Source: Synechococcales cyanobacterium C42_A2020_086 (GTDB lineage Bacteria > Cyanobacteriota > Cyanobacteriia > Elainellales > Elainellaceae). Taken from it: a stretch of DNA of 64,000 nt. Both the position numbers and the translations under genes were made by a program. Under the pieces are notes generated by a model, which did no database searches, was not told where the DNA came from, and saw only the letters and a list, made by a program, of their open reading frames with translations. Shown here one piece after another: positions 1 to 64,000 of this stretch (its first letter is position 1; the number at the start of each line of letters is the position of its first letter). The stretch is taken from positions 62,001 to 126,000 of the forward strand of contig JACYLU010000001.1 of NCBI GenBank assembly GCA_015272325.1. Reading direction: 5' to 3'.

Positions 1-79
1 GCGCGACTACTTTGGCGCTCACACCTACGAACGCATCGACAAACCCAGAGGCGAATTCTTTCACGCTGACTGGTTCTAA
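1..79 (+). CDS. gnd: 6-phosphogluconate dehydrogenase, C-terminal end (partial)
   Basis: Only the last 25 codons and the TAA stop are inside the window. The translated tail runs RDYFGAHTYERID and ends FHADWF, which matches the conserved C-terminus of decarboxylating 6-phosphogluconate dehydrogenase (the 'R-D-[YF]-FGAH..ERID...FH..W' ending). The enzyme makes ribulose-5-phosphate and NADPH in the oxidative pentose phosphate pathway. It is followed by a plausible rho-independent terminator. The identification rests on this short tail alone. Confidence 0.72.
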   Translation, partial: RDYFGAHTYERIDKPRGEFFHADWF

Positions 80-110
80 CACCAGACCAAAACGTTGCTT
101 CGGTTCAGCA

Positions 111-148
111 AGAGGATGGTGTTCTGCGGAATACTGTCCTCTTTTTCT
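111..148 (+). terminator. Rho-independent terminator after gnd
   Basis: Arms AGAGGA and TCCTCT, helped by an inner GT/AC pair, are followed directly by TTTTCT. It lies about 30 bases after the gnd stop on the same strand. Confidence 0.65.
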
Positions 149-174
149 GTAAGAACCTGTTCTGTAAGAACCTG
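145..174. repeat. Two-copy 15-bp tandem duplication
   Basis: TTCTGTAAGAACCTG occurs twice head to tail with no mismatch, starting inside the T-tract of the gnd terminator. It is one of many similar duplications in this window, each with a different unit. A second one, 10 bp x 2 (TAATGCCCGG/TAATGCCCAG), lies at 221-240. Confidence 0.9.
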
Positions 175-300
175 GTCTTCAACGACCGGAGTCCTAATAA
201 TCAATTTCCTACTAACCAATTAATGCCCGGTAATGCCCAGTGAGAGAATGGGTTGAACCCCTGAAAGCCGCTTATCGGACCTTAAGGTTAAAAGGTTAAT

Positions 301-373
<73 letters not shown>

Positions 374-812
374 GAACAGTCTTTTAAAATAGCACACTAT
401 TAGGCAAAACCGCAATTTAGAGTTTCAAACTATCAAATCGTTTAGGAGGTTCAGCTACCTCTAGGTTCAGAAACTGTATTGATGGGTGGCTCTTTTTTCA
501 GCAAAAAGATGAGGATATCGGACTCGCAATCATATTTAACTTTCATTGGTCGCCAACATCTGTTTGCATTAGCTCAAAGCGATTTATTCATGATTTATTC
601 ATCATTAGAATCATTGTCCTTGCCCCAGTCATTTTTCTGCTCTCGCCAGACTTTTCTCTAAACCGGCGATTTCTTTGTGCCAGTAGTTGATTCAGTTTGT
701 ATCTGGAACACGGTGGCAAATCCTCGACGGCAATAAACGGCAATATGGCACTGCGATACGCCCAATTGCGAGACGGCGTCGAAGGAGCCCACGCCAGTCT
801 TGAAGGTTGGCA
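374..812. other. Intergenic region, no gene recognised
   Basis: Lies between the tRNA gene and the end of the hydrolase. An 11-bp tandem duplication (GATTTATTCAT x 2) sits at 581-602 and a weak hairpin CTTTTT/AAAAAG near 491-508. A 60-codon plus-strand reading frame at 479-661 has no ribosome site and no recognisable protein features, so I do not call it. Confidence 0.5.
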
Positions 813-1712
813 CTATTCGATGGCGTAAGCTTGGCGGATGTCGTTGAGGGCGTGTTGCAGGTCTTGGGCGTGCAGCCAGCCGACAAAGCCCGCATACAGG
901 CAGGTTCCTTGCGGACCGGCGACAAACACATGGTTTACGCCGAGGGGGTTTCGCCAGCCGCGAATCGTGCCGCCGTTGTCGAGGTGCATCAACACTTTGG
1001 CTTCCGCAAAATCACGGCGGTGGCCGTCGGTCATGCCCGGTACGGCGTGGAGGCGGCGGATGATGTGGTCGATTTCGATCGATTCACCGATATTGTGGTC
1101 TTGCCAGAAGTCTTGAATGGTGGCAATTACCATTGCATGATGGCGCGAGGCCGGATGGGAGACACCCGGCAAGCAGACAAAGTGGGCATTCGCGAATTTG
1201 GTGCAGTCGATCGTCACGGTGCCATCGCTGCCGTTGTCGTAGTCGCCGGCGATCACGAGGGTAGGAATTTCGGCGGCAATCGCTTCGGCAATGGGCTTGC
1301 GGTTGATGCCCAGATCGCGAGCAATGCCGATGCCCAGCCCCAACGGGTCGATCAGCCGCCCTAAGTCCGAGCCACCCACCGGCGACCCAATCAGGACCAA
1401 GGAGTGAATTTGCAACCACCAGTCGGGATGGCGATGCAGCACCTCCAGCCAGATCAAGCCGCCCATCGAATGACCGACAATCCGCAGCGGCACGTTGGGA
1501 TAGGTGGCAATCTGCTGACTGGCTACCTGCTCCACGATTTTAATTAGCGGCTCGATCCACAGCCAGGTGTTTAGATAGCCGAGGTTGGGCGCGACGATCA
1601 GTGTTTGCTCGGTGGCTAGGCTTTTGGCCAGGGTGGTCATGGCGCGGTTGTCATCAGCCCAGCCATGCTGAGTGAACAAAATAAAGTCGGGTGAGTTAGA
1701 AAGATCCTGCAT
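813..1712 (-). CDS. Alpha/beta hydrolase (lipase/esterase-like)
   Basis: 299 residues. The nucleophile elbow GHSMGG is at residues 80-85 (Ser82), an HGW oxyanion-loop motif is near residue 16, and IVGHSMGG sits on a predicted strand-turn-helix. D138 or D144-region acidic residues and a late His are available for a triad, but I cannot assign them firmly. The C-terminal part after about residue 215 (GNPLGVNHVFVAGPQG region) looks like an added domain. It follows the CPA1 antiporter gene by 38 bp on the same strand, so the two are probably co-transcribed. No signal peptide is seen, so it is likely cytoplasmic. The substrate is unknown. Confidence 0.82.
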   Translation of the reverse strand: MQDLSNSPDFILFTQHGWADDNRAMTTLAKSLATEQTLIVAPNLGYLNTWLWIEPLIKIVEQVASQQIATYPNVPLRIVGHSMGGLIWLEVLHRHPDWWLQIHSLVLIGSPVGGSDLGRLIDPLGLGIGIARDLGINRKPIAEAIAAEIPTLVIAGDYDNGSDGTVTIDCTKFANAHFVCLPGVSHPASRHHAMVIATIQDFWQDHNIGESIEIDHIIRRLHAVPGMTDGHRRDFAEAKVLMHLDNGGTIRGWRNPLGVNHVFVAGPQGTCLYAGFVGWLHAQDLQHALNDIRQAYAIE

Positions 1713-1750
1713 TCAGTTAGTTTGAACTCGGTCAACTTGAACAACATGGC

Positions 1751-3343
1751 TCAGTTGGGAACCGCATCAGAAACCGCTTCACTTTGTTCTAGGAGGGGTG
1801 CCAGCTCGCGACTTAGACGGCCAGCGCGCACAAACTCAGCGTAGGTATCTGCTTCCACCGACAGCAACTCTTCTTTGACCTGCTCGGTAATAAAGCGGCG
1901 CAAATTGGGATGCTCGTCTTGCAACGTATCAATTTCTTCTTCGAGGCGGGCAATTTCTCCTTTCAGCAGAGAAGTTTGATAGCGAAAAAACTCAGGCTCA
2001 ACGCCAGGGCGCTCGTCGATCTGGTCGAGATGCTGTAATACGCGCTTCAGAGCGGTCAAACGGGCAACGGTTTCAGTATAGAGCTGGCGCAGCGGTTGGT
2101 CCCCCAACAGGTCGAGGCGATCCAGCAGGGGCTTGATCGTTAATCCCTGCACCAGCAGCGTAAACAGCACAACGCCAAACACCGTGGCAATAATTTCGTC
2201 GTGACCCGGTAGCGTGGCCGGTACGCTCAGGGCTAAGGCAATCGCCACGGATCCACGCAGCCCACCCCACCAAAGCACCGTTTGTTCTGAGAGCGGAACG
2301 TCCAAGTCAGCGAGCCGGTTACTGACGGCTCCCAGTCCAAAGACCACGATCAAGCGCGTCAGAATCATAGCAACAATCGCAACGGCGATGGTTTCGATGT
2401 TTTCCGCCAGCACCGAGAAGCGAATCTGGTCGCCAATCACCAGAAACACAATTGAGTTGACAAAGAACGCCAGGAATTCCCAGAAATCGGTGACGATGAT
2501 CCGCGTCCGGGGATTCATGCCAATGCGGGAGCCAAAGTTGCCCAGAATCATGCCGGTCAGCACGACGGCGATCACGCCCGAGCCGCCTAGTTCTTCAGAT
2601 AGCAGGTAGGTGCCGTAAGCAGACACCAGCGTCAGTGATTGTTCGACCAGAGGTAAATCGAACCGCTGGGTTAGAAAGGAAATGCCAAAGCCAATCAGAC
2701 CGCCAACGGCCATGCCGACACCGACAACACGAACAAACTCCACCACGACGGACTGCATGCTAGGTTCGACGGTTCCCAACGACAGCGACACCAGAAAGCT
2801 GAACGCCACCACTGCCATGCCATCGTTAAATAAACTCTCGCCTTCCATTAGAGTCGCTAGGCGGCTGCCCACGCCGAGTTCGCGAAACAGGGCAATCACC
2901 GACACCGGATCGGTGGCCGAAAGGCTAGCTCCCAGCAACAGCGCCGTCATCAGGGGCATGCCGACTCCATAATGCACACCCCAACCAATGCCAACCACAG
3001 AAATCACCACCCCAATCACGGCATAGAGGCAAATCGGCAGCAGATAACGTTTCACCTCCTGCCATTTCAGGTTCCAGGCGGCTTCAAACAGCAAAGGCGG
3101 CAGAAAAATCGACAGAATCAGCTCAGGCGACAGATGCACCAAGCGCACGTCGATGAAAGCCAAGCCCAGTCCCACAATTACTAGCAGCAGCGTGTAGGGA
3201 ATTTGGCGAAACCAGCTGACAATCTTGGGTAGGGTGGCCACGCTCAATGATACCGAGAGCACCAGTAAAAATTGCTTGAGGCTGACATCAATGGCAGTTT
3301 CGTCTAGCTCGGCTGCGACCATCAGATCCAGGGAAATGGGCAT
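1751..3343 (-). CDS. Na+/H+ antiporter, CPA1 (NhaP-type) family
   Basis: 530 residues with about 12 hydrophobic segments over the first 410 residues, then a charged cytoplasmic tail of about 115 residues with coiled-coil character (EGEIARLEEEIDTLQDEH). CPA1 hallmarks are visible: SATDPVSVIALFRELG, with the Asp of the ion site, and EGESLFNDG. The family exchanges Na+ (or K+) for H+ across the plasma or thylakoid membrane and handles salt and pH stress. It is first in an apparent two-gene unit with the downstream alpha/beta hydrolase. The start is ATG at 3343; an in-frame Met seven residues later is possible. Confidence 0.9.
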   Translation of the reverse strand: MPISLDLMVAAELDETAIDVSLKQFLLVLSVSLSVATLPKIVSWFRQIPYTLLLVIVGLGLAFIDVRLVHLSPELILSIFLPPLLFEAAWNLKWQEVKRYLLPICLYAVIGVVISVVGIGWGVHYGVGMPLMTALLLGASLSATDPVSVIALFRELGVGSRLATLMEGESLFNDGMAVVAFSFLVSLSLGTVEPSMQSVVVEFVRVVGVGMAVGGLIGFGISFLTQRFDLPLVEQSLTLVSAYGTYLLSEELGGSGVIAVVLTGMILGNFGSRIGMNPRTRIIVTDFWEFLAFFVNSIVFLVIGDQIRFSVLAENIETIAVAIVAMILTRLIVVFGLGAVSNRLADLDVPLSEQTVLWWGGLRGSVAIALALSVPATLPGHDEIIATVFGVVLFTLLVQGLTIKPLLDRLDLLGDQPLRQLYTETVARLTALKRVLQHLDQIDERPGVEPEFFRYQTSLLKGEIARLEEEIDTLQDEHPNLRRFITEQVKEELLSVEADTYAEFVRAGRLSRELAPLLEQSEAVSDAVPN

Positions 3344-3552
3344 GGGAAATACCTACGCTCTTAACTTCAAGATTTCACCAGGTGAGATTATCGTCCGACT
3401 TTGTTGCTTGCTCCAGCGAAATACTGGTCAAAAATACTAGTGAAATAGTATCGCTATTGCCCTAAAAAATGCGCGATGGGAGTGCCACTGCGCATTTCAG
3501 TTGGGGTATTCGGAAGATGACGATAGGGCAGAAACGAATTCAGGAGCCGCCC

Positions 3553-5010
3553 CTAGCTCGGATCGGGCGCATCCAGCCATTCGCCGCTGCCATGGTGCAC
3601 GGTTTTCACCCATTTCAGCCGCTTAGGACGAAATGCCATGCGGGTCGTCGTGCTTGCCATAACAGGAATCCAGTGCAGCATGTAGGTCACACCCAGCAGC
3701 GTCTGCATCCCAGTGATAAAAATCGAGGGTAGCCGTCGTCGTGGAGTGGGGCCGTCGGGCAAACTCGTCTGCACTTGCCGCAGCCCAATGAACATGCCCA
3801 AAATCGACAGCGTCAGCGACAGGCTGGTAATCGGAATCAGCAGGGGCGGGCAGTTGCGCAGCAGCGCCATCAGGAAATCTGGTACGGCGGCCGTGGGCAG
3901 CAGGTACTGGCTGATCAAAAACATGAACAGATCCACGGTTTTGCCGGTGCCCATACGATTGCGGACAATCAGCCGCCAGTAGTCCAGGTAGCGTTGATAG
4001 CCGCCCTCGGCCCAGCGATTGCGCTGATGCCACAGCCCGATAGCATTCGTGACGCCTTCTTCACCCACCGCCGGCAGCATCAACAGATCGACATCCCAGC
4101 GGTCGAGGTGCAACCGAATCGTGAGATCCAAATCATCGGTAATGGTTTCCTCGTTCCAGCCGCCGCAGTGCTCCAGAGCATCCCGCCGCACAAATTGCCC
4201 GTTGCCTCGCAGTTCGCCAATGCCGCCGATGGCAATTCGCTGCTGCTGAATGTAGGCATCGAACACCATTTCCACAGCCTGCCCGCGAGTCCAAACATTG
4301 GCGGTGGCGTTGGTGATTGCCTTGCGTACCTGCACGGCGCCAACTCGCTCTCGCTCAAACATCGGCACAACTCGCCGCAGCAGATCTGGCGGCACCTGCG
4401 CATCAGCATCGAAAACGGCCACAATCTCGCCGCTGGTTTTGGGCAATACCTGATTCAGCGCTCCCGACTTGCCGCCGCTGGCATTGGCACTTCGACGCAC
4501 CACATGGAGCTGCGGATAAGTTTGCTTCAGCCGCTCAAGCACAATCGGCGTGCGGTCGCTGCTGTTGTCGTCAATAATCCAAACCTCATAGCGGCAGGTG
4601 GGGTAATCTAGGGTGCAAAGATTTTCGACCAACCGCCCAATCACCGCCTCCTCATTTTTGGCGGCCACCATCAGCGAAACTTGAGGATAATCAGCCAAAT
4701 CGTCGCTGTAGAGCGGCTCCGGCAGCGGAATCGGTCGCGCCAGCAGTACCCGCAGGGCGTGAATTCCCATCAGCGTCGTCAGCCCGATCACCAGCCAAGA
4801 CCCCCAAGTCGAGAGGTGCAGCGCAACGGTGCCACTCCAAATCACCGTCAAAGCTAGAGCAGCCTTGCGGCGGCGGCCGGCAAAACCGCGGGTGAATCGC
4901 GGATCGTCGTCTTCGGGTTCTCCGAAAGAGTCCGAGAACTCAGACAGGAGTGAGCTGATTGGCTCCAGTTCGTTGTAAGAATCGTTTTCTTGCCAGGAAT
5001 TCCCCTGCAT
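3553..5010 (-). CDS. GT2 processive-type glycosyltransferase, candidate monoglucosyldiacylglycerol synthase
   Basis: 485 residues. The GT2 D,D,D,QxxRW set is complete: DD at 147-148, DAD at 201-203, TDD at 291-293 and QRNRW at 329-333. There are hydrophobic segments at about 51-92 and three more after residue 358, so it is a membrane enzyme. Length, a basic GRRRKA stretch before the first membrane segment and the RPKRLKWVKTVH ending resemble, from memory, the cyanobacterial MgdA (Sll1377-type) enzymes, which move glucose from UDP-glucose to diacylglycerol as the first step to galactolipids. Cellulose or other polysaccharide synthases share the same motifs, so the exact product is an inference. 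The first 71 bases overlap the end of the radical SAM gene upstream. Confidence 0.8.
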   Translation of the reverse strand: MQGNSWQENDSYNELEPISSLLSEFSDSFGEPEDDDPRFTRGFAGRRRKAALALTVIWSGTVALHLSTWGSWLVIGLTTLMGIHALRVLLARPIPLPEPLYSDDLADYPQVSLMVAAKNEEAVIGRLVENLCTLDYPTCRYEVWIIDDNSSDRTPIVLERLKQTYPQLHVVRRSANASGGKSGALNQVLPKTSGEIVAVFDADAQVPPDLLRRVVPMFERERVGAVQVRKAITNATANVWTRGQAVEMVFDAYIQQQRIAIGGIGELRGNGQFVRRDALEHCGGWNEETITDDLDLTIRLHLDRWDVDLLMLPAVGEEGVTNAIGLWHQRNRWAEGGYQRYLDYWRLIVRNRMGTGKTVDLFMFLISQYLLPTAAVPDFLMALLRNCPPLLIPITSLSLTLSILGMFIGLRQVQTSLPDGPTPRRRLPSIFITGMQTLLGVTYMLHWIPVMASTTTRMAFRPKRLKWVKTVHHGSGEWLDAPDPS

Positions 5011-5938
5011 AGGTCATTTGATTGAGGAACCAGTATTTGTCTAACCCTTTGAAGAAGCTGGGGATGAGGTAACACCACACCGTACAGCCTTCACACACCG
5101 ATAGTTTGCCCTGAGACTGGCGATACTCTTCTACAATTTCGGATTGCCGATACAGGTCATAGAGTCGCCCGTTGATGGGGATTCCCGTCTGAGCAAAGTG
5201 ATAGCAGGGCAACAGCAGCTCATCGTGCGGCGAAATGGCAATTACCGCATCGACAGCTTTGCAGCGCGGATTCTGAGTGTCGTTGCCCCCAGCGGCGATG
5301 AACGCCAGCGCAGCCCTATTGTAGCCAACATTGCGGTACTGCTTGGCGGCAGCTTCAATGGCGGCGGCAATCTCGGGGGTAGGGTTCTTCTTGCTGTTGT
5401 AGTGGCTGTGAGCCGTAAAGGCTGGGTTGAGCCAGACGCGCACGCCTAGCCGTTCACCGAGGGCAGCTACCTCACCAATTCGCTCGTAGTTTTGGGCAGT
5501 GACGGTGTGATTGAGCACCGGATACTCACCCAGAGAAAGGGCAATCTTGACCGACTCGACCAAGGTGTCAAAAATTTTCACGCCCCGCGAATGGTCGTGG
5601 GTTTCGGCATCGGGACCATCAAGGGAGAAGTTAAGAAAGTCGATCAAGCCGCGAATTTCGTGGGCCCGCTTTGGGTAGAGGATCGTGTTAGTGGTCATGC
5701 TGGTGACAAAGCCCAGCTTCTTGGCTGCGCTGTAGATCTCCGCTACATCGGAACGCAGCAGCGGCTCTCCCCCAGTAAAATCGACATACTTGACGTTCAG
5801 CCGACGCAGGTCCATGAGATTATGTCGAATCGTCTCTAGGCTAGCTTCCTGCTTTGGCTCTAGGGCCCAAATATCGCAGAAGTGACAGCGAGCATTGCAG
5901 CGGTAGGTGAGGTAGTAGTTCGCAACTAACGGGGGCAT
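4940..5938 (-). CDS. Radical SAM enzyme with extra C-terminal cysteines
   Basis: 332 residues. The SAM/[4Fe-4S] motif CNARCHFC (Cys14, 18, 21) is followed by the GGEPLL motif at about residues 56-61. The C-terminal third has Cys226, Cys245, Cys282, Cys285 and Cys289, a spacing suggestive of an auxiliary cluster (SPASM/Twitch-like). Such enzymes use 5'-deoxyadenosyl radicals to modify peptides, lipids or cofactors; the substrate here is unknown. It is transcribed directly into the GT2 gene with a 71-bp overlap, so the products are likely made together and may act on the same molecule. No signal peptide or membrane segment is seen. Confidence 0.85.
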   Translation of the reverse strand: MPPLVANYYLTYRCNARCHFCDIWALEPKQEASLETIRHNLMDLRRLNVKYVDFTGGEPLLRSDVAEIYSAAKKLGFVTSMTTNTILYPKRAHEIRGLIDFLNFSLDGPDAETHDHSRGVKIFDTLVESVKIALSLGEYPVLNHTVTAQNYERIGEVAALGERLGVRVWLNPAFTAHSHYNSKKNPTPEIAAAIEAAAKQYRNVGYNRAALAFIAAGGNDTQNPRCKAVDAVIAISPHDELLLPCYHFAQTGIPINGRLYDLYRQSEIVEEYRQSQGKLSVCEGCTVWCYLIPSFFKGLDKYWFLNQMTYAGEFLARKRFLQRTGANQLTPV

Positions 5939-6554
5939 AGCACTCCACAGAGTTATTGACCTAAAAACCGACTCTTCTTCTCAAGCAATGGCCATTCGGT
6001 TGATCTATTTCGATGGGTATCAACGTCTATAAATCGGTGAAGAATCGAGTCGCAAGAGTGTAACAAAACTGCCAATCTTGCCTAAAAGCAACATCAACAG
6101 CTAACCACGTTGCCATTAGTTTACCAACAGACGTACAACTTTATGAAGTAAATCTTAAGCCCGTGTCATAGAGAAATCTCTGGAGACGGAGTAGAGGCAA
6201 TCGCTGATCTTAGAGCCACCTTGAGCCGGATTTCTCCCTAGAGAATTTACAGAGAGGGCTAGAGGTGACGCGTGGTAAAAGTAGCGCCATAATCGCCTCG
6301 GTGCCTTCAGTGGTGCGGGTTTGACCAGACGAACCCGAAGCAATCGCCAACTCGGTGAGCGACAATGGAATCAATTCCGTGATCCGGTGACCGGCTCTAA
6401 CTCGCTGGCGGCGTTGGTTTGCAGCGCCCGTGGGAGAAATTAGGTCATTCTCAGGAGCGCATTTTGCTGGATGTGGCACTGAAATGGATCGAGTACAGTG
6501 AATTCGTTTGCCCATTTCGAGGCATACAGTGAGCCATCAGACAAAGGGTTGTCC
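5939..6554. other. Divergent intergenic region, no gene recognised
   Basis: Separates the minus-strand radical SAM gene from the plus-strand kinase-NACHT gene and must hold both promoters. About 6155-6515 is GC-rich and open on the minus strand in two frames (101 and 62 codons). Neither has a ribosome site or a recognisable motif. Decayed coding sequence is possible, but I cannot support it. Confidence 0.4.
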
Positions 6555-9482
6555 ATGGGTGCAGTACTGGCGAGCCGTTATCATATCCTTCGACCCCTCG
6601 GCAGCGGTGGGTTCGGGGAGACGTTTTTGGCGCGCGATAGCCATCTGCCCGGACAGCCGATTTGCGTGGTCAAGCAGCTCAAGCCGGCTTTTGTCACCTC
6701 CGAGCAATCGTTTCTGGTGGCGCAGCGCCTGTTCAACCAGGAAGCCGAGATTCTCTACCGCTTGGGCAACCATGACCAGATTCCCCGGCTGCTAGCTCAT
6801 TTCCAGCAAGAGAACAAGTTTTACTTGGTGCAAGAGTTCATTGCCGGCTGGTCGCTCGATCAGGAGTTGCGGCATCGTAAGCGGCTGAATCAGGGTGAGG
6901 TAGTGGCGCTGTTGAGTGATCTGCTGCAGGTGTTGGCTTTTGTGCATGGACAGCGAGTGATCCACCGCGACATCAAACCCTCGAACCTGATCCGGCGGCA
7001 GTCCGACCACCGGATAGTGCTGATTGATTTTGGGGCAGTCAAGCAGGTCAGCTCCCAGCCGATTCCATCGATGGGGCAAACCAGCTTTACGATTGCGGTT
7101 GGATCACCTGGCTATATGCCGGCCGAGCAGCAGTCTTCTGCGCCGCGCTTTAGCAGCGATATCTACGCGGTGGGCATGGTGGCGCTACAGGCGCTAACCG
7201 ATATTTCGCCCAAAGATCTGCCGCGCCAGGATGAAACCGGAGAAATTTCCTGCTCGCTGCTCGATCTCGACCTGCACCCATCCCTGGCCGCAATTTTAGA
7301 TACGATGGTGCGCTACGACTACCGCCAGCGTTACCCCAATGCTAGTGAAGCGCTGCGGGCATTAGAGACCGTTAGCCATCTGGCGACGCCCCTCAGCGAG
7401 CTGCCCGTCTTACCGGATCTGTTGGCGGCACCGCTAGATACCCAGCCCCAGCCAGCCGAGGCAGATACTCAAACCCAGCCACCCACGCCTCCCGCTAGTG
7501 CGGTGGGGCTGATCTCTACGCAGGTAAATCCGTCGCCGGTAGGAACTCCATTCGGAACTCCATCTCGATCGGCTGCCTCCCGGCTGCGGGCCCCCTTCAG
7601 CCGCCAGACCTATCGCAATCGGCAGGCCTTGCTGAGCAAAGTCAAGAACTACTGGGTCAAGGGTGTGCTGGAAACCTCGCTGCATGATCAGGTGGCAATC
7701 GAGCTGGGGCTGGAAACTCGTCCCGATGCCGTCAATGCTCCTTGGAATGTAGCCCTAGAGCTGAGCCAGTCCTCGATTACCACCCTGCCCCACGGCACCC
7801 AACTCATCTCCGTATTTGACCAGTTGGGCACCGGTCGGACGCTGCTGATCCTCGGGGAACCGGGGGCGGGTAAAACTACCTCGCTGCTACAGCTTGCCCG
7901 CGATCTCATCGCCCGTGCTGAGCAAGACGCGACCCATTTGATTCCGGTGGTGCTGAATCTTTCTTCCTGGGGTGGAGAGCGGCCGATTGCCGATTGGATT
8001 GTGGCAGAGCTGACCACCAAATACCAAATTCCCCCCAAGATCGGCAAACCCTGGGTGGAGCGGCAGCAGCTTCTGCTCTTGCTCGATGGTCTCGACGAAG
8101 TTCCCCCAGCGCACCGGGATGCCTGCGTGGTGGCGCTGAACGCCTTTCAGCAGCAGTATAGCACCGAGATGATTGTCTGCAGCCGCATCAAAGACTATGA
8201 GGCGCTGGCGCACCGGCTCGATTTTCAAGGGGCAATTTACCTGCGCTCTCTCAGCGCGGCCCAAGTGCGACAGTATCTTGACAGCCTCAGCACCGACCTC
8301 ACTGGGCTGCGAACAATCTTGGCGGCGGACCTGGCCCTGCAAGAACTCGCCCAGTCCCCACTGATGTTGAACATCATGGTGCTTGCCTATCAAGGCATTG
8401 CGGCTGAAGATCTGCTGGAAAACTTGCTGGTGGAAGAGCGGCGGCGGCAATTATTCAATGCCTATATTGAGCGGATGTTCAAACGACGCCGCAGTGAACC
8501 GACCTATTCAGAGGCGCAGGCCATTGGCTGGCTAAGCTGGTTGGCGCGGCGCTTGATGCAGCAGTCGCAGTCAGTGTTTTTGATCGAGCAACTCCAGCCC
8601 GACTGGTTGGCGTCACGGCAGCAGCAGATGCGCTATCGCCTTGGGGTTGCCTGCATGGGCGGGCTGATGGGCGGCGTTGTCGGTCTGCTGACGGGCATCC
8701 TCACGAACGGCTTGATAGACGACTGGCGCAGTGGCTTGCTGAAGGGGGCGATCAACAGCATTGTCTTTGGTGTTGTGTTTGCCTTAATCTTTGGGCTGAA
8801 TACGCCCGAAGTGCAGACCGTAGAAACCCTGAAGTGGTCCTGGCGGGAGGTGGGCAAGCATCTGCTGATCGGCTGGAAGAACGGCATTCCCCTGGGGCTG
8901 ATTGGCGGTTTGCTGTTTGGCATTGGGGCGGAGGTGATGCCGCAATTGACGCCGGAGCCGGTGCAGGATTTGATTGGTAGCGGTCTGCTGCTGGGGCTGA
9001 TTAGCGGTCTTGCTGCCGGGATGGTGGGCGGTCTCACCTACGGATTGACCGGAGGACTGAGGGGGTCCAGCATTGAAACCAAAACCAAGCCGAATCAAGG
9101 AATGCGGCGAACGGCGCTCAGCGCGGCGATTGGCGGCGTGATTGGCGGTGTCACCGTGGCTCTGCTGATCGGACTGGGCTATGGCTCGCTGCTGGGTCCG
9201 GGTTATGGCATCATGTATGGGTTGAGCTACGGGCTGCTGGGTGGGCTGCTAGCCGGATTTCTATTTGCCGGCGGGCAGGCGTGCGTCAAACATTGGGTGC
9301 TGCGGCGGCAGCTCTATCGCCAGGGCAACATTCCCTGGGACTACAGCCAGTTTCTCGATGAGATGACGGCGCGAGTGTTTCTGCAAAAGGTCGGCGGCGG
9401 CTATATCTTTATCCACCGGCTGCTGATGGAGCATTTTGCGCGCCTAGGCGATCCCAAGGAGAACCGTAGTCAAGCGGGCTAA
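6555..9482 (+). CDS. Serine/threonine kinase fused to NACHT NTPase and multi-span membrane domain
   Basis: 975 residues from ATG 6555; 57 more upstream bases are open, but the kinase fold begins right at MGAVLASRYHIL. Order: a Hanks-type kinase (about 8-275) with glycine loop GSGGFG (16-21), Lys40, HRD (137-139, HRDIKPSN), DFG (158-160) and a GSPGYMPAEQ activation segment; a Pro/Thr-rich linker (about 280-350); a NACHT STAND-type NTPase with Walker A GEPGAGKT (434-441) and Walker B LLLDGLDE (Asp511); a Gly-rich membrane region of several helices (about 690-910); and a short tail ending IFIHRLLMEHFARL. All catalytic kinase and NTPase residues are intact. Some bacterial NACHT proteins act in anti-phage or stress signalling; the role here is inferred only. 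The stop overlaps the dnaX stop on the other strand. Confidence 0.93.
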   Translation: MGAVLASRYHILRPLGSGGFGETFLARDSHLPGQPICVVKQLKPAFVTSEQSFLVAQRLFNQEAEILYRLGNHDQIPRLLAHFQQENKFYLVQEFIAGWSLDQELRHRKRLNQGEVVALLSDLLQVLAFVHGQRVIHRDIKPSNLIRRQSDHRIVLIDFGAVKQVSSQPIPSMGQTSFTIAVGSPGYMPAEQQSSAPRFSSDIYAVGMVALQALTDISPKDLPRQDETGEISCSLLDLDLHPSLAAILDTMVRYDYRQRYPNASEALRALETVSHLATPLSELPVLPDLLAAPLDTQPQPAEADTQTQPPTPPASAVGLISTQVNPSPVGTPFGTPSRSAASRLRAPFSRQTYRNRQALLSKVKNYWVKGVLETSLHDQVAIELGLETRPDAVNAPWNVALELSQSSITTLPHGTQLISVFDQLGTGRTLLILGEPGAGKTTSLLQLARDLIARAEQDATHLIPVVLNLSSWGGERPIADWIVAELTTKYQIPPKIGKPWVERQQLLLLLDGLDEVPPAHRDACVVALNAFQQQYSTEMIVCSRIKDYEALAHRLDFQGAIYLRSLSAAQVRQYLDSLSTDLTGLRTILAADLALQELAQSPLMLNIMVLAYQGIAAEDLLENLLVEERRRQLFNAYIERMFKRRRSEPTYSEAQAIGWLSWLARRLMQQSQSVFLIEQLQPDWLASRQQQMRYRLGVACMGGLMGGVVGLLTGILTNGLIDDWRSGLLKGAINSIVFGVVFALIFGLNTPEVQTVETLKWSWREVGKHLLIGWKNGIPLGLIGGLLFGIGAEVMPQLTPEPVQDLIGSGLLLGLISGLAAGMVGGLTYGLTGGLRGSSIETKTKPNQGMRRTALSAAIGGVIGGVTVALLIGLGYGSLLGPGYGIMYGLSYGLLGGLLAGFLFAGGQACVKHWVLRRQLYRQGNIPWDYSQFLDEMTARVFLQKVGGGYIFIHRLLMEHFARLGDPKENRSQAG

Positions 9483-11458
9483 AACGGCACATCGTCGTCG
9501 GGGTCACCATCGGTCGGCTCGTCTGGTACTGCCTCCAGCGTTGCGTCCGTTGCGGCAACAATCGGCAGCGACGGCAGATCTGAGTCGCAGCTCACAATCT
9601 GCCCGTTGAACATCTGTGCCAGGCTTTTGGCAGCTCGGTGAACGTCGTCCTCGTCTTGCCATTCCGCGACGGGTTCTGTAGGGGAAGCAACGAGATCGGC
9701 ATTGGGGCGAGGGTTCTGAGCCACCCCAGGCGCAGCTGAAGCGGTCGGCGTGGGCGGAGGTTCCGGCGGCTCAAAGCCAGACGACGAAGCAGCGGGGTCC
9801 CGAGCGACTGGACGAGGTGGCGGCTCAGGCAATGGCAGCGGCGTTTCCTCAGCGGCAACTACCTCCAACGTCACCCGTACTGGCTGTTGGCAGAGTTTAC
9901 TAAAAGCAGCCTCCACATTGGTGATCCGCGTTTGCGCCATTTTGAATAGCGGCTGGGAGGTAATGCCAACCCGTGCCTGCTGCCCGTGGAAACCCAAGAG
10001 CCGCCCTTGCTGCTTGAACAGCGCCTGGGTTCCCGGTGGCTGTAGCACACTCAGCATTTCTTGCCACATTTGCTGCAGGTCAACTGCCGCTGCCGGTTCT
10101 ACCGCTACCTCAACAGGTCCTGCAATGGGTGCTTCCCCTGGAATTTCGGGAGGTGAAACTTTGGTAGGGAATGGCGGACTGTTCTCGGCAAGTGGTGGTG
10201 AAGAGCGAGGCGGGACGGTCGGTGTAGGTTGCGGCGGCAGAGTTGGGGCAAGATCGGGTGCCTTCGGTACGCTAGCCGTTTTGCCGTTTGTCAGATTTTG
10301 TGAGGGTGCCGTCGGAGCCATAGGACGAACTGCCGGCTGAAGGGTCGCATCGGGTCGCGATAGAGTCAGCGCCGACGGCAGTAGCCCCAGCAGCGTTACC
10401 TCGAGCCACAATCGCGGTTGGGTGGTATTTTTCACCTGAACTTCGCTGGACCGCAGATGCTGCTGTCCATGTAGGATCGTTGCCAAGTCGAGGGACTGGA
10501 CAAACTGACTCATGGCATCCCAGGTGGGCGGCGTAATCGCCACGAGATCACGACGATCCGGGCTGGTTTTGGCAATCAGCAAATCGCGGTAAAAGCTGGC
10601 CAGGTTTTGCAACACAATCAGGGGTTCCCGTCCTCGATCGAGGAGGCGACGAGCTTGATCAAGAACGGTTGTTGGGTCATCCTGGGCGATCGCCTGCACC
10701 AGCGTCAGCAGATCGCGCTCGGGCACCGCACCCACCAAATCCCACACCCGATCGACCGTCACGGGTCCTTCCAGTAAGCTCAACTGATCGAGTAAACTTT
10801 CGGCATCCCGCAGCCCGCCCTGAGAGATCTGCCCCACAAGCTGGATCGCGTCCGGCGTTAGATCAATCGCTTCCTTGGCGGCAATTGCGCTCAGGTGTTG
10901 CACCATTGGCTCTAGGGGAATGCGGCGAAAGTCGAAACGCTGACAGCGAGAAATAATCGTCGGTAATACCCGCTGGGGATCAGTGGTCGCTAGGATAAAC
11001 ACAACATGCTCGGGCGGTTCTTCCAGGGTTTTCAGCAGGGCATTAAAGGCGGCAGTGCTGAGCATGTGGCACTCGTCGATCACATAGACCTTGTAGCGGC
11101 ACTGCACTGGGGCAAATTGGGCCCGCTCGATTAATTCGCGAATATTGTCCACGCCGGTATTGCTAGCGGCATCGATTTCAATTACATCCAGGGCCGAACC
11201 ATTGGCAATCGAACGGCACACCTCGCAGACACCACAGGGAGTTTCCGTTGGGGCATCATTCGCTAAACAGTTCAGCGACTTAGCTAGGATGCGAGCACTA
11301 GAGGTTTTGCCAGTGCCGCGAGCACCGGTAAACAGATAGGCTGGAGCAATCTTCTGCTGCCGCAGGGCATGGGTGAGGGTCGTAGCGATTGCCTCCTGCC
11401 CGACTAGTTCGGCAAAGGTCTGCGGACGATACTTGTGATGCAGCGGTTCGTAAGCCAT
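9479..11458 (-). CDS. dnaX: DNA polymerase III subunits gamma/tau
   Basis: 659 residues. The clamp-loader ATPase starts YEPLHHKYRPQTFAELVGQE. It carries Walker A GARGTGKTSS, a four-Cys zinc module (C..CGVCEVC), the DEC Walker B variant VIDECHML and the sensor LATTDPQRVLPTIISRCQRF. From about residue 365 a long Pro-rich linker leads to a tau-like C-terminal region that ends with acidic DGDPDDDVPF. No intein or frame break is present, although some cyanobacterial dnaX genes have inteins. I did not find an obvious internal slippage site for making gamma. The gene converges on the kinase-NACHT gene with a 4-bp stop overlap (CTAA). Confidence 0.96.
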   Translation of the reverse strand: MAYEPLHHKYRPQTFAELVGQEAIATTLTHALRQQKIAPAYLFTGARGTGKTSSARILAKSLNCLANDAPTETPCGVCEVCRSIANGSALDVIEIDAASNTGVDNIRELIERAQFAPVQCRYKVYVIDECHMLSTAAFNALLKTLEEPPEHVVFILATTDPQRVLPTIISRCQRFDFRRIPLEPMVQHLSAIAAKEAIDLTPDAIQLVGQISQGGLRDAESLLDQLSLLEGPVTVDRVWDLVGAVPERDLLTLVQAIAQDDPTTVLDQARRLLDRGREPLIVLQNLASFYRDLLIAKTSPDRRDLVAITPPTWDAMSQFVQSLDLATILHGQQHLRSSEVQVKNTTQPRLWLEVTLLGLLPSALTLSRPDATLQPAVRPMAPTAPSQNLTNGKTASVPKAPDLAPTLPPQPTPTVPPRSSPPLAENSPPFPTKVSPPEIPGEAPIAGPVEVAVEPAAAVDLQQMWQEMLSVLQPPGTQALFKQQGRLLGFHGQQARVGITSQPLFKMAQTRITNVEAAFSKLCQQPVRVTLEVVAAEETPLPLPEPPPRPVARDPAASSSGFEPPEPPPTPTASAAPGVAQNPRPNADLVASPTEPVAEWQDEDDVHRAAKSLAQMFNGQIVSCDSDLPSLPIVAATDATLEAVPDEPTDGDPDDDVPF

Positions 11459-11515
11459 AGGTTCCGGCAGAGTTCCTACCCTCTAGAGTAGGTTACAGTT
11501 CGAGTCAGCCACAGG

Positions 11516-11545
11516 GTAAGCTACAGAAGTGTAAGCTACAGAAGT
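11516..11545. repeat. Two-copy 15-bp tandem duplication
   Basis: GTAAGCTACAGAAGT occurs twice exactly, head to tail, in the dnaX-thf1 divergent spacer, with a degenerate partial copy just upstream (GTAGGTTACAG). It belongs to the window-wide set of short duplications. Confidence 0.9.
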
Positions 11546-11668
11546 TGAAGGTAACACACTCTCCCGAGTTCGACGCGAGCTGCATCGATCACGCCCTTCG
11601 CAGTTCATCCTGCCCCGCTATTGGCTCAGTGTGGGATAATGGGGATCACATTATTTCTAAAATGACCC

Positions 11669-12382
11669 GTGAATAACGTCCGCACCGTTTCAGATACTAA
11701 AAGAGCGTTTTACACGCTCCACACCCGTCCCATTAACTCGATCTACCGGCGGGTGGTAGACGAATTGATGGTCGAAATGCATCTGCTCTCGGTCAATGCG
11801 GACTATCGCTATGACCCCGTATATGGGCTAGGAGTTGTCACCGCCTTCGATCGGTTCATGCAGGGCTATCGTCCAGACGCCGATAAACCAGCCATTTTTG
11901 ATGCCCTATGCCGCTCCATTGAAACGGATCCCCAGCGCTATCGTCAGGATGCCGAGCAGTTGCAGTCCGAAGCCGTGTCCTGGACAAGCGAGAAGTTCCT
12001 AGATCAGGTGCGGCACCTGTCGGAAGCGCCCACAGACGGCATTTTTGGCGCCCTGCGCAGTGTCGCAGACAATCCTAAGTTTAAATACAGCCGTCTTTTC
12101 GCCATTGGGCTATATACCCTGCTCGAGATTATGGATCCTGATCTGCTCAAAGACGAAAAGCAGCGTAACGAAGCATTACAGACTGTCAGCGAGGCGCTAA
12201 AGCTCTCAGCAGACAAGATGCAAAAAGATCTAGAGCTGTATCGCAGCAATCTAGAGAAAGTGGCTCAGGCGCGGATTGTTATGGAAGACATCCTGAAGGC
12301 CGACCGCAAGAAGAAAGAAGAGCGGGCAAAAGCCAAGGATGCAATGACGACCCCACCGACTAGTTCCCCCGAAACCACTTAG
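11669..12382 (+). CDS. thf1: Photosystem II biogenesis protein Thf1/Psb29
   Basis: 237 residues from a GTG start. The conserved N-terminus MNNVRTVSDTKRAFY and the following HTRPINSIYRRVVDEL match the family and fix the start. It is alpha-helical, with a charged coiled-coil tail (about 170-225) rich in Lys/Glu. Thf1/Psb29 supports photosystem II assembly and repair and is known to stabilise thylakoid FtsH complexes. Two ftsH genes and psbI lie in this same window. A divergent dnaX gene is upstream; the next gene is convergent. Confidence 0.96.
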   Translation: MNNVRTVSDTKRAFYTLHTRPINSIYRRVVDELMVEMHLLSVNADYRYDPVYGLGVVTAFDRFMQGYRPDADKPAIFDALCRSIETDPQRYRQDAEQLQSEAVSWTSEKFLDQVRHLSEAPTDGIFGALRSVADNPKFKYSRLFAIGLYTLLEIMDPDLLKDEKQRNEALQTVSEALKLSADKMQKDLELYRSNLEKVAQARIVMEDILKADRKKKEERAKAKDAMTTPPTSSPETT

Positions 12383-12417
12383 GCTTAGGAGTAATTAGGA
12401 GTTAACTAGAGGAGTAG

Positions 12418-13089
12418 CTAGCTTCCTGGTGGCAGTGCTTCATCCTCAGGAGCCACCTGATGCTCACTGGGCAGCAGCGCTGAACCCGAGTAGACCACGG
12501 ATTTAAGTTTGCTGTAAAAGTCTGACGGTTCGGGAGTGGGAATAAACTGATGAATGGGCTGCTGGGCCACTTCTGCCCGCAAGCGCACTTCCTCAAGTCG
12601 CTTCACCATCGGTCGAAATGGGTTAGCATCCTCGGCTGTTAAGGAAGCGGCGGTAGGCGGTTCAGTAGTCCGGTCAGCAGACGGCAGCACCCACGACGGC
12701 AGCATTTTGTTTGATGGAGTTTGGGGGTGTTCTGCCAGAGGGGGAGTCTTGTCGGCTACTGAGGAAGGCAGCGATGAACTAGAGGGCGGCAGCATCGGTA
12801 AGTCAACTCGCGGAAATTCGTTGCAAATAATCCGCTCAAACTCTCGGTTGAAGTGGTGCAACGGTCGGCCGCGCCGCTGCCACAGCTCCAAAATTTGCGT
12901 GACGGAAATTACTTTGTATCGCCCCTGATATAGCGCTTCTACCACTGCGGGGCGTAGCCAGCTCATGGGATAGTGCCGTAGCCATCGATCAATCCACTGG
13001 TCGAGCGTGTAGCTGTTCAGCTCAAAGCCGTAGCGGGTAATTAAGCCAGCTACTTCGGCTGCCACTGCTTCTGTCGCCTGTTCAGTCAT
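12418..13089 (-). CDS. Conserved cyanobacterial hypothetical protein
   Basis: 223 residues. The N-terminal 90 residues (YGFELNSYTLDQWIDRWL ... ALYQGRYKVISVTQILELWQRRG ... HFNREFERIICNEFP) look like a compact helical domain that I recognise as conserved among cyanobacteria but without an assigned function. The rest is Ser/Pro-rich and probably disordered. No membrane segment or signal peptide is seen. It converges on thf1. The WQRRGRPLHHFNREFE stretch is the best handle for searches. Confidence 0.8.
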   Translation of the reverse strand: MTEQATEAVAAEVAGLITRYGFELNSYTLDQWIDRWLRHYPMSWLRPAVVEALYQGRYKVISVTQILELWQRRGRPLHHFNREFERIICNEFPRVDLPMLPPSSSSLPSSVADKTPPLAEHPQTPSNKMLPSWVLPSADRTTEPPTAASLTAEDANPFRPMVKRLEEVRLRAEVAQQPIHQFIPTPEPSDFYSKLKSVVYSGSALLPSEHQVAPEDEALPPGS

Positions 13090-13309
13090 GCCCTATTGTG
13101 CGGGAATGGAACATGGAATGACCAAATCTTTAAAGAACCGTTAACAGTATTTTAAGGTAATGCGGCGAACAACTGTTTCTTTTGTTTTTCTTTTGTTTCT
13201 TTATTCCTTTTATTCCTCTAGAGTACCCTTATCCCATTCTAGTGTCATAAATTGGTTGCCCTCGATTTTCCCGAATTCTCCGATGCTGGCAACGCATTAC
13301 GCAAACGCT

Positions 13310-16168
13310 TTACTCATTGGATTCCCGAATGGCACCACCTTCTACATCACGTGCTCCTAACCCCGAGAAGGGTCCTGGATCGCCCAGCCAGTTGAAATCG
13401 TTGATCCGCAAACTCAGAGCAGCCGCTTCACGACGGGTACTGTAGCTCAGAGACAGGGAGTAGGTGCGCCGGCGATACTCCAAGGAAAGAATGGTGTCGA
13501 TGTTATCTCCTGTGTCGAGGTTGTAGGAAGTGCGTACCCCAAACAGCAGTGGTCCATAAATTTGCTGGGTAATGCCGCCTTCTAAGACTTCTTCGTCTAC
13601 GTTGCGGTCAAACAGAAATGGGGAATTGCCATCTTGCAGGGTTTGGTAGTAAGTGACGTTAAAAGCGGTGTAATCAAACGCTTGACGTGCCAACCGCCCA
13701 AACTGTCCCAGCAGTGAGACGCCGCCCCGCAGGGTAGACTGGCTATCTCCATTGCTATAGGCGCTAAAAACACCTCGCGTTTCTAGGTTAAGGCCGACAT
13801 AAGGCGTAATGGGAAACGGCGAATAACGCAACCCTTGATCGGGTGTGGGCGGCAGCGCAGTCCCGGACCACAACAGGAAGAAGCGACTCAGGGTGGCCGT
13901 GGCCTGGTAACGCATCAGATCGGCGCAGCCAAAGCCGGTGAATGGTCGATCATCTGGGTTAATACAGTTTAAGTTGCGCTCAGCCCGATCGGCCGGAAAC
14001 AGGTCAGGTTGATCCGTCGCTGCATTCACATACTGCATACTGCCTTGATAGATCAAGTTGATGCCGGTATCTCCCAACACGTAGCGCGGCGAGGTCACGA
14101 CTAATCCTAGACTGCTCTGCACATCCTGGAAACCCAGCGATCCATTAAACAAGCGATCGCGGTAGCTGTATTCTAGGGCAACGGTGTGGTTCAACACTTG
14201 CTGCCGCGCTCGAATGCTAGCTCGCAGGTTATCTCCTACTTCAGCAAAGTCCAGGCTGCTAAAGCTAGCATTGACTTCCGCCGATGTATTCGGTCCAAAA
14301 AAGGCATCGAGCCGGGCCACCAAGCCCAGGTTAGACGGGTCTAGCACGTTGCCACTATCGAAGGCGCGCTGCACCAGAACTTGCGGCGTCACGGTAAATT
14401 GCAGATTCGGACCAGAATAGATCGGCGTTACCCGCTCGATGTAAAACCCATCTCGGTCGCGTTGGTCAAAGCCGAAGCTAACCAGTCCGGCCTGCCGCTC
14501 GCGGTTGTCGAGAATCTGGCGATTGATTGGCAACGGCAAGGTCAAGCCTTGGTCAAACACAACTCGCGGATTGCGGGCGCGAATCTCGGCTTGAAATTGA
14601 TTGAGGCGGGTATAGGTTAGCTCGTTGGCGCGAAATTCTAGCTCGGGTGGCGAGAACGGATCGTTGGTGATTCGGACGTTACGGGCAATCAGACGGTCGC
14701 CATCAAACTCGGCGGTTTCTGCCTCAAACCGGAACTGGGTAATGTCTCCTCCTTGCGCAGCGGCAGCAGTTTGGTTTGGCGTCGCTACCCCAAAATTGAT
14801 ACCGCCTGCTCCCGGAAACACCTGCAAATTCTGCTCATCAGACACTTGCTGAGTCACAGGGCGATTCAAGCGGGTGCCGGTGGTAGTATCAAACCTCTCG
14901 GGATCAAAGTCTTGCTCGACCGCTGGTACAAAGATTTCGCCGCGGGCCCCGATGATGTTGCCCTGGTTTAAGCCAAAGTTATACTCAAACCGCTGCCCAA
15001 ACAGCGTTTGTTCCCCGCGAGTTAACACGGCATTGCCTTCGGCGATCGCCACCCGATTAGGAATATTCACCCGCACCCGATCGGCAGCTAGGGTGCCACG
15101 CCGAAACCGCATCAACACATTGCCCTCAGCATAAAAAATCTGCTCTCGCTCGTTAAATTCCTGGCGATCCGCAGTGACCTCTAGCACCTCACCAACAGCC
15201 ATAGGGTCGATGGGCACAGTGCCAGTGGGCGGCGTCGGGGGCATCCCTGGAGGCGTGTCTTCGGCTGCCGGTGCGCGGTCTAGCTCGGTTGGCGGTTCGA
15301 CGTCTACCTCGTCGCGGGGGCGGTCGGGTGTGGGAATGATCAAAATCTCGCCCCCTGGAGCAGGTTCTGGGATGGGCAAAGGGGGCAGTGAGGGAGCTTG
15401 TTCTGGTTCCAGACTGCCTCCATTAGGAGCCATCGGGTCTGCCGGCGGTGTTTCTTCCCCAAATTCGGGCGTGTAGAGCGGTGGATTCTCGGGCGGGGTG
15501 GCGGGCTGCCGATCAGCCAGATCATCAGGTATGGCGTGTTGGGTAAGGGTCACGCCTGCAGAATGCCCTGTAGCGGTTAGGGGCGCTGCCGAGGAAGGAT
15601 CCAGGCTCCACGGACGAACATGAGTACCCGCTGCGTTGCCCGGAGGTTGGCGGTCTAGCGATCGGCGTGGCAATGGCGAGGTTTCTGCTAGGTCAGGGGC
15701 AGCCAAGCGATCCAGTTCCGGTAGGGAAACCACACGTAGCCTCGGAGAACCAACCTCTCCTGCTGGAGACCCAGACTGTACCCCAGCCAACTGAAGCGTG
15801 AGGGGGGCACCCAATGCTTCGGCCGTCAGCGCGACTGCCTCAAGGGGGGCAGATTCTGGAGCAGCCGTAGGCGAAGTGTCTGCCTTCTTTGAATCCCTAG
15901 TCGAATCACCAAAGTTACTAATCGGATCGGTGGGATCTGCCGCATCAACTAAATGAACTGAATCAACCGCTGCAGCAGGTGTCTCTGCCGTTGATCCAGC
16001 AGCACAAGACGCCCCTTCCAGACAGTTTGCCGCCGTTACGACTGGCAGATCAGCCGACTGCGACAGCGAAGCCCTTGCAGGGGCTAGGGAGTGAGTAACA
16101 AGATGAGAATCCTCAGGCAGGACAATATTGACAACTGGAGGCAGGGGCGGCGGAACCGGATAGGGCAT
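13310..16168 (-). CDS. LptD/OstA-like outer-membrane protein (DUF3769)
   Basis: 952 residues. The first 300 or so are low-complexity Pro/Ala/Thr-rich, starting MPYPVPPPLPPV, without a classical signal peptide. Residues around 330-425 form an LptA/OstA-like repeat (VTADRQEFNEREQIFYAEGNV ... LAADRVRVNIPNRVAIAEGNAV). The C-terminal half (about 550-940) has alternating aromatic/polar strands and YRRRTYSLSLSYS-type ends typical of a beta-barrel. By analogy with LptD it would insert lipopolysaccharide-type glycolipids in the outer membrane. The Pro-rich start looks like other cyanobacterial members I recall, so I keep this start, but secretion is not obvious from it. Confidence 0.85.
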   Translation of the reverse strand: MPYPVPPPLPPVVNIVLPEDSHLVTHSLAPARASLSQSADLPVVTAANCLEGASCAAGSTAETPAAAVDSVHLVDAADPTDPISNFGDSTRDSKKADTSPTAAPESAPLEAVALTAEALGAPLTLQLAGVQSGSPAGEVGSPRLRVVSLPELDRLAAPDLAETSPLPRRSLDRQPPGNAAGTHVRPWSLDPSSAAPLTATGHSAGVTLTQHAIPDDLADRQPATPPENPPLYTPEFGEETPPADPMAPNGGSLEPEQAPSLPPLPIPEPAPGGEILIIPTPDRPRDEVDVEPPTELDRAPAAEDTPPGMPPTPPTGTVPIDPMAVGEVLEVTADRQEFNEREQIFYAEGNVLMRFRRGTLAADRVRVNIPNRVAIAEGNAVLTRGEQTLFGQRFEYNFGLNQGNIIGARGEIFVPAVEQDFDPERFDTTTGTRLNRPVTQQVSDEQNLQVFPGAGGINFGVATPNQTAAAAQGGDITQFRFEAETAEFDGDRLIARNVRITNDPFSPPELEFRANELTYTRLNQFQAEIRARNPRVVFDQGLTLPLPINRQILDNRERQAGLVSFGFDQRDRDGFYIERVTPIYSGPNLQFTVTPQVLVQRAFDSGNVLDPSNLGLVARLDAFFGPNTSAEVNASFSSLDFAEVGDNLRASIRARQQVLNHTVALEYSYRDRLFNGSLGFQDVQSSLGLVVTSPRYVLGDTGINLIYQGSMQYVNAATDQPDLFPADRAERNLNCINPDDRPFTGFGCADLMRYQATATLSRFFLLWSGTALPPTPDQGLRYSPFPITPYVGLNLETRGVFSAYSNGDSQSTLRGGVSLLGQFGRLARQAFDYTAFNVTYYQTLQDGNSPFLFDRNVDEEVLEGGITQQIYGPLLFGVRTSYNLDTGDNIDTILSLEYRRRTYSLSLSYSTRREAAALSLRINDFNWLGDPGPFSGLGARDVEGGAIRESNE

Positions 16169-16354
16169 AGTTCAGCAGAATAACAGCGACGGACAGCCCA
16201 AACACAGAACTTCAGCCGTCCTCAACACAGACTCACGGACTTCCTGGAGAAGCGCAAGTTCCTCAACACAGCTCAGTGCGTCAACACAAGCGCAGCGTGC
16301 TGTTAACCAAGAGTCCATGATTCTGACAGGTGTACTGCCTGAGGAGCAAACCCC

Positions 16355-16384
16355 GGCGTCTTATTCCAGGGCGTCTTATTCTAG
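16355..16384. repeat. Two-copy 15-bp tandem duplication over the psbI stop
   Basis: GGCGTCTTATTCCAG and GGCGTCTTATTCTAG lie head to tail with one difference. The right-hand copy contains the last psbI codons and stop; the left-hand copy is a duplicate of that tail outside the gene. Confidence 0.88.
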
Positions 16385-16492
16385 ATCGCGACGGTTGGGG
16401 TTGCGGGCTGGGTCATTCGACAGGAAGCCGAAGACAAACAGACCCACAAAGAAAGCAACGACGATATACACCACGATCTTAAGGGTCAACAT
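16376..16492 (-). CDS. psbI: Photosystem II reaction centre protein I
   Basis: 38 residues, [20 protein letters not shown] followed by [18 protein letters not shown]. This is almost the canonical PsbI sequence: one N-terminal membrane helix, then the conserved FLSNDP.RNP.R.DLE stromal tail. PsbI binds early to D1 and the reaction centre during photosystem II assembly. A ribosome site (GGGAGA) lies 6-11 bases before the ATG, and an AT-rich TATGATAAT -10-like sequence lies upstream near 16533-16545. The gene is too short for most automatic scans. Confidence 0.97.
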
Positions 16493-16632
16493 ACGAGCAT
16501 CTCCCAGCAAGTTTGTTTAAAAAATAAGCTCCATTATCATACAGAAACATGGCACCCTTTGGGGACAAAATCTAATCGGGGATCATGCAGCTGCAGAACG
16601 AGCAGGCAGAACCACGGTCTGAATCGCCGCAG

Positions 16633-17079
16633 CTAATCGACCTTGTCCTGTAACGATTCTGGGGAGGGTAGAGAGACACTCGGACAATGGCCCTCGCAAA
16701 CTGGAAATTCCGATTCGTAGGTGCTTGTTCGCTGTCCGAAGAGGGCATAACGGTGGTCGCGAATTTGCTCGTAGAGTCGATCGCCAACCCACTTGAAGGG
16801 CAACATTCGGTAGGCATCGACTATGGGCTTGCCCAGAGGCAACAGCCGCCCAATTTCTTCTGCGGCAGCACTACCTTGCCAGCGTTGCGTCGGATCTTCA
16901 GCATTGATCACAATCATGCCTAACTCACACTCCTGCGCTGTAATGCCGTAGCGTTGCAAGGTCGCCTGATCCTGCATCGGCAGATAGCGAAATAGAGCAC
17001 CGCGATCCACCGCTTGCAGCAGTTTGACTAAATTGACGCACAGATTACAGTTGCCGTCGTAGATTACGTGATACACCAT
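16633..17079 (-). CDS. Thiol-disulfide oxidoreductase, DCC family (DUF393)
   Basis: 148 residues. The family signature YDGNCNLC (Asp-Cys-x-x-Cys) is at residues 7-14 and the later WQGSAAAEEIGRLLP and DAYRMLPFKWVGDRLYEQIRDHRY blocks match the DCC family. Two further cysteines occur in the tail (VCEGHCPS). DCC proteins have a thioredoxin-like fold and are thought to carry out thiol-disulfide chemistry; the partner is unknown. It lies just upstream of psbI on the same strand, with a 140-bp gap holding the probable psbI promoter. Confidence 0.88.
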   Translation of the reverse strand: MVYHVIYDGNCNLCVNLVKLLQAVDRGALFRYLPMQDQATLQRYGITAQECELGMIVINAEDPTQRWQGSAAAEEIGRLLPLGKPIVDAYRMLPFKWVGDRLYEQIRDHRYALFGQRTSTYESEFPVCEGHCPSVSLPSPESLQDKVD

Positions 17080-17268
17080 CGAGGCGATAGAGCCGAACAG
17101 ACTGCGGAAGTTGTCTCTCTTCTAGAGTAGCGTCACAGTCACGCTAGATGTAGTTCCTTTAATTGCATTCAGCCTAGCTACTTTGGGGAGCAAGGGCAGC
17201 GCTTCACCTCGACCGCAAAGCCGCTGCAAACTGAAAGATTTCCTTAAGCTTAATTTTCTACGGCGAGA

Positions 17269-17304
17269 GATAACCTTCGCTTAACCCATTCACGGATGTT
17301 ATCT
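17269..17304 (+). promoter_or_regulatory. Pho box and -10 element for pstS
   Basis: Two 8-mers, GATAACCT (17269-17276) and CTTAACCC (17280-17287), are separated by 3 bp. This fits the cyanobacterial SphR/PhoB Pho-box pattern (repeats of the type PyTTAAPyPyT/A with 3-bp spacers). After an 11-bp gap comes TTATCT (17299-17304), a plausible -10. The pstS ATG is 66 bp further on. The match is by eye: 6 of 8 and 7 of 8 to CTTAACCT. Confidence 0.6.
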
Positions 17305-17370
17305 TCACCATTGAACAGTAGGATGCTTGCGACATAGTCTGTAAATTTTTTTTCACACTGGGTAGATCGC

Positions 17371-18480
17371 ATGACATCCCTATCACGCCTCAAACGCAGA
17401 GCTTTCTTAACAACCCTAACCGTGATGTCGCTGGGGTTAGCGGTTTCTTGCGCTCCGAGCACCGATGCTCCTGCTCCGTCTGCTAATGCTCCGACAGCCC
17501 CAGCGGCCGGTGGTGGCGGTGGTGGCACCGTAACGTTGAGCGGTGCGGGCGCATCTTTCCCTGCTCCCCTCTACCAGCGTTGGTTCGCCGATTACAACAA
17601 GCAAAATCCGAATACTCAGATTAGCTATCAGTCGGTGGGTAGCGGCGCAGGTGTCGAGCAGTTCTTGGCAGGCACGGTCGATTTTGGCGCATCCGATGCT
17701 CCGCTGAAGGATGAAGAACGCGCGAAATTCGAGGAGAAGTTTGGTGCACCCCCCATTCAGGTGCCGATGACCGGTGGTAGTATCGTTTTCGCCTACAACC
17801 TGAACGGCGTCGATAACCTGAAACTATCTCGGGAAGCCTACTGCGGCATCGTTACGGGTGAGATTACTCGCTGGAACGACCCAGCCATTGCCTCGGCGAA
17901 CCCCGGCGCCAACCTGCCCAGCGAGCCGATCCAGTTTGTGCATCGCTCAGACGGTAGCGGTACCACCTTTGCCTTCACCAACCACCTGACGGCCGCTTGC
18001 CCCAACTGGACGGCTGGAGCCGACAAAGCGATCTCCTGGCCCACCGGTACAGGTGCTAAGGGCAACGAGGGCGTGACGGCCCAGATCCAGCAAACTCCGG
18101 GCGCCATCGGCTACACCGAATTCTCCTACGCTCGAGAAAACGGACTGCAAATGGCCGCGATTGAGAACAAGTCTGGCAAGATCGTCGAGCCGACCCCAGA
18201 AGCTGGAGCGCTGGCGTTCAAGGGCGAAACGATTCCCGCTGACTTCGCGCTGCTGGTTCCCGACCCTGCCAACCCGGATGCGTATCCCATCTCCACCCTA
18301 ACGTGGCTCTTGCTGTATCCGCAGATGCAGGATGCAGCCAAGGCAGACGCCCTGAAGAGCGTGATTTCATGGGCACTGAGCGACGGTAAAGCTCAAGCTA
18401 CTGATCTAGGCTACCTTCCTCTAGAAGATGAGCTAGCAACCAAGGTGAAAGCTGAGGTTGAAAAGATCACAGTCAAATAA
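17371..18480 (+). CDS. pstS: Phosphate ABC transporter, substrate-binding lipoprotein
   Basis: 369 residues. A lipoprotein signal peptide (basic start, hydrophobic core, LAVSC with Cys27) is followed by a low-complexity Ala/Pro/Gly linker to about residue 52. The mature domain begins VTLSGAGASFPAPLYQRWF, with the phosphate-binding motifs SGAGASFPAPL, GSGAGVEQFLAGTVDFGASDAPL and HRSDGSGTTFAFTNHL. It captures periplasmic phosphate for the PstCAB channel. A Pho box lies upstream, so induction by phosphate starvation is expected. A stable hairpin follows the gene before the rest of the cluster. Confidence 0.97.
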   Translation: MTSLSRLKRRAFLTTLTVMSLGLAVSCAPSTDAPAPSANAPTAPAAGGGGGGTVTLSGAGASFPAPLYQRWFADYNKQNPNTQISYQSVGSGAGVEQFLAGTVDFGASDAPLKDEERAKFEEKFGAPPIQVPMTGGSIVFAYNLNGVDNLKLSREAYCGIVTGEITRWNDPAIASANPGANLPSEPIQFVHRSDGSGTTFAFTNHLTAACPNWTAGADKAISWPTGTGAKGNEGVTAQIQQTPGAIGYTEFSYARENGLQMAAIENKSGKIVEPTPEAGALAFKGETIPADFALLVPDPANPDAYPISTLTWLLLYPQMQDAAKADALKSVISWALSDGKAQATDLGYLPLEDELATKVKAEVEKITVK

Positions 18481-18526
18481 AGGCTGGACGATCTGAATCC
18501 AAGCTCAACTACGACTAAGCAACTGG

Positions 18527-18560
18527 AGGCACAGGGGGTTACCTGAGATTTCCTGTGCCT
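18527..18560 (+). terminator. Hairpin after pstS (partial terminator or RNA-stabilising stem)
   Basis: AGGCACAGG (18527-18535) pairs perfectly with CCTGTGCCT (18552-18560), with a 16-base loop. No U-tract follows at once. Such stems between a binding-protein gene and its permease genes often limit read-through or protect the 3' end of the first transcript, which would give more PstS than PstCAB. Confidence 0.5.
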
Positions 18561-18654
18561 TCAGAATTCGCCCCCTTTTCCCAGCTCCCTTTCTGCATTG
18601 TGCAACACGCCCGTTCATTCCACCGCTCATGCTGGCATTGCGGGTGACCGACTC

Positions 18655-18682
18655 TTGATTTACAGCGATTGATTTACAGCGA
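18655..18682. repeat. Two-copy 14-bp tandem duplication
   Basis: TTGATTTACAGCGA occurs twice exactly, head to tail, followed by a further TTG. It belongs to the window-wide set of short duplications. Confidence 0.9.
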
Positions 18683-18925
18683 TTGCTCATCGAGAGCGAT
18701 CAAGAAAGTGTAAGGCAGACAACGCAGAAATTACCCGTTGACTTGGTACAGTCGGGTCATTGCTTTCCGACTAAGATCTGCTCAGCGATTTAGGTCAATA
18801 TCTGAATCAACGTCAATATTAATGTCAATCAATATCTCAGGATTCAGATTCAGCTATCTAGAGTGTTTACCAGCACCGCAGACTGGATTTTACACTAGCT
18901 TCTGATGTAAATTGTCGAGGACCCA

Positions 18926-19330
18926 ATGGCACCGTATACTCAACTAGAACCTGCAAGAACCGTATCCATTTTTCAACGCCAGCCTGACTGCAAAACAGTA
19001 GCAGCAGGAGAAATAATCTTCAAGGCAGGTGACCCCGGAGACTGCATGTATGGGCTGATTGAAGGGGAGGTTGAAGAATTGGTAGACGATCAGGTTCTGG
19101 AAACCATCAAGGCTGGTGATGTCTTTGGAGTCGGGGCGCTGGTTCACCCCGATGGTACACGCGTGTCCACGGCTAGAGCCAAAACTGACTGCACTCTAGC
19201 TTTCCTCGACCAGGAGCGATTTCTCTTTGCGATTCAAGAAACGCCGATGTTTGCGCTGAATGTCATTCGCAGCTATTCAGACCGCTTGAAGAAATTTAAG
19301 AAGCATCCGTTGGATAAAACCACTGGATAA
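18926..19330 (+). CDS. Single-domain cyclic-nucleotide-binding-like protein in the pst cluster
   Basis: 134 residues forming one cNMP-binding beta-barrel (about 20-110) with a short Lys-rich tail and no DNA-binding helix-turn-helix. The phosphate-binding cassette reads KAGDVFGVGALVHPDGTRVSTARA. The Arg79 that contacts the cyclic phosphate is kept, but the usual Glu of FGE.AL is Val69, so cNMP binding may be weak or lost. It lies between pstS and pstC on the same strand, so it is probably part of the phosphate regulon. Its stop codon lies in a 13-bp tandem duplication (19311-19336). Function unknown; an adaptor or sensor for the transporter is an inference. Confidence 0.87.
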   Translation: MAPYTQLEPARTVSIFQRQPDCKTVAAGEIIFKAGDPGDCMYGLIEGEVEELVDDQVLETIKAGDVFGVGALVHPDGTRVSTARAKTDCTLAFLDQERFLFAIQETPMFALNVIRSYSDRLKKFKKHPLDKTTG

Positions 19331-19461
19331 AACCGTCGTTTAGAGCTGCCTACTGGTTACCTCCTGCCTACGTCCAGAATCGCAGAGTGCATCATCTGCT
19401 GATTGCCGGTAGACCGTTATTTCTGTTCTGAAGCTACTGTTCTCCCTGCTGAAAAATCATC

Positions 19462-20430
19462 ATGACCTCGCCGCCAATCACTGCTCACCAAACTGAGAAT
19501 CTCATTGATTCCTCGCAAAAATTTAATCCGACTCGCCTAGTCGATCGCATTTTCAAGGTGCTGTCTTTGCTGCTGGCGCTGAGTATCGGATTTGTGCTGT
19601 TGTGGATTACCTACTCGCTGCTGGGCATTGCCTTTCCCGCCATTGCTCAGTTCAACCTGGGATTCCTGACGAGTCAGGCATGGGACCCGGTGCAAGACCT
19701 GTATGGTGCACTGCCGCAGATCTACGGCACCATCGTCAGCTCAATTATTGCACTCCTGTTTGCTGTGCCTCTCGGCGTCGGGGTGGCGATTTTCTTGAGC
19801 GAGAACTTTTTGCCGCAAAAAATTCTCACCCCCATTGCCTTCCTCGTTGAGCTGCTGGCTGCCATTCCGAGCGTGGTCTACGGGATGTGGGGCATCTTTG
19901 TGTTTATCCCCTTCATTCTGCCGGTGCTGCAGTTCATTCATCAGCTCTTTGGCTGGATCCCTCTATTTTCCACCTCTCCTTCCACTCGGCAGATGTTTGC
20001 CACCGCAATGGTGCTGGCGATCATGATTCTGCCAACGATTATTGCCATCTCCCGCGACACCATGGTTTCCCTGTCTCCGGCACTGCGTCAGGGTGCCTAT
20101 GGTCTGGGTGCGACTCGCTGGGAGACGATTACTCGGGTACTAGTGCCAGCCGGGCTATCGGGCATTATCGGCTCGGTGATGCTAGCCCTAGGACGCGCCC
20201 TCGGGGAAACCATGGCCGCCGCTATGCTGATCGGAAATGCCAACCGAATTAATGTTTCTCTCTTTGCTCCCGCCTCTACGATTTCAGCGCTGATTGCCAA
20301 CCAGTTTGGAGAAGCGAGTGGATTACAGCGGTCTGCCTTGTTCTATCAAGCGCTGATTCTGATGATCATCACCCTCATCGTCAACATGTTGGCGGAGGTG
20401 ATTGTCAGCCGCTTCCAGCAGGTTGAGTAG
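19462..20430 (+). CDS. pstC: Phosphate ABC transporter permease PstC
   Basis: 322 residues with six or so membrane helices. It has the inner-membrane component signature in the C-terminal half (GLGATRWETITRVLVPAGLSGI, then LGRALGETMAAAMLIGNA), which includes the EAA-loop region contacting PstB and the conserved GRALGETMA block of PstC. It forms the phosphate channel with PstA. It lies 131 bp after the cNMP-domain gene and 84 bp before pstA. Confidence 0.96.
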   Translation: MTSPPITAHQTENLIDSSQKFNPTRLVDRIFKVLSLLLALSIGFVLLWITYSLLGIAFPAIAQFNLGFLTSQAWDPVQDLYGALPQIYGTIVSSIIALLFAVPLGVGVAIFLSENFLPQKILTPIAFLVELLAAIPSVVYGMWGIFVFIPFILPVLQFIHQLFGWIPLFSTSPSTRQMFATAMVLAIMILPTIIAISRDTMVSLSPALRQGAYGLGATRWETITRVLVPAGLSGIIGSVMLALGRALGETMAAAMLIGNANRINVSLFAPASTISALIANQFGEASGLQRSALFYQALILMIITLIVNMLAEVIVSRFQQVE

Positions 20431-20514
20431 GGATTGTACCTTTCATCCTTCATGCTTCTGCTCTAGTAATTAGTCATTTCCTAGCCTTCGACCTTCTACC
20501 TGCTCTCAACTGCT

Positions 20515-21420
20515 ATGACTAGTTCCCCTAATTCGGCTAACTCGAAAGGTCAATCTGCCGTGTCGCAGTACAGCGTAGCACCGCAGCGTCAGTTCTTTGG
20601 CAATTTCATGACGGGGCTGGTGCTGTTCTGCGTGGCGTTGGCCCTGTTGCCGTTGGCGTCCATCCTGTTCATGGTGCTGTCTCAAGGATTGAGCCGCCTG
20701 CTGCAAGACTTTCCCTCTGTCTTTACTCAGCTGCCGCCACCCCCCCTAGTTGATGGAGGTGGATTCCGTAACGCCATTGTAGGTACGATAATCACCAGTT
20801 TGTTGGGCGCATTGATTAGTGTGCCGGTGGGCATTATGGCTGCCATCTACACCGTTGAGTTTGGGCAAGGAAACCGGATTTCACAGTTTGTCCGCTTTTG
20901 TACAAACGTGTTGAGCGGTGTCCCCTCGATCATTGCCGGACTGTTCGCCTACGGGATTGTGGTGCTAGCAATGGGAACTTTCTCCGCTACAGCAGGAGGG
21001 GTAGCGCTCTCGGTCTTGATGGCACCGATTGTGATTCGCACCACGGAGGAAGGTTTGAAGTCTATCCCTCGGGATGTGCGGCAGGCGATTGTCGGCATTG
21101 GCGCAACCAATTTCCAAGGCATTTTCAGCGTGATTCTGCCGGCGGTGTTGCCCTTTATTGCCACCGGTGTAACCTTGGCCCTGGCGCGGGCAGCCGGTGA
21201 AACCGCTCCGCTGCTGTTTACCGCCTTGTTCAACCAATATGACGCCCGCAACCCGCTGCGTGAACCGACGGCAACCCTTTCGGTGTTGATCTACAACTAC
21301 GCGATTTCTCCGTTCCGAAACCAGAATGAGTTAGCCTGGGCAGCCGCCTTGATCGTAGTCCTGCTGATCTTGGGTATCAGCGTTATCTCTCGCAGTCTGA
21401 CAAGCCGCAAGGTTTACTAG
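20515..21420 (+). CDS. pstA: Phosphate ABC transporter permease PstA
   Basis: 301 residues. It has about six membrane helices, the conserved GVPSIIAGLFAYG segment, and the EAA-type loop EEGLKSIPRDVRQAIVGIGAT followed by LARAAGETAPLLFTALFNQY, which is typical of PstA. It pairs with PstC. The first 28 residues are polar and cytoplasmic. The start is ATG at 20515, after a short spacer with no obvious ribosome site. Confidence 0.96.
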   Translation: MTSSPNSANSKGQSAVSQYSVAPQRQFFGNFMTGLVLFCVALALLPLASILFMVLSQGLSRLLQDFPSVFTQLPPPPLVDGGGFRNAIVGTIITSLLGALISVPVGIMAAIYTVEFGQGNRISQFVRFCTNVLSGVPSIIAGLFAYGIVVLAMGTFSATAGGVALSVLMAPIVIRTTEEGLKSIPRDVRQAIVGIGATNFQGIFSVILPAVLPFIATGVTLALARAAGETAPLLFTALFNQYDARNPLREPTATLSVLIYNYAISPFRNQNELAWAAALIVVLLILGISVISRSLTSRKVY

Positions 21421-21627
21421 GAGGTCCCATTCAGCGAACCAGCTCGCTGAGGATGCTAACGCCAAGCTCCAGGATTGTATTCCTGCTAGTAGATGCCCCA
21501 ATCGCAGGAAGTACTTGCCTCTGTAACGGCTCTAGTATGACCCTAAGCTTTCATTACCAGCCTCCTAATCCGTCTTCTGGTCTTTCGACGTTCCGTTCAG
21601 CAACTGTTTCCTTTCATCTTTCAGACT

Positions 21628-22449
21628 ATGACTAACCCCTCAATCGAAACGAATCATACTTCTCCAATTCATGGTGACGTAGTTATTCGTACTGAAAACG
21701 TCTCCATCTATTACGGCTCTTTCCAGGCGGTTCGGAATGTCTTTTTAGATATTCCGAAAAATCGGGTAGTTGCCTTTATCGGTCCTTCGGGCTGCGGTAA
21801 AAGTACTCTGCTTCGGTGCTACAACCGCTTGAACGATTTGATTCCAGGAGCGCGGGTTGAAGGCAAAATCACCTATCAAGGCGTTGACTTATACGACCCT
21901 AAAGTGGATCCGGTGGAAGTGCGGCGGCGCATCGGCATGGTGTTTCAGCGGCCCAACCCGTTCCCGAAGTCCATCTACGAGAATATTGCCTTTGGTGCCC
22001 GAGTCAATGGCTTCAAGGGCGATCTCGATGAACTCGTCGAGCGTTCGTTGCGTGGCGCGGCGCTCTGGGATGAGGTGAAAGACAAACTCAAGGAAAGCGG
22101 ACTCTCGCTCTCGGGCGGTCAGCAGCAGCGTCTGTGTATCGCTCGCGCTATCGCCATTGAACCGGAAGTAATCCTCATGGACGAACCTTGCTCCGCTCTA
22201 GACCCCATCTCGACCCTGCGGGTAGAAGATCTGATCAATGAGCTGAAGCAGCAGTTCACGATCATCATCGTGACTCACAATATGCAGCAAGCCTCCCGCG
22301 TTGCCGACTACACGGCATTCTTCAACGCAGAGGCCGGCGAAACCGGCAGCCGCTTTGGCTACCTCGTGGAATATGCACCGACCGAGCAGATTTTCAATGC
22401 TCCTCAGCAGCAAGCCACGCAGGATTACGTCAGCGGTCGTTTCGGCTAA
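21628..22449 (+). CDS. pstB: Phosphate ABC transporter ATP-binding protein
   Basis: 273 residues. Walker A is [12 protein letters not shown], the signature is [16 protein letters not shown] and Walker B is [13 protein letters not shown], followed by the switch His in [14 protein letters not shown]. The [18 protein letters not shown] block is diagnostic of PstB. It powers phosphate import through PstCA. A 207-bp gap separates it from pstA; the small open frame there has no ribosome site and is not called. Confidence 0.97.
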
Positions 22450-22513
22450 TCGTTTTGACCAACAAATATGGCAATCCTAATCTGGATTGTGAAGGGGCTT
22501 TCTAAAGAGCAAT

Positions 22514-22562
22514 AAAAAAAAATCGGGGGCAAACGCATTTGAGTCATCAGACGCCTTGCCCC
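22514..22562 (-). terminator. Rho-independent terminator for ispG
   Basis: Read on the minus strand, GGGGCAA pairs with TTGCCCC, with a loop of about 23 bases holding a further GCG/CGC pairing. It is followed by CGATTTTTTTTT. It sits about 40 bases after the ispG stop, between the convergent pstB and ispG genes, and may stop both. Confidence 0.7.
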
Positions 22563-22601
22563 TCTTGTGCTTTGTACTGTTGATTCGTTAGGGATGATTA
22601 G

Positions 22602-23837
22602 TTAGGGATCGATCCAGCGACCGTCGGCCTTGATCAGATTAATCAACTCTTCCACGCCTTGGGCTTCGGGCACCTTGCGGATTTCCTCCCGCCCCCGATA
22701 GAGGGAAATATAGCCAGCTTGCTTGCCCACATAGCCATAGTCGGCGTCTGCCATCTCACCCGGACCATTGACAATGCAGCCCATGACCGCAATATTCAAC
22801 CCCGTCAGATGCTGCGTTGCTTCCCGAACTTTGTGCAGCACGTCTTCCAGGTTAAACAACGTCCGCCCACAGGAAGGGCAGGCGACATATTCCACCATTG
22901 TGCGACGTAGCCCCAGAGCCTGTAAAATGCTGTAGCAAACCGGGATTTCTTTCTCCGGCGCTTCGGTGAGGGAGACGCGGATGGTGTCGCCGATACCTTC
23001 TGCGAGCAGGGTGCCAATACCAGCGGTAGATTTAATGCGGCCATACTCACCATCGCCGGCTTCCGTGACGCCGAGATGTAGTGGGTAGTCCATGCCGAGC
23101 TGATCCATGCGCTGCACCATCAAGCGGTTGGCAGCAATCATCACTGGCACCTTCGAGGCTTTCAGGGAAATCTCCAGATTATAGAAATTGAGGTCTTCGC
23201 AGATGCGGATGAATTCCAGCGCTGACTCAACCATGCCTTCCGGAGTGTCGCCATAGGTAAACAGCATCCGTTCGGCCAGCGAGCCATGGTTCACCCCAAT
23301 CCGCATCGACTTATTTTGATCACGCAGGGAAACCACTAGCGGCTCTAAGGTTTCACGAATTTTGTCGCCAATTTCTTCAAACTCGGCTTTAGTGTATTCG
23401 GTGCGGTTAAAATTCGGCTTCTCGAATACGTACAGTCCAGGATTGATGCGCACGTTATCGACGTACTTAGCCACCTCCAGGGCGATCTTCATGCCGTTAT
23501 GGTGAACATCAGCCACCAAAGGTACGGGCTGGTAGGTGTCGTAAAGCTTCTGGCGGATCTGTTCCATCGCCTTGGCGTGGGCCATACTGGGCACCGTAAC
23601 CCGGACAATCTCGCAGCCGATTTCGTGCAGCCGCCGAATTGCTGCCACAGAGCCGTCGATATCCAAGGTGTCTTCGTTGATCATCGACTGCACCGCCACC
23701 GGATGCCCGCCGCCAATCGTGATACTGCCGACCGGTACCGGACGGGTTTTGCGGCGACGAATGGTGCCATTGGTAGATAGGTCAATCGAGGAGTGGACTG
23801 ACGGCTGAGGGGTCACGGGAGTGGGAAGAGTCTGCAT
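22602..23837 (-). CDS. ispG: 4-hydroxy-3-methylbut-2-enyl diphosphate synthase (GcpE)
   Basis: 411 residues. It starts with the conserved [25 protein letters not shown] block and carries the Fe-S ligands in [12 protein letters not shown] and [19 protein letters not shown]. The enzyme turns MEcPP into HMBPP, the penultimate step of the MEP isoprenoid pathway. In cyanobacteria it uses ferredoxin and supplies precursors for carotenoids and chlorophyll. It is monocistronic, with its own terminator and a 356-bp gap upstream. Confidence 0.97.
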
Positions 23838-24084
23838 ATCCCAAAATCGATTAGTAAGGTTCTAGTAGGTTCTATAGGTTCTATAAAAATGGCGCAGAAG
23901 CAGCAGGCTGCTAGAACGGAGCGCGAAACGCTCGCCCACCTTCCAGAGTGCCACAAGTGGGGACGATTGAGGAGTGTGCGATATTAAAACCCCATCAGCA
24001 GTGGCAAGGTCGAGATGGGGGCAACGGCTAGAGGCAAAACCGGATGTAAAACCCAGCAGTCCGGTTCCGCATCTATTCGGGACG

Positions 24085-24112
24085 CTAGCGTCATAGCTCT
24101 AGCGTCATAGCT
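24085..24112. repeat. Two-copy 14-bp tandem duplication
   Basis: CTAGCGTCATAGCT occurs twice exactly, head to tail, just beyond the ftsH terminator. Confidence 0.9.
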
Positions 24113-24127
24113 AGTTCTCGGGTGCGC

Positions 24128-24158
24128 AAAAAAGCCCCCATGCTTAGAGCATGAAGGC
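24128..24158 (-). terminator. Rho-independent terminator for ftsH
   Basis: On the minus strand an 11-bp stem GCCTTCATGCT/AGCATGGGGGC (two G-U pairs) with loop CTA is followed directly by six Ts. It is 36 bases after the ftsH stop. This is the clearest terminator in the window. Confidence 0.88.
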
Positions 24159-24193
24159 ATCCACTGAAGTCAAGGTGTGAGGTTTAGCCAGGC

Positions 24194-26032
24194 TCAAGCC
24201 ACCGTAGCCATCTTCACATCGCTGGTGGCAAGTAGCTCTTGCAGTTCTTCTGCATCCACCGTTTCGCGCTCAATCAGCATCTCCGCCAGCTGATCCAGTA
24301 CCGGACGGTTCTCCATCAGGACTGCCTTAGCCCGGCGGTAGGCCTGATCCACCAAGTTACGCACCTCATCATCGATAGCAGCGGCGGTTTCTTCTGAAAA
24401 GTCGCGCTCGGCCATAATGTCGCGACCAAGGAACATGCCGCCCTGCGAGCGACCCAACGCCACCGGCCCCAGGCGATCGCTCATACCAAAGCGAGTCACC
24501 ATTTGCCGGGCCACGCGAGCCACCTGCTGCAAATCGTTAGATGCGCCGGTAGTCACTTCCTCTTCACCAAAGACAATTTCTTCGGCAATCCGGCCGCCTA
24601 GCGCTACCGCCATTTGGTTTTGCAGGTAGGAGCGCGAGTACAAACCAGAATCCATGCGGTCTTCGCTTGGCGTGAACCAGGTCAAGCCGCCCGCCCGACC
24701 CCGCGGAATAATGCTGATTTTCTGCACCGGGTCATAATCCGGCATCAGCGCCCCGACCAGAGCGTGACCGGCTTCATGGAAGGCTACTAGTGCCTTGCGC
24801 TTCTCGCTCATAACGCGGTCTTTCTTCTCGGGACCGGCCAGAACGCGGTCAATGGCGTCATTCACCTCATCCATCGAGATTTCTGTGAGGTTGCGGCGAG
24901 CAGCCAGAATGGCGGCTTCGTTCAGCAGGTTAGCCAGATCAGCGCCCGTGAATCCAGGCGTGCGGCGGGCGATTTTCTCCAGATCCACATCCTTAGAGAG
25001 GGTTTTGCCGCGAGCATGGACATTCAGAATTTCCAGACGACCCTGATAGTCGGGACGATCCACCACTACTTGACGGTCAAAACGACCTGGACGCAGCAGG
25101 GCAGCATCCAGCACATCCGGACGGTTGGTAGCCGCAATGATGATAATGCCGGTGTTGCCTTCAAAGCCGTCCATTTCCGTCAAGAGCTGGTTCAGCGTTT
25201 GCTCCCGCTCGTCGTTGCCGCCGCCCAGTCCAGCACCCCGCTGCCGACCCACGGCGTCAATCTCATCGATGAATACAATGCAAGGCGCATTGGCTTTCGC
25301 CTGCTCGAACAAGTCGCGAACGCGAGACGCACCTACCCCAACAAACATCTCCACAAATTCCGAGCCAGAGATGCTGAAGAAGGGCACGCCCGCTTCGCCA
25401 GCTACTGCCCGCGCCAGCAAGGTTTTACCCGTCCCCGGAGGCCCAACGAGCAGCACGCCCTTGGGAATCTTGGCTCCTACCGCAGTGAAGCGATCGGCAT
25501 TTTTCAGGAAATCTACAACTTCGGCGAGTTCCAGCTTAGCTTGCTCGATGCCGGCCACGTCGCCAAAGGTAACCTGGGTCTGTGGCTCCATTTGCACCCG
25601 AGCCTTAGACTTGCCGAAGTTCATCGCCTGGCTACCCGGACCGTTCTGAGCGCGGCGCAGCACAAAGAACAGCACCACCAGCAGCAAGAAAGGAATCAAC
25701 AGCGTGCTCAGTACCTTGGCCCAAACATTGTCGCCTTCAATTGGCGATACGGCGATATCGACGTTGTTGGACTGCAGAATATTGAGCAGTTCTGGGTCAC
25801 TGGGCAGGTTCACAGCTACTCGCTGTCCGTCGCTGGTTGTGACGAGGGCGCGGCTACGGTCAGCGCTAATGTTGACCTTTTCTACCTGACCATCTTCAAC
25901 GCGATCGATGAATTGGCTATACCGCCAAGAAGCTGTACTCTGGGGCTGGCGATCGAGCAGCGCTGTGGCCAAGAAAAGCACCACGACTACCAGAAGCGCA
26001 TACAGTCCCGCATTTCTCCACCGCTTATTCAC
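24194..26032 (-). CDS. ftsH: ATP-dependent zinc metalloprotease FtsH
   Basis: 612 residues from a GTG start with a strong ribosome site (AGGAGG, 10 bases upstream). It has membrane helices at about 8-26 and 104-126, the AAA Walker A GPPGTGKT (197-204), Walker [10 protein letters not shown], and the protease site HEAGH (419-423). The [14 protein letters not shown] start and [21 protein letters not shown] block resemble the FtsH1/FtsH3 group of cyanobacteria rather than the FtsH2 group. These proteases degrade membrane and soluble proteins, including damaged photosystem subunits. It has its own terminator downstream. A second ftsH lies at 53.9-55.9 kb. Confidence 0.95.
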
Positions 26033-26362
26033 TGAGGTCTTTCCTCCTAAAACATTTCGTGCGCGGACAACCTAAATTCTTAATATTAATTAATGTAACT
26101 CATTCAACCCTATCTCAGTTGTACCGCCGCGGAATATAAAACCATTCTGCCATCTGGATCTGAAATTAGCAGGATCTTGGCGTCTAACCGGCTTTCCTTT
26201 AGCGATCCAGATAGCAAATCTGAGAGTTTCTCACAAATCTTAACATTCGCGGATGCTGCAACCACCAGTCGCGCTACCCAGGCGACTTAGGCAAGGGACG
26301 CCAGATGCTTGCCAGAAGCGAATTCAAGCGGTTGAACGGCTGTGGCTGTTTTAGCTGCAACT
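26033..26362. other. ftsH upstream region
   Basis: Holds the ftsH ribosome site (rc AGGAGGAAA at about 26038-26050) and an AT-rich stretch (26075-26100) that is a likely promoter area. The part next to nadA shows no clear terminator and no gene. Confidence 0.5.
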
Positions 26363-27334
26363 TTAACTCATCGCCAGCATCCGCTGAATTGGGCGGAGAG
26401 CCGCTAGGCGCACCTCTTCGGGAAGGGTAATTTCTGGACTGCGCTGCCTCATAGCCCAGTACAGCTTTTCTAGCGTATTCAGGCGCATGTGGGGGCACTC
26501 GTTACAGGCACACTGATTCAGTGGCGGCGCAGGGATGAACTGCTTATGGGGCGCGGCTTTCTGCATCTGGTGAATAATCCCCGGCTCGGTGGCGACGATA
26601 AAGGCAGAGCTGGGGCTTTGCTGAGCATAGTTGAGGAGTGCCGTTGTTGAGCCAATGTAGCGGGCGTGGCGCAGCACAGCCGGTTCACATTCGGGATGGG
26701 CAATCACCTCAGCCGCCGGATGCTGGGTTTGCAGCTGCACCAGCTTCTTCTCTGAGAAGGTTTCATGAACCATGCAGGTCCCCTGCCACAGCAGCAATTC
26801 CCGTCCGGTTTGCTCCATGACATAGCGGCCGAGATTGCGATCTGGAGCAAACAGAATCGGCTGGTCACGGTCGATCTGGCTGACGATCTTGACGGCGTTG
26901 GAGCTGGTGCAAATGATGTCGCTCATGGCCTTGATGGCTGCCGTGCAATTGATATAGGACACAACGAGATGATCGGGATGTTGCGCCTTAAACGCTGCAA
27001 AGGCATCGGGCGGGCAGCTATCGGCCAGCGAGCATCCGGCGTTGAGGTCGGGTAACAACACCTGCTTCTCGGGATTGAGGATTTTGGCGGTTTCTGCCAT
27101 GAAGTGAACGCCGGCAAACACAATCACCTCAGCGTTGGTCGTGGCGGCCTGACGCGCTAACCCCAAAGAGTCGCCCAGATAGTCTGCCACATCCTGAATA
27201 TCCGGATCCTGATAGTAGTGGGCCAAAATCACCGCATTCAGCTCGCGTTTCAGGCGCTGAATTTCTGTGACGAGATCTCGAGGCAGCGAATCAGATCGAG
27301 CCGAATTTTGGTAAGAAAAAGTAGTTGTGAACAC
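26363..27334 (-). CDS. nadA: Quinolinate synthase
   Basis: 323 residues from a GTG start. The conserved [26 protein letters not shown] block is present. The three cysteines expected to bind the [4Fe-4S] cluster lie in [10 protein letters not shown] (Cys101), AHPECEP and [16 protein letters not shown]. It condenses iminoaspartate with dihydroxyacetone phosphate to quinolinate in NAD synthesis. A perfect TATAAT -10 lies upstream. No nadB or nadC is in the window. Confidence 0.97.
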
Positions 27335-27390
27335 AGCAGCCTAAAATAAATCAACAACTAAGCAAGACTCCCCAGGGAGCGTTCTTAGAA

Positions 27391-27396
27391 ATTATA
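27391..27396 (-). promoter_or_regulatory. Perfect -10 hexamer upstream of nadA
   Basis: TATAAT on the minus strand, 57 bp before the nadA start. No good -35 hexamer at the usual spacing was found, so this may be a type-2 promoter. Confidence 0.45.
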
Positions 27397-27488
27397 GTTG
27401 TTTTTACCAAAATGCGGGGCTGGTGTTGCCGCCAAGACTCTCGCCATGCGATGCCACTATGACAATCACAGATAGATATAGATAGACA

Positions 27489-27692
27489 CTATAGATCTTC
27501 GGGGTACACCCACTTAGGTGGCTCAGTCATCTTTTTGCGTAGGGCTTCCTCAGCCATCGCCAGCATTTGGTCGAGCGAAGTTTCCTGAATAAACTTGGAC
27601 GCCTGCTGCTGATATTCTTTGTTTGGGCACTGATCGCCCAGAATACAGCCGTTCACACAGGCTTCGGCACAATTCACTTCATTGGGGTTCAT
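27489..27692 (-). CDS. Small conserved Cys-motif protein (67 residues)
   Basis: Starts at the second ATG (27692), which has the ribosome site AGGAG 9 bases upstream; an upstream ATG gives nine extra residues without one. Cys8, 12, 16 and 22 give C-x3-C-x3-C-x5-C in the first third, a possible Fe-S or zinc site. The rest is a helical region (EYQQQASKFIQETSLDQML) with a PPKWVYPEDL ending. I recognise this as a conserved small cyanobacterial family without known function. It lies just upstream of nadA on the same strand. Confidence 0.8.
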   Translation of the reverse strand: MNPNEVNCAEACVNGCILGDQCPNKEYQQQASKFIQETSLDQMLAMAEEALRKKMTEPPKWVYPEDL

Positions 27693-27891
27693 ATCCTGTT
27701 CTCCTCTCAAGCAATACATCTAGGTCGATTAGGTCGATCCAGAAGCTCCAACTCACGGACGATTGCCCTCACTTCTGTTCACTGTACAATCCCTATGAAT
27801 GAACCTGCCACCTGTACAGGGCAGACGGGTCTCTGTGGGGCGTCGGTTGTCAGGAATAGCGCTTTATTTAAAGAAACTAGGAGATTGCTCA

Positions 27892-28230
27892 ATGGGATGG
27901 TTAAGCAGACTCTTTCCAGGAGCGAAGCAGTCCGAACCTCGGCAAGCCTCGACTCCAACGGCCCCAGCTTCTGGAGAAACCATTCCTCCCGAGCGCATGG
28001 GCTTGCATGGCGAGTACGACGAGAGTGGTTTGGCGAAGCGAGTCGCTCTAGCCTTTGACGCAGACCCAACGCTAGATGACATTAGTACGCTCTGGGTGGC
28101 GCAGAAGAGCAGTACGGTGGTGCTTAAGGGCAAAGTGCCTACTCAAGCGCTGCTAGACAAAATGGTGCAGGTGGCGGGGGGTGTCAATGGAGCAACGGAA
28201 GTTGATATCAGCCAAGTTACAGTAGGTTAG
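27892..28230 (+). CDS. BON-domain-like small protein
   Basis: 112 residues from the ATG at 27892, which follows AGGAGATTG; an upstream in-frame start at 27799 has no ribosome site. After a Pro/Ala-rich linker (residues 10-35) the C-terminal part (LAKRVALAFDADPTLDDISTLWVAQKSSTVVLKGKVPTQ and so on, shown in part) has the alternating pattern of a BON domain, which binds membranes or serves as an interaction module. The gene ends inside a 10-bp duplication (GGTTAGCTGA, 2.6 copies, 28225-28250). Confidence 0.72.
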   Translation: MGWLSRLFPGAKQSEPRQASTPTAPASGETIPPERMGLHGEYDESGLAKRVALAFDADPTLDDISTLWVAQKSSTVVLKGKVPTQALLDKMVQVAGGVNGATEVDISQVTVG

Positions 28231-28378
28231 CTGAGGTTAGCTGAGGTTAGGAGTAGCGAGCTGCTTACAATCCAAACAATCCAACTAATCATCCAACAAT
28301 CCACCCGACGAGGTGTTGGTGCAAATTGAGACCAGTGATCTCACAAGCCGTTTAGTGAATTCAATCAACCTGAAGCTT

Positions 28379-28915
28379 ATGGCACTTTTTGATCAAATCT
28401 TGGGCGCGATTAATAACCCCAATCAACAGGCTAGTCCTGATCAGTTGGGGACTATCCTCAACACAGTGCAGCAATTGAGCCGCAACCAGGGTATGGATGC
28501 GTCTACAACCCAAACTGCGCTCTCGGTGGTGGGCAGCTACGTTCGTTCAGCTCTGCAACAACAGCGAGCAACCGGGGGTAACGCCCGAGCCGAAGCGATT
28601 GTCAATCAGTTTGGCAATGCTCAACCTAGCACCGCTGCTCTACAAAGTCTATTCACCCCCCAGCAGCAGCAGCAAGTGGCACAAGCCGTTTCCCAACGCA
28701 CAGGCATTAGCAGCGACAAAATTATGGTGCTGCTTCCGATTCTGGTGCCGATTGTGCTGAACTTGCTCAAGACGGGTTCTGCAAAGACTAGCGCTCCATC
28801 CTCTGGCACCAACTCCAACACGGTACTGAATGCTTTCCTGGATGCCGATGGCGATGGCGATGTTGACGTGGGGGATGCCATGTCGTGGGCAGGGCGCTTT
28901 ATGAACCAGCGCTAG
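28379..28915 (+). CDS. DUF937-like protein with C-terminal EF-hand/dockerin-type loop
   Basis: 178 residues from ATG 28379 (MALFDQILGAINNPNQQ); the frame is open 66 bp further up. The body is a helical Gln-rich DUF937-like domain: LGTILNTVQQLSR, SYVRSALQQQ, LFTPQQQQQVAQAVSQRTGIS. Then comes a hydrophobic helix (IMVLLPILVPIVLNLL), a Ser/Thr linker and a Ca2+-loop-like LDADGDGDVDVGDAMSW end. The loop has Asp at the coordinating positions of an EF-hand. The function of DUF937 proteins is unknown. Confidence 0.78.
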   Translation: MALFDQILGAINNPNQQASPDQLGTILNTVQQLSRNQGMDASTTQTALSVVGSYVRSALQQQRATGGNARAEAIVNQFGNAQPSTAALQSLFTPQQQQQVAQAVSQRTGISSDKIMVLLPILVPIVLNLLKTGSAKTSAPSSGTNSNTVLNAFLDADGDGDVDVGDAMSWAGRFMNQR

Positions 28916-28938
28916 AGTCGCCGCTTTGCCCCAACCTG

Positions 28939-30255
28939 TCACAAATACTCCAGCGGATCCACCGGCTCACCGCTGATGCGCACCTCGAAATGCAGATGTG
29001 GCCCAGTCGATAACCCTGTGGATCCCACGCCTGCAATGACCTGACCTTGCTGTACGGTTTGGCCGTCTTTGACGTACACCTCACTAGCGTGCCCATAGAG
29101 CGTCGTGATGCCATTCCCGTGATCCACGATCACCGTTTGCCCATAGCCGCCATACCAGCCGGCGAATAGCACTCTGCCCGCTTTTGCGGCTCGGATCGGG
29201 CTACCGTAATCTGCCCCAAAATCTAGACCGCCATGAAAGCGAGTGTAGCCCAGAATGGGATGCAGGCGATAACCAAAGCCGCTGGTGATCGTGCCATCGC
29301 TGGGGTAGCCAAGCAGGCGCTTGCTGGGACCAATGCGACGATTGGGATTGTACACGCCCAACCGCTGCTGGATCAGGGCAGCAATTGCGTTGGAGTCTTG
29401 GGTGAGCTGCTCCTCGGCCACTTCAAGCGCTTGCCGATCAAGGCGCAGACGATTGATTAATCCCTGCTCGGCCTTGGCTCGGGCTTGGAATTCAGATTTT
29501 TGGGCAAGCAACTGCTGCGTCATCAGAGCAATGTCATTTTTTTGAGCCTCAATGGCTCGATGTTGCTGTATGATGGCATCGGCGTCGGCTTTCAAGGTAG
29601 CCAGAATCTGGCGGTCGGATTGGTAGATCAAGCGCAACTGGTAGCGGCGATCCAGAAATTCATTCAGGTTTTGACTTTGCAGCAGTACTGCCCATCCGTA
29701 GCTGCCATGCTGGCGCTGCAAAAACCGCAGCCGTGACGCTGTAGCTGTTTGGCGAGCTTGGTAGCGCTGTTCGGCTTTGGCAAGCTGAGATTCCAGGGCT
29801 TGCAAACGCTGGGTGGCCTGACGCAGCTTTTGTTCGTTTTGCTGAATTTGAGCGCTGGTTGCCTTGATATCCTGCTGCAAATTGCCAAAGCGTCGTTGGG
29901 CAGACTGCTCTTGTCGATGCAGCCGATTCTGCTCCTCGTCGATGTTCGAGCGTTCGCTGTCTAGCTGCAGCTGCTGTTTGCGCAACTCCTCGACGGAAGG
30001 AGAGGGGCTGGGTGTCGCCACAGACGGCTTAGGGCTAGGGGATTGAGCCAGGAATAGCTCGTTGGTTGTTGCCACAGTTGGCATCGCGATCACCAGCACA
30101 ATTCCCAGACTCAAGCTGAGCCAAAGTTGCTTCAGAAACAATCGCCCCCGCCGCTGAACACTCTTTCGGACTTGGCGACCGCGAGCTATCGTTGTATTCC
30201 ATGTATTCCATGCCTGGCTGGCGGTTGCCTGTAACCGACTACTCCTGTGTTCCAT
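28939..30255 (-). CDS. M23 family peptidase with coiled coil (EnvC/NlpD-like)
   Basis: 438 residues. One N-terminal membrane segment (about 42-62) comes first, a Pro/Ser linker follows, and a long coiled coil runs from about 90 to 285. The C-terminal LytM/M23 domain has HPILGYTRFHGGLDFGADYG, VDHGNGITTLYGHAS and GPHLHFEVR, containing the H, D and HxH zinc ligands, so it looks catalytically intact. It would cut peptidoglycan or activate amidases at division. It lies 14-43 bp after lysE and in line with clpP, so the three may share an operon. Confidence 0.92.
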   Translation of the reverse strand: MEHRSSRLQATASQAWNTWNTTIARGRQVRKSVQRRGRLFLKQLWLSLSLGIVLVIAMPTVATTNELFLAQSPSPKPSVATPSPSPSVEELRKQQLQLDSERSNIDEEQNRLHRQEQSAQRRFGNLQQDIKATSAQIQQNEQKLRQATQRLQALESQLAKAEQRYQARQTATASRLRFLQRQHGSYGWAVLLQSQNLNEFLDRRYQLRLIYQSDRQILATLKADADAIIQQHRAIEAQKNDIALMTQQLLAQKSEFQARAKAEQGLINRLRLDRQALEVAEEQLTQDSNAIAALIQQRLGVYNPNRRIGPSKRLLGYPSDGTITSGFGYRLHPILGYTRFHGGLDFGADYGSPIRAAKAGRVLFAGWYGGYGQTVIVDHGNGITTLYGHASEVYVKDGQTVQQGQVIAGVGSTGLSTGPHLHFEVRISGEPVDPLEYL

Positions 30256-30268
30256 CCCCGTTCAGCAT

Positions 30269-30898
30269 CTAAAGTGAACTGAGGGCAATTATGCCAAAGA
30301 CCAGCAAAATTAAACCGGAAATTCTGTTGAGCCAGGACAGGCGACGTGGGTTAAAGCGAGACTTCAGCCAATTTGCCCCACTGCTCAGCAGCAGCCACCA
30401 GAGCGCCGAACCCAGAAATACGCCTGCGACTAAAATTCCAGCAGACCCATAGTTCTCGACACTTGTCGCCAATCCCAACCCAGAAAACACCGCCGCAAAG
30501 GAAAGAATCGTCAGCGGGTTGGTGAGTGTTAGCCCCACGGTGGACAGGTAAGCACCGAGCAGCCCGCGATGATTGGTGGCAGCAGCTTGTTTAATAGCAG
30601 CAGCCTGTTCAGGCGGCTTGGCAGCAAAGGTTTTCACACCCAAAAGGCAGAGAAAAATACCTCCTATTAGCCGCAGCCCAGTTGCTTGTTCAATCAATAG
30701 CGTTGAAACCAATGTCAGACCAAAGCCAGCAATCGCACCATAGATCGCGTCTGCCGTTGCTGCTCCTAAGCCGGTGAGCAGACCCACAAGCCAGCCCTCG
30801 GCCAAGGTGCGACGAATTGCCAGGATGCCAATCGGACCCACCGGAGCAGCAATCGAGAAGCCAATGATCAAGCCGCGCAGAAAAAACATCGCGTCCAT
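30269..30898 (-). CDS. LysE/RhtB-family amino-acid exporter
   Basis: 209 residues from ATG 30898; a TTG 21 bases upstream would overlap the clpP stop. It has six hydrophobic segments with the LysE-family start FFLRGLIIGFSIAAPVGPIG and the following ILAIRRTLAEGW, plus TLTNPLTILSFAAVF in the middle. The family exports amino acids or related compounds; the substrate is not predictable. It is translated from the clpP-lysE-M23 stretch. Confidence 0.88.
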   Translation of the reverse strand: MDAMFFLRGLIIGFSIAAPVGPIGILAIRRTLAEGWLVGLLTGLGAATADAIYGAIAGFGLTLVSTLLIEQATGLRLIGGIFLCLLGVKTFAAKPPEQAAAIKQAAATNHRGLLGAYLSTVGLTLTNPLTILSFAAVFSGLGLATSVENYGSAGILVAGVFLGSALWWLLLSSGANWLKSRFNPRRLSWLNRISGLILLVFGIIALSSL

Positions 30899-30915
30899 AT
30901 TTCGCGTCCATAGAG

Positions 30916-31563
30916 TCAAGACCGCAGGCTTTTGTCGTTTGCGGAAGGATGATGATTTATGGCTAGTTTGGGTTCTAGGATTGAATACGCCGGGTGAATG
31001 AGCACCTGATCAATTAAGCCGTACTCCATTGCTTCATGAGCCGACATGAAAAAGTCTCGCTCGGTATCCTGCTCGATTTGCTCGATCGATTTTCCCGTGT
31101 AGCTCGCCATAGCCTGATTAATTTGGCGTCGCGTATAGAGAATTTCCTTGGCTTGAATCTCGATATCGACTGCTTGCCCCTGCGCTCCCCCCGAAGGCTG
31201 GTGAATCATAATCCGGGAACTGGGCAAACTGCTACGCTTTCCTTTGGCACCCGCGCCCAACAAAAAGGCTCCCATGCTGGCTGCCATACCGTAGCAGATT
31301 GTGCACACATCTGGACGAATGTGGTTCATCGTGTCGTAGATTCCTAGACCGGCCGACACCGAGCCTCCCGGAGAATTGATGTATAGGTAAATGTCTTTCT
31401 CGGGATCCTCTGCCTCGAGAAACAGCATTTGGGCGACGATCCGATTAGACATATCCAAATCAACGGGTTCTGCCAGAAAAATAATCCGCTCCCGCAGCAG
31501 ACGAGAATAGATGTCGAAGGCACGCTCGCCCCGACCCGATTGTTCAATCACGGTGGGAATCAT
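30916..31563 (-). CDS. clpP: ATP-dependent Clp protease proteolytic subunit
   Basis: 215 residues. The catalytic triad is intact: Ser96 (GMAASMGAF), His121 ([10 protein letters not shown]) and Asp170 (DTERDFFM). The YINSPGGSV strand is present. The [23 protein letters not shown] start is typical of a cyanobacterial ClpP rather than the inactive ClpR. It ends with a 25-residue extension beyond the core. No clpX is adjacent. It is first in a probable clpP-lysE-M23 unit. Confidence 0.96.
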
Positions 31564-31687
31564 AATGGAAACCTCTGATGAAATAGGTGAAACTTTTGAT
31601 GATTAATAAGCAATCACTCAGTAATCAATTAGCAATAATTGGCGAGTGAAAGCGTCTGTGCAGAAATAAGAACACAAAAATTAATCT

Positions 31688-32083
31688 TTAGTGTTGCACT
31701 GTTACTTCATTTTGTGCAGCGATTTGGCTAACATGCCCTGCAATAATTTGCCAATGATTCTGACGCTGTAACCAAACGCGAGTAAAGCGACAGGATTCTG
31801 AAAAGGGTTGACCGTTGAGCGTACCTGCTAGTTCGGCTTGCAGGGTAACCACCACACAATCAGAACTAAAGGGATGAATCTGGCGGTCGCTAATGTCTAA
31901 CTTGCTGAACTGAAAGTGTCCAGAACGATGTGCCCCTAAATCAAATTGCTTGTTGCTGACGAACCCGCTGGGCATGGTCCAAACCAAATCATCAGCGATC
32001 AGGTTGTCCAACACCGCTACATCGCTAGCCAGCATCGCCTGCTGGAGTTTGTGCTCCAGAGCTGCGATTAGTGTTGTGTCCAT
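31688..32083 (-). CDS. NTF2-like / DUF4440 family protein
   Basis: 131 residues from ATG 32083; the frame extends to a TTG at 32137 without a ribosome site. The pattern ALEHKLQQAMLASDVAVLDNLIADDLVW, then RQIHPFSSDCVVVTLQAELAG and FTRVWLQRQNHWQIIAGHVSQI, is the helix-plus-curved-sheet plan of the NTF2/SnoaL fold (DUF4440). Members are binding proteins or small enzymes; no catalytic set is certain. Confidence 0.75.
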   Translation of the reverse strand: MDTTLIAALEHKLQQAMLASDVAVLDNLIADDLVWTMPSGFVSNKQFDLGAHRSGHFQFSKLDISDRQIHPFSSDCVVVTLQAELAGTLNGQPFSESCRFTRVWLQRQNHWQIIAGHVSQIAAQNEVTVQH

Positions 32084-32146
32084 GTTGTGTGCATTGGGAG
32101 AGACTAACCCCTTGTACAAGGAGAACGCTGATCTCAATTCGCCACT

Positions 32147-32785
32147 TTAATGCGATAAGGAGAATGAATTCTCAAATGAATCAAACTGTAGTAGCACTTG
32201 CGGCAGCATTTGATTAAGAACATAATTCCAGGTAAACGCTTGCTGAGGCGGTATTGGCACTGCAGAGAGATCAGAAGCAATCGATCGAGTTTTACGGAGT
32301 AAAGTACGGTGTACAGTTGGATGATCTAACAGACAGTCCAATGCCAAAGATCCGGGTAACTCTTTATAGGGCTGCCCAGAGCCGTAAAATCCGGTAGTTC
32401 CGTCAAAGCTACGCTTCGTGCTCAGCGGACCCAATGAACTGCGCATTGCCCTAGCCGCATAGCTGTACTGATGATGCTTGAGGCGCAAGCGCGTTCCATT
32501 GGCAACAGTAGTGAGCGTCCAGATCACCAGAGATCGTTCAGCCGTAGGAGATTCCTGCCAGGTATAGACTAGTCGAGAAGGTTCCTCCAATTCCACAACC
32601 TCACACTGAATCGTTGATTGCAAACCTGGTAAAGGCTGGCTGTGAAATTGGAACCGATGTCCCACCTTTGGCTCAAAGTCATTCTCCATCATCCAGGCAG
32701 CAAGGGCACGGCGATCGGTCAACACCTGCCACACGCGCTCGGGCGGATAGGGATAAAACACCTCCAGATCAACGGTCTGACTCAT
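32147..32785 (-). CDS. SRPBCC (AHSA1-like) domain protein
   Basis: 212 residues with a good ribosome site (GGAGG). The N-terminal 120 residues follow the START/AHSA1 pattern: FYPYPPERVWQVLTDRRALAAWMM, LVYTWQE, TLTTVANGTRLRLKH. The remaining 90 residues are unusual for the family and have no clear match. The start overlaps the stop of the upstream ArsR gene by 4 bp (ATGA), a pairing often seen for AHSA1 proteins and ArsR repressors. It probably binds a hydrophobic ligand. Confidence 0.83.
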   Translation of the reverse strand: MSQTVDLEVFYPYPPERVWQVLTDRRALAAWMMENDFEPKVGHRFQFHSQPLPGLQSTIQCEVVELEEPSRLVYTWQESPTAERSLVIWTLTTVANGTRLRLKHHQYSYAARAMRSSLGPLSTKRSFDGTTGFYGSGQPYKELPGSLALDCLLDHPTVHRTLLRKTRSIASDLSAVPIPPQQAFTWNYVLNQMLPQVLLQFDSFENSFSLSH

Positions 32786-33105
32786 GGGTTTTCCTCCAAA
32801 TAGGTGCCGAGGGCATCCAGTTTTTGCTGCCAGAACGATTCATAGCGGGAGACCCACTGCGACACCTGCTGCAAAGGCACTGGATTGAGCCGATAGAGCC
32901 GCTGTCGTCCCGCTTTTTGTTGGCTGACTAACCCGGCATTGCACAGGATTTGCAAATGCTGCGAGATGGCAGGTAAGGACATCTCAAAGGGTTCAGCAAG
33001 CTGCTTGACGGGTTGTTCACCCGATCGCAGACGATCCAGAATAGCCCGACGAGTCGGGTCTGCGATTGCCTGAAACACATCAGCACTGGCAGTGGGTCTA
33101 CTCAT
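32782..33105 (-). CDS. ArsR-family HTH transcriptional regulator
   Basis: 107 residues. The winged helix-turn-helix has IADPTRRAILDRLRSGEQPVKQLAE, then MSLPAISQHLQILCNAGLVSQQKAGRQRLYRLNP. No metal-binding CVC or His motif is evident; the one Cys is in the recognition-helix region, so it is probably not a metal sensor. It is translationally coupled to the SRPBCC gene. Two operator-like inverted repeats lie 21-67 bp upstream, which suggests autoregulation. Confidence 0.92.
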   Translation of the reverse strand: MSRPTASADVFQAIADPTRRAILDRLRSGEQPVKQLAEPFEMSLPAISQHLQILCNAGLVSQQKAGRQRLYRLNPVPLQQVSQWVSRYESFWQQKLDALGTYLEENP

Positions 33106-33125
33106 CAGATAGGGCTGGACAAAAT

Positions 33126-33172
33126 TTAAGCATTCACTTAACTATTTGCAGTATAGATAAGCATTCGCTTAA
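33126..33172. promoter_or_regulatory. Paired operator-like inverted repeats upstream of arsR
   Basis: TTAAGCATTCACTTAA (33126-33141) and ATAAGCATTCGCTTAA (33157-33172) are two near-identical 16-mers 31 bp apart, each a (T)TAAG-N6-CTTA(A) inverted repeat. The spacing is about three helical turns, so two dimers could bind the same DNA face. The position just before the ArsR gene supports an autoregulatory operator. Confidence 0.65.
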
Positions 33173-33278
33173 CTGTCAATCCTAGAAAATGAAAGGGCTG
33201 TTTTCTGATGGACTGCTGGGTCGAGTTGGTATCACTAGTATTTCAGCCCTAGCCGCTTGGGAATTTCGCAGTCTTTCT

Positions 33279-33731
33279 TTACACTGGCGCGAAGGCTAAA
33301 ACCAACATTGCAAGCATCAGACAGGCAGAGCCAGTCATTCCTATCGTACGCGGCCAGTTGTAGAGAATTAATTCCTGAATCACCGTCTCCTGCTTGCCAC
33401 CGTTCTCCAAGCGGGAATGTCGAGGAATTTCTAAAGCTACCGTGACGTAGAGCGACAACAGCCCGCAACCTGCATTCGCCAAAGCCAGCCCTAACGGCAC
33501 CGATTCGGGGCGGAGAAAAATGAGCGCGATTGGTAGGAAAAAGCTGGCGAATCCCGGAAGAATTACCGGAAACGGGATGTGGCTGGAATAATATCTGTGA
33601 TACCCTTGATACTCATTCTTCCCCACATGAGCAAAAAGAGGATAAACCACTAATTGGCAAAACCAAATAATACCCAAGCAATAAAATATGAGCAGTGTAC
33701 AGAACACTAGAAGCCAGTTAGAAAAGTTCAT
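33279..33731 (-). CDS. Small four-helix membrane protein (DUF1772-like)
   Basis: 150 residues with four hydrophobic segments at about 5-30, 55-73, 78-97 and 128-148. The order resembles small DUF1772-type integral membrane proteins, but I cannot confirm the family. The motif YHRYYSSHIPFPV in the first loop is a useful search handle. The gene stands alone, upstream of and pointing away from nothing it obviously serves; its neighbours are the ArsR/SRPBCC pair. Confidence 0.72.
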   Translation of the reverse strand: MNFSNWLLVFCTLLIFYCLGIIWFCQLVVYPLFAHVGKNEYQGYHRYYSSHIPFPVILPGFASFFLPIALIFLRPESVPLGLALANAGCGLLSLYVTVALEIPRHSRLENGGKQETVIQELILYNWPRTIGMTGSACLMLAMLVLAFAPV

Positions 33732-34122
33732 GATTTTCGTTTAATTACGGTATTGCGCGTTTGGTTTCTGTCAGAACTATCCGTTACAGAAGGGTTCCAG
33801 AACGAGGATAGAAAAATATCCGCTGTAAATGTATCGAAAAAAGTTAGATCAAACGTTGGATTATGTATTTAGACGGGCTGTCATCAATGTAAAGCAAAAT
33901 CCAACTTTTTCAAACTGACAAATTTCAAAAGCTGTCCTAGATTGAATCAGAGAAACATTGAAATGACATTCCATTTAGGATTAGCGAACAATCACCACAG
34001 TACCGTCTCACCACAGTACTGTCTCAGTGCTAGTTGCAGCCATAATCGAGTGTTGCCGCAAACGATAGAGTCAATGCGAGCAAGCAAAGGAACATTGAAA
34101 AGAACGCACAGGAAGCTTCTTT
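33732..34122. other. Divergent intergenic region
   Basis: AT-rich, probably holding promoters for the membrane protein and the cupin gene. A 16-bp tandem duplication lies at 33993-34024. A 65-codon open frame at 33942-34139 has no ribosome site and overlaps the cupin start, so I do not call it. Confidence 0.45.
33993..34024. repeat. Two-copy 16-bp tandem duplication
   Basis: CACCACAGTACCGTCT and CACCACAGTACTGTCT lie head to tail with one difference. Confidence 0.9.
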
Positions 34123-34599
34123 ATGACCACATCATCTAATCATCCTAATCATTGCTCCACTGAAGCAGCCAATCGAGTCGAACAGCAGCCTGCTGCAATC
34201 ATCACTGTGCGCCCCGATGCTGAAATACTGACCCAGCAGCAATTGCCCTACTTCGTCGGCATTTCGGCAGCCACGGCAGGCTCACAAGATATTTCGATGT
34301 GTCTAGTTGCGATTCCTCCTGGTGCGTCTGCCGAGCCACATTTTCATCTGGGCTATGAAACGGCTATTTATCTCATTCAGGGACGGGTTGAAACTCGCTA
34401 CGGACCAGAACTGGCAAACTCGGTAGTGAACGAAACGGGAGATTTCATATTTATCCCTCCGGGCGTTCTCCATCAGCCCCGCAATCTGAATCCATCTGAA
34501 CCCGCCTATGCGCTGGTTGCTCGCAACAATCCCAACGAGCAGGAAAATACGGTTCTCTACAGTCCGCATCAACCTGAAGACGCTGCGAAGCAGTCCTAA
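34123..34599 (+). CDS. Cupin-domain protein
   Basis: 158 residues. Cupin motif 1 is PPGASAEPHFHLGYETAIYLIQG (H-x-H and Glu) and motif 2 is GDFIFIPPGVLHQPRN (late His), so a metal site of H, H, E, H is intact. The single barrel suggests a small metal-dependent enzyme or sensor; the substrate is unknown. About 30 polar residues precede the barrel. Confidence 0.85.
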   Translation: MTTSSNHPNHCSTEAANRVEQQPAAIITVRPDAEILTQQQLPYFVGISAATAGSQDISMCLVAIPPGASAEPHFHLGYETAIYLIQGRVETRYGPELANSVVNETGDFIFIPPGVLHQPRNLNPSEPAYALVARNNPNEQENTVLYSPHQPEDAAKQS

Positions 34600-34884
34600 C
34601 CATGACTCTAGAACCTGTTCCTGGCTCATGAGATGGCGTTTGAAACATCGTTAATAGACTGCGTCTATGCCCATACGCTAGCAGAGCCAAATGCATCCGT
34701 GCGGGTACTGTAGAAGTGTGGAATGACCAAAGTATCAGAGGCCATCGATCCGGACATTGGCAATGTATGGCAATGGGAAATAGTGAGAGTTCAATACATC
34801 TGCTGACAATAGTCCTGCGTTCCTAAACCATTCATGAATATTCAAGTGTTAATCATACCTCTAGTAATTTTCTGAAGATTTCCC

Positions 34885-35361
34885 ATGATTCACCACCTTT
34901 CGATTGCTGCTTATCATCCTAGGCATGTGGCTTGTGTTTTGGCAGAACTCTTTCAAGGAGAAGCAGTTCCGTTTCCAGATCCCCACTATCTAGATAGCTA
35001 CGTAGCGCTCACCTTTGATATCCACGGAACGGTCGTTGACGTGCATCCTTTTGCAACAGAACTGATTCCCAGTTCTGAGGGCAATGCTTTTCAGTCTAGA
35101 CAAAATCTCGCCGCATCTCGGTATACCGCCACCCATGCTGCCATTTCAGTGCCCGTCAGTGAGGAGCAAATTCAAGCTATTGCTGTCCGTGAAGGGTGGC
35201 AATTACGGTACCGGAAAGGCTTCTTTGATGTCATCGAGTTGTGGATCGAAAATCGCGTGTTGGTAGAGCTACTGCCGCCTGCGCTTGCCTCGGAATACCT
35301 AGGATTTATGGAGCCGCAGGCATTAAGGCATTTCTTTGCAGCCAAGGCGGCCTCAACTTGA
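34885..35361 (+). CDS. VOC-superfamily-like protein (glyoxalase fold, tentative)
   Basis: 158 residues. The opening MIHHLSIAAYHPRHVACVLAELF and the later VALTFDIHGTVVDVHPF and THAAISVPVSEEQIQAIA follow a beta-alpha-beta-beta-beta plan like VOC/glyoxalase proteins. Final strands FFDVIELWIENRVLVELLPP complete a second half. I do not see a full metal-ligand set and cannot assign a reaction. It appears monocistronic. Confidence 0.65.
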   Translation: MIHHLSIAAYHPRHVACVLAELFQGEAVPFPDPHYLDSYVALTFDIHGTVVDVHPFATELIPSSEGNAFQSRQNLAASRYTATHAAISVPVSEEQIQAIAVREGWQLRYRKGFFDVIELWIENRVLVELLPPALASEYLGFMEPQALRHFFAAKAAST

Positions 35362-35410
35362 GCCAATACTCGACTTGGGCAAATAAATACAATTGAGAGT
35401 CGTAAGCAAG

Positions 35411-36067
35411 ATGATGAACCCTCAGTCCTTTGAAGACGTGCTGCGGTTTTGGTTTCCGCCGCGATTTGAGCAAGACCAGGCAACGCTGGCTCACCAGTGG
35501 CAACGGTGGTTTCGTGGTGGCGGAGATGCCGAGATCATTCAGCAATTTTCGTCGTTACTGGCATGGGCCATTCGCGGTGAATTAGATGACTGGTCGCAGG
35601 CACCCCACTCACGGCTAGCGCTGATCCTTGTCTTGGATCAGTTTTCGCGAACGATCTATCGGGGAACGCCCCAAGCCTTCGCTCAGGATGCAACTGCCTG
35701 TACGTTAACTCGAGAAGGCATCGAAATCGGACATTACGCCGCCCTTGAGACGCCCTGGGAGCAGACCTTCTTTTTCCTGCCTCTAGGACACTCCGAAGAT
35801 CTGGAAGATTTGGAACTTGTGACTCGACTGGCGGATGATCTAGCGCAAAAGGCATCCCCTACCGAGCGAGCATGGCTGGAGTTCTCCGCAGAACAGGCTC
35901 ATCGCCATCGCGATGTGATTGCCCGATTTGGTCGTCATCCCCATCGCAATCAGGTTTTAGGACGCTCCTCCACTCCCGATGAACTTCAGTATCTCGCGAC
36001 CGAGCAACTCGTTCATACGCGACCGCTACCGCCACAGTTATCGCAGATCCTGGGTATCCGTGAGTGA
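35411..36067 (+). CDS. DUF924 family protein
   Basis: About 218 residues from ATG 35411 (or the next codon, 35414); the frame opens at a TTG at 35393. DUF924 hallmarks are clear: VLRFWFPPRF, LILVLDQFSRTIYRGTPQAFAQD, FFFLPLGHSEDLEDLELV and HRDVIARFGRHPHRNQVLGR. The all-helical fold resembles TPR proteins; the function is unknown. Confidence 0.9.
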   Translation: MMNPQSFEDVLRFWFPPRFEQDQATLAHQWQRWFRGGGDAEIIQQFSSLLAWAIRGELDDWSQAPHSRLALILVLDQFSRTIYRGTPQAFAQDATACTLTREGIEIGHYAALETPWEQTFFFLPLGHSEDLEDLELVTRLADDLAQKASPTERAWLEFSAEQAHRHRDVIARFGRHPHRNQVLGRSSTPDELQYLATEQLVHTRPLPPQLSQILGIRE

Positions 36068-37034
36068 TCCGATTCGGAGCATAGGACAATGCAACTTCTT
36101 GAATGAATTGATGCTGGGCAAGTCTAGCAACTTCAACTTCATTAGCGATGAACCTTGAAGTGATGCATGAGTGCAACGCTCCCAATTTCCTACTGGATTG
36201 GGTAGCCAATGCTTTAATCCACCACTGCATGAGTAACGCCTTCAACTAACACCTTCAACTAACACATTGAGCAATCTCTATCATTTCTATAGTTTTATAG
36301 AATCACATTAACTATATAGAACTATGTAGTCAAACTATCGCAGAATGAGTGCGGCAGTATGCACAAGCACCTTGCTCTTAATGACCCAGTTTCCCTTGTT
36401 GAACCGATGCCAAAATTCGCTGGTGGTTTTGCTGCTTAAACAATCCTGCTGTTGCTTAAATTCAAAAAAGTTCATGTTTTTTCAGCCCAGTTTCAACACT
36501 TTGTCGTTGCGGACTGAGAACGACCGTAGACGCGCAGGAACAGGGTTTCACCAACGTTGTGAGACGATTTGCTCTCGCCTTAAGAGTTTATGGTTTTTAG
36601 CACTGCACAGTTTACAAAAGCGCTATGATTGCAGTGTAGAGAGATAGGTAAAGTTTCCTAGTTCAAGACTGAACTAAGGCTAAACTAAAATGGATCGAGG
36701 GTCGCAGGAGTTCAAGTGGAAATTCGACTAGACGACAGTTTACGTCTAAGAACCACATCTAAAAAACAAAATCGAACCACAATCGAATCACAATCTGACT
36801 AGGCTAACCGAGCACAGCTCAACTATTCATGACGATTAGCCATGACGATTGGAAGGCGCAGAAGAATTGGCAATGAAATCGTTGCCTTGTTAGGGCAAAT
36901 TCAGTTCTAGCAAAAGCGCTGGATCTAATGTCGCAAGAGGTATCTTACTCCGCATTATCGATCAGGAGAACGTCCTGTCTTGAGGTTTTTCTAAACCTTG
37001 GACCATTCTCATGTCTGCATTCAGGAGATTCATC
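36068..37034. other. Long gap upstream of ppsA
   Basis: 967 bp without a gene I can support. It has three short tandem duplications (13 bp at 36239-36264, 11 bp at 36770-36791, 13 bp at 36828-36853), an AT-rich palindromic patch at 36285-36330, a TTTACA -35-like box at 36611, and near ppsA a small hairpin AGGTTT/AAACCT (36983-36998). A 100-codon open frame at 36345-36647 lacks a ribosome site and familiar motifs. A long ppsA leader or an unrecognised RNA is possible. Confidence 0.45.
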
Positions 37035-39572
37035 ATGGTTACTGCAAAACAGCTTGAAGGCAATCTCAATCCCGATCGCAACTTTAAAGAAACGGCGTTT
37101 ATCCTCTGGTTTGAGCAGGTTGGCATTGAAGATATTCCCTTAGTTGGCGGTAAAAATGCTTCGTTGGGGGAAATGATTCAGCAGCTGGCACCGAAGGGCG
37201 TTAATGTGCCTACCGGCTTCGCCACAACGGCCTATGCGTTCCGCTATTTTGTACGCAATGCGGGGCTTGATGATCGCCTGCGGCAGCTCTTTGCTGATCT
37301 CAATGTCAACGATGTCAACAACCTGCGTGAGCGGGGGCGGCAAGCTCGAGCAATGATTTTGCACACGCCTTTCCCGCCAGAGTTGGAATCGGCTATTGTT
37401 GATGCCTATATCAAGCTCTGCGAGCGCTACGGTAGCCAGTCCCGTTCCTGTGAGGCACTCTCGGGCACAGCCCAGGAAGAATGCCGCCGCTATAGCAGTG
37501 ATGTGGATGTGGCGGTGCGGTCGAGTGCGACTGCCGAAGATCTGCCCGATGCCAGCTTTGCGGGGCAACAGGAAACCTATCTCAACGTTCATGGTGTGCA
37601 TTCGGTGCTCGATGCCTGCCACCGCTGTTTTGCATCCCTGTTTACCGATCGGGCGATTTCTTACCGCACCCTCAAGGGGTTTGACCACTTTGAAGTGGCG
37701 CTGTCGGTGGGCGTGCAGAAAATGGTGCGCTCCGATTTAGCCTCTTCGGGCGTGATGTTCTCAATCGATACGGAAACCGGCTTCCGCAATGCCGCTCTTG
37801 TAACAGCCGCTTACGGGTTGGGCGAAAATGTGGTGCAGGGCGCGGTTAACCCAGATGAGTATTTCGTGTTCAAGCCCACGCTGAAGCAAGGCTTCCGCCC
37901 CATTCTAGAAAAACGGCTGGGCAGCAAAGAAATCAAAATGGTGTACGACTTGGGCGGCGGCAAGCTGACGAAGAATGTGCCGGTGCCTCTGTCCGAACGG
38001 CAACAGTATGCCATCACCGATGACGAGATCCTAAAGCTAGCTGAATGGGCTTGCATCATCGAAGACCACTATTCTGCCGTGCGGGGGATAGACTCGCCGA
38101 TGGATATCGAGTGGGCTAAAGATGGCTTGACTGGCGAGCTGTATATCGTGCAGGCGCGCCCGGAAACGGTGCAGTCTCAGAAAGCCAACAATGTCCTGAA
38201 GACCTACCGGCTACAGGGCACAGGCGAAGTGCTAGTTACCGGGCGTGCTGTTGGCGAGATGATCGGTCAGGGACGGGCGCGAGTCATTTTGGATGTCCAC
38301 AAAATTGACCAGTTCCGCCCCGGCGAAGTGCTGGTAACCAACAAAACTGACCCCGATTGGGAGCCGATCATGAAGCAAGCTAGCGCCATTGTTACCAATC
38401 AGGGGGGGCGTACTTGCCATGCGGCCATCATTGCTCGCGAGATGGGCATCCCGGCAATCGTCGGCTGCGGCAACGCCACCGGCACGATCCAAACGGGGCA
38501 AGATGTCACAGTCTCCTGCGCCGAAGGGGAGGAAGGGCGCGTTTACGCGGGGCTCGTGCCCTTTGAGGTCCAAGAAACGGCTCTCAACAGCTTGCCGCGC
38601 ACCCGTACTCAGATTTTGATGAATGTCGGCAACCCCGAGGAAGCCTTTGGGCTAGCGGCGATTCCCTGCGATGGCGTCGGTCTGGCGCGCTTGGAATTCA
38701 TTATTGCCAATCACATCAAGACCCATCCGCTAGCGCTGCTCCACTTCGACGAGCTGCAAGATGCGAGCGCCAAGCAGCAAATCGCTGAGCTGACCCGACT
38801 CTACAAAAATAAAGCCGATTATTTCGTAGACAAGCTGGCTAGCGGCGTGGGCATGATTGCGGCTGCTTTCTATCCCAAACCAGTCGTGGTGCGGATGTCC
38901 GATTTCAAGAGCAACGAGTATGCCAACCTGCTGGGCGGACGCGAGTTTGAGCCAAACGAAGAAAACCCGATGATTGGCTGGCGCGGGGCATCCCGCTACT
39001 ACGACCCGAAATACGCCGCGGCGTATGGGCTGGAATGTCAAGCTCTGAAGCGAGTCCGCGATGACATGGGTCTCACCAACGTGATTCCAATGATTCCCTT
39101 CTGCCGCACGCCCGCTGAGGGACGTAAAGTGCTGGCAGAAATGGCCAAACACGGACTGGTGCGCGGTGAAAACGGCTTGCAGGTCTACGTGATGTGCGAG
39201 ATTCCTAACAACGTCATTCTTGCCGACCAGTTCAGCGAAATCTTTGACGGTTTCTCGATTGGCTCCAACGACCTCACCCAACTCACCCTCGGTCTCGACC
39301 GCGACTCGGCGCTAGTTGCCTCCATCTTTGACGAGCGCGACGACGGCGTCAAGGCGATGGTGCAGCAGGTGATTCAGAAAGCGAAAGCCAACCACCGCAA
39401 GATCGGCATCTGTGGTCAGGCTCCCAGCGACTATCCCGAGTTTGCTGCCTTTCTCGTGGAGCAAGGCATTGACTCGATTAGCCTCAACCCCGATTCCGTG
39501 CTGAAGACACTGCTGAAGGTCGCTGAAGTGGAGCAGTCCCTAGCGGCACGCTCCTCATCTCAAGTGACTTGA
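37035..39572 (+). CDS. ppsA: Phosphoenolpyruvate synthase
   Basis: About 845 residues from ATG 37035, chosen because AGGAGA lies 7-12 bases before it; an upstream ATG at 37011 lacks this. The N-terminal ATP-grasp region has WFEQVGIEDIPLVGGKNASLGEM and VAVRSSATAEDLPDASFAGQQET. The phospho-His domain has GGRTCHAAIIAREMGIPAIVG, with the catalytic His. The C-terminal PEP/pyruvate barrel ends with GICGQAPSDYPEFAAFLV and SISLNPDSV, with the catalytic Cys. It makes PEP from pyruvate and ATP. A strong terminator follows. Confidence 0.96.
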   Translation: MVTAKQLEGNLNPDRNFKETAFILWFEQVGIEDIPLVGGKNASLGEMIQQLAPKGVNVPTGFATTAYAFRYFVRNAGLDDRLRQLFADLNVNDVNNLRERGRQARAMILHTPFPPELESAIVDAYIKLCERYGSQSRSCEALSGTAQEECRRYSSDVDVAVRSSATAEDLPDASFAGQQETYLNVHGVHSVLDACHRCFASLFTDRAISYRTLKGFDHFEVALSVGVQKMVRSDLASSGVMFSIDTETGFRNAALVTAAYGLGENVVQGAVNPDEYFVFKPTLKQGFRPILEKRLGSKEIKMVYDLGGGKLTKNVPVPLSERQQYAITDDEILKLAEWACIIEDHYSAVRGIDSPMDIEWAKDGLTGELYIVQARPETVQSQKANNVLKTYRLQGTGEVLVTGRAVGEMIGQGRARVILDVHKIDQFRPGEVLVTNKTDPDWEPIMKQASAIVTNQGGRTCHAAIIAREMGIPAIVGCGNATGTIQTGQDVTVSCAEGEEGRVYAGLVPFEVQETALNSLPRTRTQILMNVGNPEEAFGLAAIPCDGVGLARLEFIIANHIKTHPLALLHFDELQDASAKQQIAELTRLYKNKADYFVDKLASGVGMIAAAFYPKPVVVRMSDFKSNEYANLLGGREFEPNEENPMIGWRGASRYYDPKYAAAYGLECQALKRVRDDMGLTNVIPMIPFCRTPAEGRKVLAEMAKHGLVRGENGLQVYVMCEIPNNVILADQFSEIFDGFSIGSNDLTQLTLGLDRDSALVASIFDERDDGVKAMVQQVIQKAKANHRKIGICGQAPSDYPEFAAFLVEQGIDSISLNPDSVLKTLLKVAEVEQSLAARSSSQVT

Positions 39573-39578
39573 CATTAG

Positions 39579-39611
39579 CCTGAATAGCGCCTGAATAGCA
39601 TTTGAATAGTA
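39579..39611. repeat. Three-copy 11-bp tandem duplication
   Basis: CCTGAATAGCG, CCTGAATAGCA and TTTGAATAGTA follow each other directly after the ppsA stop. Confidence 0.85.
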
Positions 39612-39635
39612 AGCTACTGCAATTCTAAGAACCCC

Positions 39636-39685
39636 TCGGTTTGGATTCTGTCTAGACAATCTGGCGAGTCCAAACCGATTTTCTT
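39636..39685 (+). terminator. Rho-independent terminator after ppsA
   Basis: TCGGTTTGGATTC pairs with GAGTCCAAACCGA (13 bp, one G-U pair) and TTTTCTT follows. It begins 63 bases after the ppsA stop. Confidence 0.85.
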
Positions 39686-40166
39686 GCCGATTGGCTACTA
39701 AACCAGCGTCGCTTAGCGCCAGTCCAAGGCTTGAATCACTTTATTCGCCGCCATTCGCTGTGGGGCGTGCATTGTTAATTGTTGCGGAAGCCTTTTAAAT
39801 TCTTTAGATTCCTTATCATTACTATTGATTTCTTTATTTCTAAAGCCTTGGTAAGACTGACGCTAGGTAGAAACAAACAGCTTGTTTTTATGGGATTATG
39901 ACAGCTATAGGACAGAGCTTTAAAAGTCTGACTGATGTAAAAGTTAACTTTTTCTAGATTCTAGCGCCAAAAAACTTGTAGTTTCTTATACTATAGTTAA
40001 CCTCCCGATAGAAAAGCGGGCACTCTCACTGGGTCGGACCGAATCAACCTATGCAGACTGCCCCACGGTACGTGACGGGCAACAGCCTCGACTGGACGTT
40101 GCTCTGTGTTGAGGGTAGGTGCGTATAGTGTTTTTTTCCTCCGATATGAGAGAGGTGTAACCAAGC
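39686..40166. other. Gap upstream of the ABC1/UbiB gene
   Basis: AT-rich in 39780-40000 (runs such as TTTAAATTCTTTAGATTCC), fitting a promoter region. No RNA gene or coding sequence is recognised. An 84-codon minus-strand open frame at 39997-40251 overlaps the start of the next gene and is not called. Confidence 0.5.
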
Positions 40167-41906
40167 GTGAGTGACGATCGACTGAACCAGATCCGCCGCT
40201 ACGACCCCGAGCAAATTGCTGCCTACTATCGCCGCCGCCCTTGGCGAGCAATTTGGCGAGCTTTGGTGATTTTGGGATCCTTTGCTGGGTTTTTACTAGG
40301 GCTGAAGTGGGACGAGTGGTTCAACCAAGTAGAAGCCAATAAAGCTAAACGAGCGATTCAGCTTCGAACTCTGCTGACTCGTCTAGGACCTACCTACATC
40401 AAGGTGGGGCAGGCCCTCTCCACCCGACCGGACTTGGTCCGCAAAGATTTTCTTGACGAGCTGACGAAGCTGCAGGATCGGCTGCCGCCTTTCCCTACCG
40501 AAACAGCGTTTGCCATCCTTGAGCACGAGCTGGATCGCAGCATTAGCGACATATTCAGCGAAATTTCTCCGCAGCCGGTCGCGGCGGCCAGTTTGGGGCA
40601 GGTGTATCGAGCGCGGCTGCGCAGCGGTGAAGAGGTGGCAGTCAAGGTGCAACGACCCAACCTGCTGCCGATCCTGACGCTGGATCTGTACTTGATGCGC
40701 TGGGCGGCGGGCTGGTTGACGCCTTGGCTACCGCTGAACCTTGGTCACGATTTGACGCTAGTGGTCGATGAGTTTGGCAGCAAGCTGTTTGAAGAGATCG
40801 ACTATCTCAACGAAGGTCGCAATGCCGAAGCCTTTGCTGCCAATTTTCAGGACGACCCCACGATCAAGGTGCCCTTGATCTACTGGCGCTATAGCAGTCA
40901 TCATGTGTTGACGCTGGAATGGATTCATGGCTTCAAGCTCACGGGTCTCCAGGCAGTTCGTGACTCAAATCTTGATCAAGATCGGCTGATAGAAATCGGC
41001 GTCACGGCAGGATTGCGGCAGCTTCTCGAGTACGGCTTCTTTCATGCCGATCCCCACCCCGGCAATCTGTTTGCTACGCCCGATGGTCGCATGGCCTATA
41101 TCGACTTCGGGATGATGGATCAGCTCAGCGAAGAGACAAAAGAAACTCTAGTAGATGCGGTTGTGCATCTGATCAATCACGATTACGAAGAGCTGGCAGA
41201 GGACTTCGTCAAGCTAGGCTTCCTGACGCCCAACACAGACATTCAGCCGATTGTGCCAGCTCTAGAGGCGGTGCTCGGCAATGCCCTTGGGGAAAGCGTC
41301 CGCGACTTCAACTTCAAGACGATCACTGACCAGTTTGCGTCGCTGATGTATGATTATCCCTTCCGGCTGCCCGCTAAGTTTGCCCTGATTATTCGCTCAG
41401 TCGTGACTCAGGAAGGTCTGGCCCTCAGCTTGAACCCAGACTTCAAAATTGTGGATGTCGCTTACCCCTACGTAGCGCGGCGACTGCTGACTGGAGAATC
41501 CCCACGTTTGCGGCGGCGGTTGATCGAGGTGCTGTTCCGGGATGGCAAGTTCCAGTGGCAGCGGTTGGAGAATCTCATCGCCATTGCCCGCTCCGATACA
41601 GACTTTGACCTGCTGCCCACGGCCCAACTCGGCTTACAATACCTGTTGTCGGATGAAGGTCAGTATTTGCGACGGCAATTGATTCTGGCACTCGTGGAAG
41701 ATGATCGTCTGCATACCGAAGAGGTACGACGCCTCTGGGATTTAATCAAAGACGATATTAAGCCTGCCCGCTTGTTCAATGTCGCCCTGGGTGCTTTGAC
41801 TGAGTTTTCGGCGACCGGCGCAGCGGCTCTGCTACCTTCCGTTTCTGGGTTTATGACGTTTCCCAAGGGGAATAACGGACTTGCCTCCGCCCCCGATCGC
41901 AGTTAA
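40167..41906 (+). CDS. ABC1/AarF/UbiB-family atypical kinase
   Basis: 579 residues from a GTG start with GAGAGGTG about 9 bases upstream. UbiB hallmarks: KVGQALSTRPDLV (KxGQ motif), AAASLGQVYRARL (Ala-rich nucleotide loop), EEIDYLNEGRNAEAF (ExD), FFHADPHPGNL and YIDFGMMDQ (metal-binding Asp). One N-terminal hydrophobic stretch (about 31-46) and the C-terminal membrane-like segments suggest membrane association. The family supports prenyl-lipid (quinone, tocopherol) metabolism; the exact substrate is unknown. The next gene follows in 11 bp. Confidence 0.94.
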   Translation: MSDDRLNQIRRYDPEQIAAYYRRRPWRAIWRALVILGSFAGFLLGLKWDEWFNQVEANKAKRAIQLRTLLTRLGPTYIKVGQALSTRPDLVRKDFLDELTKLQDRLPPFPTETAFAILEHELDRSISDIFSEISPQPVAAASLGQVYRARLRSGEEVAVKVQRPNLLPILTLDLYLMRWAAGWLTPWLPLNLGHDLTLVVDEFGSKLFEEIDYLNEGRNAEAFAANFQDDPTIKVPLIYWRYSSHHVLTLEWIHGFKLTGLQAVRDSNLDQDRLIEIGVTAGLRQLLEYGFFHADPHPGNLFATPDGRMAYIDFGMMDQLSEETKETLVDAVVHLINHDYEELAEDFVKLGFLTPNTDIQPIVPALEAVLGNALGESVRDFNFKTITDQFASLMYDYPFRLPAKFALIIRSVVTQEGLALSLNPDFKIVDVAYPYVARRLLTGESPRLRRRLIEVLFRDGKFQWQRLENLIAIARSDTDFDLLPTAQLGLQYLLSDEGQYLRRQLILALVEDDRLHTEEVRRLWDLIKDDIKPARLFNVALGALTEFSATGAAALLPSVSGFMTFPKGNNGLASAPDRS

Positions 41907-41917
41907 GGAGCTACTTC

Positions 41918-42280
41918 GTGGACTACAATCCTCCCTATTTTTTGCTGGTTGTTGGGTTGCTGATGAGTTTAACCTCCGGCGTTGCCTTCGAAACCACACT
42001 CAAGCAGTCCGTACAAGATTGGTCGCGTAACCGCTCGACTCGCACCCTAGCGACTCTACAAGGCGTATCGCTGCTGCTTCCCTTTATCGGGATTTGTGCC
42101 GGGGTGTGTGTGTTTCTGGCGTCCGGCATCATGATTTTTGGTTTTCCGGGGCTGCCTGCCTACGGTGCCGCCTTTCTGCTGACAGTATTGACCGGAACGT
42201 TGGTTTGGTCGCAGTTAGGGCAAATTTTGCTGCAGCTCGAACAGGGGGGGTCTAAGGCCCTCGATCTGGATTCGTTCTAG
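41918..42280 (+). CDS. Small cyanobacterial membrane protein, UbiB-linked
   Basis: 120 residues from GTG 41918, with AAGGAG 8-13 bases upstream. It has three hydrophobic segments (about 7-24, 50-76, 79-101) and a polar acidic tail. It is not a family I can name. The 11-bp spacing to the ABC1/UbiB gene and the shared terminator downstream point to one operon and a linked role in the membrane. Confidence 0.78.
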   Translation: MDYNPPYFLLVVGLLMSLTSGVAFETTLKQSVQDWSRNRSTRTLATLQGVSLLLPFIGICAGVCVFLASGIMIFGFPGLPAYGAAFLLTVLTGTLVWSQLGQILLQLEQGGSKALDLDSF

Positions 42281-42358
42281 CCACCTCTGCTGCCCTCAGA
42301 GGTTTTGCGATTTCCCTGGAGTTCAATCCACTCAACTATTTGCTCGACTATTCGATTG

Positions 42359-42408
42359 CCCCCGATGAGTCTGGATCGGTTTCTGATCATCTAGGGGGTT
42401 TTGTTTTG
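42359..42408 (+). terminator. Rho-independent terminator after the UbiB operon
   Basis: CCCCCGATGA pairs with TCATC-TA-GGGGG (two-base bulge) and is followed by TTTTGTTTTG. It lies about 80 bases after the operon's last stop. Confidence 0.7.
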
Positions 42409-42451
42409 GGTGCGCCATTCGGTTGGCAGGTTATCGCAGATTAAACTGAGA

Positions 42452-43384
42452 TTAAACTAGGCAATCCAGAAACTTGAGAATTGCCGTGTTCACCGCCTTT
42501 GGGTTCCCGCTGGATGCTACATGCCCGCAGTTGGGAATGAGTTGAAACTCGGCATTAGGAAGCAAATCGGAGAGCTTATTGCCACTCTCTAGCGGAAACC
42601 AGCGGTCGCAGTCGGACCAGAGAATTAGCGTCGGACAGGTGACGCGCGGCAGGTTTTGCTGAATCTGCGTGATCCAGTTAGGCTGCTGCCGCTGACTGCG
42701 CTCGATCTCGCGAGCTGCCAACTGCAAATCGACCGTGAATTGCGTCAGAGGTCCCGAGTGGTAGAGGTAGGGGTAGGTGAGCCAGTAGATTTCTTCGTCG
42801 GTAATCTGCGCCGGGTCAAAGACTACCTCCTGCCGCAGTAGGTGCGCGATGGCACGCACGAGAGGCGCAAACCCGCGAGCCAACTGTTGCTGATCCACAA
42901 GCTGCACCAGCGGCAAGGGCAAATAGGACAAGAGCCGCATGCCCCAGCTTGGCAACTGGTCAGGGAAAATCGGCACGTTAATCACCACTAACCGCTCGAC
43001 CAACTCTGGATAAGCCTGAACCAGCGCCAGGGCCGTCAGTGCTCCCAGCGATTCGCCAGCAATGTAGACCGGCGGCTCTGCTAGGGCACGAATGATCTGA
43101 GCCAGTTCGTTCACCTGATGCCCAACAACCTCCGGTGGGGAAAGAGTTTGGGAGAAGCCGTAGCCCTTGGCGTCTACACAAATCACGCGAAACTGCTGGG
43201 CAAGCGGCTGCACACTGTAGCGCCAGTTATAGCTCCAGCTTCCCAAACCATGCAGCAAAAACAGGGGACGTCCCCTTCCAGCTTCCCCATAGGCAATCTC
43301 AACCGGGCACTGCTGGGCATCCAGAATCCTCAGGGTTTGCCGTCCACGAGGAAAAGTATGCTGCCAGAAGTCAGGAGGCATCAT
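42452..43384 (-). CDS. Alpha/beta hydrolase
   Basis: 310 residues from ATG 43384, whose ATGA overlaps the stop of the DUF1003 gene upstream, so the two are translationally coupled. The oxyanion motif is LHGLGSW (about 44-50), the nucleophile elbow GESLGA has Ser112, the acid is likely Asp in LILWSDCDRWFP, and the His is in IPNCGHVASSG. The triad is complete. It belongs to the broad epoxide-hydrolase/haloperoxidase-like group; the substrate is unknown. Confidence 0.9.
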   Translation of the reverse strand: MMPPDFWQHTFPRGRQTLRILDAQQCPVEIAYGEAGRGRPLFLLHGLGSWSYNWRYSVQPLAQQFRVICVDAKGYGFSQTLSPPEVVGHQVNELAQIIRALAEPPVYIAGESLGALTALALVQAYPELVERLVVINVPIFPDQLPSWGMRLLSYLPLPLVQLVDQQQLARGFAPLVRAIAHLLRQEVVFDPAQITDEEIYWLTYPYLYHSGPLTQFTVDLQLAAREIERSQRQQPNWITQIQQNLPRVTCPTLILWSDCDRWFPLESGNKLSDLLPNAEFQLIPNCGHVASSGNPKAVNTAILKFLDCLV

Positions 43385-44124
43385 TGAGAGTCGCAACCTA
43401 TACTCACTGACTCCGCTGCAGAGGATCCATCTGACCTCGATGACGCAAGGATGTCCTGCGCTGAGTCGGCCAGCTCTTGGCTCAGGTTCTCTTGAAGGAT
43501 CTCCAGCACCGTTAGCGGATCGGCGGCTTGCTGCATCACGGCTGCTTCCGGGTCATGCCGATCGATTACGTCTGGCAGATCCGCCCGCAGTTCTTCGAGC
43601 AGGGAGATGATTTTAGCAATTTTGTGTTCGGAGAGCAGATTGAGCTGTAGCGTTAACTGAGCGCGCTGCTCGGCAAATTTTTCCTGCCGCGTTTGCCGAA
43701 TCAATACCCCTGTAGAGATCAACAGCGAAGCCACATCTAGCCCATGCTCGCTGAGTTGAAACGGCGGCCAAACAGCCGGCAGCAACCCCACCTGCTGCAC
43801 CAGCCCATCTAAAATCCACAGCACCAGCCCAGCCAACAGCGTATACATAAACAGAGGGCGGCCAAAGAAAGTAGCAATGGTTTCCACCAAGCGCTGATGC
43901 CTCGAGAGATTGCGCTCTTCCTGGGCGTGCAGCTTGATAATCGCATCGATGCTCTTAGCAATCGGATCGGGGAGAGGCGCTGTGGGAATCACCGGGGTAT
44001 TGCTGTAGGGGGTATCGTTAGCGCCCCTATGCGGACGAGCGGCATTTAGCAAAACGGGATTAGACACGTCACTACTCGGCGTTGACAAATAGGCTGATGA
44101 GCCTTGAGTTCGATTGCCTTGCAC
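43381..44124 (-). CDS. DUF1003-like membrane protein
   Basis: 247 residues from a GTG start preceded by GAGGTG. The N-terminal 60 residues are polar and the central region has two membrane helices (about 93-112 and 133-146). They are joined to a long helix QTRQEKFAEQRAQLTLQLNLLSEHKIAKI, as in DUF1003 proteins. The C-terminus is acidic and soluble. The function is unknown. It is coupled to the following alpha/beta hydrolase gene. Confidence 0.75.
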   Translation of the reverse strand: MQGNRTQGSSAYLSTPSSDVSNPVLLNAARPHRGANDTPYSNTPVIPTAPLPDPIAKSIDAIIKLHAQEERNLSRHQRLVETIATFFGRPLFMYTLLAGLVLWILDGLVQQVGLLPAVWPPFQLSEHGLDVASLLISTGVLIRQTRQEKFAEQRAQLTLQLNLLSEHKIAKIISLLEELRADLPDVIDRHDPEAAVMQQAADPLTVLEILQENLSQELADSAQDILASSRSDGSSAAESVSIGCDSQ

Positions 44125-44352
44125 GCTACACCTCGGTCCAATCTACTAGGTGGGCAGTTCAGGATTTTACACGATGGGGAGATTACTCACCTCGATCCAA
44201 GGGTTGATGTGTCGTAGTAGGTGACAGTAGGGATTTATTCATTTTGCCTACTAGTTCTCATGGTACCGAAGATGAAATGGGTCATCCTCCACTCAAGGCT
44301 TGCGTTTTCACCCCAGCAGGATAAAATGAAAAAAAAATGAAAACCCCTAGCC

Positions 44353-44838
44353 GTGCCTCAGCTCGTGAATCACTCATCCTCCTCCAGCGTACTGCCTGCC
44401 CACGTTGAGCCGCCTCTTTCAACCCTCGACCCTGTGATCGGGTCTTCTGAGTCCCTGTCGAATGACGTTGCCACTCATTACGCCAGCGAGACCTTGATGA
44501 CTGCAACTGACCCTGTAGCGTCACCAGCATCACCTCAAGATTCCTCTCTATCGCACTCGCAAAGGTTTGAGATCTTTCTATCCACGTTTTTCACCATTTT
44601 TCTGGCTGAACTCGGCGACAAAACCCAGGTGACAACGCTGCTGATGACTGCCGAGTCTCATGCCCCCTGGATCGTCTTTGCAGGAGCAGGAGCCGCTTTG
44701 GTGCTCACTAGCTTCCTCGGCGTTTGGGTGGGGTGTTGGCTGGCTAAACGAATTGCCCCGCGAATGTTGGAAACGCTGGCTGGAGCGATGCTGCTTGGGA
44801 TTTCTGCCTTGCTGCTGTGGGACGTGATCCAGCTTTAA
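44353..44838 (+). CDS. Half-size GDT1/TMEM165 (UPF0016) cation transporter, first half
   Basis: 161 residues from GTG 44353; a start at ATG 44497 is also possible because the first 70 residues are polar and low-complexity. The hydrophobic part carries the family motif FLAELGDKTQ (E-x-G-D-K-[TS]) followed by two more helices. Full UPF0016 proteins have two such repeats in one chain; here each repeat is a separate gene, with the partner 81 bp downstream. The family moves Mn2+ and/or Ca2+ across thylakoid or plasma membranes. Confidence 0.88.
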   Translation: MPQLVNHSSSSSVLPAHVEPPLSTLDPVIGSSESLSNDVATHYASETLMTATDPVASPASPQDSSLSHSQRFEIFLSTFFTIFLAELGDKTQVTTLLMTAESHAPWIVFAGAGAALVLTSFLGVWVGCWLAKRIAPRMLETLAGAMLLGISALLLWDVIQL

Positions 44839-44919
44839 CAGATCTAGTTTGAACAGACTGAACATCGCACCGACAACAGCAAAGACATAAGCAAGGAGAT
44901 AGCAACGGAGATTCGAAGC

Positions 44920-45231
44920 ATGGATTGGCATTTATTAGGGCTGAGTTTCGTGACGGTGTTTCTCTCCGAGCTGGGCGATAAGAGTCAGTTAGCTGCTATT
45001 GCCCTGGGCGGTAGTAGCAAATCACTGCGGGCTGTGTTTCTGGGTACGGCGGCAGCTCTGCTGCTGGCTAGTTTTCTAGGCGTTGTTTTGGGAGAAGGCG
45101 TTGCTCAGCTCCTGCCAATGCGCTGGGTGAAGGCGCTGGCGGCCATCGGGTTTGCAGTGATGGCCGTGCGGTTGCTGTGGTCGGGTGGTGACGCAGATTC
45201 CCCGCTAGCTCTGGAAAACGATCCAGAATAG
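44920..45231 (+). CDS. Half-size GDT1/TMEM165 (UPF0016) cation transporter, second half
   Basis: 103 residues with three helices and the second motif copy FLSELGDKSQLAAIALGG. It is homologous to, but clearly diverged from, the gene just upstream. The two probably form a heterodimer equivalent to one full-length transporter. The stop is 15 bp from the end of the convergent ABC transporter ATPase gene. Confidence 0.9.
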   Translation: MDWHLLGLSFVTVFLSELGDKSQLAAIALGGSSKSLRAVFLGTAAALLLASFLGVVLGEGVAQLLPMRWVKALAAIGFAVMAVRLLWSGGDADSPLALENDPE

Positions 45232-45246
45232 TCATCGCGCTAAGGC

Positions 45247-46089
45247 TCAATCATCCTGCGTGAAATGGTGATCGAGAAAGTTCAGCGCGTGGTTGCGGAG
45301 TTCGTAGTATTCCGGGCGTTCACGTAGCTCTTGTATGTGGCGCGGATGGGGAAAGGGCACCTCCAGAATTTCGCCGATTGTCGCTGCCGGGCCGTTGGTC
45401 ATCATTACGATGCGATCAGACATGTACAGCGCTTCATCGACATCGTGGGTAATCATCATTACCGCCTGCCGATGGCTTTCCCAGATATCCAGCACTTGCC
45501 GCTGCAGTTTGCCGCGAGTCAGGGCATCTAAAGCCCCAAAGGGTTCATCCATCAGCAGCACCTTGGGGCGAGTCGCCAAAGCCCGGGCAATCCCAACGCG
45601 CTGCTTCATACCGCCGGAAATTTCGTCGGGGTATTTGTCGGCGGCCGCCATCAGGTTGACCATGCTCAGGTGTTCGTTGACGATGCTGATCTTTTCCGCC
45701 CGAGTCGCCGTTTTCAACACCTCATCCACCGCTAGTCGAATATTCTCGCGCACCGTGAGCCAAGGCAACAGCGAATAGTGTTGAAACACCATCATCCGTT
45801 CGGAACCAGGCTTGCGGATCTCTCTGCCTTCAAGCCGCACGGAACCCGAGGTGGCGCTGTCTAACCCGGCCACAATCTTCAGCAGCGTCGATTTGCCGCA
45901 CCCAGAATGACCAATAATCGAAATGTACTCGTCTTCGCCGATGGTGAGATTAACCCCATCGAGCACAACCGAGGAACTGCCGTCGGGTCGGGGGTAGGCC
46001 TTAACCAAGTTTTCCACCACTAGAAAGTCTGAGTAACCGGAATTGGGGTGAACGGGAGCTGGGCTAGCAAATGAGGAACGACGAGTCAT
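45247..46089 (-). CDS. Nitrate/cyanate-family ABC transporter ATPase (NrtD/CynD-like)
   Basis: 280 residues. Walker A is [12 protein letters not shown], the signature is ISGGMKQRVGIARALA, Walker B is VLLMDEPFGALDAL and the switch His is in MITHDVDEALYMSD. A strong ribosome site (AGGAGG) precedes the start. It is the third gene of a permease, binding-protein, ATPase cassette. The family includes nitrate, cyanate and bicarbonate importers; NrtD is the closest by the EVPFPHPRHIQELRE tail, from memory. Confidence 0.88.
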   Translation of the reverse strand: MTRRSSFASPAPVHPNSGYSDFLVVENLVKAYPRPDGSSSVVLDGVNLTIGEDEYISIIGHSGCGKSTLLKIVAGLDSATSGSVRLEGREIRKPGSERMMVFQHYSLLPWLTVRENIRLAVDEVLKTATRAEKISIVNEHLSMVNLMAAADKYPDEISGGMKQRVGIARALATRPKVLLMDEPFGALDALTRGKLQRQVLDIWESHRQAVMMITHDVDEALYMSDRIVMMTNGPAATIGEILEVPFPHPRHIQELRERPEYYELRNHALNFLDHHFTQDD

Positions 46090-46125
46090 GCTTACCTCCT
46101 GAGATTCAGTTATCGGTCAAACAAA

Positions 46126-46155
46126 TAGAGATACAGGAATTAGAGATACAGGGAT
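46126..46155. repeat. Two-copy 15-bp tandem duplication
   Basis: TAGAGATACAGGAAT and TAGAGATACAGGGAT lie head to tail in the spacer between the binding-protein and ATPase genes. Confidence 0.9.
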
Positions 46156-46258
46156 ACCAGGCAGTGCCAACAGGACCAACAGCAATAGGGCTAGCAAGGA
46201 TAACGAGGGACCTGCTGCCCCCAGAGCCAAATTGCATCAATGGCCTGAGAAATGCAGA

Positions 46259-47659
46259 TTAGGATAGGAAAAATTTGCGCGGCTGATTGGCGCGAATCTC
46301 GAATCCATTGAGATAGCCCACCGGATCGCTAGGATCAAACCCTCGGTTGTCAATAAAGGCTTCCGGTGGCTCGACTTTATAGTCTTCTGCCGGGCATTCG
46401 ATGCCCATTTCAGCGGCAATGTCGCGATAGAGATCCGTTCGCCAGCTCTGGCTCGCCAATTCCTCAGCGTTCGGGGGAATTTCGGGAATCTGCCCCCAAC
46501 GAGCAGCCTGCGTCATTAACCAGAGGCTTTGGGATTTCCACAGAAAGGTAGAATGCGCTCCCTCCGGCAGAGATAGCTGACTCGGCATGTCGTAAAACAC
46601 GGTCGTATCAAGCGACTTAGAAATCCGGGGTTGACCATCAAAGCCGCCATAGTTGTACTCACCCACGATGGCCGGACGAGTAAAGTCCGGCTTTGCCCCG
46701 GTGAACGACCGCTGCGAGATGATTTGCGCCACCTCTTCTCGATTGGCCGGTTCGCTGCAATACTGGCAAGCTTCAATCATCGCTTTCACTAGCGAGCGGT
46801 AAGTTTTGGGATTCTGATCAATAAATGATTCCATCACGCCTAAGAGCCGGTCGGGGTGCCCCTGCCAAATCTCCTTACCCTGCGCAAAGGTAAAGCCGAC
46901 GCCTGCGTTGCCCGTGATCGCCCGCGTATTCCAAGGTTCGGCGACCATATACGCCTGCATCGCGCCAATGCGCATATTGGTGACCATCTGCGGCGGCGGA
47001 ATGATAATTACCCGAAACTCTTCGTAGGGGTTGATGCCGGTGGCAGCCACGAGGTAGCGAACGAAATACTCGTAAATCGCCGAACTCAGCACCACCGCCC
47101 AGATGCGCTTTTCAGACGGCAACTGCCCGAAATAGCGGCGGAAGTCTTGCCCAAAGGCGTCCAGGTTGCCGTTGTACTCCTTCCAAGGGCGAATTCCCGA
47201 ATTCCACATCGCCTGGTTCATGGTCATAGCGTTGCCGTGGCGGTGGATTGTCATCGCAGCGCAGAGGGGAGCATGACGCGCTCCTTCCGCCCCGATGCGG
47301 GCATTGGTCACTGCCCCCGATACCACCGGAGACGCATCTAATCGTCCGAAAATAATGCCGTCCCGAGAGTTGGCCCAGCTCGCCTCGCGGCTCAGGGTCA
47401 CGTTCAAGCCATACTTGCGGAAAAACCCCTTTTCCCAGGCCACCGCGAAGGGGGCGCAGTCATTCACAGGCACATAGCCAATTCGCAGGTTCGGCTTTTC
47501 TAGGGTACTAGGATCAACCACCGGCTCCACGGCAGCGGCAGCGGCAGACAGCATCTGGGGGGCGCGATTGGCGTTGATGGCGTTAGAACTCACCGCCACT
47601 CCGGCAGCAACCGCGCCGACGCTGATCAGAAAATCCCGTCGGTTCATTTTTGAACTCAT
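46259..47659 (-). CDS. NrtA/CmpA/CynA-family ABC transporter substrate-binding protein
   Basis: 466 residues with ribosome site GGAGG. The N-terminus MSSKMNRRDFLISVGAVAAG is a twin-arginine-type signal without a lipobox Cys. The mature part starts LEKPNLRIGYVPVNDCAPFAVAWEKGFF and keeps family blocks such as GLNVTLSREASWANSRDGIIFGRLDAS and QAYMVAEPWNTRAI. The ligand (nitrate, nitrite, cyanate, bicarbonate or other) cannot be told from the sequence by eye. The gap to the permease gene upstream is only 10 bp. Confidence 0.88.
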   Translation of the reverse strand: MSSKMNRRDFLISVGAVAAGVAVSSNAINANRAPQMLSAAAAAVEPVVDPSTLEKPNLRIGYVPVNDCAPFAVAWEKGFFRKYGLNVTLSREASWANSRDGIIFGRLDASPVVSGAVTNARIGAEGARHAPLCAAMTIHRHGNAMTMNQAMWNSGIRPWKEYNGNLDAFGQDFRRYFGQLPSEKRIWAVVLSSAIYEYFVRYLVAATGINPYEEFRVIIIPPPQMVTNMRIGAMQAYMVAEPWNTRAITGNAGVGFTFAQGKEIWQGHPDRLLGVMESFIDQNPKTYRSLVKAMIEACQYCSEPANREEVAQIISQRSFTGAKPDFTRPAIVGEYNYGGFDGQPRISKSLDTTVFYDMPSQLSLPEGAHSTFLWKSQSLWLMTQAARWGQIPEIPPNAEELASQSWRTDLYRDIAAEMGIECPAEDYKVEPPEAFIDNRGFDPSDPVGYLNGFEIRANQPRKFFLS

Positions 47660-47669
47660 GGTGCTCCTC

Positions 47670-48524
47670 CTAGAGCATGCTTTGAGACACCGAGCGGTGG
47701 GTGACCAACGCCTGAATTCGGCTCATGGCATAATCCAGCACTAGACCAGTCAGTCCAATCACCAGAATGGCCAGAAACACCGAACTCAAATTCAGCCGGT
47801 TCCACTCGTCCCAGAGGAAAAAGCCGATGCCAATGCCGCCGGTCAACATTTCCACGGCAACAATCACCAGCCAGGCAATGCCAAGGCTAATCCGCAGCCC
47901 TGTGAAAATGTAAGGCAGACTCGCCGGCAGAATAATCTTGAAAATTTGCCGCCAGCGTGGCATTTCTAGAACCCGAGCCACGTCCAGGTAATCTTGCGAC
48001 ACGCTAGACACACCTAGAGCCGTATTGATAACCGTTGGCCACAGCGAGGTGATAAAGATCACAAAAATTGCGGAAGGGTCGGCCAGGTTGAAGATGGCCA
48101 GAGCAATCGGCAACCAGGCCAGCGGCGATACGGGCTTAAAAATCTGAATCAGCGGATTAATCGCCAGCATTGCCGGGCGAGACATACCAATCAGAAATCC
48201 GGCTGGAATGGCAACAAGCGCTCCCAGGGAAAAGCCCAGCAGCACTCGCCGCAGACTAGCGATCAGCAGCCAGCCGATCCCCAGATCTCCTGGTCCGCGT
48301 CGGTAAAAGGGGTTGAGCAGATAGTCCAAATTGGCGACCAAGGCTTCGACTGGCGTCGGCATCAGGTCTGACTTAAATGTGGCAATGAGCCACCACAGCA
48401 GCAGAACGCCCAGAAACCCAGCTAGCGGCAGTAAAACCGTTTCTCGGATCAGCAGCGGCTTGGTTTTTTTCCATGCAGCCTGAACCGCAACCGCAATTGC
48501 GGCAAGATTGAGTTGAATGGCCAT
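47670..48524 (-). CDS. NrtB-family ABC transporter permease
   Basis: 284 residues from ATG 48524 (MAIQLNLAAIA); the frame runs on to a TTG at 48548. It has six membrane helices and the NrtB-like blocks NPLIQIFKPVSPLAWLPIALAIF, VIFITSLWPTVINTALGV, the EAA-like loop DVARVLEMPRWRQIFKIILPASLPYIFTGLRISL (described in part), and GIGIGFFLWDEWNRLNLS. It is first in the permease-binding protein-ATPase cassette. No second ATPase fused to a binding domain (NrtC) is present. Confidence 0.9.
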   Translation of the reverse strand: MAIQLNLAAIAVAVQAAWKKTKPLLIRETVLLPLAGFLGVLLLWWLIATFKSDLMPTPVEALVANLDYLLNPFYRRGPGDLGIGWLLIASLRRVLLGFSLGALVAIPAGFLIGMSRPAMLAINPLIQIFKPVSPLAWLPIALAIFNLADPSAIFVIFITSLWPTVINTALGVSSVSQDYLDVARVLEMPRWRQIFKIILPASLPYIFTGLRISLGIAWLVIVAVEMLTGGIGIGFFLWDEWNRLNLSSVFLAILVIGLTGLVLDYAMSRIQALVTHRSVSQSML

Positions 48525-48892
48525 AGTGTTATCTCGCAGGTACAACAAACTGAGCAGTACCAGCCAAGAACACTGATGAAACGCGCCAAAAGCTGCTTCT
48601 TCAGTCTTCTCTCAATGCTTACGAGGTTAGCTGCCGGGCTAGAACAGAGAGATGTCCCTTTCCATCACAGAAATACGCCCCGAAAAGTGGGTCCCCCGTT
48701 CCAGATGCATCGGTCTATATTCGAATCCATATCCGACCCATCTGAATTAAGCTGACTTACTCAAATGTGAAGTGATTGATCAGTAATTTAACACAACTTT
48801 TTCCACCATTCACTCGTCTTGGATGCAGGCGCTGATACAGAGCGGCAATGATCTGGTCTGTTTTTGCTTATCACTGCCGCCCAGATTGCGAT
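48525..48892. other. Intergenic region upstream of the Nrt-like cassette
   Basis: Should hold the cassette promoter. I looked for an NtcA site (GTA-N8-TAC) and found only a near match (GTA-N8-TAA, minus strand at about 48755-48768). No gene is recognised. Confidence 0.45.
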
Positions 48893-50893
48893 TTAGGCGA
48901 AGGCTTCGGCATCCACCACATAGTCAGCGGTCGGTGTCACTTGCCAGGTTTGGTCACCTCGGATTTGCAGCACGTAATCGTGGTACTTTAGCAGGCTGGT
49001 ACGATGCCCGACACTAATAAACGTGGTTCCCGACTCCCGAAGGTGCTGATAGAGCCGCTTCTCGTTGTCCAAATCAAGGGCACTCGTGGCTTCGTCGAGG
49101 ATGGCGTAGGGCGGGTGAGCCAGCAGCAACCGGGCAAAGGCGAGGCGCTGCTGTTCTCCCAGCGACAGCACATCCGCCCAGTTCAGCTCCGATTCAAAAC
49201 CGCCGACCCGCTCGGGCAGATCTGCCAAGTTCACCTGCTTCAACACGTCGTAGAGTTCTTCGGTACTAATGGTGCTATTGACATCGGGATAGGTCAACTG
49301 CTCGCGTAGGGTTCCCAGCACCATATAGGGACGCTGAGGCAGAAACATCATATCGCTGAGGTCAGGGCGCACAATCCGTCCGGTTCCCTTGTTCCACAAT
49401 CCGGCGATTGCCCGCAGCAGAGAACTCTTGCCAACGCCGCTATGACCAATCACCACGACCCCTTCTCCAGGGTTTAGCGCCACAGAGAGGTCACGAGTCA
49501 GCACCCGCTCACCCTTGGGGGTCAGCAGGGTAACATGCTCCAAAGCAATGTGGGAGCCTGTCACGGTATCGATAGTGGTTGTGCCGCTCGGCGGTGGCTG
49601 ATCGGGAGCATCCAAGGCTTCCATGAAGGTTTCCAGACGGTTGATGCCCGCTGCAAATTCGCTGAGCTGGTTAATTTGCAGCACAATCAGGGCAAAGGCT
49701 TCAAAAATTTGGTTGAAGGCAAATCCAGCTTGGGTAAGATCACCAAACTCGAGCTGGTTGTTGAAGTAGAGAGGAGCCACGATCACCGAGGGCAGAATAA
49801 AAGTGGCATAGCGATAGGGAACTCTAAAGAAGGCTAAGTTTCGCTGCCAGCCAATCAAAAAGCGGTAGTTGCGCAGCACTTCTAAAAACCGGCGCTGCAG
49901 TTGCCCCTGCTCTTGCTCTTCTCCGCGATAAAAAGCAATCGACTCGGCGTTATCGCGCACATGCACCAACCCGTAGCGGAAGTCAGCCTCTTTCTTGAGC
50001 TGGTTGAAATTCAGCACGATCAGCCGACGCCCCAGGAGCGTTACCACCACGGTGCCAAAGATGGCATAGCCAATCAGAAATACGGCCAGAAAGGAGGAAA
50101 TCGACCACAGAATCCCCGAAAAAGCAACCACATCAATCACTGAACTCAGAATCAACAGCAGAAAAGTGAGACTCGTGGAGGTAAAGGAGCGGATGTCTTG
50201 AGAAATTCGCTGGTCGGGATTATCAATGTCCTCTTCGGCATTAATTTCGTAATAGGCCCGCTTGTGGAAATACTGACCGAGAAACTTTTGGGTCATCCAG
50301 TTGCGCCAGCGTAGCCCGAGCAATTCCTGAACGTAGGTGTAGAAGACTACGATTGGCGTGGCAACGGCAAATACCCCGGCATAGACAAAGAAAAATCGCC
50401 AGTAGGTCGGGGCATCGCGATTGGCCAATGCCGTGGTGAAGAAGTTCCCCACATAGCTGATGATCACGTTCATGCCGCTCACCGACAGCGACAGCAGCAG
50501 CAGCAAGCCCAAGAAAGCCCATTGTTGCCAGCGCGGCACCACATGATGCCTCACGGTAAAGAAGACGATTGCTGGAATGGCCAGTGCTGCCACAACGATG
50601 AAAATGGCCGGCGAACCAAGAATCCCCTGAATGATGCCGAGCAACCCACCTGCGGTAGCTGCCATAAAATCTGGTACTAACTGGTTGGCAAGCAGCACGA
50701 TGCCACTCACTAAGAAAAACAGTGCACCAAACAAAAACACAATCAGGAGCGCCAGCAGACCAAAAAAGATTTTGCCGCCGCCGGCCTGAGTGGGATACCA
50801 GTAGGGCTGAGCAATGGCCACAAACCGATTCCAAAGCTGGCGGTCAAAGCGGCTGAGTCGGTTGAGTGAGGGTCGAGAGGATACTGCCGTCAT
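48893..50893 (-). CDS. SbmA/BacA-type ABC transporter (membrane and ATPase domains fused)
   Basis: 666 residues. About six membrane helices (about 35-330, ABC_membrane_2 type) include the characteristic LRWRNWMTQKFLGQYFHKRAYYEI and NPDQRISQDIRSFT segments. The ATPase domain follows, with GHSGVGKSSLLRAIAGLWNKG, LSLGEQQRLAFARLLLAHP and AILDEATSALD. This resembles bacterial BacA/ABCD-type half-transporters that move fatty acyl groups, peptides or cobalamin. No partner gene is adjacent, so a homodimer is likely. Confidence 0.9.
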   Translation of the reverse strand: MTAVSSRPSLNRLSRFDRQLWNRFVAIAQPYWYPTQAGGGKIFFGLLALLIVFLFGALFFLVSGIVLLANQLVPDFMAATAGGLLGIIQGILGSPAIFIVVAALAIPAIVFFTVRHHVVPRWQQWAFLGLLLLLSLSVSGMNVIISYVGNFFTTALANRDAPTYWRFFFVYAGVFAVATPIVVFYTYVQELLGLRWRNWMTQKFLGQYFHKRAYYEINAEEDIDNPDQRISQDIRSFTSTSLTFLLLILSSVIDVVAFSGILWSISSFLAVFLIGYAIFGTVVVTLLGRRLIVLNFNQLKKEADFRYGLVHVRDNAESIAFYRGEEQEQGQLQRRFLEVLRNYRFLIGWQRNLAFFRVPYRYATFILPSVIVAPLYFNNQLEFGDLTQAGFAFNQIFEAFALIVLQINQLSEFAAGINRLETFMEALDAPDQPPPSGTTTIDTVTGSHIALEHVTLLTPKGERVLTRDLSVALNPGEGVVVIGHSGVGKSSLLRAIAGLWNKGTGRIVRPDLSDMMFLPQRPYMVLGTLREQLTYPDVNSTISTEELYDVLKQVNLADLPERVGGFESELNWADVLSLGEQQRLAFARLLLAHPPYAILDEATSALDLDNEKRLYQHLRESGTTFISVGHRTSLLKYHDYVLQIRGDQTWQVTPTADYVVDAEAFA

Positions 50894-50986
50894 TCAGGTT
50901 CTTTAGGTTTACTTACTTTACTAATGACAAGGTCAACGAACAGGTCAATCCATTGGCACTATTCTAAAGAGTTCTCCTCTCAAGGT

Positions 50987-51844
50987 CTAAAACAGGCTGA
51001 GCTGGATCGAGTCAGATATAGGGGAAACGTCCCATGGCAGGGGTGGCACCGGGACTGCTCGTTGCTCTAAGAGCTGCTGTAGCGCATAGGCATTGCGCGG
51101 CGATCGAGCTTCTATTGGGCAGTGGACGAAGAAATAAATTCGTTTGTTCTGGGTCAGCCACTGTTCGATCTGGAGACTCCACTCCTGCAAAAACCGCTGA
51201 TTTTGCTCGAGATTGGGATGGCTAATATAGCGCACGAGGCTAAAGGGAGCTGTGATAGTCCGCTGCAACGGCAGGTTCGGTTTACGGCGTTCGCAGTGGA
51301 GCTGCGGATCATCTGGGCAATCGTAGATAGGTCGAGAATCCAGCAACACCCGCCCCACGCCCAACTCGGTCAATGCTGCGTTTAGCCGGCTGGTCGCAGG
51401 CTCCTGAAACCAAGCGGGATGGCGAACTTCCACAGCAAAACTAGCCTGCTCAAAGGGCAGGGCCTTGAGGAACATCAGCAGATCCTGCCACTGCTCGGGA
51501 CCATAGCTCGGCGGCAATTGAGCAAACAGGGGTCCCAACCGATTGCTCAACGGCTGCATTCGCTCGAGAAATGCCCGCAGCTCTGGCAGTTTGGGAGCAA
51601 GCAACCCCTGATGGGTGATGGCTCGCGGCAGCTTGAGGCAGAAGTGAAAACCGCTAGGCGTTTCCCTGGCCCAGCGCTGCACCGTGTCTGCATCGGGAAC
51701 GGAATAAAACGTTGTATTGCCCTCAACGGTTGTAAAGCGACGACTATAGAGCGACAGAAACTCGGCCGAGCGACTGCCTGCCGGAAACAGATCACCAACC
51801 CAGTCTTTGTAGGCCCAGATGGCGCAGCCTAGCCAAAACCTCAT
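50987..51844 (-). CDS. DUF72 family protein
   Basis: 285 residues. The TIM-barrel-like DUF72 pattern is clear: LGCAIWAYKDWVGDLFP, FTTVEGNTTFYSVPDADTVQRWA, PSGFHFCLKLPRAITH, FAVEVRHPAWF and IYFFVHCPIEARSPRNA. The function is not established. It lies divergent from ndbB. Confidence 0.93.
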   Translation of the reverse strand: MRFWLGCAIWAYKDWVGDLFPAGSRSAEFLSLYSRRFTTVEGNTTFYSVPDADTVQRWARETPSGFHFCLKLPRAITHQGLLAPKLPELRAFLERMQPLSNRLGPLFAQLPPSYGPEQWQDLLMFLKALPFEQASFAVEVRHPAWFQEPATSRLNAALTELGVGRVLLDSRPIYDCPDDPQLHCERRKPNLPLQRTITAPFSLVRYISHPNLEQNQRFLQEWSLQIEQWLTQNKRIYFFVHCPIEARSPRNAYALQQLLEQRAVPVPPLPWDVSPISDSIQLSLF

Positions 51845-51981
51845 GCCTTCTTCTACCGAGCGTCCAGAATTAAGCGTTTAGAATCATCCGTTGACTTTAG
51901 CATGTTCCTGTGCGTGCCCTTGTGATTCTGACTGTTATCCTGAAAGAGTCGCCCTGCCCAGCGCAAATCTCCACCTAACCC

Positions 51982-53187
51982 ATGACTCAATCCACGGTTC
52001 AACATCCTCGTATCTGCATTCTCGGCGGTGGCTTCGGTGGACTCTACACTGCTCTCAAGCTGCTGCAATTCCCTTGGACGAAGTTTGAAAAACCCGAGAT
52101 TACTCTGGTTGATCAGCACGACCGCTTTGTGTTCCTGCCGCTACTCTATGAACTCGTAACCGGCGAGCTGCAAACCTGGGAGATTGCCCCACCCTACAGC
52201 GAGCTGCTAGCCAATACGCCGATTCGCTTTGATCAGGCTAAAGTTCGCACGATTGATTTGGCAGCGAAGCAAGTCGAGCTAAGCAACGCTTCCATTGTTC
52301 CTTACGACTATCTGGTGCTAGCCATGGGCGGCGAAACACCCCTAGATCAAGTGCCGGGAGCAGCAGAGCACGCAATTCCGTTTCGTTCGATTGCCGATGC
52401 GTATCGTCTAGATCAACGGCTACGGTTCCTAGAGCAGTCTGAGGCGGATAAAATCCGAGTCGCGATTGTGGGCGGCGGCTACAGCGGTGTTGAGCTGGCC
52501 TGCAAACTAGCGGATCGGCTTGGCGAACGAGGACGTATCCGCATTGTGGAAGCCACCGATCAGATTTTACGGACCTCTCCTGAATTCAACCGGCAAACGG
52601 CAGAGCGAGCACTCCGCGACCGCAAGGTGTGGATCGATCTGGAAACGAAAGTGGAAGCGGTGACTGCTGACAGCATTTCCCTGCTCTATCGCGGTCAAGT
52701 TGATACAATTCCGGTCGATGTGGTGCTGTGGACTGTCGGCACAACAGTGGCGGGCGTCGTGCGAGACTTACCACTGAAGCACAATGACCGAGGGCAACTG
52801 CTGGTGACACCGACGCTGCAGGTAGTCGATCATCCCGATATCTTTGCCTTGGGTGACCTGGCAGAATCCTACGATGCTGAAGGACAGAGAGTTCCCACCA
52901 CCGCACAAGCGGCGTTTCAGCAGGCAGAATACACCGGCTGGAACCTCTGGGCAACAATCACCGGACGCCCCCTGTTGCCGTTCCGCTATCAGGCTCTAGG
53001 GGAGATGATGACCCTAGGCACCGATAATGCCACACTCACCGGCTTAGGGCTAAAGCTGCAGGGACCTGCAGCCCATGTGGCTCGCCGCTTACTCTATCTC
53101 TATCGCATGCCCACCCTCGATCATCAAATCAAAGTCGGGCTAAACTGGATTGCCCAACCCATCCGCGACCTGCTTGCTCCTCGCTGA
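51982..53187 (+). CDS. ndbB: NdbB-type NAD(P)H:quinone oxidoreductase (demethylphylloquinone reductase)
   Basis: 401 residues. Two dinucleotide folds are seen: ICILGGGFGGLYTALK for FAD near residue 12, and VAIVGGGYSGVELACKLADRLG for NAD(P)H near residue 157. The FAD-binding IFALGDLAES follows. The VDQHDRFVFLPLLYELVTGELQTWEIAPP block matches, from memory, the cyanobacterial NdbB group, which reduces demethylphylloquinone before methylation in vitamin K1 synthesis. Related NdbA/NdbC are respiratory type-2 dehydrogenases, so the subgroup is an inference. It is probably co-transcribed with the HAD gene 76 bp on. Confidence 0.85.
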   Translation: MTQSTVQHPRICILGGGFGGLYTALKLLQFPWTKFEKPEITLVDQHDRFVFLPLLYELVTGELQTWEIAPPYSELLANTPIRFDQAKVRTIDLAAKQVELSNASIVPYDYLVLAMGGETPLDQVPGAAEHAIPFRSIADAYRLDQRLRFLEQSEADKIRVAIVGGGYSGVELACKLADRLGERGRIRIVEATDQILRTSPEFNRQTAERALRDRKVWIDLETKVEAVTADSISLLYRGQVDTIPVDVVLWTVGTTVAGVVRDLPLKHNDRGQLLVTPTLQVVDHPDIFALGDLAESYDAEGQRVPTTAQAAFQQAEYTGWNLWATITGRPLLPFRYQALGEMMTLGTDNATLTGLGLKLQGPAAHVARRLLYLYRMPTLDHQIKVGLNWIAQPIRDLLAPR

Positions 53188-53263
53188 GCAAAACCTTAGC
53201 CACTGAAAATTCGGGGTTGGGAATGCATGGATTCAGCATTGATTCACAAATGAAGGGAAACAG

Positions 53264-53923
53264 ATGCAACAGCAGGACTCAACCCCGGCTCCTCGGGTGA
53301 TTTTTCTAGATGCGGTCGGCACCTTATTTGGCGTTAAGGGTAGCGTGGGTGAAATCTACAGCAGTATGGCTCAGCAGTTTGGGGTTCATGTCAACGCCCA
53401 ACAGCTAGATCGTGCCTTTTTGCAGAGCTTTCAAGCGGCTCCTCCTATGGCTTTTCCCGACACCGCTGCCGGCAGTATTCCTCAGCAAGAATATGCCTGG
53501 TGGGAAGCGATTGCCAGACAAACCTTTGAGCGAGTCGGTGCTCTAGGGCAATTTACCGACTTCTCGATTTTCTTCGCCGTCCTCTACGCCCACTTTGCCA
53601 CAGCCGAACCCTGGTTTCTCTATAGTGATGTGCTACAAGCGCTAGAGTACTGGCGCAGCCAAGGCATCGAGCTAGGGGTTGTGTCCAATTTCGATACGCG
53701 GCTGTATCCAGTGCTGTCGGCATTGGGTTTGGCAGATTTCTTTCGCTCGGTCACGATCTCGACGGAGGTTGGAGCTGCCAAGCCGAGTCCCCAAGTCTTT
53801 CGGGCAGCCCTAGCAAAGCACCAATGCTCAGCTGAAGAAGCCTGGCACATTGGCGATAGTGTCCGCGAGGATTATCAGGGTGCTAAGGCGGCTGGGCTGC
53901 GGGCAATCTGGATCAAACGCTAG
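53264..53923 (+). CDS. HAD-superfamily hydrolase (HDHD3/REG-2-like)
   Basis: 219 residues. Motif I is [11 protein letters not shown], with the second Asp of DxD replaced by Val-Gly (DAVGT), as in the REG-2/HDHD3 subgroup. Motif II is GVVSNFD, motif III the Lys in [12 protein letters not shown], and motif [19 protein letters not shown]. The missing acid/base Asp makes phosphatase activity uncertain. The stop overlaps the stop of the convergent ftsH gene (CTAG). Confidence 0.9.
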
Positions 53924-55851
53924 TTCGGTTTGGCGACGAGCTGCTTCTCGGGCAGAGTCGTGTATTCTGCCACAATTTGCCGGAACTGCTCGCCGTCAAT
54001 CGTTTCTTGCTCCAACAAAATATCCACCATCCGATCTAGCAATGCCCGGTGCTCTCGGATAATGCGCCGTGCCTCGGCATAGCAATGGGTCGCGATCTGC
54101 CGCACCTGCTGGTCGATTTGGGTAGCGACTTCCTCAGAATACTCAGCGCGAGTCATTAGGTCACGTCCTAGGAAGACCTCGCTGTGACCACCTTCCAGTG
54201 CGAAGGGCCCTAGATCCGACATGCCGTAGCGGGTTACCATCTCCCGGGCTAGATTTGCCACGACTTGAATATCATTACTGGCACCCACCGTCACCTCAGC
54301 ATCGCCAAACACTTCCTGCTCGGCCGCTCGTCCACCCAAGGCAATCGTGATGCGATCCAGCAGCCACGCCCGAGTGTACAGGCCACTGTCGATCATCTCT
54401 TCGTTGAAGCTCTGCTGCGCAAAGCCGCCAATGCCGCCCGAACGGGGAATAATCGTCACCTTGTTGAGCGGGTCGGAATTCTTCAGCAGCGTCATCAGCA
54501 GCGCATGGCCCACTTCGTGGTAGGCAATCAAGCGTTTCTTCTTGCTGTCTAGCAACGGGGCCAAGGTCATGCCCGTGGTGACGCGGTCGATAGCATCGTC
54601 TATTTCTAGGATCGTGATCGCATCTTTGCGGCGGCGGGCAGTGAGGATAGCGGCTTCGTTCAGCATGTTCGCCAGCTCGGCTCCTGAGAACCCTGGCGTG
54701 CGCCGGGCTACCGCCTCTAGAGAGACGCTAGGGTCCAGCTTCTTGTTGCGAGCGTGGACTTCCAAAATACCTAAGCGCCCTTTGAAGCTCGGGAGATCCA
54801 CCGTGACTTGGCGGTCAAAGCGACCAGGACGCAGCAACGCCGAGTCCAACACATCCGGGCGGTTCGTCGCGGCAATGATGATGATGCCCGTGTTGCCCTC
54901 GAATCCATCCATCTCCGTCAGCAACTGGTTCAACGTCTGCTCCCGCTCGTCGTTGCCACCACCAATGCCCGCACCCCGCTGCCGCCCCACCGCGTCAATC
55001 TCATCGATGAAGATGATGCACGGCGCATTCTCTTTCGCCTTCTTGAACAAATCCCGCACCCGAGAGGCACCGACGCCCACGAACATCTCCACAAACTCCG
55101 AGCCGGAGATGCTGAAAAAGGGCACACCTGCTTCGCCGGCAATGGCTTTGGCTAGCAGGGTTTTGCCGGTTCCCGGTGGACCCACCAGCAGCACGCCTTT
55201 GGGAATCTTGGCTCCCACAGCGGTGAAGCGCTCGGGTTTTTTGAGGAACGAGACGACTTCTTGCAGTTCTTCTTTGGCTTCCTCGATGCCTGCCACATCA
55301 TCGAACATCACCCCGGTCTTGGCTTCCATCTGAAACCGGGCCCGAGACTTACCAAAATTCATGGCTTGCCCAGAGGCATTGCTGGTGCGCCGTAGCACCA
55401 TCATCAGCGCCATAATCAGCAGAAAAGCAACCAAGACATGAGTAATCAGCCAGGCTAGGGTGCTGCTGTCGGCCGAGGGCTGCACTTCCAGATCTACATT
55501 GTTGTTGCGAGCCGCTTCAATCAGCTCTGGATTGCGATCGCCAGAGAATAACGGCACTTCTTGCAAGTCCCCTTCCTTTGCGCCTTTAAGCTGCACCTGA
55601 GCTACACCTCGCGCCGGATCCAGCTCAATGCGGGTCACTTCTCCAGCTTCTACCTTGTTTAGTAGGTCGCTGTAGCTGAGAGGATCACGATTAACCGTTT
55701 GGGCCAAACCCGGAGGACTGGCCACCACCCCTTGTAACGCCAACCACAGTGCCGTCAATGTGCCAGTTACAACAGTACCTTTGCGGCCTTTGCGGCGAAT
55801 GTCTGTGTTGGAGGAAGAGTGGTGGATAGATTGCCTCGCAGCCTGCTTCAT
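53920..55851 (-). CDS. ftsH: ATP-dependent zinc metalloprotease FtsH, second paralogue
   Basis: 643 residues. A basic, Ser-rich start precedes a signal-like helix (about 26-46, ending SPPGLAQ). A periplasmic or lumenal segment and a second helix (about 132-153) follow. Walker A is GPPGTGKT (224-231) and the protease site is HEVGH (445-449). The [23 protein letters not shown] block resembles FtsH2-type thylakoid proteases, while [20 protein letters not shown] in the protease domain is more divergent. It probably takes part in membrane protein quality control. With the other ftsH here it gives two paralogues 28 kb apart. Confidence 0.94.
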
Positions 55852-56111
55852 ACGTCGTTACCCTCTGATTTCCCGTACCGTGCTTACCTATGGGCTTTAG
55901 AACTAGTGTAACCTTCCCCATCCTAACTACTGCCTTAGTCAATTGGACAGACTAAAAAGTTCCGCCTCCGGTCAGAGACCCTAGTGTGTTGATCAATTCA
56001 AAATAAACTCGACGGGGTAGCCAGCTCTCTGGTAAAAGCGTAGTCATATCGATTCCGTTTTAGTTTATGATAAGAAAAGTTAAACACCTACGTCGGTAAG
56101 GATAGTGTCCT

Positions 56112-56657
56112 ATGGTGCATATTGTTGGGATTGCAGGCAGTTTGAGACCCAACTCCGCTAGTCAGCAGCTGTTGCGACTAACCGTTCAGCGGATGGAAGC
56201 CCTTGGGGCAACGACCGAAATTCTAGACCTCCGCGAGATGACCCTTCCCTTCTGCAACGGGGAAGAGGATTACCCTGATTACCCGGATGTTGAACGCCTG
56301 CGCCAGTCTGTGCGGCAAGCGGATGGGTTGATCCTGGCATCGCCGGAGTACCATGGCAGCGTCAGTGGCGTGCTCAAAAATGCCCTCGATCTAATGGGGT
56401 TTGAGGAGTTTTCTGGCAAAGTAGCGGGACTGATGAGTGTCCTAGGAGGGCAGTCCAATAGTAATGCCTTAAATGATCTGCGTCTAATCATGCGCTGGGT
56501 TCACGCTTGGGTGATTCCGGAACAGGTTGCGGTCGGTCAAGCTTGGAAAGCCTTCGATGCGGATGGCAAACTAACCGATGAAACCCTCAGCAAGCGGCTA
56601 GATGCCTTTGCCCAGAGCTTAATGGACAACACCCGTAAGCTGCGCGGCCTCGCCTGA
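56112..56657 (+). CDS. NADPH-dependent FMN reductase family flavoprotein
   Basis: 181 residues. The flavodoxin-like fold is shown by IVGIAGSLRPNSASQQLLR (FMN phosphate loop), LILASPEYHGSVSGVLKNALD and LMSVLGGQSNSNALNDLRLIMR. Members reduce FMN, quinones, azo dyes or chromate with NADPH; the natural substrate is unknown. A TATGAT -10-like box lies upstream near 56067. Confidence 0.92.
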   Translation: MVHIVGIAGSLRPNSASQQLLRLTVQRMEALGATTEILDLREMTLPFCNGEEDYPDYPDVERLRQSVRQADGLILASPEYHGSVSGVLKNALDLMGFEEFSGKVAGLMSVLGGQSNSNALNDLRLIMRWVHAWVIPEQVAVGQAWKAFDADGKLTDETLSKRLDAFAQSLMDNTRKLRGLA

Positions 56658-56714
56658 ACCCCCTCTATCCGCGAGTTCAGCGATCGCTGCCTTTGAAATC
56701 AAAGCCAAATCCTG

Positions 56715-56734
56715 TTTAAACCGTTTTAAACCGT
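56715..56734. repeat. Two-copy 10-bp tandem duplication
   Basis: TTTAAACCGT occurs twice exactly in the gap between the convergent FMN reductase and crtR genes, near a HIP1 site at 56680-56687. Confidence 0.9.
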
Positions 56735-56800
56735 TGATCGACAACCTAGAGAACAGCTACGGTTTCAGCAAGGACGCATTGCACTAACAATAAGCAGCGA

Positions 56801-57709
56801 TCACTGGGATTTTGGAGGAGCTGAGGCAGGGTCAGAACGGTGATGCAGGCGAATACCTAGGAAGATATCGTAGATAAAGCTCCAAAAACTCTTGCCGTCT
56901 AACAACCCCAGCGATTGGTGACACCCCTTCGCATCCAGCAACGGTCGGGTTGCGTGATAAGCCGCCTGATACTTGTACCAGGGAATGGAGGGCCACAAGT
57001 GATGGATCAGGTGGTAGTTCTGCCCCATAATCAGCAGATTTAACACGGGGCTAGGGTACACGCGAGCATTTTTCCAGCGGTTGCGCTCTTTGAAAGGACG
57101 ATGCGGCAGATAATCAAAAAATAGTCCGAGGGCCAAGCCAACGACCAGCGCTGGCGAGAACCAAAAGTTCATAATGTAGCTTAAGAAGCCATACTGTACC
57201 GCTAGGTAGACGATAAGCGCTACCACAAGGCGTGCTAGAAACCATTCCAGCAGTTCATACTTGCGCCACAGCCGCCGCTTGAAGAAAAAGACTTCATGAT
57301 AGAAAAACCGTGCCGCAATCAGCCACAGCGGACCGCCCGTGGAAACAAAATGATCAGGGTCATTATCTGGATCGTTAACGTTGGCATGGTGCTGCATATG
57401 AACTCGCGTGAAGACCGGGAATGAGAATCCCAGCATCAGAGCACTACCGTGCCCTAATACCGCGTTCATGATCCGGTTGCGGTGAGCCACATTATGGGAA
57501 GCATCATGAATCACCGTTCCAACCAGATGCAAAGCGATCACATTCGTTAGAAAACACACCCAGCCTGGAAAGTCCCAACGCCAATAGCCCAACGTGGATA
57601 GCACCACCAGTGCCACTGCTAGCAGAAACATTAGCAAGGTGGGGTTAACATCGCCCGGTGGACCTAAGAACTCCTTTGGCACAGTCAGGGGCTTCACTGC
57701 CTCCGACAT
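56801..57709 (-). CDS. crtR: Beta-carotene hydroxylase
   Basis: 302 residues. It is a membrane di-iron fatty-acid-desaturase-type protein with the three His boxes HDASH (68-72), HMQHH (104-108) and HLIHH (233-237) and about four membrane helices. The N-terminal LGPPGDVNPTLLMFL block and FDYLPHRPFKERNRWKNARVYPSP are typical of cyanobacterial CrtR. It hydroxylates beta-carotene (and often deoxy-myxoxanthophyll) towards zeaxanthin. A TATACT -10-like box is at 57744-57749, minus strand, and AGGAG precedes the start. Confidence 0.95.
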   Translation of the reverse strand: MSEAVKPLTVPKEFLGPPGDVNPTLLMFLLAVALVVLSTLGYWRWDFPGWVCFLTNVIALHLVGTVIHDASHNVAHRNRIMNAVLGHGSALMLGFSFPVFTRVHMQHHANVNDPDNDPDHFVSTGGPLWLIAARFFYHEVFFFKRRLWRKYELLEWFLARLVVALIVYLAVQYGFLSYIMNFWFSPALVVGLALGLFFDYLPHRPFKERNRWKNARVYPSPVLNLLIMGQNYHLIHHLWPSIPWYKYQAAYHATRPLLDAKGCHQSLGLLDGKSFWSFIYDIFLGIRLHHRSDPASAPPKSQ

Positions 57710-58241
57710 CGTATTCCTTCTCCTTCATCAGCCATCCTTGCGTAGTATAGGGTACTAAGCGTTACAGAATAAAGTTTTGTGAAATCAGTGGATTTAATCG
57801 AAGCATTGGCGAATATCGTAGGTCCTCTAATAACTCGTCCTAAAATTGGACGCTCTAGCCCCGTCTGCCCTCGGTCGTCAGCTGGAATAAAAAATTCATC
57901 GGTCTTTAATAGACTTCCCGTCTAGAATTCCTGAAAAGTTTACGAATTGCTGCCAATTTGTCCGGGATACTACGGGTAGACCATGAAGCTGCTTAAAGCC
58001 CCCAAAGCCTCTTAGGGCCAGGCATCAACTATCAAACGCATTGTTTACGGTCTATCGTTACTGACAAGCAACTGGAATTTCTCAGTGATTTCAACCTTAC
58101 GCCTCTTCTGCAGACAGCTTATTAAGTGACCTATAGAGGGATGTATTGCTTGCTCAAACCACGGACACTAGATATTACAAAACACATGCTGAACCCGGTT
58201 GAGCTGTAGTAATGACGGGCTGTACCACTCGTGAGGACGGT
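57710..58241. other. Divergent gap between crtR and the TPR gene
   Basis: Contains the crtR promoter and, on the other side, an AT-rich stretch at 58130-58200 before the TPR gene. I see no RNA gene or coding sequence in about 530 bp. Confidence 0.5.
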
Positions 58242-59039
58242 ATGAATCCACACTCTTTCATCAATCGTAAAAAGCAAGTCAGCCATTCGCGGCGCGGCGC
58301 GGCAGCGCCTCAGGTAACCTCGTCAAGCAATCGGCCGAGTACGCAAGTCAGTTTGGCTCAAAAGCAGTATTCAGCCAACCATGGCAAACCAACTCGTTCA
58401 GCTCATCAGGGACAATCAGTGTTGCGTTTAAATTCAGCAGAACAGGATACCCTCCTGCGGCAACGCGCTTTAGTTGAAGCTCAGCATGGAAACCACGCCG
58501 AAGCCATCACCATTTTCAGTGAATTGATCACCCGCAATCCTAGCAACGCCAATCACTATAGCAATCGCGGCTTGGTGTACTTCCAGAGTGGTCAACTCGC
58601 TGCGGCCATCGCTGACTACAATCGGGCCATTGAGCTGAACCCCCGCCTCGACAGTGCCTACAATAACCGGGCTAACTACTATGCAGCTCAGGGGCAGTTT
58701 CTAGAAGCTATTCTCGACTACGATATTGCCCTCGATCTCAACCCAGCAAACGTTCGAGCCTGGATCAATCAGGGGATTACCTTCCGGGAACTGGAGATGT
58801 ACGCTCGCGCCCTAGAAAGCTTTGAATTGGCGCTTTGCTTGGGCAAGCTAGAGGGACATATCTACGCCGAACGGGGGCGTACCTACCATCTGCGTGGCGA
58901 TTGGAACTGTGCCATGGGCGACTATCAACGCGCCTTGGAAAAACTATCGCAAACCGGCGATACGGTTCTACCATCATCGACGCGGCTGCGGTTGCAGGTC
59001 GAAGCTTGGCTCAACGAGCTGCTGCACCCGCTGAGATAG
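58242..59039 (+). CDS. TPR-repeat protein
   Basis: About 265 residues from ATG 58242, preceded by GAGGACGGT; an ATG 30 bases upstream has no such site. A polar, basic, Ser/Gln-rich 80-residue start leads to about four or five tetratricopeptide repeats (AEAITIFSELITRNPSNANHY, LAAAIADYNRAIELNPRLD, FLEAILDYDIALDLNPANV and so on). It is likely a soluble scaffold; the partner is unknown. Confidence 0.88.
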   Translation: MNPHSFINRKKQVSHSRRGAAAPQVTSSSNRPSTQVSLAQKQYSANHGKPTRSAHQGQSVLRLNSAEQDTLLRQRALVEAQHGNHAEAITIFSELITRNPSNANHYSNRGLVYFQSGQLAAAIADYNRAIELNPRLDSAYNNRANYYAAQGQFLEAILDYDIALDLNPANVRAWINQGITFRELEMYARALESFELALCLGKLEGHIYAERGRTYHLRGDWNCAMGDYQRALEKLSQTGDTVLPSSTRLRLQVEAWLNELLHPLR

Positions 59040-59067
59040 CCGCTGAACGAGTCGCCGTCTACCCCTT

Positions 59068-59433
59068 CTAGCTAGCCTGCCGCGAGCGAGTCATTTCTAC
59101 CGTGATCTGACCGGCGAAATTGGGAATAGGAGGGCGCTCTTTAGTAAGCCGCACTCGTACCTGTTGAACTGTGGCATCGGCAAGAACGAGCTGAGCAACC
59201 GATTCTGTAGCAGTTTCAATAAGCTGGCAGCGCGTGGTTTGAATCAACGTCTGTACCTGCTGAACAATCTGACGATAATCAAAGGTCTCTTCAAGATTAT
59301 CGCTGTTACTTGCTTGAGACAGGTCGCGCCAAACTGTAAGGTCGATTTGGAACCATTGCCCAAGCGATTGCTCTTCGGGCAGAACGCCTAGGTAGCCATA
59401 GGCGCGGATACCAGTAATGTGAATAGAGTCCAT
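59068..59433 (-). CDS. folB: Dihydroneopterin aldolase
   Basis: 121 residues. The family start DSIHITGIRAYGYLGVLPEEQ, the substrate Glu in LIETATESVAQLVL and the catalytic Lys in VRLTKERPPIPNF are all present, so it should be active. It makes 6-hydroxymethyl-dihydropterin for folate synthesis. It follows proA on the same strand by 55 bp and converges on the TPR gene. A perfect 14-bp palindrome overlaps its start codon. Confidence 0.94.
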   Translation of the reverse strand: MDSIHITGIRAYGYLGVLPEEQSLGQWFQIDLTVWRDLSQASNSDNLEETFDYRQIVQQVQTLIQTTRCQLIETATESVAQLVLADATVQQVRVRLTKERPPIPNFAGQITVEMTRSRQAS

Positions 59434-59444
59434 GAATATTCATG
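59431..59444. promoter_or_regulatory. Perfect 14-bp palindrome over the folB start codon
   Basis: CATGAATATTCATG is its own reverse complement and includes the folB ATG. It could be an operator, a small RNA hairpin that affects translation, or chance. Confidence 0.35.
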
Positions 59445-59488
59445 AGTAGAGTGTATCGGGTCATGGAGGATTGGATGAGCAAATCGGG

Positions 59489-60808
59489 CTACAGGTCCCG
59501 GTGCGTAAACAGTTGAGCATGAGTTCCCGTGTAAGCCGCAACCACATGACCCGTGCCAACAACTTGGTATTTATAGGTTACGAGTCCCTCTAAACCAACT
59601 GGACCCCGAGGCGGCATTTTCTGAGTGCTGATTCCGACCTCCGCGCCAAACCCATAGCGAAACCCATCGGCAAACCGAGTCGAGCAATTGTGAAAAACGC
59701 CAGCTGCATCGACTTGGGCCATAAATTCGGCAGCCGCAGCGGGATCGTTGGTGACAATGGCCTCGGTGTGGCGCGACCCGTACTCGTTGATGTGGGCAAT
59801 AGCAGCCGCTAAGGAATCGACGATCTTAATCGACAGCACGAGATCACTGTACTCCGTTCCCCAGTCTGCATCCGTTGCAGCAGTCATCTCAACAAGGGTG
59901 CAGCTGGCGGCATCACCTCGCAGTTCGACCTGTTCAGCCCGCAGTGCTGCCGCGACCTGAGGCAGAAAATCAGCCGCGATATCGCGATGTACCAGCAGCG
60001 TTTCAATGGCATTGCAAGCCGAAGGATACTGGGTTTTGGCATCTACCGCAATCGCCACCGCCTGCTGCAGATCAGCGGCTCGATCGACGTATAAATGACA
60101 AATGCCATCGGCATGACCCAACACGGGAATCCGAGTGTTCTCCTGCACAAACCGAACAAAGGCATTGGAACCACGAGGAATAATTAAATCCACATCCTGC
60201 TCCAGCTTCAGCAGTTCTAGGGTTTCTTCCCGCGTCGTTAGCAGACGCACAACCGCTGGATCGATGCCGACCTCGATCAAGCCCCGATGAATTGCCTGCA
60301 CCAGAGCTTCACAAGACCGAACGGCTTCCTTGCCGCCCTTCAAAATAACGCCGTTGCCCGATTTCACCGCTAGCGCCGCAATTTGCATCACTGCATCCGG
60401 TCGCGCCTCAAAGATTACCCCTAACACGCCAAGCGGACAGGTGACCCGCCGCATTATTAGCCCTGCAGCTAGCTCGCGATGAATTTGCACCTGCCCCACC
60501 GGATCGGCAAGCCGCACCACATCCCGCACGCCCGCAATACCTGCTGCCAGCTTGTTCGCATCTAGCTTCAGCCGTCCGTAAAGCGCCTTTGCCAGCCCTT
60601 CCGCTAGTGCCGTTTCACAATCTGCCGCATTGGCCGCCAAAAGGTCGGGGGTAGCCGCCTCTAGTGCCGCAGCGATTGCTTCTAATGCCTGATTTCGGGC
60701 AGTAGTGGGCAACACGGCGAGCCGACGCGCTGCATCGCGAGTCTGACGGGCAAGAACGGCCAGAGAAGATGTTGCAGTTTGGGAAGTTTGAACGGTTTGG
60801 GCAGTCAT
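59489..60808 (-). CDS. proA: Gamma-glutamyl phosphate reductase
   Basis: 439 residues. It has the aldehyde-dehydrogenase-like fold with [34 protein letters not shown], the catalytic Cys in [15 protein letters not shown], and [36 protein letters not shown] (described in part). It makes glutamate semialdehyde in proline synthesis. No proB is in the window. A 12-bp duplication (AGTCACTCT[GA]AT x 2) is at 60835-60858 just upstream. Confidence 0.96.
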
Positions 60809-61016
60809 GGTAAGGATTACGGAACGGATGGAACAGTCACTCTGATAGTCACTCTAATTGTGACGGATCTACGGTGGGAGCAGCTTGATTTTTCCAGTAC
60901 TTCTTAGAAAAGCATAAAGCGCGATGAGTGAGCCAAAAGCGTCTGGGCGAGCGACCCAACCATCAGAAACCTCTCGTAGGGATCAGGTCTTGCTCTAGGT
61001 TTGCCCCAGTTTTGTG

Positions 61017-61415
61017 ATGTCTCTGCGATTAACTATGACCGCATCCATGACCCTTCAAGCCGGATTAGAAGCCTTTCAACAGGCACGCTATCTAGAGGCA
61101 ATTTCGCTGCTGGAAGCCTTCTGCCAAAGCTGTAGCATCAGCGAGCAGGACAATTCTCGAGATCACTGGCGCGCCCAGATGTATCTCATTGAAACTTATC
61201 AACGAGCAGGATGCTTAGAACAGGCAGAACAGCTCTGCCAACAGTTGAGCCAATGCCCTAATGCGCAAGTTCAAATCTGGGCACAGCAGAAAGTGCAGAA
61301 GCTAGTGCAGTCGGCAGAGATTGCGCCAGAAACATCTCCTGCTGAGGCAGACGCAGATTGCCCCTCCCTGACTCAACGCGCCAAGCAACTTCTCAGCACG
61401 CTCGTTCGGAGATAA
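61017..61415 (+). CDS. Hypothetical TPR-like protein
   Basis: About 132 residues; the start is unclear because ATG codons at 61017, 61035 and 61047 all lack a good ribosome site. A helical, Gln/Leu/Glu-rich protein: LQAGLEAFQQARYLEAISLLEAFCQ and QMYLIETYQRAGCLEQAEQLCQQL look like two degenerate TPR-type hairpins. Function unknown. It converges on the CBS-CP12 gene, 19 bp away. Confidence 0.72.
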   Translation: MSLRLTMTASMTLQAGLEAFQQARYLEAISLLEAFCQSCSISEQDNSRDHWRAQMYLIETYQRAGCLEQAEQLCQQLSQCPNAQVQIWAQQKVQKLVQSAEIAPETSPAEADADCPSLTQRAKQLLSTLVRR

Positions 61416-61434
61416 ATTCGGCAGAGCAGCTACC

Positions 61435-62058
61435 TCAGGTGTCGTAGATTCGCGCCTCCAGAGCGTCTGGATGTTCCTCGCAGTAGATCTCAAAAGCGGT
61501 TTTGCCAGCGTCATAGAATTTGCTGTCGCGCTGATGGGCTGCCTCTGCCTGCAATTCTTCAACTTCATCCCAAGCTACAGCACACTCTCGCGACATAGGG
61601 CCCTGTTCAGCGCAGATGGCCCGCGCCCGCTCAATCGCCTGCTGAATTCGCTGCTCTAGTACTACCTCCTTCGGCTGCTCTACAAAATCGCCTTTGGTGA
61701 GAATGTCGGTGATTGTGATCATGCCCAGCAAATCGCCCTGAATCACCGGGGCTTGGTGAATGCCAGTATTGGCAAACAGCCGTGCTACATACTCCACGCC
61801 CAGATCCGGGTTCACCACAATGCAAGGTTTGCTCATGATGTCGCAGACGCGGACGCGCTTGGGATCTTTGCCGTAAGCCGTGACCTTGTAGACAATATCG
61901 GTTTCGCTGATCAGCCCGTAGGCATCCTGATCATGCCGGCGCTGAACAATGAGCGAGCGGACTCCTCGTTCCTTCAGCAGCTTCACGGCCTCTGCAACGG
62001 TTGCAGAACCACGAATGGTGGCAACATCGGTGGACATAATATCCGCGGCTTTCAGCAT
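61435..62058 (-). CDS. CBS-CP12 fusion protein
   Basis: 207 residues. Two CBS repeats (about 7-60 and 73-125) bind adenine nucleotides in known family members. The C-terminal 70 residues are a CP12 domain: ARAICAEQGPMSREC (Cys149, Cys159), the core AVAWDEVEELQAEAAHQR, and YCEEHPDALEARIYDT (Cys193). In canonical CP12 a second Cys closes the C-terminal disulfide; here that position is Ala202. CP12 binds GAPDH and phosphoribulokinase to switch off the Calvin cycle in the dark. CBS-CP12 fusions are known in cyanobacteria and may couple this to AMP/ATP. Confidence 0.94.
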   Translation of the reverse strand: MLKAADIMSTDVATIRGSATVAEAVKLLKERGVRSLIVQRRHDQDAYGLISETDIVYKVTAYGKDPKRVRVCDIMSKPCIVVNPDLGVEYVARLFANTGIHQAPVIQGDLLGMITITDILTKGDFVEQPKEVVLEQRIQQAIERARAICAEQGPMSRECAVAWDEVEELQAEAAHQRDSKFYDAGKTAFEIYCEEHPDALEARIYDT

Positions 62059-62102
62059 GAGTAATCCTCGTGTAAGAGCGGTTGACGCCAGTTTATTGTC
62101 GC

Positions 62103-62636
62103 CTATTGTGGGGGCGCTTCAGACGAGGATTGCCGCCTTTCCTCCTGAGATTTCAACGTCAGATACCGCTTGAGAATTTTGCGTGTGGACTTAGACAGCC
62201 GGCGCGAATCGCCAGGCTGATAGAAACAGATGGCTTTAATTTCTTGCATTGGGGTCGGTTCCCCCTCGGCTTCGATCAGGAAAACCTTGTGATGATTGCG
62301 GTTCAAGAAAGCCCCTCGCTGGCGAACACCGCCCATATGGCAGAACAAATACTGCACCGATACGGCTCTCAGCCCGGTTTCTTCCCGCAGTTCCCGAATG
62401 GCAGCCTGAATTCTCATTTCGTTACGGTTAGCGGCTCCACCGGGCAGCGAAAACCGCTCGCCATCTTCAGAGACCAGCAGGATCCCGGCTGGAGTTTCCA
62501 CGAGCGCTGTGCCGCGGCGGCGGGTGTAAACCAAGGCTGCTCTCAATGCCTTACTTTGCTTGCGAATTTGCTTGGTGGTCATCTGAATGACAGTGGCAAA
62601 CTGAGCGTTTAGCTGGTGAAGGGGATGCATATCCAT
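62103..62636 (-). CDS. Nudix hydrolase
   Basis: 177 residues. The complete Nudix box G-x5-E-x7-RELREETGL starts at Gly67 (E73, R81-E82, E85-E86). About 35 residues precede the fold and a Lys/Arg-rich helix (SKSTRKILKRYLTLKS) ends it. It would hydrolyse a nucleoside-diphosphate derivative; the substrate is not predictable. It lies between accC and the CBS-CP12 gene on the same strand (gaps 113 and 44 bp). Confidence 0.92.
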   Translation of the reverse strand: MDMHPLHQLNAQFATVIQMTTKQIRKQSKALRAALVYTRRRGTALVETPAGILLVSEDGERFSLPGGAANRNEMRIQAAIRELREETGLRAVSVQYLFCHMGGVRQRGAFLNRNHHKVFLIEAEGEPTPMQEIKAICFYQPGDSRRLSKSTRKILKRYLTLKSQEERRQSSSEAPPQ

Positions 62637-62749
62637 CCATTTCCTGCCGTGGAGGCAATCACAGCCCTCGATCTCGCTGTCGCTGAACGCAGCCCGATCC
62701 GGTTCTTTCCGCTAGTTTGGCATCGATCCGCCGTTGCGGGCAACGCAAC

Positions 62750-64000
62750 TTAGCCGAGAGAACGCACCATCATTTGTTCAATGAAATTGGTGTAAACTTC
62801 GCCGTCGAGAAACTCCGCTGTGTCCAGAATCTTCTGGTGAAAGCCGATCGTTGTAGGTAGTCCGGTAATCGCAAATTCTCGCAGCGCTCGCCGCATGCGT
62901 TCAATGGCAGCCGGGCGGTCTTGTCCCCAGACGATTAGCTTGCCGATTAGCGAATCGTAGTAGGGCGGAATTTCGTAGTCGGTGTAGACGTGGGAATCCA
63001 TGCGCACCCCTGGACCGCCTGGCGGCAGATAGCCATTGATGCGTCCAGGATGGGGGCGAAAGTTGTGGTCGGGATCTTCAGCGTTAATGCGACACTCAAT
63101 TGCATGACCGCGAAACTGAATTTGCTCCTGCGTAAAGCCGAGCCGTTCCCCTTGAGCAATCCGGATTTGTTCAGCAATCAGGTCGAGTCCGGTGATCATT
63201 TCGGTGACCGGATGCTCCACCTGAATCCGCGTATTCATTTCCATGAAGTAGAAATTGCCCGAGCGATCCAGCAAAAACTCGACGGTGCCTGCTCCGACAT
63301 AGTTAATGCATTGCGCTACCCGCACGGCAGCTGCCCCCATTTTCTCGCGCAGCTCAGCACTGAGGGCGGGGCTAGGGGCCTCTTCTAGCAGCTTTTGATG
63401 TCGCCGCTGGATTGAGCAGTCGCGCTCGCCGAGATGCACGACATTGCCATAGCTGTCGGCCAAGATCTGAAACTCAATGTGGCGAGGCCGCTCAACAAAT
63501 TTTTCCAGGTAAACGCCAGCATTGCCGAAGGCCGCTTCTGCTTCGCCTTGGGCCGCTAGAAACGACTTCACCAGCTCATCTTCACTGCGAACTAGCCGCA
63601 TGCCGCGCCCGCCGCCGCCCGCCGTCGCTTTGATGATGACCGGATAGCCGATTGCCTGAGCCGTAGTCAATGCTTCCTTCTCGTCGGTCAGCAAGCCCTC
63701 GCTGCCCGGCACCGTGGGTACACCAATCTGCTGCATGGTTTCGCGCGCGGTAGACTTGTCGCCCATCGCCCGGATCGCGTCTGGCGAGGGACCGATAAAG
63801 GCAATTTGATGATCGGCACAAATCTCGGCAAAGCGAGCATTTTCCGCCAGAAAGCCGTAGCCAGGGTGGATCGCAGTAGCGTTGCGTGTTAGGGCTGCTG
63901 CAATAATGTTGGGAATATTCAGGTAGCTTTTGCTGCTGGGCGGCTCACCAATACACACGGCTTCATCCGCTAGCTGCACATGCAGCGCATGGCGATCAAT
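62750..64000 (-). CDS. accC: Acetyl-CoA carboxylase biotin carboxylase subunit (5' end outside the window)
   Basis: 417 codons are in the window; the first 30 or so lie beyond position 64000. The visible start reads [20 protein letters not shown], which fits the family just after its N-terminal IANRGEIA region. The ATP-grasp Gly-rich loop [47 protein letters not shown] and the C-terminal [13 protein letters not shown] are all present. It carboxylates biotin on AccB for fatty acid synthesis. Confidence 0.96.

Follow-up and report, generated by a model that had tools for sequence, protein, structure and literature searches.

The window, i.e. the whole stretch of 64,000 nucleotides that was analysed, encodes an ordinary cyanobacterial CBS-CP12 protein, in which an energy-sensing domain is fused to a regulator of carbon fixation, and which is not set apart by its missing cysteine. 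As judged from the sequences compared, the absence of the last CP12 cysteine is a feature of a large, old class of relatives and no peculiarity of this genome.

The coding sequence (61435..62058, minus strand) is a stop-free ORF of 207 aa, whose full-length relatives are at most 80% identical. Pfam assigned to it a tandem CBS pair (two CBS domains, residues 2-126; 61681..62055, minus strand; E 5e-24), followed by a CP12 domain (residues 134-206; 61441..61659, minus strand; profile positions 1-70 of 70, E 1.5e-29), and this domain order, together with the structural match, identifies the protein as a CBS-CP12 fusion. The CBS part contains the motifs GLISETD (48-54) and GMITITD (112-118), which we take to be the nucleotide-binding motifs of CBS domains; an alignment of 34 sequences shows no variation at G48, D54, G112 or D118. 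The CP12 part carries both the canonical N-terminal redox pair, Cys149 (TGC) and Cys159 (TGT) (61582..61614, minus strand), nearly but not fully invariant in this alignment, and the AWDxVEEL core (AWDEVEEL, residues 162-169; 61552..61575, minus strand). The canonical C-terminal pair (C-x8-C with a central Pro) is incomplete: Cys193 (TGC; 61480..61482, minus strand) and Pro197 are present, and residue 202 is Ala (GCG; 61453..61455, minus strand). F189, C193, A199, E201 and R203 are likewise invariant in the alignment. With a CBS fusion, an N-terminal pair and no C-terminal pair, the protein also belongs to the CP12-N-CBS class, as far as this class is defined in PMC3906501.

In the alignment with both the Microcystis CBS-CP12 (PDB 5nmu) and a stand-alone CP12 (PDB 6gfo), the residue opposite Ala202 is the last Cys of ...ECRIYD. 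Translation, codons and alignment thus bear out the preliminary description, according to which C149, C159 and C193 are kept and the final cysteine is replaced by Ala202. A sequencing error at this codon, which that description had named as a possible refutation, is not credible, since GCG differs from TGC/TGT in all three bases and close relatives (75-80% identical) carry the same Ala. The complete set of cysteines is 72, 79, 149, 159 and 193; the first two, Cys72 (61845-61843, minus strand) and Cys79 (61824-61822, minus strand), lie in the CBS part and had not been mentioned before. Cys79, in the second CBS domain, is kept in 218/221 relatives, including those lacking the CP12 cysteines, and its conservation must therefore have another cause. 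Residue 72 is Tyr in 184/221, Cys being found mainly in the window protein's own family.

The relatives, 221 distinct CBS-CP12 sequences, were drawn from sequenced cyanobacterial species. In this sample, which leans to relatives of the window protein and whose proportions are therefore not those of the whole phylum, residues 149/159/193/202 read CCCC in 73 sequences, CCCA in 48 and CCCS in 8, i.e. 56 combine Cys193, Ala or Ser at 202 and an unbroken N-terminal pair, as against 73 with four cysteines. The remaining sequences show losses of the tail, of the N-terminal pair or at other positions. Counted by genome, the CCCA/CCCS form spans 14 families of the class; named carriers of Ala include Elainella, Pegethrix, Microseira, Okeania, Trichodesmium and Gomphosphaeria, Coleofasciculus is among those of Ser, and the named carriers of CCCC are for the most part Nostoc and its relatives. 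Nostoc sp. T09 carries one gene of each form, L085 having four Cys and L104 having Ala. The 56 relatives rule out that the loss is a one-off of the window's genome. That Ala is common at this site in CBS-CP12 is one half of the result which, according to the preliminary description, would refute its view; Ala is indeed common there, and the loss is not supported as a distinguishing feature.

Several variants were observed in the same survey. L008 (the same protein as L033, Elainella saxicola) reads SACA, having lost both N-terminal cysteines and kept Cys193 and Ala202. The CBS-CP12 gene of L018 and L026 (genome G033) has a broken frame as well as two in-frame TAG codons, and is probably a pseudogene or an assembly error. 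In 22 CBS-CP12 or related CBS sequences (L015, L016, L137, L145, L149, L163, L168, L178, L193, L195, L197, L201, L203, L205, L213, L216, L218 and others) the extreme C-terminus is C-[SAG]-G, often with loss of the usual tail cysteines; this ending is possibly a relocated C-terminal cysteine. A tree of the CBS part needed at least 7 Cys-to-Ala changes, a figure to be read with the caution that its 125 columns are too short for dating or counting such changes and that many forks are open. On the same tree some tandem neighbours cluster by their CBS part, as they might after recent duplication or gene conversion.

The tail of the class can be written KTxFExYCEExPxAxEARxYD, with one conserved Cys and a conserved Ala/Ser. 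Among 48 dereplicated sequences of the Ala/Ser group, Pro197 and Arg203 are found in 48/48, Ala199 and Tyr205 in 45/48 and Glu201 in 44/48. All four Ala codons are used at position 202 (58 cases), as expected if Ala has long been held. Cys193 is kept in 59/75 dereplicated sequences with Ala/Ser202, in 29/29 with Cys202 and in 13/33 with another residue, counts that ignore shared ancestry. We read the conserved residues, the four codons and the retention of Cys193 as signs of selection on the one-cysteine tail, not of decay. According to the opposite explanation, loss of the last Cys followed the end of the GAPDH role, and what is left of the tail is a drifting remnant. The existence of other CBS-CP12 subgroups lacking the tail or both its cysteines would agree with this, as would the presence of a stand-alone CP12 for the GAPDH task. 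Such decay is nevertheless very unlikely, given the strong conservation of residues 197, 199, 201, 203 and 205, the maintenance of Ala202 through all four codons, and the fact that 20 genomes have CBS proteins of about 151 aa which carry the same tail on its own.

The window's genome encodes a separate stand-alone CP12 with four cysteines, as well as candidate PRK and GAPDH genes. We consider it fairly probable that the window protein is a nucleotide-dependent fusion regulator which acts on PRK and leaves GAPDH to the separate CP12, and whose tail is not a redox switch of the CP12 type, because a single cysteine cannot form the usual internal disulfide. By analogy with relatives, an adenine nucleotide would be bound by the CBS pair, and the helical hairpin of CP12, which holds Cys149 and Cys159, would act on phosphoribulokinase, whereas the light/dark coupling of GAPDH would be left to the four-cysteine CP12. 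The tail itself would most likely be a redox-insensitive contact surface, or else a single-thiol site bonding between subunits or to a partner; this part is conjecture. Class membership, conservation and gene context were computed here, and the window protein is known from its sequence and predicted structure; from the literature on relatives, with the four-cysteine Microcystis protein as the model system for the mechanism, we infer that it would bind AMP, have an AMP-dependent effect on PRK and form a hexamer through its CP12 domain.

The preliminary description had proposed that, with its C-terminal disulfide gone, the protein may bind only PRK or be controlled by nucleotides. The direction of this proposal is supported: according to the accounts of the Microcystis CBS-CP12 given in reviews and later papers, no GAPDH-CP12-PRK complex is formed and PRK is inhibited in an AMP-dependent manner. 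The Microcystis protein has all four cysteines, and the absence of a ternary complex in this family is thus independent of the Cys-to-Ala change. The premise that the C-terminal pair is needed for the GAPDH functions of CP12 also finds support in direction, because replacement of both C-terminal cysteines of the stand-alone protein led to their loss in vivo (PMC9514657, PMC9623430). The CBS-CP12 of Synechococcus PCC 7002 was unable to substitute for CP12 in Synechocystis, and CBS-CP12 classes without the C-terminal pair had already been described, as far as they are covered in PMC3906501. Part of the earlier interpretation holds, and published work had anticipated most of it.

Could the tail still bind GAPDH constitutively, without redox control, if Ala allowed the helical turn to form without a disulfide? 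Like canonical CP12, it has the central Pro and ends in E-[A]-R-x-Y-D, and the C-terminal CP12 region occurs alone on GapB and ADK3, the latter binding GAPDH with high affinity (PMC8151241). An AlphaFold single-chain model (mean pLDDT 82) comprises the CBS pair, long CP12 helices (130-152 and 157-177), a poorly defined linker and short tail helices (188-195 and 200-206), the confidence in the tail being low to moderate, with pLDDT <50 at residues 178-184 and 205-207. Against constitutive binding stand the effects of the double cysteine replacement in CP12, the lack of a ternary complex in Microcystis even with a full pair, and modelling which, as cited in PMC3906501, argues that CBS-CP12 is unable to bind GAPDH. 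We regard this explanation as unlikely.

A search of 390 genomes with a 38-residue probe across the CBS-tail junction revealed CBS genes that end in a one-cysteine tail without the CP12 hairpin in 20 genomes from 13 genera. The frame is intact and encodes 151 aa in 17/20 matches, the exceptions being L260 (150 aa), L271 (152 aa, its tail being divergent) and L256, where a frame change interrupts the gene. In 18/20 of these tails Ala or Ser stands nine residues after a Cys; in L260 the Cys is replaced by Trp, and in L271 neither residue is in place. Twelve of the 20 stretches contain an adjoining CBS gene with the N-terminal CP12 half or a whole CP12. At L268 the CP12 profile is split between two adjoining CBS genes (L268:1162-1614 and L268:1783-2331), Pfam positions 47-70 being matched by the tail-only protein and 1-45 by its neighbour. 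Split halves were also found at L252, L253, L254, L265, L266, L267 and L269, often accompanied by a same-strand thioredoxin-like ORF, and the order of the two genes differs between loci. The window's genome contains no tail-only CBS partner, its tail matches being the window gene and the stand-alone CP12 only. We found no description of a split CP12 in the literature searched, in which Hackenberg et al. 2018 and Stanley et al. 2013 were represented through reviews and later papers.

Within the survey set, an ORF with a WC[GA]PC motif lies nearby on the same strand at 9/10 dereplicated tandem loci with a tail of the one-cysteine type (counting L150, with Trp for Cys), and none was present near four further tandem loci with a cysteine-free tail. 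Separately, L180, L185, L188 and L220 were seen to be tandem, one member having the cysteine-free tail [SA]YMD[DN]PEVLQxREYDV beside a CBS-CP12 with the N-terminal half. We tentatively suggest that YCEExPxAxEARxYD may be a functional module of its own, redox-insensitive or with a single thiol, and that CP12 halves on two CBS proteins might assemble via their CBS domains. This suggestion is a joint one, i.e. that the module is distinct from the two-cysteine tail and that genes lying side by side, often with a thioredoxin, form a two-chain CP12; taken together it is possible, with the balance tilting against it.

The loci of the full-length proteins with this tail present another picture. Inspection by eye of the ORFs at window positions 58000-64000 revealed no WC[GA]PC motif, and here no thioredoxin gene adjoins the CBS-CP12 gene, and a thioredoxin-like ORF accompanies 0/49 full-length loci with a one-cysteine tail, 46 of them flanked by 1 kb or more on either side. 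As thioredoxin linkage follows a few clades, Fisher values overstate the association. The ORF adjoining the window gene (62103..62636, minus strand) is NUDIX-like, as named by eye from its translation, and such an ORF also lies beside CBS-CP12 in L007 and L010, two relatives from the window protein's own family.

These neighbourhoods bear on the idea that Cys193 has acquired a new disulfide partner, e.g. Cys72 or Cys79, Cys193 of another subunit, or a thioredoxin-like protein, and that the tail is still redox-controlled. Cys193 is indeed retained more often with Ala/Ser202 than in other proteins without Cys202, Cys79 is nearly invariant, Cys72 occurs in the window protein's own clade, and thioredoxin-like ORFs adjoin most tandem loci with the tail on a separate protein. 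On the other hand, Cys79 is also kept where the CP12 cysteines are absent, the 49 full-length loci with a one-cysteine tail lack the thioredoxin neighbour, and no structure puts the tail close to Cys72 or Cys79, so that a new partner appears improbable to us. Returning to the fusion regulator with a tail that is no CP12-type switch, the preliminary view that control is exerted by nucleotides 'rather than by thioredoxin' is only half likely, since TrxA reduces the N-terminal pair in Synechocystis CP12 and this pair is intact in the window protein. The CP12 C-terminal disulfide is the first-ranked light-responsive cysteine peptide listed for Synechocystis (both PMC13214033).

A large class of CBS-CP12 proteins thus does without the C-terminal switch but has retained one of the two cysteines and most of the tail around it. 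As naturally occurring variants, its members may have nucleotide sensing and the control of PRK separated from the GAPDH switch, and the tandem loci, with the CP12 halves on separate CBS proteins, would let the two functions be tested apart. The remaining interest lies in these split loci and in why the lone cysteine and the tail are kept.

The best match to the window protein is the hexameric CBS-CP12 of Microcystis aeruginosa (PDB 5nmu, 5npl, 5nvd; Hackenberg et al. 2018), both by sequence (E 1.4e-80) and by structure (top match, 64% identity, E 1.7e-25). Both proteins have the same domain order and fold (64-65% identity), an intact N-terminal pair and the AWDxVEEL core; however, the Microcystis protein has all four CP12 cysteines and the window protein is without the last one. 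Genes of the Microcystis type adjoin a thioredoxin (e.g. L144), unlike the window gene. Each chain in the Microcystis crystals holds no more than 171-181 of its 208 residues, as would agree with a tail that is unresolved. The CP12-N-CBS class (Stanley et al. 2013, via PMC3906501) resembles the window protein in its CBS fusion, its N-terminal pair and its lack of a C-terminal pair; compared with the class as described there, the window protein keeps the first C-terminal Cys and a well conserved tail. Stand-alone cyanobacterial CP12 (PF02672) shares the whole-profile CP12 match and the core motif, but is devoid of CBS domains and has four cysteines in 32/32 sequences, chosen as best matches; the query, partly retyped from an alignment, was used only for locating homologues. 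Finally, the C-terminal CP12 extensions of GapB and ADK3 (PMC8151241) are a precedent for a CP12 tail without the N-terminal half, as in the tail-only CBS proteins, from which they differ in having a Cys pair and in being carried by an enzyme.
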